A DNA stretch of 64,000 nt from Paramecium tetraurelia. Its lineage: Eukaryota > Ciliophora > Oligohymenophorea > Peniculida > Parameciidae. Where the stretch lies: contig NW_001799000.1 in the NCBI RefSeq assembly GCF_000165425.1, forward strand, positions 372,001-436,000, in the 5' to 3' direction. The notes beneath the pieces are model-generated. The model saw only the letters and a list, made by a program, of their open reading frames with translations, had not been told where the DNA came from and did not search any database. The position numbers and the translations under genes are program-made. Shown here piece after piece: positions 1-64,000 of the stretch (its first letter is position 1; every line of letters begins with the position of its first letter).

Positions 1-1872
1 ATGATTTCAAATCTTAACATATTTGTTTATGCTGCCTATCCTTTAGCCTTAATTTACAATGCACTGGAATCAACAGCCAGAATCTTGAGAATTTTCAACT
101 ATTCTCTTCTTGCCTTAATTCTCTTGATTGTTATATTAGGGGAAAAAATAGTGTCCACTACTTTAAATGGGTATCATAAATTTAATTTAGAATATGTGCA
201 ATATCGGCTACTGATAGTATAACTTGGGATCTCATAATCTCACTCAGCTATTTATTTGTTTTCCTTTTGTTTGCAACCATGTCCGTTCTATACGCTATAA
301 CCTTTAAAAAATTGATTCCCAAGTTCTCAACAATGCGACAAGCCAGAGGCTAATATCTCAGATATTACTAAATGTTCATAGGGTTTAGTATAACTATGAA
401 ATTACTTCTTGGAATCTTTAGTGGAATTAATTTATTGAATTGTTACATATTTCTTTCAGCTTAGTTATAAGTTTTTGGAACCTTACAAAACTTCACCCAA
501 GCATTGTGCATACTTGGTTAAACTATCATAATTTTTAAAGATCCATCATTTAATTTGCTACCCAGTCATTCTTAAACATCAGATAACAACACAGTCAATG
601 ATAATTAAGAAATCTCTTTATAACGTAACTTTGATTTATTAATGTAGAATTCAATGTTCTAGAATAATTGCATAAAGAAATGAAAAAAACTTAAGTAACT
701 TCAATGTTGGCTGGAGTTCAAATACTTAGAAGACAGAAATAAGAAGATGTAATCTAATACAGAGATCTGGTTATTACTGAAGATCAAGATGGGAGTGGCA
801 GCAATTCCAGTCAAGGAGACTTAAGTGAACTTATGGAAGCCATGTCATAACCCTTTACAATTGAAGAAATTGAAGAATGTTTAGTCACCAACTTAAATAA
901 TTAAGTATTAAAAGAGAAATTGAATATTGATCAAGAAATTGAAGTGTTCTCTATGCGATGCATACTTTATGCACCCAAGATATTCAACTATTTCATTACT
1001 ATAGATAATATAGATATTGATGATTGCTTTGATTTAATCAAGAACTCTTCTAAAATAGATCAATTTACTGGACCAGATGGAGGCAAAAGTGGTGAATTCT
1101 TCTTCTTCTCTTATAATAATCAACTGATCATCAAAACTATGAGATAAAGTGAAGTGAACACCTATAAAAAGAGACTCTACAATTTCGCTACATATCAAGT
1201 TAACAACCCTTTGTCTCTACTCAATAAAATTTATGGAATGTATACTTTTGAACGAGAAGAATAATCTAATTCAAGAGTACATTTTCTGATCATGAAAAAT
1301 ATTTCATTAGGCATTCCAAGAAGCTAAATTTTGAGAACATACGATATGAAAGGATCTGAATATGATAGAGAAGTACTAATTAAGAAACCTTCAAGTGATC
1401 TCTCATAGATGACATTAAAGGATATCGATTTCTTTAAGATTGAACAATAATTATGGATTGATGAATCAATTTACAAAAGTTTTGTTTAATTTTATTATTA
1501 GAACTAAATCAATATCTAATTAGCGACTCTATATTTTTAGAAAAGTAAAAATTGATTGATTACTCCCTTCTTGTTATGATTATCGATTGGAATTAGAAAG
1601 AAGAGGATTTGCAAAAGCATTTAGATGGCCAAAAAATGAATATTATCCCATCTATCAAAGAAAAAGGAGTACTATTTATCGTTAATTAGATATATTATCA
1701 TATTGCCATTATTGATTACTTGTAACAATGGAATGTCAATAAATCTTTAGAGAGAAAAACAAAAAAGATTATTAAAATGAATATCCAACTTGATACTTCA
1801 GCACAAGAACCGGATATTTATGGAAAACGATTCTAAGAAAAATTAATTAATAGGATAGTTCCTTTGAAATGA
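1..1872 (+). CDS. GPCR-like receptor fused to phosphatidylinositol phosphate kinase (probably 5' partial)
   Basis: Read with TAA/TAG as Gln and introns at 171-190, 625-647 and 1479-1501, this gives about 601 codons in one frame. Residues 1 to about 170 hold roughly five hydrophobic membrane segments. After a short linker comes a PIP kinase domain with a glycine loop and the catalytic-lysine motif (IIKTM), the DMKGSEYD motif (DLKGS in the family), IDYSLL (family MDYSLL) and an activation-loop IIDYLQQWN. Established knowledge: this receptor-plus-kinase layout is known from Dictyostelium RpkA and oomycete GPCR-PIPKs, which link a seven-TM receptor to PI(4,5)P2-type lipid synthesis at the membrane. 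Only about five TM segments are visible, so I infer that the gene starts upstream of the window and that the ATG at base 1 is internal. The 23-nt intron at 625-647 is what joins the two halves. Confidence 0.85.
625..647 (+). other. 23-nt intron joining receptor and kinase halves
   Basis: The segment begins GTAACT and ends ATGTAG. Removing it brings the receptor frame (codons starting at multiples of three) into the kinase frame and avoids the TGA at 681-683. Its length matches the other introns in the window. If it were not spliced, the receptor part would end alone at 683. Confidence 0.75.
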
Positions 1873-3070
1873 TATTTTCTAGAAAGATTTATTATATATA
1901 TATAATTCTTTATTGAAAGACTCATAAATTCAATAAGCTTTTTAACAAAGCAAGTTCGAATGAAAAGAAGCATGAATATTTGTTTTAAATTCAAACATGC
2001 TAATAAATGGAACCTATTTTTCATAACTTAATTAATTTTTTATTAAGATTAGAAAAAGTCTTATTTTTTCTTAGTAAACTTAGATTCTGCTATTTCATAA
2101 CAACGCTAGCAAACAACAATAAGTAAATTGTGTGTCAGAGGTAATTAATTATAATAAAATACTTTATTCCCTTGTCAGATAATAATGGTAATTTCAGTAA
2201 AAATGATAAATTATGATTAGTTTAAATGGGTTATTAGCCAAAACAGGTTATGATATTCTCAACTTTATAATAGAAGAAAATATATCTGTTTTTATAATTG
2301 GATTCAGAATTTTATAATTTTTTATAATTTTCACATTATTTAAATACTAAATGCTAAATTATTTATTAGAATCTTTATAAAAACTTTGTTGTGGAATGAC
2401 AGTCTTTTAAACCTTTGGGTAACTTTGAAATATGAGAAATTGAAATTTATTAATGTTTTTAAAAGTAGATGAAATATTTGAATTTCTTATTCTCTAATTT
2501 TTCAGTACTAAAGTCATATTTTATCAAAATTTGTATAGAAAACATTTTTAAAATTTGATTGTTAGACAGGTTTACAATAAATAGAGATTATCTAAATAAT
2601 TAAATTCAAGATTAAAATGACCAAGTCAGTAAGAAAATTATAGCTAAGTTAAGTACCTATACATACTTCCTATCGATAAAATTATTTCATTATCTCGAAT
2701 ATAAAATCGAATTCAACAGTAAAAAGTCAATACTTATTAACAAACTAAAGATTTATAATAATAAAAATATGTAAAATGATAATCAAAAAAGGTATATCAA
2801 TCAATTAAACTAATTCAATTAAATTATAATGAGATTAATAGTTAATAGATCATAGAGTAATGAAGAATAGATGCTTAAACTATAACTAGTATTACTTACT
2901 TTATTTGTTTTATTACACAATGACAATACTAATATCATAATACTTATTTTATTGAAAGTAACATAGGAGCATTTATTAGATTTCATTCCAAAGTTGATCA
3001 AAAAATAAATAATAAACATTAAAGTATAATATAAAATATCTATAAGTTTAACTGGAAGATTGTTAATCAT
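1873..3070. other. Gene-poor spacer with one long open frame
   Basis: No recognisable gene was found. On the plus strand one frame stays free of TGA from about 2560 to 3194 (about 210 codons) and runs into sequence antisense to the end of the pseudokinase gene. Its composition is hydrophobic and repetitive, with no motif. In DNA this A+T-rich, with one stop codon, such a run has a chance probability of a few percent. A shorter frame at 2213-2428 is equally unconvincing. Confidence 0.4.
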
Positions 3071-4402
3071 TCAAAAAAGTGTATTTTTTTTGTTTCAGTT
3101 GTTTCATCTGTTGATGATAACTCTCCATCAGATTCTGAAGTATCAGGATGAGTAGCAATAGAATCACCTATGGATTATTAAGTTTTGACTAACTACTTAT
3201 GGCCATCTGGAATGGATTCTTAATTAGATTCTGGAATAGTGATTAAAGATGTAATCTTAAAATTATCTTCAAATTATTATAGAGAGTGAGATTAACTTTG
3301 AGATTAACTTTTCACGCCTGCGATTATTGGTGTCTAAAATAGCCTGTTCAAATACCCAATCATATTCAATGTCTTTGTATCCTTTGAATACTGCCTTTAA
3401 ATATTCATAATTAATTGGAATTTCAATGGGATCTAATTTTGAAAATAAATTACTTAAAAATTTAATCCTATTTGCAAATTCTATTAAACATATAGGGAAG
3501 TTCTTCAAAATCATTTCTGGTAATAGAGAATTTTTTAGATTAAAATAATAATGAATTTTATCTGATTTATTTCTAAATTATTTTGATTAGCCAAAGAATT
3601 CACCTTTTGTTAATAATTGAATAACAATATAGAGAAGACTCTCGAGATCATCCTTTGGATGTAATTCTATTTTTAAAAGAAAAAAATTACATTAACCAAG
3701 ATGTTATCCTATACTGGAATATTTACAAAGTTTTAATGAATTTTATGTTATTTTTGAATTTGTTTTATATTAGTACGATTACTAAAAATTAGTGAGAAGT
3801 AGATTCTTTTAGTTATCCAAACATGTCAATAGGCTTGCCAAATTAAGATTCATATGTAAGAAGTTAGCTGAATGTATTAATTGTAATGCATCTACCTAAA
3901 ATATTTAAAATAATACTGTTTTCAAAATTATCAAGATAATGCAATCATAAGAAAAATCGTATTAAAAAAATTGAAACCAGAATTTGATACTGGGTCCAGT
4001 TTTATTGAGAACTTAATACCTATATTAATTTAAAAAAATCCCATGATCAAGTAACTTGAGAAGACAATCTTAGAAATGTGAGACTAATTTATTATTACTC
4101 ACATCATTATCAAATGAATAATTCAAATTTCTGTAGCTCCTTATAATATTAAGTACTATTATCTGGTTTGGAAAGTATAGTCATCATAAAAAAAAAAAAT
4201 AATTATTTATTTAAATTGATGGCTTTTTTAATTAAAAAATACCTTCAAAGATTGTAGAACTCTTGCCTTAATAGATAACATTCAAAAGCAGGTATTTATT
4301 ATCAATAATAACAGGGGATTCCTTACTATTTTGTTAAAAGTACAACAGTTTCTCAAAATAATGTGTTATGTAATACCTTTAAAGAATGAAATGATTTAGC
4401 AT
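3071..4402 (-). CDS. Casein kinase 1-like pseudokinase
   Basis: Minus-strand frame of about 420 codons with small introns, for example 3334-3355. The CK1 C-lobe is clear: PKDDLESLLYIVIQLL matches the CK1 RDDLESLGY block, and PINYEYLKAVF matches the end of the CK1 lobe. The N-lobe begins with DNKYLLL and a glycine-loop-like QGKSSTIFEG. The catalytic loop reads HMNLNLASLL where CK1 has HRDIKPENFL, so the base Asp, the Lys and the Asn are all changed. The DFG position reads NFQ and no VAIK lysine is evident. I infer a kinase fold without phosphotransfer, perhaps a scaffold. A Ser/Thr/Glu-rich tail follows and contains a 12-bp tandem duplication (3288-3311) encoding repeated Ser-Gln. The start codon and the N-lobe exon borders are uncertain. 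Confidence 0.7.
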
Positions 4403-4611
4403 GAACTTTCTCTGTGGACAATATTGGTTAACTGTCACTCTTAATTTTAGAATGTCTCTGTATCATATAAGTTTGAAAATATATTGTTATAATTATTAAT
4501 TTAGCACTGATATGAGATAGGAAGGAATAATTAATAATTTTTGATAATTTAATAATATAATTATAAGTAAAAATAACAATTAATACAATAAGATTATCAT
4601 AAAGATTTCCT

Positions 4612-6178
4612 TCAGACTCTTTTTAGGATAATTTTATTAAAATCGTTTGGGCAGTTATGATGTTCAAAAAATTAAAGATCCTCTTAATATTCTTCATCAT
4701 AAAGATTTAAGTTCCTTGTTTACAGATTCTTAGATTCTGCTGCAGTAGAATTTGCTGTTTTTGTTTTAGTAGAATCATTTTTACTTACTTTTTCTTATTA
4801 TATAGAAGGCTCAATTGAATTTTTTCGTGATACATTAAGTGATTTTTAATGAATCGAATTGACCAAACTGTATTTTGACAAGCCATCCAACCCTAAAGAA
4901 TCAAGATCCTCTCTAAAAAAATCTTATTCTAAACATTCCTCTAAAGTAAATCGAAATTTTGGTTGGAATCTAGTCATTTAAATTAAAAGATTCTTTAAAG
5001 ATTGTGGAACCTTCACTTTTTCACTAAAAGTAAGGATCCCAGGATTAGAGTTTCTAAAGGGATGAACTCCGAAAAATCTAAATAATATCTACAGATACAT
5101 TTCATAAATGATAATTCCTAAACTATAAACATCGCATTAGGTAGTATACATTTTTTATTTTTCCTTATATTCCTATACTTCTGGAGCTGCATAACCTAGA
5201 GTACCACAATTGTACAGGATATGCTCCTAATAATCTAAGTTTGTTGCAAACCCAAAATCAATAATGGCAATATCTGTACTTGTTGGATCCTTATCTTTAT
5301 ACATAATATTTTGTGGTTTCAAATCTCGATGCATAATCTATTAAGAGTGAACATAGTTCATTGTTTCTAGTATATCTTTGACTAATTGTTGTTTCTTTGA
5401 TAGGCTAAAATTTAATAGTTTTTCATATAAATTGCCACCTTCATAATGAGTCATTACTAATTCAATGTAATCTTATTTATTCATAATTAAAAAGATACTA
5501 TTGGATTCAAACACCTCATATAATTTTGGAATATTTGGATAATCCAGACTTCTCATAATAAAGATTTCTTCCGCAAGACTCTTGGCTTGTCTATCTCTCA
5601 TTTTATGTCCAAGTGGTGCTTTTGCTACTCTTTTTATAACAAATTTCTAATTTTGTTTATTACTACCAAGGAAGACCTGATAAATAATAAATTTTAATAC
5701 ACCTCGCATGTGACTCCCTCTCCTATTTTTTGATTGATTGTGTAAAAATTTACTATTATCTATTCTTAGATGCAATTTAGCTTCAACTCATTAACAAAGT
5801 TTTAAACCTCCTCTGTTTTATTGCCTGTAAAAATCTGCAGTTGAGATTGATCATGAGACAATGTGATTATTAATAAGTTTTCATTATTTCTAAAAGAACA
5901 ATATACATTTTTAAGAACTAGAAAGCCTCCTATTTCACCGTTCTGTAATAGTCAACTAGTAAAATATAGATCACTACCTCTCTAAAATAAAATAAGTGTT
6001 AGTTATAAATCCTATATCTTCTTGGAGTTGCTCTCTTAAATAATTATCCTTATTTAAATAAAACTACTGTTTATTGATCTTCTGACAATTTATGAAAATC
6101 ATAATTAACCAAAGACTTCAAGTTTTTGTTCCAAAAAGATTGCTTAACAGATGATACAAAATATAAAGAACTCTTCAT
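4612..6178 (-). CDS. PH-like domain plus serine/threonine protein kinase
   Basis: About 485 residues after removing four introns of 35, 26, 27 and 21 nt. Residues about 40-140 look like a PH-type domain (KQGQLFKRATPRRYRIY near its start, a helix KTEEVQNFVNELKL at its end). The kinase domain follows: glycine loop KIGEGVTCEVFLGS, catalytic lysine in FVIKRVAK, MHRDLKPQNIM, IIDFGFA and GYAAPEV. All catalytic residues are present. The tail is rich in Ser, Lys and Asn. This resembles the CAMK-like PH-kinases that are expanded in ciliates (family inference). It lies 209 bp upstream of the pseudokinase on the same strand. Substrate and regulation cannot be read from the sequence. Confidence 0.85.
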
Positions 6179-7311
6179 TAATATTTTATAAAAAAAATCA
6201 TATTCATTTTCTTGATATCTCACCTAATAAATTAATTCCATCAAAGATATCCTTTGAATTACATCTCAATTCTACAAAATAACTTAATGACTATAATCAT
6301 TTGTGCACCAAGTATAATAATAAATTCATTACAAAAATTAAAGTGAGGAATTTTCAAACTAAATAAATTTTATAAATTTAATTCTTTTAAAACCTATTTC
6401 TAGCTTTATATTTGCAATCACCTTGAAAAATAACTATTATTTCATTATAAGCATGTATAAATAAAATAATACAAAATAAGAGCAATTTAATATAAAATAT
6501 ATAATGTTGGCATAACGTCAAAATATACAACTAGTATAAGACCTATTTTTTAGATCGAAAATAAATTTTGATTAATTTAAAGTAAAAAATTTGTATTACT
6601 TTCATCATTTTATAAGCAAAAAACAAAGGTAAAGTATTTAATATTATATTTCATTTTTCAAGACAATTTTGGTAAAGTAATTATAAGGATATTCAAAAAT
6701 ATAATTACTTAATTTAAATATCAAGAAAACCTTATCTAGTTCTGAATTTCAAATAAATTCTATCAAAAATCCAGAAACCATAGGTTAAGGTGAGGAAATA
6801 GGAATTATCTGTTGATTTAAAATATATAAATGATTTATAATTTATACTAGAGATCTAATAAATCTTGTGTTAGTAATTGAACATTATACCCTCATTTTAG
6901 TCAAGTTTTTTTTCAAAAAAAGATTGTGTTTATAGTATATATTGATATAATACTAAGTTAATTTAATAATATAATATAGGAATACAAATTCTTTTTTGAA
7001 CCTTCAGATCTATATTTCATTCTGACTATTAGAGCAATTCATTTGAGTAATAATCTAATATAAATAATGATTAATAAGACCATATCACTCAAGATAAATT
7101 AATTATTAACTAAATTTTAGTAAGCCTGAAAAATGTTTACTAAAAACGAATCGAATTTGTTAAACATGCCATATGCCATAGTCTATATTCAAATGGAATA
7201 AAATGAGTTTCGAATAATTAACTAAATTTTAAAATATTATGCTATAAATAGAGTTTTAATCAGAATACTTTAATTAAACTTTTTATTTTGTTTTATTAAT
7301 TAAAAATTCTA
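6179..7311. other. Intergenic region between divergent genes
   Basis: About 1.1 kb between the start of the minus-strand kinase and the plus-strand gene at 7312. It is very A+T-rich and has no frame with convincing codon usage, motif or splice pattern. It presumably holds both promoters, but no specific element was recognised. Confidence 0.5.
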
Positions 7312-10300
7312 ATGGAAATCTGCGAATTATTCAAGGAAACTGTAAGATATATTGTTATTAAAGCTTTAAGAAGAGGATGATACTAAAAGATAAGCTATGA
7401 TGTTCAATGTTTGTAGAAAGCTAAGTAGAATACTTCCATTTCCTTCTGTAGTCACAATTTTATAATAAAAACCTAATATTTTAAAATATCTACTGATAGC
7501 TAGTTAATTAAATGAAAATTGCGTATTCACTTTAAATATCAATAATTATATAGGCACTAATGATGTTTTAAGCATTACAAGAGAGATACTACGATGAAAA
7601 GTTATACGTGAAACTCTATTTTGAATGTGTGATAAAATGTTTAATAAATTAGGAGAGTAATTTATAAAGTATGAACTTTGCTAGTTTATAGTTAAAGTGT
7701 GAGAAAGGATGAGACAAAATTAAGATTGTTTTTATTTGAAAACTCTAAATACTTAATCAATAAAATTTAAGAGTGTTTCTTTAATGAAGAAAGTGTCTGT
7801 TTAATGATAAATAACTTTTTTAAGAGTTATATCAAATACAATGCAGATTTTGAAATGCTTAATTAATGCTTTTTGTTTGCCTTAGAAAAGCGGAATGTGT
7901 GGAAATTGCTTAAAGAAGTAGATTAACAATTTGAGATTGATGTGGAAAATTGTAAATAATTTTAGTTATTCAAGTAGAACTAGTATTATTAGGATAAGTA
8001 ATGAGTTCAAAAACTCTTGATTTCTAAATATAAAATGGTCATCAACAAAATAGAAGGCTAGCATATAGTGGCTTAAATAAAGCTGAGATGCAATAATAAA
8101 TGCTTGAAGAATGGTTATTTCAACCAAGTGAAGTTCCATTTCTTGTAGCTAATCAACCAACTGTAGACTAAATGTAGAGTGATGTGTTTAAATCAAATAA
8201 ATTACTTGAAATGTTCTTGTCATTTATGTTGTTTCCAACTAAGCATCCCTAAATAATATAGAATGTATACATTTCCTATAATCATCATTAGAAATTATCT
8301 AATATCTATGTAGATCTAAAGTGTCCTGATCCTCCATCTTTTAGATAATTAAATGTAAATGTTTCCTAAGAGAGCAGGCCTATGATTTAATTTAGAGCAT
8401 TTAGAACTATGCAAGCATTAACTGATAATAGAAATAATTTTCTATTAACTAAAATTAATGCAGGTTACTATTAAAGAGCATACTCAATGATCCATGAATG
8501 CCTTAAATAAGATTTAGTGGCTATAATAATCTGTCCTGAAATCATTGTTCAATATCTCACATTCCTACTTTATCAAGAGCCTGAGATATCTACTTTTTAC
8601 TTAATATCTTATCATTTACCCTTTAGATTGATGCTATTTTTGGACATCCCTGAAATATCTCAATATTTTACCTAATTTATGAGCTTTATTTAGACTCCTT
8701 ATCATAAAATCATCCCTTAATCAACAAAATTGTTATGGAAGTATTTTGAATTAACTAATTTTTTTTCAGATTTGTTAGATACAACATTATTTGATTCGAA
8801 AGTGTTAGACAATATAATAGCCAAAAAATCAACTGAATTGTATAGGCCATCAAAGATAGAAGAACTGTTGTAATAACCTAATTTTTCACCTCTAGAAATT
8901 GAAAAATTTATCACTCAACCAGAACATAAGAAGGTTGCTGAAGAGATTGATGAAATTAACGTAGATTATGATCTTATTTTCTAATATCTCCCAAGCAAAT
9001 GTTAAAAAACTAAAAAGTTGTTTGAAAGAATGCTTCAATAAGCTACAAAAAAAACAAATACCAAATCTAGAATGACTATGACTTCTTATGGGCCTAAGTC
9101 AATCCAAACTGTGAAAAGTGGAAAAACTGAGGAAGCAGATCCATTTACATTTAGCCCAACTAGAAGAAAAACAATAATTGCTCCAAGATTAATGAAACTA
9201 TTAGATGACAATCCAAAATATTCAGTTTAAAGGTGTAGTCAAGAATTCGAAACCCAACAAATTTCATCAAATAATACATCAAGAAGCCAATTATAAGCAC
9301 TTACTAATCCTAATAATTTATTTGGTGTAATTACAGAGTCTATTTAAATTTAGGCTAAGGAATCACACCAAGACATCAAATAAAAACCAATGTATTAGAG
9401 AATTCTTGTAAAACGACCCACTCAAATGATAATGCTTTATAGTTAATAGAAATAACTGAGTATGAAGAGAATAAGTCATCAATCCTCTATTATTAATATT
9501 ACTGATTCAATCAACAAGTCAAAACTATAAAATTCAATAATTTTAAATAAATTTAATCATCTAGTAGGAACAGTTAAATAAAATGAGTCTGAAAAGGATA
9601 TAAATATCTATCCTCCAGAACTTAAAGATCAATAAATCACTGATTTCGAAAGATTAGCTTTTGATGAAGAATTTTAACAGTTATGTTTAAGAAATGAACA
9701 CTATACAAAAGGTGTTTTGTAATGCATTTATGATATATTATTAATGATATTTACACCAAGGAAATTCATTTTATCTAATAATTTGTCTAAAGAAAATCCC
9801 ATGTATTATCTTAACATAATTCTTGGAGATAATAAACAAAAGTTTATTTAGACAATTACTAAAAATTATTTATTAAAATAAAAATATGGAGAAGAATACT
9901 AATGTACATACTTAATAGCGGGTAGAATTTATAATCTTATGCTAACTAATTCTATGGAAAAAACAGTATATTTTAATTTTTAAGAGCATCTGATATTGAT
10001 TGTAAAAATACTAGTAACTTAACTTCTATCCTAATAGCTATCAGTCAGAACTATCATTCTATTAGAAAGTCTTACTTTAATCCTAGAAAAAACAAAGTAA
10101 AGTCTATTATAGTTAATTTCAATATCACTTTGGCATTTATTAGTAGAAGCTTGTTCTATTCATTATGAAAACTCAGTATTCATGAACTATTTTACAAGAA
10201 TTCTTACAATCAGTTTCATATATGGAAATCTAAGCATTTTTAAAAGAGTGTTATTGAAAATCAACTTTTTATCTTATTTCAAAGATCACCCTTGTATAAT

Positions 10301-10572
10301 CAAATAATTATTTTTGATATTATTTCTTATATTTAAATTGAGATAGGATGAAGTTAAATCCATTAAATAGTAAATCTCATAAATGTCATCTTGGAACCAT
10401 TTCCTGACTTACTTCAAAAGGTAGTTTATAATGTTATCTTAGTGAAATAAAATTGTTGGAATCTTAATAATATAAAAACACTCTAAAATACCTTAAACCA
10501 GATGATTTTCTTTATGTGGAAACTCTATTACAGAATAAAGATAGTAGAAAATATAATTTATTAATTCATTGA
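7312..10572 (+). CDS. Large helical protein of unknown function (HEAT/SAPS-like?)
   Basis: Introns at 7342-7363, 7523-7553, 7657-7684, 7952-7974 and 10421-10442 leave 1044 residues in one frame. Without the intron at 7952-7974 the gene would split into two, with a stop overlapping an ATG at 8001-8004, so I favour one gene. The product is mostly leucine-rich helix with no membrane segment, which suggests an alpha-solenoid. A basic, Ser/Thr-rich central part (roughly residues 520-720) separates two helical blocks. I do not recognise the family with confidence. The segment with NKLLEMFLSFML and later helical blocks faintly recalls PP6-regulatory SAPS proteins, but that is only a guess. The gene is isolated, with long spacers on both sides. 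Confidence 0.75.
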
Positions 10573-13200
10573 TTATAGATAAATCACTTTTAGATATTTA
10601 TCATTTTATTGTTTTAATAGTCTATTGATAGATTTCTCTTGAAATTATATTATTAATTTTATGATTGCAATATTAATATAAAATTAAAATGAATAACTAT
10701 GTTGCATTTAAATAACCAGTATTTTGAACTTGAAATAAATCAAAAATTAAAAAATCGGAACCAGAATCACAAGAAATTCGAAAATATGTTTTAGATTGTA
10801 TCATTTTTTGTATAGTATAGTCGTCAAAACACTTCTGTGAACATCATAATTTTATCTTCAATTCAGTCTATTTTTTCAATTATGAAGCACTGTATGAAAG
10901 ATTTCTTAATATTTATTGCATTAAATTATTAATGGTAATTAATACTGAGTAATATTGCTTAACATTTATTAAATACTTTAATCCTAATGGATTTTACTCT
11001 AGTGTTAAAATCCATTTATCTTAAATTCCGAATATTGATTCATAATGACTTGATATTAACTATTAATTTATAAAATTAATTTCAATTTGTATTCATGAAT
11101 TTACTTTTGGAATTTTATTTAATGACAAATTAATATAAAATATTAGAAGAACGTAAACTTGGGTCATCCTTTCGTCAGAACTTCACCTTGTAGGAGAAAA
11201 TTGATTTAATGAATAATTAGTAATTGACACTCAATCGGAGAGAAACTAAAGAAAGATCATATAATGCAATAAATAGAATTTGATTGATAGCCATTAATCT
11301 TTATAGAAATAAGTAAGCAGAAACAGAACTAAAATAAAATTTACTTAGATTGATATGAAATAATGAATAAAATAGCATGACATTATAAAGGTAGGCTGAA
11401 TCTGTTGAATTTAAAATAAAGAAACGTAAAAATGTTTCTTGAGTAGGGCAGCTTTGATGTCAAATATCAAGAAAAATAATAATCCTTATTTTGATAACAA
11501 TCTTAAAGAAATTTTTGTTTAAATTTTTCATTGTTATTTGTTTGATACTCCATTTTATTAGGAAAAATAATCAATGTAAGCTTTTACAAATATTAGATTT
11601 AAAATATATAATATTATAACATCAAACAGCAGACCTACAAGTTGGACATGTTTAATTGACTACTACCCATTCAGTTAAACATGGCTTATGGAAAATGTGA
11701 AGGGAATGACATTTTAGCGTATAGTACTCTTCGTGGATTTCAAAATTATGTAGACAAATGGTACATTAAATTTAAGATAATTGAGAGAGTGAATCCTCAT
11801 CCACCAATTAGACTTCATATTTGTTTAAAGGTGAAAATTATTCATATTCTAATTCTTGAAGATTAGCTATTTACAAGTAGATCTGATTATATAATCTTTT
11901 TGAAATAAAAGTAACTATGGTCAATATTGTCCCTATAAATATAACTAAGATTCTTGCTGTGGTCATAAATTGAAAAGACAACCCAATTATTAAAGCTGTC
12001 ATATATAATTTTAATACGTTATTCTGAAATTGAACTTTGGAATTTTTATTATCCCAAAATAATCATTACTAATAAACAAAGTTATAAGAATATAGTTAGA
12101 ATCGTTAGGTAACAGCAAAAACAATGAGATTTTTGCAATATCTATTTAATTTCATAATCAGGCCTTTACTCTATATCATATTAAAACCATAGCAATCCTT
12201 CTAAATATTCGATTTCATTTTGATGAAAAAGTTTTAAATAATATAGAGAAGGTATTAGGGAAATTACATTAATTGATATTGAGATGATGCTAATATAGAA
12301 TAAGGGGTGATTTCTCTAGGTGAAACCAAGAGAGATTACGCATAGAATGAGTTCTGCCATTTAATATATAGCTAGCACAAATATTAGGTGATAAACGAAT
12401 CGAAGCTGATTTTGCTATTAAGAATATTGGACATAGCTTCTTAAACTTTATTCTAATGCCTTTTAAAATTATATTTATCTGGCTTAATGTAAATTGTCCT
12501 ATTATTGATCTGACACCAATTCTTGATGATGATTCTCATGATTAGTTGAATTTGTTGACATTTATATTATTGTTATTAAATAAATAAGGAAAATATATAT
12601 ATTCAGGCTAAATACCAAAATAGAGAAACTTATTTGGGTATTTTAGGATCAATTTTAATATAGATATATAATAGTCGAATAAGAATCAATAAAAGGATGA
12701 ATGAATCATTCTTATGAATAGAAAAAGTATCTATTACTCTAAAACTTATAAGGAAATGCAAGTTTAAATAATACATTAGCTTCTATTTTTTAATTCCATT
12801 AGAATGTCGATAAATATTAAATGAAACGACAGGGTTGTTTGAAAGTCTTATTTATTTTAATTATTAACAAAGCTTAATAATCATATTTTAATTTGTATTG
12901 AAAGTTTCTTTTGTTTATTTAAATCAACAAGAGAACAGCGGATTAAGTAATATTTAATAAGAAAAATAGTTAATGTCCCCAAAACGAAAATTGATTAAAT
13001 TTAGAATATAATTATAATCTTATGGTTTTCTTATATTTTTAAGAAAATTAAAATTTAATAATAATATATTACAAATTGAATTTACAATCATAGTATTTAC
13101 AAATGATCAAATTTGATGATCATTTTTTGAACTTTTTAGATATAAATACTAGATTTGATTATGTAATCAAATTAGAAAAATAATTGATTTATTTAATCAG
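10573..13200. other. 2.6-kb gene-poor region with possible gene remnants
   Basis: No intact gene was found. Several separate open stretches have protein-like composition but no mutual splice connection. One runs about 11480-11800 (contains NSRPTSWTCLIDYYPF) and one about 12390-12710 (contains NCPIIDLTPILDDDSHDQL). A third lies at about 10810-11270. They may be exons of a decayed host gene. I saw no terminal inverted repeats, target duplications or transposase motifs, so a mobile element is not supported. Confidence 0.3.
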
Positions 13201-15329
13201 ATGACTTCCTTAGAACAGGTCCGATAATTATCCACCATTGATCAAATCTAAGTTGCAGGCTTAATCTTTGGGTCTCAATAAAGAGCTAAGTATATGTAAT
13301 AGTAAATAAAAGAGAGGTGAAGCAATTTTTAGCTGATTGTGAAAAAATACCTGAAGTGTAAACCAACGCTGACTTTTATAACTGGAATAGGAAAAAGCAA
13401 TTCCTATCAAAAGATAAATAGGGGTTTAGTTTCATGAAGATGATTAATCATTAGGTAATGAGATTAGATTAAAAAATAATCTTAGGTTGATGATATGGAA
13501 TAATACACAGGACCTATGATATACAGTGCAACAACAAATCATTATGGAGTCTATTTAGCAATGGTTGTGCCAGCAGTGAAGATTTTGGGAACAGATGCAC
13601 AAATAAATGCGTATCAATCTATGTAATAATTAGATGGCTAGATGATTTAATTCACATTCGAAAAGCTGCTTGTTATGCACAAACTGAATTAGGTCATGGA
13701 TCAGATATTTAGAGTTTACAAACTACTGCTACTTATGATAAGCAGACATAAGAATTTGTGATTAATACTCCTACCATTTAAGCAGCAAAATGTATACAAT
13801 TTAAGTAAAATTAGTTTGGCCAGGAGATCTAGGTATTCTAGCTAATTGGGCATTGGTTTTTGCTTAATTGGTAGTGGATGGAACCAATTATGGAGTATAA
13901 TCATTTATGGTCTAAATTCGAGATGAGTAAACACACAAGCCATTGAGAGGAATAGAAGTTGGGGATATTGGACCTAAGATGGGATATTAGGTGAAAGACA
14001 ATGGATTTTTGAAATTTGACAACGTTAGAATTCCTAAATTTAATATGTTGGCTAAATATATCTCAATATCTCCATAAGGAAAGGTAGTAAAAGAGGGAGA
14101 TCCAAAGATATCCTATGCTTCAATGATGATGATGAGAAAGTTATTAAACACAGTTTATCCCAAAGCAGCTGCAATATCATTGACTATTGCTTTGAGATAC
14201 TCCTATACAAGATAATAATTTACAAATGACAAAGGAGTCGAGAATTCGGTCATTGAATATTAAACTCAATAACACAAATTATTGCCATTGTTGGCCAATT
14301 TGTTTGCAGTTGTTCTTTCAGGAAATGTTACTTCAAAATTTGTAGATTTGAATTTCGCTGAAGTTTAGAAAGGCAATTTCTCACATATGAAACGCATGTC
14401 ATTCATTACTTTGTGGAACCAAAGCTAATTACACTCATTTTGTAGTGAATTGTGCTGAATGGTGTAGATTATCTTGTGGAGGACATGGTTATGCCCATTA
14501 TTCAGGGTTGCCTAGCATTTATTAAGAACATAGTCCAAATGTAACTTTGGAAGGAGAGAATCAAATTATGTTTCTATAATTGGCTCGCTTTTTATTGAAA
14601 CTCTTATAAACTTCTTAAAAACACCCAGAAAAAATTCCTGAATAGTTTTCATTATTTAAAAGAGTAAATGATTATTCCTATCATATTAGATCAATGAAAT
14701 TCTATCATTCAAATGTGACCAATTCTAAACATCAAACATCTTATCACTTTTGGAATCTTCAGTCATTCATCTCATTACCTAAACTGGCATGAAGATGATG
14801 TAAGAAATCCAGGGAGGTTTAAATCCTAAAGCTGTTTGGGATTATAAACTAGGTAATATCTATTATCATTATTTAAGGCACATCACTATGGGAATCAGCC
14901 AATTAGTTTATAGAGTACTATAAGTTTGTTTGTTTCCAAAACACAATCTTATAAGTCACTCATAAATAAACTTAAGTTGTATTAACAAATTTATTGAATC
15001 TATTTGGTGTCACAATTCTTTTACAAAATCCAATAGCCCTTTTGGAAAATGAAGTTGTTACGTAACAAACAATCAAGTAAATGAGGGATGAGTATGAGAA
15101 TCTATTAACCGTAATCAAACCTGAAGTAAATATAAATTACTATTTGAAGGCACTCTCATTAGTAGAGTCTTTTTGTTTAGCAGATGGAGGTCTTAGAACA
15201 ACCATTGGAAGAGCAGATGGTAAACCATATGACTATACATATGATTGGGCTCTTAATGAGAACTCAATTAATAAGATTGATTTTTCGAAAGCAGTTAATC
15301 AATTAAAGAATTGTAGACCCAAATTATGA
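13201..15329 (+). CDS. Acyl-CoA oxidase (peroxisomal beta-oxidation)
   Basis: Six introns (23, 31, 23, 23, 26 and 25 nt) give about 658 residues, the usual size for the family. Visible blocks are CYAQTELGHGSD (FAD/substrate loop), WPGDLG, RGIEVGDIGPKMGY, CGGHGYAHYSGLPSIY and LEGENQIMFLQ. The C-terminal helical domain ends with an ADGKPYDYTYDW-type motif. Acyl-CoA oxidases carry out the first, FAD-dependent step of peroxisomal beta-oxidation, forming enoyl-CoA and H2O2. The protein ends RPKL, which could act as a weak variant of the peroxisomal SKL signal (inference). Near 14395-14402, just before the LLCGTKANYTHF block, the frame slips by one base. No GT...AG intron repairs it, and the total exon length is also one base over a multiple of three. 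The gene converges with the next one, leaving 28 bp between stops. Confidence 0.85.
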
Positions 15330-15357
15330 TTTAACATAAATAATAAATAAAATCTAG

Positions 15358-16913
15358 TCAAATATATGCATTTCCACTTATATTTTCCAATATAATTTCT
15401 AAAAATCTTTTCAAATCATCTAAAGCTTCAGTGTTTTATTTATATAATTTCTCATATCTTTGTTTTTTTTCTAATCCGACTACAATTGCTTAGCTTAAGT
15501 CAATCTAATCATCTTATTCGAACTTGAATTCCATGGTTTATTAATTTTAAATGATTCGTTTTTACAAGATTTTTATTTTATTTGTCTATTTAATTTCAGG
15601 CAATTCACAGAATGTACTAATAAAAAGTATTTACAATAAACTAAATATATGCAAAAATATTTATCTACATTATATTTAATGTTATTGATTAAAATACTTT
15701 TGCTTTTGATCTTAATTTATAATTTCTGGAATTATTACAGAGAATAGTATAAATTCACTTGTAATCATTTGAATCTCCTTTTCTGATAATTAAAATACAT
15801 TCCCATTTAAATAAGTAGTTCTTTTAACTAAAAATAAAGAGGCAGTCTTATTCTAATAATAATATAATTGAAGTGTCATCATGAAACACAAGAAATCTGG
15901 CATTGATTCTTATCTTGTATGCTATTCAACATTTTTGAAAAATAAGATAAGAAAGTAGATTAACCATTTTTTTTAAATTTCTTAATTTTCTATTTAATTT
16001 GGATTAAAATTTTAAGAGAATACTTTTTTCATTTCTTCTCCAATCATTCCTTGATAGATACGAAGAGTGATTTTGCTCACCCAATTTTTGATTATATCTT
16101 AGGATTAGAGCTGAGTGTATTTCTTGATTTCTTTAAATAACATTTTAGCTTTTTTATTTTATTCTTGTACTTTTGTCTCCTTCTCCTTTCGTTTGATTCT
16201 TATTTTATTATTGTAATATACCTAATATTTTCTGACCATCTAAGTACAATTTTGATTATAAGATGACATCTTAAGAATTTCTACCATAAATTTTACATTC
16301 TCTTTTCCTTTTCATCTTCAATCCTTTGCTTTTCCTTCATTTTTTAAACTTCTGCTGCTACTTCTTCCGGTGTCAAGACTTTCTTATTTTAATAATATTT
16401 AACTTTATAAACTTTAGGTGTTTCTTCTTTTACTTGTTGAGCAAGAGATTTGATTCTATTTCTAATATACCCTCTTGATTCCCCGATTCTTTCAGTTAAT
16501 TGTTCTTGATTTGGGTACTTATTTTTGGTGCTTATGTTAAATTCTCTTTATGTATCAATGATGGGTAATTATGGTTTCTACTACTCATTCTTGATAAGCT
16601 GTTCATATTCCATTTTCTTGTACATCATTTACAAATACAGATATTTATTAGTCGCAAGCTAAGCTTTATTTTGTTCTTCTTTTAATTTTGCTTGTAAAAC
16701 TTGATTCTCAACAACCAAATGTTAGATTTGGGGAAGATTATAGGAATTCTTAACAATTTCTACGGTTGGCCTTGTTGTTAAAGGATGGAGTGGAGACTCA
16801 ACAGACTTAGAAATTAATCTGGATGCATTCATCTTCATAAGCTTCATGTAATTTCCATTCGATATTCCTTTTTCATTTCTATCATTCAGCAATAGCGGTT
16901 TGTAGGGTTCCAT
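15358..16913 (-). CDS. Charged coiled-coil protein, unknown
   Basis: 509 residues after one 26-nt intron, starting at the ATG complementary to 16911-16913. Residues about 65-250 are strongly charged with heptad-like stretches (for example LVVENQVLQAKLKEEQNKAQ). The C-terminal half alternates basic helices with Leu/Phe-rich segments and ends in an acidic stretch and another helix. No enzyme motif or convincing membrane span was recognised. A ciliary or basal-body scaffold would fit the composition, but this is only inference. It is divergent from the NT-C2 gene, with 43 bp between start codons. Confidence 0.7.
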
Positions 16914-16956
16914 GTTAGCCTATAAATACTCATTTAATTTCATATATTTATAAATT

Positions 16957-17830
16957 ATGAACTATGCAAACTCTCTCAAAACTTAAATTACTTTTATTCC
17001 CATCAAACTATAGTTGGATCTTGGAGTAGAAGCTGAAGTTTTCTTAAATTTTATTTGTGGATCACATTCTCTGACTACTTAAAATGGATGTTTATTTTAA
17101 TAAAGAGAATGTAATTTTGATTATCAGTAGCTTAAAATCGTCACAACCATGAATTTAAAGAAGGGTAAATTTCAAGAAAAGAAAGTATACAGTTTAATAT
17201 AATAAGGCAAAAGTCCGTGTCATTTTACAGTATAAAAACAGCTACAAGAAGGCTGGCAAAATAAACTTTGATATTAGTGAATATATGAATTAACAGATGC
17301 AATAGATCTAAGATGAAAAATTACTCATTGATTGTCCTGATTCTTCTGCAACCCTCAAGTTTTAGCTTAAATTTAAATAGGCAGTTTTGAATAAAAGCAA
17401 ACTGATCCCAGATATCCAATAAAAATTATTGGAACCTGAATCACTAATTAAATCTAACATCATTAAAATACCAAATATTAAAGAAGTTTCAACGTTGGAC
17501 AAATGCAATAATTGTTTGAAATTACAAGAATAGATAAAAGAATTAAAAACCTCAATTTAATCGAATTCTTAAAGGAGCACACTTTCATAGAGAGACAGCA
17601 TTTAGATAAGCAAATTGCAGATGCTAGAAAATGAGATTAAGTGCTAATATCAAATAGAGAGGGAACTCAAGACCTTCATCGAAAGTTTAGGTAATATTTG
17701 CGTTGATTTATTAGAGTAGGAGCTATTAAAATAAAAACGTATAGTCGCATAGATTATGCAAGAATGTCTATAAATGGGGGATTCCAAATTGATTGAATTG
17801 GTGGAGAACGTAATTTAATAATAATTATGA
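16957..17830 (+). CDS. NT-C2 domain protein with coiled-coil tail
   Basis: 283 residues after a 22-nt intron. Residues 1-120 fit the NT-C2 fold known from the N termini of EEIG1 and EHBP1: a hydrophobic strand ITFIPIKLQLDL, then VEAEVFLNF, then KVRVILQYKNSYKKAGKINFDISEY, the characteristic 'gkinlnlseya' block of the family, and ATLKFQLKFKQ as the closing strand. The remainder is polar and then coiled coil (residues about 170-280). NT-C2 domains are thought to bind membranes or GTPase-linked endocytic partners, which is family knowledge and not shown here. The start was chosen as the first ATG of the NT-C2 frame. Confidence 0.75.
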
Positions 17831-17975
17831 ATTTTGTAATAATATTTTTCCAATCCTACATGTATTTTAAAATCAAATCTTAGATACAATTCAAACCTGT
17901 ATTAGATTTCTACCACAGTTTATAAAGATCACTTTTGATTTAAAACATGAGGTTGCTATTATATACCTACATTTT

Positions 17976-19184
17976 TCATGCCAAAATAGTTGTGTATAGA
18001 TTACAACAAAATCTCTCAAAGTTCTAATCTATTTTTTTATATGCAGTCTTCTTATAGTTTAATAGAGTAAGCATGTCCTCATCTTTATACAACCCTATTA
18101 TAAGGAGATCGTTATTTTCAGGATTGGGTATTTAATTCAATTTCAATCTGTTTTCTGTAGATATAACTTAATGAGCACTTAATTTTTAGATATTATTTCT
18201 TTTTTATTTGAGTTTATCAAACTTTTTTATAAACAAATATTAGAGAAGACTAGCTAAAACTTTGTGTAAAAATACGCACTTTTAATTGGAGTCGAAAATA
18301 TTTACTAAAACTTAGTCAATCAAGATAGATTCAACTAAGATCATAGTCAACTCCTCTTGTTTAATTTACCTGTTTCGGGTATGCAAATATAATGTTCTAT
18401 TTGACACAAATTTTGAAAAGTAAGCTTTGTGATCTAAAAATACTTAACTTAATAAGTAGTATTTCAACTCTTCACAAAAATACTTCGGTTATGAGAAATA
18501 AGCCAAATTTTCTAATAAGAATTGGCAGGAGTTTATGGATTTCATCATTGACTGATCCACTTATTCTTTATCATTCGGATACTCAATAAAATTGTGCAGT
18601 TATTAATTTACTGATGTAAGTGATTTAGCACAGACTGCCTTGCACCAAGCATTAATTCTTTCAGTCTGTACTAATTCTAATTTGAGAAAAAAAGTGATAT
18701 TCTTCAATTAGGTCTAATACTTCTTCCAAAGTGAATAGTTTAAAGATTTCTTGATCCTTATAGCAGCAATTATGGCAAGTGAAGCTATTTTGAAGTATTT
18801 TTTCATATTTAATGTTCTTTATTATAAAAGTAAGACTTTAGCTCTTCCTATAAGTTACTTATGTTCTGTTGTAGGTTTTGAGATTACTTCTTTAGTTTAG
18901 ATTTTTTTTTCGTCATTATTAACTTGTATAATCTTTACTTCTTTTGGAGCTTCTTAAGGTGTTACAAATTTGGGTTACTATGCCAATGGTTTTTTATGAG
19001 ATTCTTGCCATTTTCGAGGAGATTAGTCTCGAGATGTTGCCTATTTTGAAATCTTTTCTAAATAAAGATTTTCAGAGACGGAGAGAATATCAATATTAGG
19101 AGTAAAGAAGGGTTACTCATATACTGTTTGAGTTTATATGAACTTGATGCTTTAGGATCGGCCTTATTAAAATTGGCTGTTCAT
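17976..19184 (-). CDS. Uncharacterised protein with a CxxC element
   Basis: About 395 residues, with one clear intron of 20 nt near 18823-18842. The first 130 residues are low-complexity and basic (Ser, Gln, Lys, Pro). Next comes a Cys-rich stretch, FTCHNCCYKD, with further cysteines about 45 residues later (NAWCKAVCAK), followed by a long helical C-terminal half. The Cys spacing faintly resembles a zinc-binding module, but no named family was recognised. Codon use and frame length make it a real gene. My hand-traced frame is one base off a multiple of three, so an intron border may be wrong. Confidence 0.65.
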
Positions 19185-19508
19185 GGTCAATTTATTTAAA
19201 ATATTAAAAATCATTTAGACGACGCAATATATAAATGATACAGTTACATTTTATTATGCTAAGGTATATTATATATAGCAATGTTGCAAATCATTATTAT
19301 CAAAATCAGGTTGATTACATTAGTTAACATATACAAAATATCACTTTTATTTTTCATTATTTCATATATATATATAATTTAATTTAATTGACAAAATCTG
19401 CCAAAATTGACTATTGTATAACAAAATAAAGTCTAAGAAATAAATAATGGTTGTAGAAATTAGATTGTTGATTATAATTCAATTTACAAAGAAAATATAT
19501 ACAAATTA
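19185..19508. other. Intergenic, nothing recognised
   Basis: A 324-bp A+T-rich spacer that includes a short (TA)n run near 19369-19377. Both flanking genes lie on the minus strand. No open frame or structured element stands out. Confidence 0.5.
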
Positions 19509-21227
19509 TCAGCTAACATTGGTTATGTCTATTAATTCTCCAATGTTTTTGGCAATTTTATTAAATTGATTAGATATTTTTTCACCCCAATATGGCTTTT
19601 ATTCAAAGAGTTCCAAAATACCAGCATATTCAAATCCTCCTTAAATAATTTTCTTTTCATCTTAATCAATTGTATCCGATATACTGAAAGTAGCTACACA
19701 TGGCAACCCCTATTCATTCTTTTTAAGATGAATCACCCTCTATATAGGTTTTACATTTGATCCATCAATCTTTTCAAATTTTCTTTCGAAATGTTTTGTA
19801 AATAAAACCATTAATACACCAATAATTCCAATGAAATGAAATAGAGTGATTAAGAAACTTTCCTTATTGGTTTAATCTAACTCACTAGCAATATCTAATA
19901 AATTAGGTATAATGATGGTGAAAATAAGAAATTCTAATGCAATTAACAATTTTTGTTCTGAAGTGAGAGAATGAACTGTTTTTGAGTAAAATTTAGTTCT
20001 ATTCGCTACAAATTAACTTGTTTATGTCGTTTTTCCAGAGAAAAGACATAAATTTAAAAAATGGTGGATAAATCCAGGCACTATGTTTTTTCTTGTAATT
20101 AATTCTAAATCTTAAAGAATTAATTTTATGAAAAAACACAGTTTCTATTTCTAAGCATCTTTTCTAATGATATCTTTTTCCCGTTAAATATTTATACATT
20201 CTTTAATGTATTTCTAGTCTTTTTGTATCATTATTATTTTTTATAATAAGGAGTCTACAAATTTTCTAAATTGAAATTTGTGCTGTTTAATTCCAAAAAA
20301 ATTAATATATTTTAAATGTGGTCCTTGTTACATTTGAAAATGTTCTCTAGCTATTTGTCTTTCTTGGAATATTTTTCTAATTTTATTATTATATACATAC
20401 TTATATTTTTTAGACAATCCTAAGACGGCAATCACTACAAATACAATAATTCTCAGTCTTCTATTTCTTATTTTAAGCTAAGGTTTAGCTTCTTCCTTTT
20501 TAAATAAATCTAAGTTATCCCAAATTTAATTAGGTACTGAAGGTTTTGATTTACGAAGGATTATTGTTTATCCATCGGCATAATCAGAGTCCTTCAAGCT
20601 TAAATCGAGATTTCTTTCTATATTTAGAGTTTTCTGGATTTATCTGATATGATTTCTTTTGCGTTCAAAATTTTTTTAAAAAAAGACCTAATTATTTTCT
20701 TATTTTTCAGGGGTGATCTTTGACTTCACTTCTACAGTGTGCGTTCTGAATGATCTGGAGTAAAATGACTAATTGTTTATATCGGTTTATCTCGAGGTTT
20801 GTTATTAGTCCTTATCTTTACTTATTTTCTATGAATTTCCTTCCAAATTTCTAAGGGTATCCAAATTACTTTCAATAAGTTGATCATATCTTTATTGTTT
20901 TGATTTAATGTAATTTTCTATCAATTTATTGTCTTATGGACTGCTTATTCCATCTGGATCTGTGTATAAACTTAATATTTGTTGATGTCTTTGATTTTCG
21001 TTGACTTCACAAACAGTCTTTAAATGACTATACTCTTCATCGTGTTGGAAAAGCCTAAATTTTCGCTCTCCTCCTTGTCTAACAACTTAATTTGAAGATA
21101 TCAACGGAAGATTTAAGTGATGAGCAATTAGCGTCTTGCATATCCTTTCTTAAGGCTTTAGAGGAAAGGATAAAGGGGATTACCTGCTTGAACTTCTCTT
21201 TCGTTACTCTACTCTTTCAGATTTCAT
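19509..21227 (-). CDS. Two- to three-TM protein, tandem paralogue A
   Basis: An uninterrupted frame of 572 residues. Residues 1 to about 210 are polar, with basic Ser/Gln-rich segments. A hydrophobic segment follows (IIVFVVIAVLGL), then about 120 residues of basic helix, then a conserved block (CFFIKLILQDLELITRKN) and two further hydrophobic segments (LLIALEFLIFTIIIPNLLDI and FHFIGIIGVLMVLF). The C-terminal 100 residues are soluble. It is clearly homologous over its whole length to the neighbour at 22335-23932: both carry the N-terminal PLIS motif and the same three hydrophobic regions. No family was recognised, and it may be ciliate-specific. Confidence 0.75.
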
Positions 21228-22334
21228 AAATGAACAAAATTATTAATGAGAATCATAAAATTTGGGATATTAAAATAGTAGATATAAAACAATTATCTAG
21301 AACATCTTTTAATTTAGATATCTTATTATCTGGTTTATTGTAATTCTAAATTCTCACTTAGCTAAATCTACAATTGCATTTAACTTAGATAGATTATTTT
21401 TATTTAAAACTTGATTCAAATAAATTAATGACTACTTCTTCTGTCAATTTACAATTATAAGTATTCTCTATTTCTACTTTGTTACTTTTTTTCACCCTTT
21501 TATATGTTCTCTTACAGAACTTCAGTACTCTACATTACATTTAAACATCTACTTCTTATGTAATAATATGGCATATATATGCAAAATTTATAGTAATAGT
21601 ATTTTATTATGTAAAGTGCATGTTTTTGTAGAGTTATTAGATTGAATAAGAAAATTGTTTTAATTTTCAAATTCTATGAGTATTTGTTGATAGAAATTAT
21701 TGTAACATTTTTTAATTTCTATTAATTATTTCCATTAGTCTGGACTTCAACGTTATATTAATTTATGTTCAAACGAGATTTACCTCTAATTAGTGAAGGG
21801 TTTAAACATTAATAGAGATTTTAACAATTTTTAAGAAGTAATTTTATTATAAATGTTAATAGAAATTAGGCTAATTTATTAATTTAAAACGTGCTAGCTT
21901 ATAGAAATTCACTGAAATAAGATGAATTTCTCCATTTTTACCAAATATTTTATCGCTAAATACTATATTTGATAATAGGACTACTATCAATTTTAATTCA
22001 ATTAATCATTGATATAAGCTTAAAACGAACAAGAAAATTATTGAAATATTATAACAATAAGAATTATTGCATATGTTGAATTATAATGATTTTATATTAT
22101 ATTTTTTATTATCATATTTAAATAAACTAAATAAATTAGAATTTTAACTATTGTATTCATTTACCATAAGTTAATTGCAAATAATTTTATTCAAGAATAC
22201 TCAAAATATAAAAATTAAAAATAGTTAGTTAAAATTTTTATTGTTTAATTCAAAATATTATCAATTAAACTTTAATTAATTTATGATATTGTTTCTTAAT
22301 ATAAATCAATATATTTGGATAAAAATTAGAATAT
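21228..22334. other. Intergenic between tandem paralogues
   Basis: 1.1 kb, extremely A+T-rich (long runs of A and T around 21990-22330). No coding frame with protein-like composition was found. It separates the two same-strand paralogues and presumably contains the 5' region of copy A and the 3' end region of copy B. Confidence 0.5.
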
Positions 22335-23932
22335 TCATTCTAAATTTGAAATATCAATTATTGCTCCAACATTCGTAACTATTTTTGAAAAGAGTTTACC
22401 CATATCTTTTTAGAAGTTAGGTTTGTCACTAAAGTTTTTATTAATGAAATTAATTTTCAAGTCTCCAGAGAGTACCAATTCATCATTTTATTCTAAATCT
22501 TGGGATATAATTAATTATGTTTAGACAGGATTGTCCTCTTAATCTTCACTGACTTTCAACTATAATTAGACTGGTTTAACATTTGATGATTAGATTTTGG
22601 GCAAGTCCTTGAAATAATTTGTGAAGAATCCTGATAATAGCATAACTATGGAAATGAAGTAAAGTTGAATTATTGCTTGTTGATTTTCATTGACGGATTC
22701 ATATTAATTAGCAATATCCAATGCATTAGGTATAATAACAGTGAAGATAAGGAATTCTAATGCAATTAACACTTTCTGCTATTAATTGAGAGAATGAACT
22801 GTCTTTGAATAAAACTTAGTCCTATTTGCAACAAACAAGCTTGTTTATGTATTTTTTTTAGAAAAAAGACATAAATTTAGGCAATCCATCATAAATCCAG
22901 GTATTAAATTTTTTCTTGTTATCAATTCTAAATCTTAAAATATTAATTTTATGAAAAAGCACAACCTCTGTTTCTGGAAATCCAATATCATTTCTTATTT
23001 TTATTTTAAGATATAAGTATAATCTTTAATATACTCTTCAGTCTTTAACAGTTTAATAATTTTGGAGAAAACCTATTCAACGAAGGTACGATAAAAGAAT
23101 TTAATATGCCTTTCTCCCATAGTCTTAAAGTGGATTAAATGTGGCTACTTCAATTTACTAAAATGTTCTAAAGCTTAATTTCTTTTTTAAAATGTGATTC
23201 TATTTTAGGAAAAATAAATTACTTGTATTTTCTGCTAAACCTGAGAGCGGCTCGAACAAATAGGGCAACAATTTTAAGTCTTAGTTTTTTAATCACAAGT
23301 CGATATTTTCCTCTTGGGTTATTTATAATTTCGCACTACTGATTGCCTCTTTAAGGGATTCCATTTAAAGTATAACTCCTGTGTTTAGAAGTGCTATTTG
23401 TAACCTATACTGCGTTTTTTTTATTATTATAAAAAGGAAATGAAACATTTTCTCTATATGGATTAAATTCCGAACTTTAAATAATTGGGAAATTTTATTC
23501 AATCGGCTACACAAGCACAGAGGTTTTTAAATCTCTATTGGTAGTGTTGGTCTGATATTTGTGTATGTCTATTGGTTTTTTATAATGTAGTTATTAATTT
23601 GTTAGTGCTCTATCCCTTTAAGAATCTTTCTCAATAATGCCCTAGTTTTTTCTATTATTTTCAATTTTTTCAAAGGGTTCAACGGAAGTTTTAAATTTAA
23701 ATCCTTATGTATTTTAATTAGAAGACTATATCTGTGGTTAATCAAATATCTGTTTAAACATCTTGGGGCGGTTTGCGTAACTTTTCTCAAACTATGAATT
23801 TTATGATATTAATGGAATGTTAAGTCTTTAGGTCATAAGTGTATTGGGAATCGCTTTAATTTTTGATTATCGCTCGGTACTTGGACAGCTTAAGATATTG
23901 AAAGAGAAACTATCTTGATTGTAGTTTTTCAT
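22335..23932 (-). CDS. Two- to three-TM protein, tandem paralogue B
   Basis: 524 residues after one 23-nt intron that lies just after the basic RFSRKYK motif. It shares the PLIS motif near the N terminus and the segment LKIVALFVRAALRF, which corresponds to the first hydrophobic segment of copy A. It also shares CFFIKLIFQDLELITRKN, the hydrophobic pair ALEFLIFTVIIPNALDI and FISIVMLLSGFF, and the soluble tail ending in IIDISN. The N-terminal third has diverged and gained Asn/Gln-rich sequence. The frame is intact, so both copies look functional. An ancient duplication fits, because identity is modest outside the core. Confidence 0.75.
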
Positions 23933-24141
23933 CGATTGATTTAAGTAGTGAAATTTATTAAATATGTATTTAATTTTAGAGAGATCTACTTATTTAATCC
24001 AACCTTAGATATATATGATATTATTATAGAATAAAACTCTATTTAAATGAATTCTCATCTACAATGAAAAAGATACTTTAATAAACATTGAATTGTTGGA
24101 AAAATCATTTAGTTTTTAAAATTTAATAAATTAAAATAATA

Positions 24142-25389
24142 ATGCAATTAAAACGAACATCAATTGAATTAGGGACTCTGGAATAATTTTTAGAAGGGAA
24201 CATTTCATATGGAGCTAGTTAATTAGATTTGGAATATGAAACCTAATCCTTTTTGAGTAAGGATGATCTAAAGAACAAGTTTAAGCCCTTCGCAAAAGAA
24301 AGAAATTCAATTGGAAAATTAATTCAAAGAACGAAAAGCAATGAAACTACATCTAGATTTCAATTTTTAAAAAGCTAGCAAGTGGTTGTGCAGCCTACAA
24401 CAAAGAGAAAGATTCGCAATAATCACCCCATCTATAAATGGAGCACTACAAATCTTTTAGGACTCCAAAAGAGGGATATCACCACTTAAGATTAAACAGT
24501 TTCTTTAAGATAGAGATTAAAGTATTTCAAAATAAATCTCTAAGCAGATTAAGGGTTTATAAAATAGTTTGGAGAGTATAAGAAATAATTCACCCCAGCA
24601 ACAATCCAAACTAGAGCCTTCTTAACACCCAAAAGAGAGTATTTTTACAAAGATGTAAGGAGAAGCATAACTAAATGATAGAGTCTCATTCCAGGACCAG
24701 GTGTATATTCTGGAAAATTGATGTAGACAGATCCTGGACACTCGATTGAATATAGTAAAAGTCCCTAAACGTTGAAGTAATAAACACCTGCTTGTCAAAA
24801 GGATTTTTATGACTTTTAATTACAAAAAAAGAATGAAAATACTCCAGACTTTTTGAGGACTATTAGCCGAGAAAAGGCTTATTAGAGAAGTATATTTGCT
24901 TAAATAGAAATCTAAAGGAAAGAGAATATGGTATTAGAATTTATATTTATAACAGAAACTTCAAAAAGAATAACCGTATGATCAAAAGAAGATAGAACAA
25001 GAAATTGAATATTTACTATATCAATAATAAAAATATGGGAAAATAAGTATTAATATCTGAGTAATATAGATTATCAACGTATCTTAGACAATAATGAAGA
25101 TATTAAAAAGATGACTAAGCCTGACACTCTTGATACAACTTGGAGTAAAATGCTGTAAAATTATACATTTATGAAAGTGAACGCTATGGGTTTAAGAAAG
25201 TAAAAGGAGGGAAAATTGTAAAGGAAAGAGTCTAAACGTTGTAGAATGAGTGAGAATAATATTAATTTAATACTTGATACTTTATTTAGCAAATATTATG
25301 AATAAAATACGATAAACTCCTCGTTCACGTAGATTGTCAGCCTATCAAGAGAAGGATTATATTATACCTAAACTATTTTTGAGTGTTGA
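24142..25389 (+). CDS. PGPGxY-repeat (SHIPPO-like) protein, possible ciliary
   Basis: 390 residues after introns of 27, 25 and 23 nt. Without the first intron an in-frame TGA would interrupt it, and its removal restores the frame exactly. The middle contains IPGPGVYSG followed by DPGHSIEY, resembling the Pro-Gly repeats of ODF3/SHIPPO1 and STPG proteins that line doublet microtubules. The N-terminal third is basic and polar, and the C-terminal part is charged helix. Assignment to that family is inference from one good and one weaker repeat. The true 3' end is unclear, because the following frame (25298-25726) may be a further exon. Confidence 0.6.
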
Positions 25390-25726
25390 TTTGTATTAAA
25401 AATAATAACATTCTGTAAGGATAGTTTCAAATTAAGAGATCAACAACCTCACATTTCTCCATAGAAACAACAACTATTAAACTTCAAAAAGAAGCATTCA
25501 ATCTGAAATACAATTAGAAGGAACTGAAGAAAGCAACAAAGTTTATGAGGTTAAAATATAAGTCAAATTTGTAAAGCATAAACAAAAATTGGATAAGCAA
25601 CTCAAATAAGACTGTGTTGAAGATTATAAATTAGTTAATTTTCCAAAAAACCCCATTCAATAAACGAATGATGAAGTGTAATTGAGTAGAAAATTATAAT
25701 AACTAATTGCAACAATTAAAAAATGA
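25298..25726 (+). CDS. Small basic protein or last exon of the preceding gene
   Basis: A frame of 142 residues starting MNKIRQTPRSRRLSAYQ, basic and Gln-rich, with no known domain. It overlaps the end of the preceding frame by about 90 bp. A 40-nt or a 49-nt GT...TTTAG interval just upstream would fuse it in frame to the gene at 24142, giving 489 or 486 residues. Both are longer than the other introns here, so I leave the two models separate. Confidence 0.45.
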
Positions 25727-25835
25727 ACAACTCAAATTAAATTTACATTAATTATAAACCTTTTCAATCATATTGTAATAGATAATATTAAAAAACTGAT
25801 AATCCAAATATAAAATATAATAAAGACATAAGAAT

Positions 25836-27916
25836 TCAATCTCTAACTGTAAACGATAATAATTTAGTTATTCTTAATACCTATTATATGGTTTCAATAA
25901 AAATAACGTAATGCAAATCCTAAAATTCTTTATAATATTTATTACTTTCATCCTTCCTAAAGTCTCTTGAGTAGTCAATGAATGCATTTTCAGTAACACC
26001 TCTAAGTTGCAATGTGTTTCGGTATCCTGCAAAAGTGCCTAATTGCACTTTTAATGTGAATCTCTGGCTTGAATGATTGCACATTTATTATTCCACCATT
26101 TTATGGTTTTCCAGTCTTTTTCTTAATTCTCTGCAAATTCCTAAGATAAATGTAATAACAACCTCATCAAATTCTGGGTTTTCTTTAAGCTTCACTACTA
26201 TTTATGGACCTGTATCACTATTGTTCCATCTGCTTGACTCGATGTAGAATCCTCTAACTGCTTCAGATAAATCATTCAAGGCTAACTCTTCTGCACCCTC
26301 ATCCTTTTAAACAATATTAGCAGATTAGGCATCCTCATTCACAGGAATAAAATTAACGCCACTTCTGTATAATTCATAGAATAAGGCTCCCACCAATAGT
26401 TTTTTGTATGCAAAGTGTTAGAATTCCTACAATATAATTTAAATAATACTGTGTCTTTCTTCAATAATTGAATATATCCTGGACCAATTTCAAATTTGAA
26501 TAAATCTCTTGCTCCCTAAATATCTAAAATAGCTTTTTCATTTCCAACACATCTTAATTTAAAACTCTTGTATGGATAATCCAGACATCTCTCTTGCAAT
26601 AATCCAATAGGACCTAATTTAGGAACACTTGCCACAATATTGGTTCCTTTATCCAACTTAGCATCCTCAACTCCATCGGTAATCCATTATTCACTAACAC
26701 GATCAAAGAATGCTACTCTCCATACTTTTTAATTCTCCTTGTTTGGAATCCAAATATAAGAAGGAAGTTAATAAGAAACCTTAAATGTTGCATTTAATTC
26801 AAAGGCTAATCTTTTTACAGTTTCCTTCAATTCATAATTGGACTTCAATGTCCATGTATTGACTTTCTTAGGGGGAGGCAACATCTGTAAATATTCTATA
26901 TCTAAAACACCTCCAACAATTCTATATTTGCTATAAGTATCAGGAGAATAATTATCGAAGGAAGTCCATATTATTTTTTGAAGGAATACAGAGATTGACC
27001 TTGGAACATCAACTGCTAATTATAATTCTGGATATTCATTAGGTTTATGTCTGTAACCAGATGGTTTGTTGGATGGGTAAATGAATATACCATACTTAAA
27101 GTCCTCAGTGGGTGGGAAAGTCTTGATCACTTCTTATTTAGTTTTATCATCCAACTTAAATGTTCCCTTTGCTCCTTCATTTGCCTTTTTAGTTAATTCT
27201 GCAAATTTTTCCTTTGATTATAATATATAGCTTTACATCAATAAATAGTTCGGCATTTAATACCATTTAAGTATTGATCTCTTCAAGCTTTTTAATAATT
27301 ATCTCTCTAATTTGAGTAATATATAATTTATTTCTAGCCACAGTGTCATTTTAAAAGATTTATTGCTATTATTGTTATTGTAATTATTATTGGTTTTATT
27401 ATAACTTCCTTTCAGCCTTTAGTTATGTTAAGAATCTATGAATGTCTCTTTCAATATTCTCTGCTTGTTATAATTTTTGGAGTTCTTCTGGAACCTTTAA
27501 TTCATTAATTATCTTTTATTCTCTAAGCATAGTGATGAATGTTGTCAATTAAGACTCCTACGTGATGTCAGGTTTTATTGAGCATATCAAAAATTTATCC
27601 CAGTCATCGTTTGCTCTAGCTACCTATAATTTTGGAATTTATATTGATAAATTACTTTCTTTGCATTATCTAGATTTTCCTTAAAAACACTTCTCTAAAC
27701 TTCATTCTCAATCTCTTCTTCTTAAAGTCTTGCCTTTTCTTCTTAAGCCAATCTTTCTTCTTCCTATTTTCGTAACCGTTCCTCTTCTTGCCTTTATTTC
27801 TCTTCTGCTTCCTTTCGAATTCTCTCTTGCTCTTCTCTTTCTTTCTTTTCTTGTTCAGCTTTTTCCTTTAATTCTTTCTTTGTCAATTTTTTAGGAGGTG
27901 GAGCTTTTGGAGGCAT
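25836..27916 (-). CDS. Axonemal dynein-associated protein DNAI7/CASC1 (IC97)
   Basis: 666 residues after introns of 32, 25 and 23 nt, which makes the exon sum a perfect multiple of three. It begins MPPKAPPPKKLTKKELKEKA and continues with a long charged helix, typical of CASC1/IC97. The central beta-rich part contains RCLDYPYKSFKLR and ARDLFKFEIGPGYIQL, recognisable CASC1 blocks. The C-terminal domain contains QRFTLKVQLGTFAGYRNTL. In Chlamydomonas IC97 is an intermediate-chain-associated subunit of inner-arm dynein I1 and binds tubulin; the mammalian homologue is needed for ciliary dynein function. It should therefore act in ciliary motility. The final 30 residues are less certain. Confidence 0.85.
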
Positions 27917-28402
27917 ATAAAATGTTTATTTATTATATTAGATTATCTAATTAAATTCCAGAATTATCTATTCTTCTTTCATAATAATCAAGAAATTCTT
28001 AGACACCATCAGAATTATGAATATTAAAACATATTGTTATAGTTTGGAAATAGCATATTAGAATTTTGGTAATTTTCATTTTATATGGAATTTTAATGAA
28101 GTTTTTCAGGTTCTTAAGAATTATTTTTAATTAATTTGAGTCAAAGAATAATTTTAATATATACTAGAATTTTTCATATAAAAAGACTTTGCTTTACCTT
28201 TTCATTCTTTTTAATTTTAATGTTTTATTCATTTACTTATCTCTATTTCTGCTATTTAATTTTATAAGATTAAAATCTGATGTAAATATAGAGTAAATTT
28301 AAATAAATGTTCTATGAATTATATAATTATTTCTAAAACGGAATTTTACAAAAATATATTTAGTAATATTATTCTAATCAGACAATTATTTTTTTTAAGG
28401 TA
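27917..28402. other. Intergenic between divergent genes
   Basis: About 490 bp, A+T-rich, between DNAI7/IC97 and a small plus-strand gene. No open frame or specific element was recognised. Confidence 0.5.
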
Positions 28403-28759
28403 ATGAAAATGAATGTTGAGTTGAACGAAAATTAAATAGCAGATTCTAAATCGATGCCTCTTAATTTTGAACCCTTGATTGGTATAGTTTGCCAAGAATT
28501 GGATCAGATTTGTACGACTTCTATCTAAATAAAAACGCGAATTATTTAAGTTATAAGCATATCTTATTTAGGAAGAAAAGAAAAAGAAAAAGAAGTTCTG
28601 TTTAGAATCCAAGAGACTAAAATCCTATTGAAAATTCAAAAGAAATAAAATAATGTTTATCCTAATTACTGTTAATAGAGTAACTTTTTAACGACCTTTA
28701 ACATGTTAAAGAACTAGTATCTCTTTTTGGATGACTAATTAATCATTTATGGCTTTTGA
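28403..28759 (+). CDS. Small uncharacterised protein
   Basis: The frame of 118 residues begins MKMNVELNENQIADSKSMP. A possible 22-nt intron (GTTATAAG...ATTTAG) inside it would change the frame and end the protein at 28631 with a Lys-rich tail of about 68 residues in total. I cannot choose between the two forms. No domain was recognised. Confidence 0.4.
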
Positions 28760-29151
28760 AAGTTTTTTTTATAATAATTTGTAATCTTTTACTTGATTTA
28801 TATCTTTTCTAATTTATAACACAAGGTTATAAATTATTTATAACCTTTTGGCTATCTTTGCTAATTTATATATTCTATCTTATTCTAATTCAAATTGCAA
28901 GCTCAAATTACTTTATCCATTACAATTTCACTTGATAATAATTACATATTTTGAAACTGAATCCTTTTTTACCTACTTTCAACATTTAAATGCTCTAAAT
29001 AAATGATAGTCTTTATTTAAGTGAATGCAGGTTTGAATATTAATGAGGGTTAGGAATATTGATTTTCTGGAAACTAAGCCTATTTAAAATGGTATTTAAT
29101 CAATATATAATTAGTTTCATATAAATATAATAACACTCATTCATAAATATA
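28760..29151. other. Intergenic with a strong hairpin
   Basis: 392 bp between two genes whose 3' ends face each other. Apart from the inverted repeat at 28823-28847 nothing stands out. Confidence 0.5.
28823..28847. repeat. Perfect 11-bp inverted repeat (hairpin)
   Basis: Arm AAGGTTATAAA, spacer TTA, arm TTTATAACCTT: 11 perfectly complementary pairs with a 3-nt loop. It lies in the 3' flank of the small gene ending at 28759 and 300 bp from the end of the facing gene. A transcript-end structure is possible but is inference only. Confidence 0.7.
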
Positions 29152-29599
29152 TCACCAGATAATACAGCATTATTTGGGTTGTTTGCTAAGCTTTTTTTAT
29201 TTTTAATATTTGAGTTCTAATATTTTTAAAGATTCCTCTTCTTTTTTTGTAAATTCCAATTTTTTTTGAGAATTTTAAATTGGAGTGGCAGTTTCAGCTT
29301 TGTCCATAAGTGGAGACTTGCTCCTAGGTGATCTAGCACTCAAAGGCATACCAATCGGTGACTTTGTTCTATCTCTTGGAGTCGAGGCTGGAGGGATTGC
29401 TTGCAAAAATTGAACATGCTCATCAATTGTAACTTCATATTTAGAACCGAAAGCAATTTATCTGCCTTTCCTATCGTAACGTCGAAACACTTTAATGTTC
29501 AGCATATAAATTACTTTGATCTTCAACATGTAGTTCCTTTTTTAAAGCACTCTTAATTGCTTGTTATTTAATTTTAGTATCACATTCTTAATTAATCAT
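29152..29599 (-). CDS. Small basic Ser/Pro-rich protein
   Basis: 140 residues after a 25-nt intron. The N-terminal 70 residues contain RRYDRKGRQIAFGSKYEVTI. The C-terminal half has repeated Ser-Pro and Thr-Pro sites (TPRDRTKSPIG, SPRSKSPLM), suggesting phosphorylation by proline-directed kinases (inference), and ends in a charged helix. No named family was recognised. It lies 200 bp upstream of the end of the GOT1-like gene on the same strand. Confidence 0.65.
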
Positions 29600-29799
29600 T
29601 TTATTTTTTCTTTCAATTAATTAATAAATTGTGATACCAGCTGTTTATTAATATTTAAATAAAAAGAGGTCTAGGGAATTATCAGGAATAAATAATACTT
29701 AATAATATAAATTTCAGACAGATGGACCCTTGCTGAGAATTCCTCAAACATTTTTTTAATTAAGGATTTTCTTTATCATATTAAATTAAAATACTTAAT

Positions 29800-30207
29800 T
29801 ATCTACGAATGACAGGTAACTTGTATGCACTATCAGATAGAAAGGGTAAAAATGATTTGAACAATTGAAACAGACCATAATTTATAATGGAGATCCAATA
29901 ATGGCAAGCTCAAATACAATGGTTACAAAGAATCCTAAAAAGAAGAAAATACTCCCTTTTAATTTGCCTTTGTTTATTAATATTCTTACCTTTTTTCAAG
30001 AAGAAATGCAATGTGCTTTAAATTCCAATGAACAAGCATAATCCTATTAAAATGATAAATTGCCCATGACTATGAATGCTCTATCCAAGAACAAGATTAT
30101 GCTTAAAAGGAAGAGCAGAAGACTAAAAGTGAGAAATTCCATTCCAATTCCTAGATTCCTATTATTGTTATCAAATACATACTTTTAGAGTCATTCAAAA
30201 AGTACAT
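29800..30207 (-). pseudogene. GOT1-like vesicle-transport protein, reading frame broken
   Basis: After introns of 20 and 22 nt the product matches GOT1B/SFT2-type four-TM Golgi proteins in order: GIGMEFLTFSLLLFLL, LDRAFIVMG, LIGLCLFIGIQSTLHFFLKKG, GFFVTIVFELAIIGSPL, and YGLFQLFKSFLPF followed by PVIRR. The family acts in ER-Golgi traffic. Two one-base losses are needed to keep these blocks together, near 30055-30064 and 29881-29890. A 23-nt GT...AG interval could absorb the first, but only by deleting the conserved LDRAFIVMG. Either this is a young pseudogene or the sequence has base-calling errors. I call it broken on present evidence. Confidence 0.6.
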
Positions 30208-30352
30208 TTTAAATTAATAAATATTTATATTAATATATATCATTATGGGAAATTAAATTGAATTAGTATGGAAGATTTGGATATATGAATGAGAATTCAA
30301 ATAGTTAGTTAGCTGGTCATTGAATAATAATAGTTAAAATTTGATTTGATGT

Positions 30353-31115
30353 TCAATAAAATGTTTTATGTCCTTCATTATTCTTATGATGCTTATGACC
30401 CTTGTGATGTTTAACATCTTATTGATGAAACTTATATTCATTGTGCTTTTTTTAATGTTTGAAATTTAAAACACTCATATCAGTAGCACTATGTTTGCAC
30501 AAACCTAGAAATCCCTTTTTGCGTCCATGTAAGCATTCTTAACCTGAAACTCCTGCTTTATAGACATCTCCATGTAAATTTGGTTTCTAAGATATGGTGA
30601 TATATTACCCTATTGTAAACACAAACGACGATCTCATCACTCATACCATTCTTTCTACTAACTTATGATCTGCCACAACCAAAGAATTGGACCTGAGCCA
30701 TTTCAATTTGTCTTGCATGATCTTCATGTTGAGCCCATTTCTTGAAAACTCTTTTAGCAGTCCAATCAGCACCACCATTTTCAACATCACCTAAATATGT
30801 CACAGAACCATATTGAGGAGGAAAAGAACAATCAATTCTAAAATTGGCTGGACATTTATCTGCACATTCTTATGCAAATCTCGCCAATTGATTATCCCAT
30901 TTCACATAATTCATATTTGAAGCAGTCTAAAATTTCCCTTACCAATTTTTTTATTTCCCCAAAGCTACATCATTTCTATGTTCATTATGCAATTCCATTA
31001 ACTCATCCTCCTTCTTTTTAGACATCCCTCTTTCCTTTACTCTTTCCTTGTTATCAGTATCACATCCAACTTTAGCATATGCAAATGCTAAAAACACAAT
31101 TAAAACGAATTTCAT
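30353..31115 (-). CDS. Secreted CAP/SCP-domain protein
   Basis: 246 residues after one 22-nt intron. Residues 1-15 (MKFVLIVFLAFAYA) are a clear signal peptide. The CAP domain follows: LHNEHRNDV, VKWDNQLARFAQECADKCP, a central HEDHARQIEM helix in place of the usual GHYTQV/HFTQ motif, and DEIVVCVYN near the end. Cysteines are numerous, as in secreted CAP proteins. The tail is unusually His/Lys-rich (HHKGHKHHKNN), which could bind metal (inference). CAP proteins are extracellular; their molecular roles vary. The gene start lies only 25 bp from the start of the divergent LYR gene. Confidence 0.8.
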
Positions 31116-31140
31116 TATTATTATTTGTGAATTATTTTAA
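31116..31140. promoter_or_regulatory. 25-bp divergent intergenic promoter
   Basis: The start codons of the minus-strand CAP gene (31115) and the plus-strand LYR gene (31141) are separated by only 25 A/T-rich bases. Both 5' leaders and core promoter signals must therefore overlap each other or the genes. No specific motif is visible. Confidence 0.6.
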
Positions 31141-31395
31141 ATGGATAAATCAGTGTTGAAATTATATAAATCAATTCTTAGAGCTGGAAATCAATTCAAA
31201 GATTACAATTTTAGAGAATATGTCATCAGGAGGGCTAAATAGGATTTCAGAGAATTGAAGATTAATCCTGATCTTAAAAATTAGGTCATGGATAAGTACA
31301 CCAAAGAATTAGAGGTTGTTCGAAGACAAACAATTGTGTAGAATTTGTACTATTAGAGCAATAGTATTCTAGAGTAGAAATAATGCACTGTATGA
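31141..31395 (+). CDS. LYR-motif protein, ISD11/LYRM4-like
   Basis: 84 residues, no intron. It has the family signature at the N terminus (LKLYKSILRAG, where the motif is L-Y-K/R), then a phenylalanine and basic residues (YVIRRAKQDFRELK), and LEVVRRQTIVQNLYY, matching LYRM4 helix 3. ISD11 is a mitochondrial matrix protein that stabilises the cysteine desulfurase NFS1 together with acyl carrier protein during Fe-S cluster assembly. Length and motif order fit ISD11 better than complex-I or complex-II LYR factors, though other LYRM members cannot be excluded. Confidence 0.75.
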
Positions 31396-31425
31396 GAATT
31401 TAAATATATATTAATATAATTAAAA

Positions 31426-33581
31426 ATGGCATCTTATTCAGGAGAACAATAAGTCAAAACTGTCATCAACACAGATGACATCAAAGATATAGTGGCAATC
31501 CTAAATAATAAATTCAATGAGAATTATAGTTTGGTATCCTTCGACGAACAGAATTAGTAATCATTCTTGAAATCTATTTTAGATTTGAATTCTTGGAACT
31601 GTTAAATAAAATCTTTACACATCTGGACTCTAGATGGACTATAGATATTAAAGTAGATAATCAAGAAACTATTATCTACAAAATTACTGAGTATTTACGA
31701 ATTCTAAATTACCCAGGCTAGTTTGATGATAAATGGTCCCAATCAGTCTTGGTTGCGGACAAGAAAGTCATCTATCCCATTTTTCATTACTTATTAACTA
31801 GATATCCAGAATTAGAAAAGAGAGCCTACCTTGCCAAGTATTTAGTGCCAGTCTTCGTGCCTGATGAATTTCAAATGGACAATGATATCAAGACTTGTGC
31901 AGATCAAATCAAAGATTTACAAGCCTAATTCTAAGTCCATCATCAGTCACTCGAGCAAGTCTAATCATAATCGATGAATCCAGAAGAATTAAAAAAAGAC
32001 ATTACTTAATTTGAATAGGAGAGAGAATAATTATTAAACAAAATAAGCAATTTCAAAAGCAAAGTCTCTTCAAAGCCCAATTTCAACGAATTGTTGGAAG
32101 TTACAAACATGTTAAGAAGGGAATAAGAAGAAGAAGCCCGATTATAGGATAAGTTAAGATAACAAAGAATGTAATTAGATCAAACAGATTAAATGCTATT
32201 GTAAGCCTAATAAAGGTTGATTGATGCCTAAAAGTCTTTGGCTCCCGATAACTCACCAGAATAGATGTTGATGGCTCTGAGGAATGAAGTGAAAAGAAAT
32301 AGGGAAATCAGTAAGGATAGATTGGGATTCGATTTAAAGGAACGAAGGAAGAAATTAGAACAAATTGAAAGACTGCTTGCTGAACCACCCATTACTTTGA
32401 ATGAATTGAATAATTTGGAAAATACTTTGATGGCCTTAAGAAGAGCAGTTAATCAAATGGAGGACAAATTGAAGAGAGAAGCCAAGCCTGAAGATGATAA
32501 ATTAACCATCTATAAATAACAAGCCTAATTAGTGGCCAAGAAGAAAGAAAGGGCTGTTGAGGATATCAAAAAAGTTGAGGAAGAATAGTAATTAATTGAA
32601 AAGGAGGTATTTAAAAAGGAAGAATAAATTGCAAAAGAAAGAGGACCTAATTATAAGTCTAAAGGAGAATTTAAGGAATATGCTAATTAATTAAAGGATA
32701 AGAAATTTCAATATCAAAAACTAAAGGATGAACTGAAAACACTCTAAGCTGAAAGAGCAACATTGGAAAGAACAGAATAGATCTTGAGGAAATAAAAGAA
32801 TGAATTGCTTAAATAGTAATAAGAATTAGAAAAGACTCATGGAATTGTTGGTTACAGCAAGAAAAAGGAAGGGTTGGAGAAGTTATCAGAAGAAAATCAA
32901 TAAATGAATCTAAAAAAAGGCTAAACTTTAGAGGAGATTTCAAAAATTGTTAATGAAATTTAAGCCTAAATCCAATTGAAAAGACCTTTAATATAAGAAC
33001 AATTGGCAGAAATCAAGACGATCAGATAATAATACTCTGTAAATTATATTATCATATATGCAGGATTTAGAATAAGTGCATAAGTAGAAGAAATAAGAAT
33101 TTGACAGAATTATGTTGGGAGTTGAGAACGATCAAAGCACCTTAGTGAATGATGTGAAAAAACTAAGAGATGAAGTTTATGGTTTGGATAGGAAAATCAA
33201 ACTTAACAAATACAGTTCTGAGATTTTGGAAATCAAGATTTAAAGATTAAATGATGAAGTACAAATACATAATATACTTTTAGGTTGAGTATGGCAAAGG
33301 AGGGAAATAATTATCATCATAATTTAAATCCAATTCTGAAATGCTTCAATAGAGAATATTGAAATTAGAAGAGAATATCAAAAATCTTAAGTAGCAAAGA
33401 GAAGCTGTTAAAGAGAATTATGAACCTTCATTGAGACAAGTAATATAATATTAGAATTTCATAGATGAATTATTTCAGTGATTTGAAGAAGATTTTGAAT
33501 GTCAAACTCTAATAGTTATCGAATGATTAGGGTTAGAAACAACAAATGAAGGCAGGTGCTAATAGATTAGTTATTGGTTGA
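31426..33581 (+). CDS. IFT81: Intraflagellar transport protein IFT81
   Basis: 684 residues after introns of 26, 25, 25 and 25 nt, close to the 676 of human IFT81. The N-terminal 125 residues form the calponin-like tubulin-binding domain (LVSFDEQNQ, LLNKIFTHLD, LRILNYPG, VADKKVIYPIFHYLL), ending in AYLAKYLVPVFVPDEF. The rest is long coiled coil with the IFT81 blocks LGFDLKERRKKLEQIERLL and ERGPNYKSKGEF. IFT81 is a core IFT-B1 subunit that pairs with IFT74 and carries tubulin into growing cilia. The gene sits 30 bp after the LYR gene and converges with the FHA gene, leaving 32 bp between stops. Confidence 0.92.
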
Positions 33582-33613
33582 TTAATTATCAAATATTAAG
33601 ATTATTTAGGTTT

Positions 33614-35493
33614 TCATTATTCTTGCTATTGCATAATTATGTCTGAATAAAAGACTTTATTTGGATAGAGAGTGCACATCTCTTTGATATCCATTCTTAA
33701 TTTAACATCCGTATGTCCACCTCCAAACCATATATACTCTAAGTTCAATATTCTATCAGAAATCAACAATGGCATATTTTGTATCATGTTAAAAGGTGTT
33801 ATAGCATTAAATTAATACCCACTTAATTGATATGACATCTTACATAATAAAAAATTACTTACTTCATCTGATGTTAATCTGAAGTGTAATTTATTTCTAG
33901 ATATTTATTTATTTGGGTACTTCTGATTCTATAACTATTTAAAATATTTATTAATCTAATATTGTTCTTAATTATTATACCTTCTCCCCTTAAAGTTTTG
34001 TGATATATTGAACTACAACGCAAATGAATTTAGGGTTGACTTCATGATCTGGATATGAATCATCGTACTTTGTGTTTTCCATTATGATAGATTTGCATAA
34101 GTGATCAACAGAAGGAGCTTATAATAATGTTTTCCTCTCCTCATAATTCAAATCAAAATAATTAGGCTAAGCCTGAAACAGCTTAAATTTCTTATATCCA
34201 TTCAAATCAAGATAAGTCGTCATTTTCTTCATGCATTCTGCGATTTCATTTTAAATCATATTATTAAGAGATAAATGAATATTATTATCAATTGGGACTA
34301 TATAACAATATTGTTTTAATAGCTTAAATATGAATGCATAATCAATCTGAATGAAATTCAAAAAACTACTCAAATGCTAATCTAAATCGTCTTCCATCAA
34401 TTAATTTAACAGGCTCACTTTGTTTGTGTGGAGGACTCAATCTCAACCAGGTTCCATTTCTACTATCTAAATCCTCAATAACTAAGCCTTCCTCTATGTA
34501 AGTGAACTAAGCATGCTGACCACTCAAATGCTATTGATATAAATTTGAGCATATTTACTGTGTCATCTGCAAACATTGACATCTACCTTCCAAAAATTAG
34601 AGCTGTCTAATCTTGAGTTAATTCAAAATCAAGATTCTTATTTTCCATTATACCTTCCAAAACTCTGATGAAGACAGAACATTTACTCCCTTGGATTTTA
34701 ATTTTGGATATCAAAAACTAACCCAAACCCATATGTAAAATCAATCCTTCTTTCAATAGAGTGGGATTAGTTAATTAGACATAAGTTCCAGATGAAGATC
34801 CTAAATCTTGAAGGTAATAGCTCCCATTGGTTTCTTTATGAAAGATCTTGCAATGCTATCTGCTAACATAGTCTTCTTTGAGTACTAATGTGTTCTCAGG
34901 ATTTCTCCCAATTGAAACACCCTCCTTTGGGACTAAGATTCTCTAATTGCCATTAGTAATGTTGGATAAATAAGGACTACTATCTTATTTCATATGTGTT
35001 GATCTGATAATTTCATGTACATTATTATCTTCTTGTACAGTTTATTTGAACGATTAAATACTTTAGACTTAATCTTCAAAGATTGCAGCTTTTATTGAAC
35101 TTCTTTTAAATTGATTGGAAACAACGAGGTTGTTGGATGTATTATTTTCATCTTGTTATTGATTGATAATCTATTTTTGAGAATCGAAAGTTTGACCTTT
35201 TTCTAATGATTTCAAAAATTCAGAATATTCTTTGAAACCAATTTTAATCCCTTTGATTATAGATATTGATTACATTAGACTAACTTTTTAATTTTCAACG
35301 AGGATTCTGCTATTCCCATTTCTTTTAAATCATTATCATCCAATGTACTCAATAATGCTCCATCAACGGAATTCTATCTAAAGTTGACATCCAAGTCTTG
35401 TAGTCCTATGAATTTCAACCAAATGGTCACATCGTCGAGTTTCCACTTTTTAGGATCTTTAGGCAAGACCTTGTATAAGTCATCGTAATCCAT
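33614..35493 (-). CDS. SAM domain plus two FHA domains
   Basis: Roughly 585-600 residues with several small introns. Residues 15-80 are a SAM domain (WKLDDVTIWLKFIGL, then DGALLSTLDDNDLKEMGI). A polar linker follows, then FHA1 with its conserved blocks VSIGRNPEN, YVSRQHCKI and LGSSSGTYV. A second FHA has IFGRQ, LSGQHAQF and LDSRNGTWL. FHA domains bind phosphothreonine and SAM domains oligomerise, so a phosphorylation-dependent scaffold is the likely role (inference). The C-terminal 150 residues are unassigned. The start at 35493 is the ATG directly before the SAM domain; upstream codons exist but look non-coding. Confidence 0.75.
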
Positions 35494-35646
35494 AATAAAA
35501 AATAAGCAATAATTAATAAAATTACAATACTGATTATTTGAAGGGAGAAGATATTTCGAAATGTGGACGATCCTACATTCATCATAGGATGAAGTATACA
35601 AAAAAATTCATTGTATTATTATTACGAATTGATTGATGATTATACA

Positions 35647-38035
35647 ATGTTTTATTTAATGATTTTTACGAAATAAATTCGCATACTTTTTGTTGCTCCT
35701 CTTATAATTTGTACAGTACTAATATTCTTTATGGCTTTCTATCCCTGGTTTGTAGAATTATATCAAGTTAATGAATGCATAAGCAGTTTGGGAACATAAA
35801 CGGAATAAACAGAATAAACTCCTCCATATTATAGTAGATTCTATATACATTAGACTAGCGCTGCTTTGCAATAGTCCTTTGATCAACTATAATGCTGCCA
35901 ATACCGTGATATATGGTGACGGTGCTTAATATTACATCCTTCAGAATGATTAATTGGTTTGCACAATGACATATCATTAATCACAAAATCTCGGAATTCT
36001 GAATAAGTTTGAGTCTTCACTATAAACAATAATTGCAAATATCACTTACATGAAGTCGACACTGAATTCAGATAATAGCAAAATAATTTAAATAACATTA
36101 TCTTTGGCAGCAATCGAATTTGTTTTAATAATCGCCGTAATCAATTACTATGCAAAATCCATATCTTTGATTGTGGCTTCCCCCATTGATGAACTCACCC
36201 ATTCCCTGAGAAACATAGATCAAAACAACATTGATGAATACTTTTCCGAAAGACTCTAAGGAGAATCTTCGAAACTGATCCCAGATGAAATGATCCTCTT
36301 ATTGAGAAGTGTCTATGATTTTATAGGCATTGTCAAAATAGCAAATGAAGCATTTATATAAGGTAATGATGGTCAAGCAATTATTGGGTACGCAGTAGCT
36401 AATCAATTTTATTTAGAGAACGGCAACAGATTGGGAGCAGGAGTCATTCAGAATAATATGGGAGTCATTCACATAAGAAATAGAAGATTTTAAGAGGCAA
36501 TCTTTTGTTTCAAGGAAGCAATAATCTGCATTGAGAATGAATGGGAAAAATACAAACACAAATATTAGAGTGTTGGAATTTATGAGGACGAACTAATCAT
36601 AGATCAGGAATATCAGAACTTAAGTAAAATAGTATTCAATCGTTGTTTTAATCTTTGTGAAGCCCTCAGTGAATTTCTATTATCTGAAATATTAGAACTA
36701 CAAGAATTATTATTTTCTCATAAGACTCAACGAAAATCATTATTTAATATGGAAAATATGATGTATGCTTAACTTGAAAACACACATGCCACGAGACAAA
36801 AGGCTGTTTCAGTTTTTAATTAAGATTAAGATGAGGAGTAGGAATCAATTGAAAAGATTATCAAAATAAAAGGGAATGCCAAAAGAAATGTACTTGATCT
36901 TCAAAAATTGAATGACATAATGTTCACTATTCGATCATAATTTTTGGGGACTCATGACTTTTAAAATAACATCATAATCCATAACATAGAAAAGGTGACA
37001 GAGAAGGAAATAGAGTTCCTTATTCAATAATTATGGAGAGACACCATTAGAACTTATGAGTATTGTTAAGATATAATGCAATTTCATTTGAACAAGAAGA
37101 AGTAAAAGTAATTGTACATAACTCAAAAATTAATTATCGGCTATTTATAATATGGTCAAATGAGCAAAAGCGAAGATCTAATCTTAATTGCTTATGAGCA
37201 ATACAATAAAATTCAGCAAGAAAATGAGGACACAGAATTAGGACATATTTCACTTCTTGAATAGAAGCTATACTTATCACATGGATTGGTTTTATATAAG
37301 AAAAATCTAAAGTTAGAGGCAGCGTAATTGCTGGTGAAATCACTATGTGTGAATGGTAAATTTAGCAGTAGAGATCGGTTATAAGCGTTAGTGATGTTGA
37401 AGGCTATATTTTAGCATTACAGCAGACCTCTTGTGAAAATTAATGACTTCTTAATCCAATATTAACCAATCGCTAAGGATTGGATATTCATTTTGGATGG
37501 AAGCCAGAATATGAAGTAGGATCTGGCTATTGTCAGAGCTTGTAGGACACTTCACAACATTATCAGGAACATTAATTCGCCAAATGATAGGGTGAGTTTT
37601 GGAATTCTAAAAGAGGACTACCATGAATTTGCTCCTTTGATTGGGAAAGTGGACAACGCGGCTTACATTGATAAGATTTTCTAATTGATTCCAAAACCAA
37701 AAGGAATTTGCAATTCTAATCTTATTAACTCTATAGCTGATAAGTATTAAGCTCATCCTAATTTAATTACTATAGGGAATGATAGATATTTAACCAAGGA
37801 TGGAGTTGCTTTTATGAGGTACAAGAAAGTGATAGTATTCGCTTGTTGGAAGTTTGAGGGTATCCCAATCAAGGAGGAGTTTATTATTATTAAGTTTGGA
37901 CAAAGGTCTGAGAGACAACTGGGGGAATAGGGGAATGTATTGTTTGAGGATGAGTGGAATAAAGTATTGAACAAATATTAATAGTTATTGACGGAGTAGA
38001 ATGACAGCAATTACTTTTTAGAATAAATATTATGA
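35647..38035 (+). CDS. Membrane sensor-like protein with TPR-like and vWA-like regions
   Basis: 787 residues after one 25-nt intron. A first TM (ILFVAPLIICTVLIFFMAFY) and a second near residue 150 (AAIEFVLIIAVINYY) enclose an extracellular domain of about 120 residues, a layout typical of Cache-type sensors. After the second TM comes ASPIDELTHSLRNID (HAMP-like position), then helical repeats around RFQEAIFCFKEAIICIE that look like TPRs. The end, from about residue 590, is vWA-like: DWIFILDGSQNMKQ carries a degenerate MIDAS (DxSxS read as DGSQN), and later strands include RVSFGILKED. I infer a surface receptor with a cytosolic protein-binding tail. The ligand is unknown. Confidence 0.7.
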
Positions 38036-38093
38036 TTTGTACGTATATATAAATAATTCATAATTGTTGCATATATTAAAATATTTTATAATT

Positions 38094-38889
38094 ATGTCAC
38101 TTATCTCAAATGATGTTTCAAGCGATTCCAATATTTAGACCTTAAATTAATTAATTATGGAGTTTTACTTGGCACCCTTTAATTAGAAGCATTTATGCAG
38201 TATCCAACCCAGGATGATGAAAATGTTTGAAAATAAAATTGCCTCGGATCAAGAATCTGATATTATTGAAATATTTAAAATATGCTTGAGAGATTATGCT
38301 TCAGTATTCTGACAATGCATTATTTAATAGGAATTGCTTTAAGAGTTCTCTCAAGAGAATTTCAAGTAAGTTGAACATCTGTGGGAAATTCATTATCGTC
38401 TCTAAGCTACTAGTCTCAAAACAGAAAAATTGTATGAGATGTATTACAGTTTATTTAAAATTAATACGCCATGTCCTTATGGTACATCGATTATATAATT
38501 CTTAAGATTTTTTTGAAATCCATTTCGATATTGCTAAAAAAAAGAGACCGAATTTGCAGGATTCAAGAAAGGTGCATCAACAATATACAAAAGAACGCAT
38601 GAAGTAAAAGGTAACATTAGTAAAGATTTTGTAAGATTAAAGTTTATATTAAAAACCTCTGCACAATAGTGAATGTAATTAATTTAAACCTCTTCAAAAA
38701 AACACATAAACTATTCAAAAATAAAAGGATAAACCTCCTACTCAGACTCCTATTAATGTGAGGAATGAATTTAAGGAATTTGAAGATCGATTAACTAAAT
38801 TAGAAAACAGTTCAAATAAATTAGAACCCACATTTTCAGCTTCATGGACTTAAAAATATAGGAATTTGTTCTTGAAAAGGAAAAAGTGA
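38094..38889 (+). CDS. Uncharacterised hydrophilic protein
   Basis: 247 residues after introns of 27 and 25 nt. The N-terminal 150 residues are helical and Leu-rich (MEFYLAPFNQKHLCSIQ at the front). The remainder is basic and polar, with a final Lys-rich KRKK. It starts 58 bp after the vWA gene on the same strand. No domain was recognised. Confidence 0.6.
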
Positions 38890-39050
38890 TTTATTTAAAA
38901 TAAGAAATAAAGAAAAACATAATCAACGCAAAGAGACTTCCGTATTCATATTTATTGTTTCAATACATCCTCACAATATACATAGTTTTAAACTATTGTT
39001 TTTTAATGCAGTATTATAAAAACATTTAATAATATAATATATATATAATA

Positions 39051-40479
39051 ATGTCAAATTTATCGATACGTAAAATTGAACATTTGGTTGAGAAATACAT
39101 CATAGTCCAATCTTCCATAGAAGATTTGTTGGACAACTGCGGAATGCTCATCCTTGATCACAACATCAAAAGGTTGCTCCCCTTAGTTGCTTATAATGAA
39201 TCTAACACATTAATCTAGGAATTGATGAAATCCTTTTTTCGTAAATTACCTCTGCAAGACGACATCAGCGAAGATCTGGAACCTGCAAATACAATCAAAG
39301 ATAACTTATAAAGCGCTATTAAAGTTGAAATTCTTCCAGAACCATAGTAATAATTTATAACATCTGTTACAAAATTTAGAAAAGCATCGCAAAAATCCTC
39401 TATGAAATCCTCAGTAACCTCATTTAGGAAATCCTCATTGAATAAATAAGAACGATAACAAACCCAGTAAGGCTCATTGCATATAACATTTTCTCCAATC
39501 CCGTTGTAGATGGATTAAGAAGAGGATGATGAGGATAGATTTTATAGAGGTGTATATGAAATGAAAAAAAAGTAGTAAGAACAAATAAGATAGTAAAAAA
39601 ATATATATACTCTTTGTTAGCAATAAACATGTATCAGAGTAACAGAAAGTGTAAATTTAATAATAATTGTTGGATCTAAAAAGAAAATGCAAAAATGGAG
39701 TGTTTACATTTGATAATGATGGATCTATTATATTGACCAAACAAAAAGCAGCTAGCAATGAACTTAAAGTTCATCCAGAAACAAAGATTCACGCTTTAAA
39801 TCTCAAAAATTAAGGATAAAAATTGAATCTCCAAACCCAAGTCACAAACATTGTTAACTCCTCAATCCAAAGGAAATAAAGGTTAGCAAAAATAATCAAT
39901 AATGTTAAAAGTGATATTCGCATGGAAACAGAACCTGTTAGGGTGAGTACATCTTTTAAAACTTTAAATAATTAAGATTTGAAATCAAAATCTATTTTAA
40001 AATAATTATTAAATGATCAAAGTTTGAAGTTGACAAAAAAAGAGTTTTCTTAATTAGTTGGTTTAGAAAGCAATATTGGGGATGTCTTACAATAAAAACT
40101 CTTAAGAATGACTCAAATACAATTATAGAGAGCATAATATATCTAATAGTAGCATTCGAGAAGTATCACCCCGCTGATTCAAGAAGAACATAAAGAAATT
40201 GACAAGCCATTTATTTAACAAAATCCTCATTAAGGAAAAATTAAATTGAATGATATAAGACTTGCTGATTCTATGTCAAATGACACTCCAGAAATCTACT
40301 TTAGGAATATTTCTGAAAGTTAAGAGACAAAAAAAAATCAAACTATTAAATTATTAAAATAAGATCTTCCTTTTTTATAAATGAATTACAAATAATCAAA
40401 ATATGCAATTCTAAAAGAAAAAAAACACTAAAAAATAAACTAAAGCGTTAAACTACGATCCTATACAACTCACGAATGA
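39051..40479 (+). CDS. Uncharacterised polar protein
   Basis: 468 residues after one 22-nt intron that joins two long frames. The first 75 residues form a compact helical region (MSNLSIRKIEHLVEKYIIVQ at the start). The rest is low-complexity: basic Ser repeats (SMKSSVTSFRKSS), an acidic patch, then Gln/Lys-rich helix. No named domain was recognised. The exon sum is an exact multiple of three. Confidence 0.65.
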
Positions 40480-40606
40480 ATTTTAAATTGTTTGTTATAT
40501 TTTTAATATATGGAAAGGATTAGATTTCCATTTCATTAAAAATAGTATTTTACTCATCAAGTAAAACACTTATTAAATATAAAATAAGTTAAATAATAAT
40601 ATCTAT

Positions 40607-41122
40607 ATGTATCACTATTATGTGATTGCAGGAGGAATGATTCTTGGCTTTATAGCTTTGGCTGTATTGAATAAGACTGAAACTTAATAAAAAAAAGTAA
40701 AAGTTGAAGGTGAGGATGATGAAGAGCATACTAAATTGAAATAATAAAATTAATAAGAATAATCAAATAAATTTGACTCATAAACTACAAATGATGATAT
40801 GGAGGCTCTGAGGTAAAGAAAAATAGAAGCTGATGAAAGAAAAAATAAAATATTTAAGAATCTCTCAATTGAAGATAGACAATTAGTAGAAGATTATTTT
40901 AAAAAATAAGCAAAGCAATATTTAACTGGTGAGGTTACAACATCGGATAGAAGAGCAGCTAAATTAATTAATATTGTCAAATATTCTCTTTATATACTTT
41001 TTGCTTTGGGTTTGTACATGAGTCTAACTATTGCGTTTAAAACAACTTCACCTTTAATGATTATAGAAAACCTCAAACATTTAGTCAGAGCATTTTTATA
41101 GCAATTATTCGTCAAGGGATGA
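40607..41122 (+). CDS. Small two-TM protein
   Basis: 171 residues, no intron. An N-terminal hydrophobic anchor (YVIAGGMILGFIALAVL) is followed by about 90 charged residues with a helical region (DRQLVEDYFKKQAKQYL). A second TM (YSLYILFALGLYMSLTIAF) comes near the end, with a basic tail. It probably sits in an internal membrane with a loop of about 90 residues on one side (inference). No family was recognised. Confidence 0.7.
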
Positions 41123-41694
41123 TTTTAAAATTATGTGTAAAATAAATTTATTATTACAATCCAATTGATGCTTTGGAATTATAGAAATAAATAATTATAA
41201 TAGTTTATATTTTTCACAATTCATCTGATTTTTTGAGTTTTATAGAAATGATCAAATTTAAATATTTAAATATATAGTTTGGATCACTATAAATTTTAAT
41301 AAAACCATAAGGAACATGGTATCAATGTTTTGATAAATAATCATTAAATATACTTACATTATTTTGGCTAAGTATTTCAGTTTTCTGATATTTCATATAA
41401 TTCAACAAGAATCAAAATTAGTTCAGCCTTGTCTCCATTATTATTCTTCCCAAATTTAATTTTAGGATATACCAATTATTATTTTACATAAGTATTTTAA
41501 CTAATACAAATATAAAACCAATTATTTGCTTACTGATATCTTAGTATATGGATTATCAACTTATTTTTATTGTAAATGATTTTATATTTCATTTCGGAAG
41601 ATTGAAAAATTATTGATAATGAATTGGGATTATTAATTATATAACATAAATATAGTGTTAAACGAATCTAAATTTTTTTTGCTAAATTTAAATA
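41123..41694. other. Intergenic, nothing recognised
   Basis: 572 bp of A+T-rich spacer upstream of the CDPK gene. No coding frame or element was seen. Confidence 0.5.
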
Positions 41695-43245
<1,551 letters not shown>

Positions 43246-44040
43246 ATTATATTATAAATAAGTTTTAAATATATACATGTATTAAAGAAGTAGTTCTCTT
43301 AATGAAAAAATAATTGTAATCATTGAAAAATCATGCTGATCAGACATCTAAATTTCTTATTAGGTTTAATCTGAAATAATTCTTGATAAGACTTAATTAT
43401 GATTGATATTTACAAAGTTAAGGTGATTGATCAATCTATGTATATAAAATTATTAAAAATATAAAGATAACTTAATTTTCTAGAAGTGCTCAATTTATAA
43501 ATATTTAGATAGATGATGGATAGGGTTATGAGATTTTGGTAATAGAAAAATTAAAGAGATTGTATTTCATTTATTTATTTTTTTAAAGAGATAAAATTAA
43601 AGTAAAAATCTAATTCATGATTGAAATTCAGTCAAACTGAGATTTGGCTCTCTTTGTTTATGAAGTATTTTACTTTTTTATTAAAATAAGGCAATTTTGG
43701 AAAGGCTTAATATTTAAAAGTTGAAAGAATAAATTGCTTATTAAAGATCAAAAGATTTATACTGCATATACAATAGTTGAGTGGGGTGTTTATATCAGTT
43801 ACGAAGAAAAGTGGGATATAACAGTAGTTATTTTATGAATATCCCACCATGGTGGCTTTGGACATTGTGCATGTGAGTTGTAAAAGTTGAAAAAGTTGAA
43901 AATAAGATATTTATCATAATATTTTCTTGTTCTAATTAATTTAATTTCAATATATTATGTCAATTTGCGATTCAAATACGCAATAGGGATTTCTAATATA
44001 CAATATATAATAAGATTCTTTGATTTAGAAAAAAATAAAA
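43246..44040. other. Intergenic, nothing recognised
   Basis: About 800 bp, A+T-rich, with short open stretches only. No conserved motif was recognised on either strand. Confidence 0.5.
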
Positions 44041-44513
44041 ATGAGCAAGACAGGGGTGATTATTGATGAGCATTAGTAATACTCTTCTGAAACTTCAGAT
44101 AGAAAGGTTTCTACAAGAAAAAACAGACCAATTTACACTTAGACAATCAGTGTAAAACGCTATCATAAAATACCTCTAAGAACTTAGTAAATGCTTTTCG
44201 AATAGGTATTTAAAAACGGGAAAAAGATTAAACAAGTACTTATGTTTTTGAATTTAAGGCAGCTAAGGAATTGAAGATGAATTACTCAAGTGCTAAGTCA
44301 TTGATCCATTACTATAAAACCGAAAAAAGGCCAGTACCTGATTAAGTGAAAAAGTTGATCGGCTAGAAGAAATAGGCATCATTTTGCTCGATTAAGTAAA
44401 TTAAATAAGATGGTGCCAAACTTGTTGTTGAAATATAACTCAATCATCAGATAGTTAACTCTTACAACTACTATCAAAAACTCCATAACGAAGTCAAAGA
44501 AGAAACAATTTGA
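44041..44513 (+). CDS. Putative helix-turn-helix DNA-binding protein
   Basis: 149 residues after a 23-nt intron. The N-terminal 40 residues are polar. The centre, about residues 40-90, reads KIPLRTQQMLFEQVF, then KKIKQAAKELKMNYSSAKSLI and a YYK basic end. This is a Psq/Myb-like HTH pattern (helix, Lys-rich turn, 'AAKELxMNYSSAK' recognition helix). A His-rich polar tail follows. It could be a transcription factor or a domesticated transposase-type HTH (inference). No DDE catalytic domain is attached. Confidence 0.6.
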
Positions 44514-44643
44514 TAATTATATAGAATTCTTAACTTTAATTTGAGTTTTCATTCTTCATAACGCCAACCTCCCTTTAATATATTTGTGTAAAATATTTTA
44601 ATTAAGTTGTTTATCAAATAATATTGTTTTAATTATATATAAA

Positions 44644-45150
44644 ATGACCCAAAAAGGGTTGCGATATTTGATGCAACGTTTAGAATTCCTTACCGATTCT
44701 TAGGTAAGTCTTTCTGAATATATGATGTTGAATTTGGTAAATCAATTGTGCGAAAATCAATCAAATATTTAAATATTATGCTCTTGAAAAATTAAATAAT
44801 ATTTACATTTATAAATAAAAATGTTTTGATGTCATAAACTATTAATACGTATTCTAAATAATTGATCACTATTTTATTCTATATGATTATCCAAATAACA
44901 CAGTTAACATTCCATTGGTATTGCAAGTAACCAGTGTATAAATTTTAGCCTTAAAAAGCATAAAATAATCGCATAAACATCTCCAGTATTGAATTACTAG
45001 TGATGTTATAGTGATATTTTTGTTTGATCCCTCTAATACTGTTATATGAATTTTTAAATTATGTCTAATGAATTGGGTTGTGATAGAGGATAATTCAGAT
45101 AATTTTGGATGGGCTTTCTCTTGGAAGATGACTCTAACTGTCTGATTTAA
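44644..45150 (+). pseudogene. Decayed host gene, helical protein
   Basis: Protein-like sequence starts MTQKGLRYLMQRLEFLTDSQ and then continues in a second frame (YALEKLNNIYIY, then PNNTVNIPLVLQVTSVQILA, then VIVIFLFDPSNTVI and MNWVVIEDN). A one-base slip near 44777-44785 and in-frame TGA codons around 44991 and 45047 interrupt it, and no tiny intron restores it. Leu-rich helices suggest an ARM/HEAT-type protein. It looks like a recently dead gene. Confidence 0.45.
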
Positions 45151-45185
45151 AGAGAATGATAAGTTTTATATAAAATAAAATAATA

Positions 45186-45578
45186 ATGAGCTTGAATAAT
45201 GTTTATTGCGTAATCAAGGAGGCTATGGATAAGTTACTTGAATATTTACATGAAAATAAGCATATATGTTAAGTTTGCAATGGACAACATGAGTTCAGGA
45301 ACAAATTTAAGTTTATGATTAAAGATAGCAAGACTCTCCAAAGTGAATAAACCGAGGATGACACGAGTGAACTAGAATTCTACTTGTAGAATCCTATTGA
45401 TAGGAGGAGATATGGATCTTTTAGAGTATTCAACCCAGGGGTGTTTTTGCAATGGAAATAAGAAAGCATTAATAAATTTGATTTAATGTATAGTTAGTAG
45501 TAGTATTATGCATATAAAATTTAATATATATAATTTTAATTATAAAAAGTTGGCTCAAATAATTTGATGATTAATTGA
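45186..45578 (+). CDS. Small uncharacterised protein with a CxxC pair
   Basis: Frame of about 130 residues. The N-terminal helix is followed by HENKHICQVCNGQHEF, a single Cys-x2-Cys with neighbouring His residues, a polar middle, and YGSFRVFNPGVFLQW. The last 20 residues are A+T-rich codons and may be beyond the true end. No family was recognised. Confidence 0.5.
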
Positions 45579-45613
45579 AAAATTGGAAGCTCTCAAAAAC
45601 ATAATTAATTTTA

Positions 45614-48681
<3,068 letters not shown>

Positions 48682-48722
48682 TATATGTATATTTTAATAT
48701 ATATATTAATAAATTAAAATAA

Positions 48723-50009
48723 ATGAATTTCTTAGAGCCAGGTTCTCATGAACTAATCTAACGACGTCAATAAGCTAAACTTGATTTCTTATTATCTGAA
48801 AATCGTTCGCTAAAATAAGAGAACGATCTATTGCTCTTGACACTCCAAAAGTATAGAACCAATCAACTGAATGAAATATTTTCTTTCGAAATTCAACAAT
48901 TAAATTAGCAGGTTACATCATTGAAGGAATAACTCACTCATTCACAGGTGTAAGCTTTCCTCAATCTTTAATTGAGTTAACAAATTGAAGCCTTCTATTT
49001 GGATTTGGTTCATGAACAAGAAGATAAAATTTTAGAATAACGCCGCATCATTCATGATAAAGAATATACTATTTAACAATAGGAAAAGAACAATACAGTA
49101 TTGAATGATGGAGTGGCTGTTAAATGTAAGGATCTCTTATAATTAAATGAAATATCTTTAAAATTACACAATGAAATTGAGCATTTAAAAAATGAACTTC
49201 TAAAACATAATTAATATATCTAACACTATTAAGTTAAAATTAAATAATTAAATAATGAAAATTCCACTTATAAATTCGAATTATTGAAGTTTCGAAAAGC
49301 TTTAAGGAATTAAGTTACATTCAGAAAAGTTAAAGAAAGTTTGATGAATGAATATGAGCAGGATTTAAGCGATACAGAATTATCTTCCTTTTCAAATAAT
49401 GGCTAATCCACAACAGAAACAAGACAAATTAATACTAGTATATCCACTCAAAAATGCCATGAATTAGAAAGATATAAAAAATTATTTGAATAACAAGTCA
49501 CAACTAATCACATTCTTTAAGGAGAATATAATAAAATTTATAAATAAAATTAATAATTATTAGTAACAAATGAACGATTATGTATGAATTCTTAAACTTA
49601 AAACAAAAAATTAGAAAAGCTAAAAAATGAAATAATTTATCTAGAATAATTTTGGTAAGCTTCATTAAATAATACAACCAATTAAATTATTAAATATTCA
49701 ATCACCTATCCAGATGAATCAAAGCTACTACTCTTATAAAGGAGTTAGAGCTGCAAATAATTAGAATATTCAGAATCAACCGAAATGAAAGAATTCAAGA
49801 ATTATTTATTGTAGTTACATAGAGAATTATATTCCAAAAACAGAAAAATATTGATATCGAGATGTGTGTCAGAACCTCCCAGGTTTAGGTAAATTAAATT
49901 GACAAAAAAGAAAAAACACTTAAAAGAGCAACATTAGGGATAACAAGCCTAGGATTTGTCTATGATTCACAAAAAAGATCTTAGTTAACTTAGCGAATGC
50001 ATATTCTGA
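48723..50009 (+). CDS. Long coiled-coil protein
   Basis: 428 residues in one uninterrupted frame, starting 41 bp after the ISWI stop. Almost the whole protein is charged helix with leucine heptads (for example LSENRSLKQENDLLLLTLQK and HNEIEHLKNELLKHNQY). No globular domain or membrane segment was found. A cytoskeletal or basal-body scaffold is plausible, but this rests on composition alone. Confidence 0.7.
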
Positions 50010-50041
50010 TTAACTATATACTTATAATAATTATTTATTTT

Positions 50042-52306
50042 ATGCGCAATCGAGTACTAAGCAAGGATGACGATAATGTTAAGGATTACTTCTCAACTTA
50101 AAAACGAAAACAAGACAATAACGTCTAATTTTGGTAAGGGTATATGTCAATTGCCCTCAACAGTACAGAAGCTGGAGTGAGATAATTCCTAACATAGATG
50201 AGAAGAAATGGCAGCTTTCAATAAATAGACAAAAAACAAAAACCTGCAGTTACTGAATAAGAATAATTATTGGAGACTCCAAATCATAGTATCGTCAAAT
50301 CTCTTGATCCTCAATTTCCTCCTTTCATTAGAAAAGTCAAGGAAATAACAAGCTATGAATTTCTATCTCAGATTTATGAGTTGCATAACAGAAAATAAAG
50401 AAATCAATCCTTAATAGAACAACTTATTGGAAAAACCAATAATGAAATTATTGTCTTTCCTAAAACCATTCATCGTAAGAACATCTAAAAAAGATCATAA
50501 CGTTGTCAATCTGTTGCCTAAAAAGACATTGAATTGGACAGCATGAAAGGACAACTAATCTAAGTGAAATAAGTTTAAGTTCAACCCATACCCAAAGAGA
50601 CAACTCCAAAACCGTTGAAGAGATTAATACCTATAATTAAATTAGAAAGGACTACTTCCCCTATTAAAAAGGTTCAAGCTCCATAATCCTAAACAAAAAA
50701 AAAGTTATTCATCGATGATACTAGGTATTGGGATTTAGGTTATATCAAATTTATATAATGTCCCAGCGTATAAGAAATAAATTAAATCATAAATTTTACA
50801 AATGCTCTTCAAGTTTTACCAGCATAACACTAAAAATACTATAAGCTTTATGTTGGTAGAGGGAATAATCACATGATGGTTAAAAGTATTTTTAGTATGC
50901 GTGCCTAGTGGACTGTAGGGGGAAACTTGGAGGAGGATGATTTTAACTTTATTTGGACACAAAAATTTATTGATTTTCCTTAATCTGAGATTAGACCTAT
51001 CCAGAGATCAATTAATAATGAAACAATTGAAGGATGGATTGATTCGAACGATTAAGCATTAATCAGATAGGCTTGGGATCGAGTGGAAGGAAAATCAAAG
51101 AAGAAGCTAGCTGATTACAATCTTGAAAGTTAGCCTCTTCTTAATAATGTAAGCAAATAATCCTATTTTATAGTTAAGTAATGTCAAAGAACTTCTCACA
51201 ATTAATCATTAAAATTAATCTATTAGAATTCATAATCATCTTAAGGAAGGAAATTAATTAGGAGATAAGAAATTTTTGTTTCTAAATCTAAGCAAACATT
51301 GTAAAGAAAACTAAATAGATTTATGGACTCTGATTCCTTTGACTTTCCATATATAAGGACCAAATGATGAATCCTTTACTCATTTTAAGAAAAAATTTGA
51401 TGAGGTTTCTGATGATCCAACATTCAAAAATATTTGGATCATTAAACCTGGAGAGGACAGCAATCGAGGACAAGGAATAAAAGGTATTTTTATTTTATTT
51501 TCTTAGTTTACAATAATTTAAATGAAATCTATTAACATATTTCTTAGTAAAATCATACTTTCATTCTATAAAAATACATAGAAAACCCATTTCTTTACCA
51601 AAAGAGAAAATTTGATATAAGGGGATATTGCCTTATCACAATAATTAATGGAGCGAAAAAAGGTAGTGATCATATTAATAAGTAGATAGTATTTTGGTAT
51701 AAAAAGGGATACCTCCGTACTTCAAGCAGTTTATTTAGTTTGGATTCACTAGACAATCAAAAGATCCATCTTACCAATGATGCAATTCAAAATAGAATGA
51801 ATGGATATGGCAAATTTGAGAAAGGTTTTGATTTCATAATTATTTCAGGTAATAAGGTTTCGTATGAGCAATTCTAGAATTATTTAATAGAACAGAATAA
51901 ATAAAATAATACAAATTACAGTTTCGAAGAGCTTTATAAAAATATGAAGGTAAATTACAATAAAAGTCACATTATTAGTAATTAACTAAGATAGCTTGTG
52001 CCTCAAGTATTAATTAGATCAATAACACTGATCAAGTTTTTGGATTTGAATTGTATGGTCTAGATTTCATGATTACTAATGAGTTTAAACCGATCCTAAT
52101 AGAATTCAATACAAATCCCTGTATTGAAACAGGATGTCCAGTTCTAGCCAAAATTATATCAGGACTATTAGATAATTTATTTAGGTAAAAAATTATTTCA
52201 TTTTTTGAGATTCATTATCGACCCACTCTTTCCTGCTAAAAAAACAAATCTTGATGATTTTAACAGTAAAAATGATTTTGAATTATTATTATAATCATAA
52301 TTATGA
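50042..52306 (+). CDS. Tubulin tyrosine ligase-like protein (TTLL)
   Basis: About 723 residues after introns of 25, 23, 20 and 25 nt. The N-terminal 240 residues are basic and unstructured. The TTL domain, an ATP-grasp fold, shows LSKHCKENQIDLWTLIPLTFHI, IWIIKPGEDSNRGQGI, YIENPFLYQKRKFDIRGY, KKGYLRTSS, HLTNDAIQ and FELYGLDFMIT, followed by ILIEFNTNPCIE with the metal-binding Glu and Asn. TTLLs add Glu, Gly or Tyr to tubulin tails in cilia. The motif set suggests a glycylase or glutamylase, but I cannot assign a subtype. A second TTL-family gene lies 8 kb downstream. Confidence 0.85.
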
Positions 52307-52417
52307 AAAAACCTATCTAAATTTAGAAAAGGAAACTAAATAAATTTATGTATTGAAATATACGATAAATTAATTTATTAAATATAACTCATATGAATTC
52401 AGACTAACTTAAAAAAA

Positions 52418-54331
52418 ATGAAAAAATTAGGGAGAAAACTAGATTTTTTTTAATCCCCAGTTGAGTTGATGATCCATAAGAAAAAATCACATCAGTCATT
52501 ATTTGGAACATCCATGACAATTTTGATGTTTACTTGCGTTTTAATGTACATAATCAATAAATTTGTGTAATTGGGATAAAGAAAGGAATTTTAAACCTTA
52601 TATTCAGAGGTATACTATGAAGAGATTCCAGTATTCCCATTATATTCCAAGAATTTCACTTTATAGTTTGCGTTTTAAACTGAAAATTAAAAAAATTATA
52701 TTGATGAAACTATATACTAAGTCAACGCTGTAATGGTTAATAGAGCATAGGTTATGTAAGTTCAATGATTTATAAAAGTAATGATCAAAAACCTAGCGTG
52801 TCATCGACTAGAACGAAAATTCCCCTATCTAAATGTGCAAAAATCGGAATACCTTATGAAGATTTGGAAGATTAACTTGATGATGTTGATTCTGAAAATA
52901 CATATTGCCTAGACTGGAATAACATTTCTAATCTCAGTTTAATTGGAACTCCCGAATAGGAAAACTACACTTATATATATATAAGCTTTCAATAATGTGT
53001 GAATGACACTTAAAATAGTAATATTTAAAAACTAAATAGTCAACAGTACAGTTTGTAAGTCTAAAGAAGAAATTTAATAAAAATTACATCGAAATTATAT
53101 TTTATTCCAATTGTCATCTTATAATATTGATTTAAGAAACTACCTCAAACCAAATGTTCCGAAAGTTGAAGAAATTCAGACAACAATTTCAAGTCAAGTT
53201 ATGAAAGATATCACCTTATTCATGCAACCAATAACCACATTGACAGAAGAAGGACTATTAAATGAATTAGTACGTAGGGATTCAACAATTAGATACTTGA
53301 AGACTTAAGAAGTTATAGACTTTAATAGCGAAGAAGCCTTAGCATCAGTTTTGATTCGATTGGCAAACACAGAGAATATAAGTTACAGAATTTATCCTAA
53401 ATTATAAGACATTTTGGCTTAAGCTGGTGGTTTATGGGAGGTTCTAATGCTTGTTTTTACCATTTTGGTCAAACCTATTCAATCTTTATCTTATAAGTTA
53501 GATGTTATTAATAATCTGTTTAATTTTGAGGGATAAAAATTATCAAATGACGAGGATGGAAGCAAATAAATCTTAAAGAGACTGACAATTATCTAAGATG
53601 GCGTTTAAACTCATGAAAATGATCCCTCTAATATGATAAATTAATAAAAGTCGAAGACCTCTATTCGATTTCCTAGAGGGAGACTGACACATAAAACAAC
53701 AAAATTAGAAAATGGCAATTTTGGGTGGGCAGAGAAGTCTTCCCAAATTGTTACTAATTCACCAGAAAATGATAAATTAATTCAGAAAGGCATTCGATAT
53801 GCATTAAGGAAATTATTTAATATAGCTACACTGAAATTAAGACTAAGTCCTCTTGATTATATTAAATATTTAAAGTGTGGGTAATCATTTATTTTGATTA
53901 ATAGAAAAAAGGTAGGAAAGTTTAAATAATTGCACTACTCGATAAACAAATTGGAGAAATGCTTGGACATACTATTTATTATCGATAAGTTGTAAGAAAT
54001 TGATAAACTCAAAATGATTCTATTAAGCAAATAACAGGTGCAGCTTTTCGATTTTTTACCAAAACCTCTCATTTCTTTAAACCCTAGTAACTTGTAATAT
54101 AACGAATCATAAATGTATTCGTCTTTGTTGCAACCGTACAAATCCTAAAAATAGAAAGCTCAAGAAGCATAGTTAGTTCTGGATGAACTACTTGAAAATT
54201 TGGATGATCCTATTACTATTAAACTTATCTCTTTGATGGATCCTAATATTTTTAAGCTTCTGTAAATATAATTTGACCTCAAAAAGAGAAAGGCTTCTAA
54301 AATTACCACTCCTGAAATATTAGAATAGTGA
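52418..54331 (+). CDS. Two-TM protein with Cys-containing ectodomain
   Basis: 622 residues after introns of 23 and 22 nt. After a short basic start, a TM (SMTILMFTCVLMYIINKFV) leads to a luminal or extracellular region of about 270 residues with scattered Cys and Asn. A second TM near residue 330 (GGLWEVLMLVFTILVKPI) follows, then about 260 cytosolic residues ending in charged helix. This layout is common in a large Paramecium-type family of unknown function (recalled pattern, not verified). No catalytic motif is visible. Confidence 0.7.
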
Positions 54332-54550
54332 AATATATATGTTTATTATTAATAATGATTTAATTGGATTTTTTCAATTAGATTCCTTATCAGATAGTAG
54401 ACTCACTCTTTAGAAATTTTTATATTTCTGATATAATAACTAGTTTAAATTTCAAACTAAAATAAGATGTTATTTATTTAAAATTATTAATTAAAGAAAT
54501 TTAAATTTAAGTATATTTTTATAAGATTTTAATTAATTTTAAACATAAGA

Positions 54551-56869
54551 TCATGAATGATTCATCTATGCCATCTAATAACATGACTTAAATTCTTCGT
54601 AGTTCAACTCATTCTCATCTGTACAAACCATGTCTAGTAACATCAACAATCTTTTGATTGGAATGTTATCTATTGTTGAGCAAATTTTCTCAATTTGTGC
54701 TCTTTATTTTTTCTACTTTTCAGATTTATCATCTTTGTCTGGGATATTCATATAGTTGTAAATCACAGTCCTAATTTCCTCTTTCTTTGAAAGATTTGGT
54801 ACCTTAAAAGTTAGATTGAAGCAAGAAACAACACCCAATTGTTTTAGGATTTAATAAGAAGATGTAGTTCCTACTATCATTAATTTATTTTAAGTCTACA
54901 TATAAACTATTTAAATACCTTATCTGGTAATCTTTTAATCAAGACTAGGAGTGCTTATAAAATCGAATTAGAGAATCTGGGTCCAATATCAACGTATTCA
55001 ATCAATCTCTCAATGTTATCAATAACAATACAAGACAGAGAGGATTTGTAAGCATCATTGAATATCTTACTAATTTTATTTATGATAGCATCCTCTGTCA
55101 TACCAATAAAGCATTCTGGCGAAATCAATTTTACATATGGGAATCCACACTCGACAGCGAAATAAGCAGCCACACTTGTTTTACCTGATCCTTGGTATCC
55201 TTCTAAAAGAATTGAATTCAATTTTGAACTCTTTCCAAAACGAGTTTGATTGATTGTACCTCTTAACATTTTTTATAATTTTTAGAATTCATCTCCAAAA
55301 TCAATCAATTAATTTTTAAGTAGCAAATCGAATTTATTTGAATCAAATCCAAATTATGGTTTCACTTCTTCTAAAGCATTCTAAAAGTCTGCCCTTGTTA
55401 TTTTCAAATCATCCTACTAATTCACTCTTTATGAAAAATTAAAAATGTTCTAAATTCTCTAAAAGGCAAATGATGATGCTGATTTAACTACTGCCTCAAT
55501 CTCAGCTCCTGTATAATTCTTCGTTAATGTTGCTAACTCTTCATTATTTACGTCTTTATACAAGGCTTAATTCTTTCTTAAATTTTCAGTATGAATTTAA
55601 AAGATTTATTATCTACCTTTTTCATCTGGCAATCCAACCTCGATATGCACTTCAAATCTTCCAGGTCTTAAAACTGCTTCATCAATTAAGTCTTTTCTAT
55701 TTGTCATACCAATCACAAGAATATTATTTAAAGAATTAACGCCATCTATCATTGACAATAATTGATTAACAACATTATCATATGCTCCAACGCCCGATGA
55801 AACAGATCCTCTCTATTTGCAAATGGCATCCATTTCATCAAATACAATTATATGCAAATCACTTTCATCTCCTAAAGTTTCCTAATCCTTAATTGCATCT
55901 GCAAACAACTTCCTAATATTCTCCTCAGCCTCTCCTACATACTTACTAAATATTTCTGGGCCATTAACAATCTTTGGAGGTCTAGCCCTTAATACGTTTG
56001 CCAACTATCTTGCTATCAGAGTCTTTCCTGTTCCTGGAGGACCATACAATAGCAACCCTTTAATATGCTTAATCCCATATTTCTCTAAATATTGTTATGA
56101 AAATCTTCTTGATGAGAATGCTCTTCTAAAAATATCTGCTAATTCCTTGTCTAGACCTCCTACTCCTAATTGATCAAAATTAAAGTCATCTTTAAACAAT
56201 GTTGCTGTCTTCTTCTAGACATTTTTCATCTTCAATTGAGATATCCCAGATCTTACACTAAATTCTATTTCTGTATTGTCAAACAACATCCCTCCACCTA
56301 CAAACTTCTTTAGATTTTAATCTGTTTCGACACTCAAATTTTCTGTTCGTGTTACCTACAATTTAAATTTTAATTACTTTTATTAAATAATGATTCTGAT
56401 TGTGTTGGAATAGCTACACTTACCCAGTCTTAAAAAATTGTCCCCTGAATTGAGTTTTGAACAGCTTTGCAAATTCATCATCATCTAACTCAATTTAATT
56501 TCCCCCATTTCCAAGTGACTAAATATCAATCTCTAAATCCAAAACTTTTAACCGGTACTCTTTGTCTTTTGGCAATTTGAATACTTGAAATTCAACTTCT
56601 TAACTAATAGTCATTTTTAATAGCTCCCTCTAATATTTGTTCGCACCAATCTCATTCTTTCTATAATCTGCATCCTATCATAATCACAAATAAACTAATA
56701 CCCCTTTGAAAACGAATATGTAACCATTTATTATTACAAAGAGCTAATCACTTTCTCCTAATTTATTTTCTTTTTTTAATTTATCAACTAGTTCTTTTGA
56801 ACCATAAGTCAAGCCCGAATAAGCATGTTCAGGATTTCTCAATTAAGTCGCTACTAATGTTTATGACAT
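54551..56869 (-). CDS. NSF: Vesicle-fusion ATPase NSF (Sec18)
   Basis: Roughly 740 residues with several small introns. The N domain ([20 protein letters not shown] and IGANKYQREL) binds SNAP/SNARE. D1 is complete: GPPGTGKTL Walker [10 protein letters not shown] Walker B, and [21 protein letters not shown]2 has GYQGSGKTS Walker [10 protein letters not shown], and [20 protein letters not shown], an NSF-specific block. NSF disassembles SNARE complexes after membrane fusion; Paramecium is known to use it in its very active membrane traffic. D2 is the hexamer-stabilising ring in the family. It converges with the two-TM gene, leaving 219 bp between stops. Confidence 0.93.
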
Positions 56870-57579
56870 TTAATTATTGGTTTTGTCCTTGATATTGGCT
56901 TATAAGTACTAAATTTTATTCTATTAATCTTGAATAACCCTATTAATATATTCTATTTAATTATATTTTTATTAGAATTACAATGAATTTCAATAAATTC
57001 TTAATATAAAATCTGACATAAAAGCCAATATATCCTAACAAAATTAATTGAGAAAGTATTAGATGATTAAAAGTTCCATATGTATTATAATTAGAAAAAA
57101 TGCTTGATTGAAGAATTAAATTTAATAATAATAATTTTTTTTCAATATACTTATATCTTATTCAAAAGAATTCTATGTTTCTTACGCTCTAAATTTGAGT
57201 AGATTTAAAATTTAATAGGCTTTAAATATTGTAATTCTTTTAGAAGTGTTAAAATATAATGAATTATATAATAATAGATTTTTAACATGATTAAGTCTAC
57301 ATGTTTTCAAATTTGATGTATCTGAAAAAGATATCAAAATCTTTAAATATACTTGGTCGTAATTATAAAGTGATTTACACTTTAAAAGATAACTGCTTTT
57401 AAACATAAGAATAAAATATGGTATTTCGCAAGTAAATTTGATTTATAAATAGAATTGACCTGCTTCTCCATTTATTAGATTTTAATTGTAAGCAGATTTT
57501 TGAATGAAAATATAAAGAAACAATCCTTGAGTTGGCTTTTTAAAAAAATAGAACCACTCAAGATATTATAAAAATAAGA
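56870..57579. other. Intergenic upstream of NSF
   Basis: About 700 bp, A+T-rich, holding the NSF 5' flank. No open frame or element was recognised. Confidence 0.5.
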
Positions 57580-58060
57580 ATGGAGTTATTAACTATATTT
57601 AATTAAAGCAATCGTAATTATTTCGTTAATGTCTTAAATAAGATATCTTGGATACCTAGAACGATTATACCTCACAGAAATATTGATAATATAAATATTT
57701 TGAAGAAATACGTTGCACATTTTACCTATATAGGACTATGAAAAATGATATATAGACATTGAAATAGAGGGTCTGATTTTGGTTCTTTATCCTATATTAT
57801 AGTAGAATAAACTCTTGGAGTAATTTAGCAAATAAATAGAAAATATTGTTTAGAAATGAAAATAATCAATATAAGAAATGGTTAAGTTTATAAAATGGTA
57901 AGAACAATGTTAATTAGGATGATTGGAAGGATTGAGCAAAGTATAGACTGCATAGGAAGTATAAGTCAATGAATTGTTATAGGAATGAAATGCATAAAAC
58001 AATGATAAGAGTAGTAATGAATATCTGCGATGGAATGAATATTAAGATTTAAATATTTTT
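57580..58060 (+). pseudogene. Possible decayed host gene
   Basis: Coding-like frames begin MELLTIFNQSNRNYF and, after a possible 22-nt intron, continue as YIDIEIEGLILVLYPILQ and later NNVNQDDWKD and AKYRLHRKYKSMNC. In-frame TGA codons fall after DYEK (near 57745) and after QDDWKD (near 57937), where the context would suit tryptophan. Small slips are also needed. It looks like a dead gene rather than recoding, but it is weakly supported. Confidence 0.3.
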
Positions 58061-58066
58061 TAAATA

Positions 58067-58595
58067 ATGGTTATCAAGACAGATTTGTGCTCTTTTAGTG
58101 AATGGAGAATCTATCCTGGACATGGAAGAAGATTCGTAGCCAAGGATGGCAGACTCTTCTATTACTTGAATTAAAAGAGCAGAGCTTTTAGTGCAAGAAA
58201 AGTATTGAATCTCTTAACATATAGATTAAATCTCAAGAAATCTAATGGACTGTTGCTTGGAGAAGATTAAACAAAAAGATTAAGACAGATGAAGGAGCTA
58301 AAAAGAGAAGAATCAGAAATCTTAAAGTCTAAAGAGCTATTGTTGGTATTTCTTTGGAAGAAATCAGAAGAAGAAGAAAGGAAGATGACAGTAATGCATA
58401 TTCTCATAATCCTTAGAAACTAGAAAGGCATAAGCTGAACAAGCTGCAAGAGAAATTAAGGATAGAAAGCAAAAGCAAATTGAAGCTTAAAAGAAGAAAC
58501 CTGCTGCAGCATAAAAAGTTGCATAAAAAGCTGAAGTCAAAGCTCAACAAAAAGCATAAAAAGGTGCTGCAAAAGCCAACAAAGGTAAAAAGTGA
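58067..58595 (+). CDS. RPL24: 60S ribosomal protein eL24
   Basis: 159 residues after introns of 23 and 26 nt. The N terminus is diagnostic (KTDLCSFSEWRIYPGHGRRF and AKDGRLFYYLNQKS), as is WTVAWRRLNKK followed by RAIVGISLEEI. The C-terminal tail is Lys/Ala-rich, as usual. eL24 sits on the 60S subunit and forms an intersubunit bridge with the 40S. Compared with animal eL24 the first residues are typical, but the zinc-binding Cys pair seen in some archaea is absent. Confidence 0.93.
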
Positions 58596-58659
58596 TTCTT
58601 ACAATATAACATCAAATACATATATATTTTTTAGATTATAATTATTTTTATATTATTCA

Positions 58660-59243
58660 ATGGAAGAATTATGTTACACCATTCTTGGAATGGGTTTAGG
58701 AATTGTTGTATAACAAATACATGAGAAGTTATCCAAAAATAAAAAGTAGAATAAGCCACAATAATAGAATATGGGAACAAAGAAATATTTGCCATCTACT
58801 CCAGATATGAAAAAAGCATATCAAGAACAAAAATAAAACTTTCTAATTCGATAAGCATCTTAATAAGAGGTTGGTGATACAATTAGAAAGATAGTCAAAA
58901 TATAAGGCAAAATTTCAGGGTTTGATAATGATGATGAATTGAATTATATAAATAATTCATAAGAAGAAATTAAAGAAGATAATGACTCAAAAGAAGACAA
59001 TGATTCATAAGAAGAAAAGGCTTTCTAGCCAAAAACACCCAATTTTTAAAATAAATCCTCGACCTCCTAAAGTATTACATTGATCACAAATTAACTAGTT
59101 TCTAGTTAGTTATCTTTGGGATAATTACAATCTAATTAATTTAGCGATAGTAGTATTATTTTATCAATAAATAAGAAAAAAATATACCTCCTCCTGTTGA
59201 AAGTTAGGAATAAATTATAAATAGCAGCGATTCAGAATCATGA
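58660..59243 (+). CDS. Membrane-anchored acidic low-complexity protein
   Basis: 185 residues after one 26-nt intron. A short hydrophobic N terminus (LCYTILGMGLGIVV) may be an anchor. It is followed by basic and then acidic repeats (EDNDSKEDNDSQEE) and Ser/Gln-rich sequence ending in SSDSES. No domain was recognised. It starts 64 bp after eL24 on the same strand. Confidence 0.6.
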
Positions 59244-59440
59244 TTATAATATAAATTTTAAATATCAAAATCTTATACATTTATTTAATCAATCAAGAAA
59301 TTAATGTTTTCATAGATTAATAATTTTTCAATCAATTACATTTTTATGAATAAGGAATGATTAAGTCTTCTCATATCAATCATATCTCTCATCTTTTATA
59401 TTATTTTAGAATTAATTACGTTTTTTTATTAATTAAATTA

Positions 59441-59677
59441 ATGAATTATCAAGAATTAGAATAACATTAAAGAAGAAAACAAATTACTCTAAATGATGCT
59501 ATGTTTACAATATTTAAAAGAGCTATGGTAAAGAGTCCTTGTTTTATACCATTTATTATTATAATGACTCTCTTATTTGCTATTGGAATTTTGCATGAGA
59601 CTGGAATTAAACCAATTCATGAAATGTTTCCTCTTGGAGGTACAACTGGTGAATTCTTGAAATCTGAATAGATGTGA
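59441..59677 (+). CDS. Small single-TM protein
   Basis: 78 residues, no intron. After a polar start, a TM segment (CFIPFIIIMTLLFAIGIL) is followed by HETGIKPIHEMFPLGGTTG. It could be a small organelle-membrane subunit (inference). No family was recognised. Confidence 0.55.
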
Positions 59678-60255
59678 AACGATTGATAAACATAATAAAA
59701 CATTTTAATATTACTTTCTTATTATAAATTACTTATAGTTTATAATTATTTACATCTATTATTTGTCTTATGTTATTTATTGAAATACTTAATAATTTTA
59801 CAATTCAACTATTTACCAAAAAGAGTTAATTTATTCTTTTCAAAAAATTACAATAATGGTGTAAAAATTTAGGAATTTTATATTATTTAAATTTATTAAA
59901 TATTAAATTCAACTCTTGTATTAGTTATATATAATTAAGGTTATCTTATATAATAAGGAACTAGTATTAAAAAATAGCAGAATATTTTATATTGATAATC
60001 AAGTGATAAAATAATTAGTATAACACTATTTTTTTGATATATAATAAAAGGAACTAGCAAGGAATATTTGGTTCTAATAAAAATAAAAAATAATCCATCA
60101 AAAATATATAGATTATACATATGATTATTATAAGATCACATTAAATGGATTAGGACAATGTTTCGAAATATTTTATCAACTTTTATGAACTATAAATTCA
60201 TATTTATATTACTGAATAATACATATATTTACAAAAATTGCAATTTGAAATTTAA
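59678..60255. other. Intergenic, nothing recognised
   Basis: 578 bp of very A+T-rich spacer upstream of the NlpC/P60-TTL gene. No open frame with protein-like content was seen. Confidence 0.5.
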
Positions 60256-62179
60256 ATGGACCGCAATTTATAATCATGCTTCTAACAATTTCAAGTGAAA
60301 AGAAATCAAAATTTTCTATATCAAAAGTATGTCAACAAGGTACTGATGAAATATTAAATTAGACAAACAAAGAGAAAATGCCTGACGAAGAATTAAGATA
60401 GAAATTCATAGCACAAGCATTCAAATACGTTGGAGTTCCCTATCATAGTAGATATCATGATGAAACTTCTCCACACTACAATGCTCCTCTGTATCTAGAT
60501 TGTTCTGGACTGATCAGATAAGTAATTTATGATCTAAGAGAATACTTTGGATTCACTTTAGGAAAATGGAATTAAGCATACTAATATGATTTACTTGATA
60601 AGGAGATTGAGTTTTAAGACTTGAAACCTGGGGATCTAATATTTCTCTCTGGAACTTACTATGACAAATCTTGCAGAGCTTTCCAACATAATATTGTTCA
60701 TGTTGAAATTTATCTAGGAGGTGAAAGAACTATTGCTGCAAGATGGTAAAAAGGTGCAATTCAAGAATTTGAAACATACAAATTTGAATCACAAAATTAC
60801 TATGATATTAAATATCATTATAAATCCATACAACCTTGGTTAGAGGGAAAATGTGAAAGCTTTTGTGCTGAACATCCTTGGAGAGATGATAGAAATATAT
60901 GGGTTAGTGATAAATACTCAGTATTTGCTAAGAATTTACAATAAGTATTGCCTGCTGATTTTGTACATAAGCAAAGGGTGTATGTTGGATAAGGTAACAA
61001 TGCAGAATTAATTAAATCCTATTTCAGAAACTAGAATTATGAATTAATGGATACTGTTTAAGATGCGTTTAAAAATGATTATTTTATCAAGTGGGTCTAA
61101 TGTCCTTAAAGCATAAATTATTATGAATTCAAACCAGGCTAATAGATTGTATAATTATTTTACTATCAATATAGATCAATCATATACCTAAAGCATCTCA
61201 TAATTTAGGGCTCAAAATATCCATGTTGGAATTGTTGAGAGAAAATTAGTGTGAGGATGTTTTGCCTAAGACTTTTAGATTAAATCAAATCACTGAAGTT
61301 ATTGAATTTCTGAAGGACAATGAAGAAGGTATTTGGATATTGAAACCATATAATTTGAACTGTGGCAGAGGAATCAAATTCATAAGTGATATTGCCAGAT
61401 TTAAGTAGGATCTACACCAGAAAAGATAATATCAGATCGGAGACTATTATAAAGTGTATGTTGAAAACGAAAGGAATAAATTAAAATAAGAAATTCAAGA
61501 TCATTTGGGAATCAAAGAAAATGTTGACCCAGAACAATAATTAAAATATGATGATATTAATCCAATGTCCATCATATAAAAATATATTGAAAAACCCCTT
61601 TTGTTGGATGGTAGAAAATTTGATATTAGATGTTATGCTCTGATAGCTTAAGTGAAACCATATACAGTACTCTTTCATCACGGATATGCTAGATTGAGTA
61701 TTTTTGAGTACACATTGGATGACATTGAAAATGAATAGAATAAAATTATACATCTCACCAATAATGCAATCTAAAAAACTCATCCAACATATAAAGAGAA
61801 AAAAGAAAGTTCCATATGGACTATGGATCATTTAGAGCAATATTTACAAGACTTTTATCATTATTAAGTAGATCAGATTAAATCAATTAGAGAATAAATT
61901 AAACAAATTTCTCATAGAATCTTTAATGCTGGATAGAAAAAGATCCAAGCTGGAGGACAAAAAGGAGAATTTGAATTATTTGGGCTTGATTTTATCATAG
62001 ACGCAAACCTTAAAGTTTACTTTTTAGAGGCTAATATAAATCCAGCACTTTTTACTGAAAATCCCAATCTTAAATAGATTATCCCTTCAGTTGTTGAATA
62101 AACTTTAGACATAATTTTAGCAATTTAAAATAATCATTAATATTAGTTGGGAACATTTGAAGAATTAATAATTGAATGA
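60256..62179 (+). CDS. NlpC/P60-like cysteine peptidase fused to a tubulin tyrosine ligase domain
   Basis: 624 residues after introns at 60340-60362 and 61149-61174, with the exon sum an exact multiple of three. Residues about 40-200 form an NlpC/P60 fold: YVGVPYHS, then LYLDCSGLIRQVIYDL (nucleophile Cys75), LKPGDLIFLSG, and HNIVHVEIYLGGERTI (candidate His141). Residues about 290-610 are a TTL ATP-grasp domain: ASHNLGLKISMLELLREN, IWILKPYNLNCGRGIKF, YIEKPLLLDGRKFDIRCY, HLTNNAIQ, FELFGLDFIID and VYFLEANINPAL (Glu575, Asn577). NlpC/P60 enzymes cut amide bonds of gamma-Glu type peptides, and TTL enzymes form amide bonds on tubulin tails. A single protein that both adds and removes a modification is inference. 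The closest functional analogue I know is bacterial glutathionylspermidine synthetase/amidase. Confidence 0.88.
61149..61174 (+). other. 26-nt intron between the peptidase and ligase halves
   Basis: Begins GTATAATT and ends AATATAG. Splicing joins EFKPGQQI to INHIPKASHN, keeping one frame. Left in, the peptidase part would end at a TGA shortly after, near 61240. A canonical intron at the junction argues against two separate genes. Confidence 0.8.
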
Positions 62180-62332
62180 TATTGATTTCATAATTAAAAT
62201 ATATTGTATAAATTATAAAGCATCAAATCTTCTTTATCTTTACTTATCTCCTTAAGAGATTAGAAATTTTGGAAAATCCCTTAGGAGTCCAAATAATATT
62301 CTCTTTAGGTTTCTGATAATAAAGGAATAATA

Positions 62333-64000
62333 TCATAAAGTGGGAATCTATAATGAATTATCTAGTATTTACAATTAGTTTTATAATCCATACTAAATGA
62401 CTAGATCTAATTCCTCTTCACGTTTTTGTTGAGATAGTTTAATAGCTAAATCTTTAATATACTTTTCTTTATTATCAGCTACTGTTAACATCACTTGATC
62501 TATTAAATCTAACTAAATATTAACACTCTTAGTACAGTTAATTATGTTTCATTTAAATTGTGATCCAATTCTAAAGTCAAGCGTTCGTGCAAATCCATAT
62601 TTAAATATTAAACCTGATCGATTGCATTTTTTGCAATAAACATCTAAGCAATCAATTTTTGCATTTTCTAATCCAATTTACTTGCATTATCAACACACTT
62701 TGAAAAGTCATCCACTTATAAATTAATCTTTTTATATTAGATATTAATACACAAAACTCTAGTAATGCATGTTTCAAATGGATAAATGAAATTTCTTATG
62801 CCTAATTAATGACAATAAGTTTACTATCATGAATCATTAACTATAATATAATTACAAATTCATTACAATTTTTAATTATCCATTTGGTCTAACCTGTATT
62901 TCAGGATATTACCCATCAAGTTAATTAGCTTTTAAAAATTCACAACTTTAAAGTTGGTTTTATGGTGGATCTAATTGGGCTAGAGTAATTGTAATAGCAA
63001 CTTAATTCACAACAATAACCATCTTAATTTGAGTTTAAGTGACATAAAATAATAAGTCTTCCCAGAAATAGCTATCGGTAAGTTGTTCAAATTCAGTTAA
63101 AATGGGGATAAACTATCCATTTTATTTCATGAGAAGAGAAAAGGTCTTCTCATATTAAAATAACAAAAAGGTTTCATTTATGTTGCTAGTCACATTCAAA
63201 GGAGAAATAAACTAATTACCAAATGGAACCAATTAATTGTTTTAAAATTAATAAAATTAACCATTTTTCAATTTTAGTTGTTTAATTTCTGCTTTCAATT
63301 TCTAATCTTCAATGTTGCATTCAGAATTTGTAACAATAAAATAATAACTTTACACTCCAAATACTCTTTCAGGCTATGGCAAGTTATTTATTGAAGCTTT
63401 TAAAAACATTGACTATTTCTTTGTGTGATCAAAACCATAGATTTGGATGACAAAATTAACAATGTTTGAGGAATAGTTGTAAATATTTCTGGAAAACGTT
63501 TTCTAATTAAAGAACCCACTTGTTTGAGACTCAACCTTTTCTTCTATTGTGACATTTTAGTTTCTTTCATTCAAGGGAACAGAAACGATTAGCTCTTCCT
63601 TATATTGATGCCATGCTATGGAGTTGCCTATTCCTGTTGATAGTTGTTCTAATTCACTCAAAAAATGCAAAGTCAATTTGAGATCACTTTCCATCATATC
63701 ATAGTTCAAATTTTTATTATTTATTGAAAGCACAGCATATTGACCATTATTGTTATGGATCACAAAATATCTACCTGATAATGAAATCAAGATTTTAGAA
63801 TCTACATTAAAAAATAATAATGATACCATCCCAAGCATAAGACGTTTAAAATGAAAATATTTTATGTTGTCTACTCATAACGGTCCATTCTTCTTTTTTA
63901 TTTGTGAGTTCTTAAGTAAATTCAGTCAATGTACAAATCACATTTTTACCACTTGTAGATAGATACATCAAATTAGATTAATCAGTTTATTTGTTTAATA
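62333..64000 (-). CDS. Uncharacterised protein, 5' end beyond the window
   Basis: C-terminal part of a larger protein, with introns including a 25-nt one near 63816-63840 and a 23-nt one near 62500. The visible N-terminal portion (about 300 residues) is rich in beta-strand patterns (SKILISLSGRYFVIHNNNGQYA at its start, shown here by its key residues), suggesting a propeller. The last 150 residues are coiled coil (LDQKMQKLIAQMF and DLAIKLSQQKREEE). A propeller plus coiled coil recalls nucleoporins such as Nup88, but this is only a guess. The stop is at 62333-62335, converging with the NlpC/P60-TTL gene at 153 bp. Confidence 0.6.

Follow-up and report, generated by a model that had tools for sequence, protein, structure and literature searches.

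An NlpC/P60 domain and a tubulin tyrosine ligase domain are joined in a single gene of Paramecium tetraurelia

Introduction

The pairing of an amidase with an ATP-grasp ligase is already known. Glutathionylspermidine synthetase/amidase and trypanothione synthetase, like the Paramecium tetraurelia protein described here, carry a papain-fold amidase and an ATP-grasp ligase in one chain and in the same order, and the ligase half of glutathionylspermidine synthetase/amidase belongs to a family other than tubulin tyrosine ligase (TTL). NlpC/P60 enzymes cut gamma-glutamyl bonds, classically beside the gamma-linked glutamate of peptidoglycan, and their canonical substrates contain peptidoglycan D-Glu, not L-Glu tails.

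The amidase of glutathionylspermidine synthetase/amidase is of the CHAP type in the extract of the source available (PMC10318531). The eukaryotic NlpC/P60 enzymes described in the available part of a study of Trichomonas act on bacterial peptidoglycan, and NlpC and tubulin-tyrosine ligase are treated there as separate proteins (PMC12612818).

Tubulin-glycylating enzymes have been identified. When TTL-like (TTLL) enzymes initiate glycylation, the amino acid is linked by an isopeptide bond to the gamma-carboxyl group of a tail Glu, as given in the accessible text of PMC12340829. The enzyme that removes the glycines is called unknown or unidentified in the accessible portions of two reviews (PMC5666887, 2017; PMC12838686, 2026) and a research paper (PMC11244163, 2024), and the last of these, in the same portion, reports up to 19 glycines on alpha- and 18 on beta-tubulin of Paramecium.

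Results

A single spliced frame encodes both domains

The window analysed here is a stretch of 64 000 nucleotides from contig NW_001799000.1 of P. tetraurelia. One gene on the + strand (60276–62179; Table 1) was found to encode a protein of 625 amino acids (aa) that includes both domains, with a single 26-nt intron. The gene was read in the ciliate code (code 6), in which TAA and TAG specify Gln and TGA is the stop codon. Between positions 58500 and 64000, the standard code gave two frames of at least 80 aa, the longest 96 aa, and reading TAA and TAG as Gln gave 29, with both exons among them, which marks the stretch as ciliate DNA. An in-frame TGA is located upstream of exon 1 at 60246.

Table 1. 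Features of the fusion gene and of the comparator TTLL gene (positions in the window)
Feature	Coordinates	Strand	Description and evidence
Exon 1	60276–61148	+	291 codons, open in code 6; carries the NlpC/P60 domain and the TTL N-lobe
NLPC_P60 core, residues 73–164	60492–60767	+	Pfam 6.5e-8; PHROG 9.2e-12; alignments
TTL N-lobe, residues 220–291, NLQQVLPA...YVGQGNN	60933–61148	+	blastp E 2e-6; alignment score 81
Intron, 26 nt, GTA...TAG, GTATAATTATTTTACTATCAATATAG	61149–61174	+	Frame-keeping; codon-usage frame switch
Exon 2	61175–62179	+	TTL ATP-grasp domain, terminal TGA; Pfam TTL and PDB TTL/TTLL3/TTLL6 matches
Alternative 5' end (ATG 60256, putative 23-nt intron 60340–60362)	60256–60362	+	Unnecessary for open frame
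Second TTLL gene (comparator, outside the fusion)	50801–52251	+	tblastn; in-silico spliced model, Pfam TTL 2.5e-44

Profile searches of the spliced protein matched both NLPC_P60 (PF00877; E 6.5e-8, 32.9 bits against a cut-off of 23), within the first 250 residues, and TTL (PF03133; E 4.2e-48, 164.5 bits against a cut-off of 20.1) at residues 289–608, the latter match spanning positions 8–286 of the 292 in the profile. A peptidase-ligase fusion in one gene had been proposed in a first-pass annotation of the window, and with both Pfam families above their cut-offs in a single spliced frame, the fusion of NlpC/P60 and TTL is confirmed at the DNA level.

The intron predicted in the same annotation, 61149–61174, is the sole frame-keeping candidate: among GT-AG introns of 18–35 nt with a donor in 60800–61239, this one and no other allows reading to continue to the final TGA. 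Without this intron, the frame of exon 1 stops at TGA 61236. Codon usage, scored weakly after training on nine long frames from the window whose status as genes was unchecked, was best in frame 0 in all seven scoring intervals starting at 60300–61020 and in frame 2 in seven of the eight starting at 61140–61980, and this switch agrees with the intron.

Translation had apparently been started at ATG 60256 in the first-pass annotation, which gave the numbering Cys75 and His141 for the NlpC catalytic residues. That ATG does not share the reading frame of exon 1 and demands an extra intron at 60340–60362, a possible GTA...TAG stretch that nothing in the analysis supports, and the codon score was −0.061 for 60256–60339 versus 0.021 for 60276–60362. 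Either start may be used, with ATG 60276 requiring no further intron; the Cys and His motifs were recovered as described, and from ATG 60276 they are numbered Cys76 and His142.

A short frame on the + strand at 59240–59677, directly upstream of the fusion gene, includes a hydrophobic segment, PCFIPFIIIMTLLFAIGIL. Two adjacent + strand frames at 45774–48681, with SNF2/helicase and SLIDE/Myb matches, look like a single ISWI-type chromatin remodeller, perhaps with a short intron between them. A homologue of IFT81 is among the other eukaryotic genes of the window.

The join lies within exon 1

A second TTLL gene is located ~8 kb upstream of the fusion gene, the coordinates in Table 1 being its approximate extent, and its introns were inferred at 51149–51173, 51484–51506 and near 51849–51890. 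The introns inferred across both TTL genes are 23–29 nt in length with GTA...TAG ends, a size that points to Paramecium. Residues 220–294 of the fusion protein align to the N-lobe encoded by the second gene (blastp, E 2e-6 for that pair), and a search of the whole window with residues 220–250 gave E 0.001 (tblastn). The alignment score of the C-terminal segment of exon 1 against this gene was 81, compared with 53 for the best of 1000 shuffles, and in a negative control using the NlpC part, 690 of 1000 shuffles reached the real score. When the same C-terminal segment was compared with the N-terminal frame of L001, a TTL gene from a bacterial metagenome-assembled genome (MAG) described below, the result was not clearly above chance, with 41 of 1000 shuffles reaching the score. 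Assignment of a TTL N-lobe to exon 1 is therefore due to the match with the paralogue, the comparison with L001 giving no clear support.

As the NlpC core and the start of the TTL part (from about residue 220) are found in one uninterrupted exon, the fusion is independent of splicing, and splicing at 61149–61174 is not critical to any refutation of it. It is hardly credible that two adjacent genes were wrongly joined, or that the arrangement is an assembly artefact, because the NlpC domain and the TTL N-lobe share an uninterrupted exon of 291 codons with steady codon usage, and the sole intron needed falls where the Pfam TTL match begins.

The ligase half belongs to the TTL/TTLL family

Exon 2 alone matched the solved chains of TTL (1e-18), TTLL3 (4.6e-18) and TTLL6 (4.6e-16) in the PDB, TTL and TTLL3 being the best solved relatives. 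The Paramecium protein has in common with this family a full ATP-grasp domain, the N-lobe and the KFDIR, HLTN, LDF and E-x-N motifs. However, it also bears an NlpC/P60 domain, whereas the solved TTL/TTLL chains matched the TTL part only.

Lys348, Arg443, Arg464, Asp563, Glu576 and Asn578, which we take from TTL structures to be the ATP/Mg and substrate (catalytic) positions, are all present. Arg443, Arg464, Asp563 and Asn578 do not vary among the five aligned TTL sequences or fragments, and Lys348 is Lys in all three of the rows covering that position. Glu576 is Glu in four of the five aligned TTLs, with Gln found in the solved TTLL3 chain. The PF03133 match and the presence of Glu576 and Asn578 are in accord with the first-pass description of a TTL ATP-grasp domain complete with its metal-binding Glu and Asn. 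The structure predicted for exon 2 with one TTL relative had a mean pLDDT of 34.7, which is too poor to judge the active site.

Between GRGI and QKYI there are 67 residues (residues 359–425; positions 61376–61576), making this stretch ~42–45 residues longer than in L001 (25) and the second TTLL gene (22), the two aligned TTLs that span the region. The stretch LLLDGRKFD...HGYARL...NPAL may resemble that of TTLL10-type polyglycylases, none of which was among the PDB matches. The counterpart of Gln180 of TTLL6 in the fusion protein would be Cys354, and substrate typing via this position was set aside because the mapping is provisional. Gln180 is an elongase position in the part of PMC12366701 that was available.

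The NlpC/P60 half retains Cys and His but has Ala at the third triad position

Exon 1 alone matched PHROG 329 (E 9.2e-12, residues 23–179) and the solved NlpC/P60 chains 4fdy (E 3.9e-5) and 3npf (E 1.5e-3). The catalytic order is canonical and unpermuted, with Cys76 in Asp75-Cys76-Ser77-Gly78 followed by His142 in HVxIY, and the order of DCSG then HVxIYLG, together with the sequence matches, is shared with the NlpC/P60 (C40) peptidases (3npf, 4fdy, Spr/MepS). Cys76 and His142 are invariant in both NlpC alignments. Five NlpC proteins from viral contigs, three of which are near-identical to each other, all share Tyr56, Asp75, Cys76, Ser77, Gly78, Gly119-Asp120-Leu121 and His142 with the Paramecium protein.

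Unlike the C40 peptidases, the Paramecium protein has Ala at the third triad position, longer loops ahead of the Cys and of the His, no export signal that could be seen, and a TTL domain fused to it. A third polar triad residue, His or other, was absent from the NlpC half in a comparison with the eight relatives that cover the position, in which Ala154 corresponds to His in seven (3npf, 3pvq, 2k1g and the viral-contig proteins L003–L006) and to Asp in one (the viral-contig protein L007). This substitution went unmentioned in the first-pass annotation. Placement in the NlpC family is based on the profile match and the Cys and His motifs, and full catalytic competence is not claimed. The structure predicted for exon 1 with five NlpC relatives had a mean pLDDT of 43.5, too poor to judge the active site, and a fold search with this low-confidence model gave no matches at E ≤ 0.001.

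On these residues, the NlpC half may hydrolyse by means of an atypical Cys-His pair, or it may serve as a binding module. If the latter, a degenerate, non-hydrolytic domain would bind glutamyl or glycyl tails and position the TTL ligase on its substrate. Ala154 in place of the usual His or Asp is consistent with this, but Cys76, His142, Tyr56 and the whole of DCSG have been kept, as a decayed enzyme need not do, and a Cys-His dyad may suffice for catalysis. Such a loss of activity is a serious alternative, though less likely than not.

The closest NlpC relatives found were bacterial or phage enzymes, as would be expected if the protein were a peptidoglycan enzyme acquired from bacteria and directed at symbionts or at bacteria taken as food, its TTL part being incidental. 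In Trichomonas, NlpC/P60 enzymes gained by lateral transfer break down the peptidoglycan of bacteria, as stated in the available part of PMC12612818. However, no hydrophobic, signal-peptide-like stretch was found at the N-terminus with either ATG (the highest mean hydropathy over 19 residues was 0.22 and −0.25 for the two starts), and the same chain includes an intact-looking TTL domain, making a peptidoglycan-directed role very unlikely. The lack of a signal-like start suggests the cytosol or the cilium as the probable workplace of the protein.

Distribution of the fusion

Among the three TTL-bearing genes examined, an NlpC match at E ≤ 0.01 was found in the fusion gene only. The spliced model of the second TTLL gene gave no NlpC match at this threshold, and no families were matched at E ≤ 0.01 by the 549-residue frame upstream of it. 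The third gene, L001, was the single locus recovered when genome contigs were scanned with the TTL alignment, and no NlpC match was found in the five frames scanned, with ~600 bases available upstream of its TTL frame.

L001 (132–1785), a TTL gene of eukaryotic appearance, is carried by a 4.2-kb contig (JARLIC010000011.1) assigned to a Candidatus Paceibacterota MAG. PF03133 was matched in 26 of 379 genomes drawn from Candidatus Paceibacterota, and the match was near-full-length (1.3e-51) in the genome carrying L001 only, the other 25 being partial (covering no more than 92 of the 292 positions, the strongest at 4.9e-8). As a near-full-length TTL is found in one of the 379 genomes, L001 is probably a eukaryotic contaminant introduced into the bacterial MAG by binning.

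No relative was found in viral contigs with the exon or TTL queries, an absence that is weak because these scans need short, near-exact peptides. The NlpC-alignment query recovered five loci from viral contigs, which were interpreted as encoding bacterial or phage cell-wall proteins. Neither exon was matched in the phage search. In the plasmid search, three records weakly matched exon 1 (bacterial NlpC; best E 7e-4) and exon 2 was unmatched.

Discussion

The probability that the gene encodes a cytosolic TTLL-family ligase that has gained an N-terminal, bacterial-type NlpC/P60 amidase, and that would both build and trim amino-acid tags, is put at roughly 0.45, judged from the sequence. The TTL half would add glycine or glutamate to the acidic tails of tubulin or of another protein, and the NlpC half would hydrolyse gamma-glutamyl-linked or adjoining amide bonds of the tail side chains. 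One protein could then set the length of the tag via both synthesis and trimming, in the manner of glutathionylspermidine synthetase/amidase. Tag editing is suggested because a domain of a type that cuts gamma-glutamyl amides has been fused to one of a type that makes them. The first-pass annotation had likewise suggested that the protein could be an editor of a peptide tag; the chemistry fits, but Ala154 at the third triad position weakens the proposal.

The glutathionylspermidine synthetase/amidase precedent, also raised in that annotation, is valid solely as an analogy, as the amidase there is CHAP, in contrast to NlpC/P60 in the Paramecium protein, and the ligase is not TTL. With E values of up to 10 admitted, the Pfam scan listed seven families, including NLPC_P60 and TTL, with CHAP and the glutathionylspermidine-type synthetase absent, and neither glutathionylspermidine synthetase/amidase nor trypanothione synthetase was among the Pfam and PDB matches listed. 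The fusion protein could nevertheless be a two-way enzyme of this kind for small molecules or peptides, acting on a soluble conjugate and not on tubulin, since it too combines a papain-fold amidase with a ligase (CHAP members, in the available extract of PMC10318531). However, the amidase is NlpC/P60 rather than CHAP, and the ligase belongs to TTL (4.2e-48), whose known members modify protein tails, and a soluble conjugate is thus an improbable substrate.

No description of TTL and NlpC/P60 in one protein was found in the literature covered, which did not extend to the likeliest comparative surveys, a 2003 paper on the NlpC/P60 superfamily and a 2009 paper on amidoligases. The version with TTL and NlpC/P60 is therefore apparently undescribed, though an earlier description may exist, and ciliate databases may already display this layout.

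Returning to the reading of a ligase that has gained an amidase, a more specific form of it is that writer and eraser are in one chain, the NlpC/P60 domain cutting the gamma-glutamyl isopeptide branch, or a chain attached to it, built by TTLL enzymes on tubulin tails. This form is unlikely. Ala154 and the canonical D-Glu peptidoglycan substrates would both count against an amidase that acts on tails. An amidase built into a TTLL protein and acting on gamma-glutamyl-linked side chains is nonetheless a testable candidate for the tubulin deglycylase, and with tubulin so heavily glycylated, a ciliate such as Paramecium may well need such an enzyme. If the proposal is correct, the protein would become the first known deglycylase of tubulin, or else a branch-cutting deglutamylase, and the eraser would be a cysteine amidase, unlike the metallocarboxypeptidases known as deglutamylases. 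A TTLL gene with its own amidase domain provides a named gene and a named cysteine that are open to a simple knock-down or in-vitro test.
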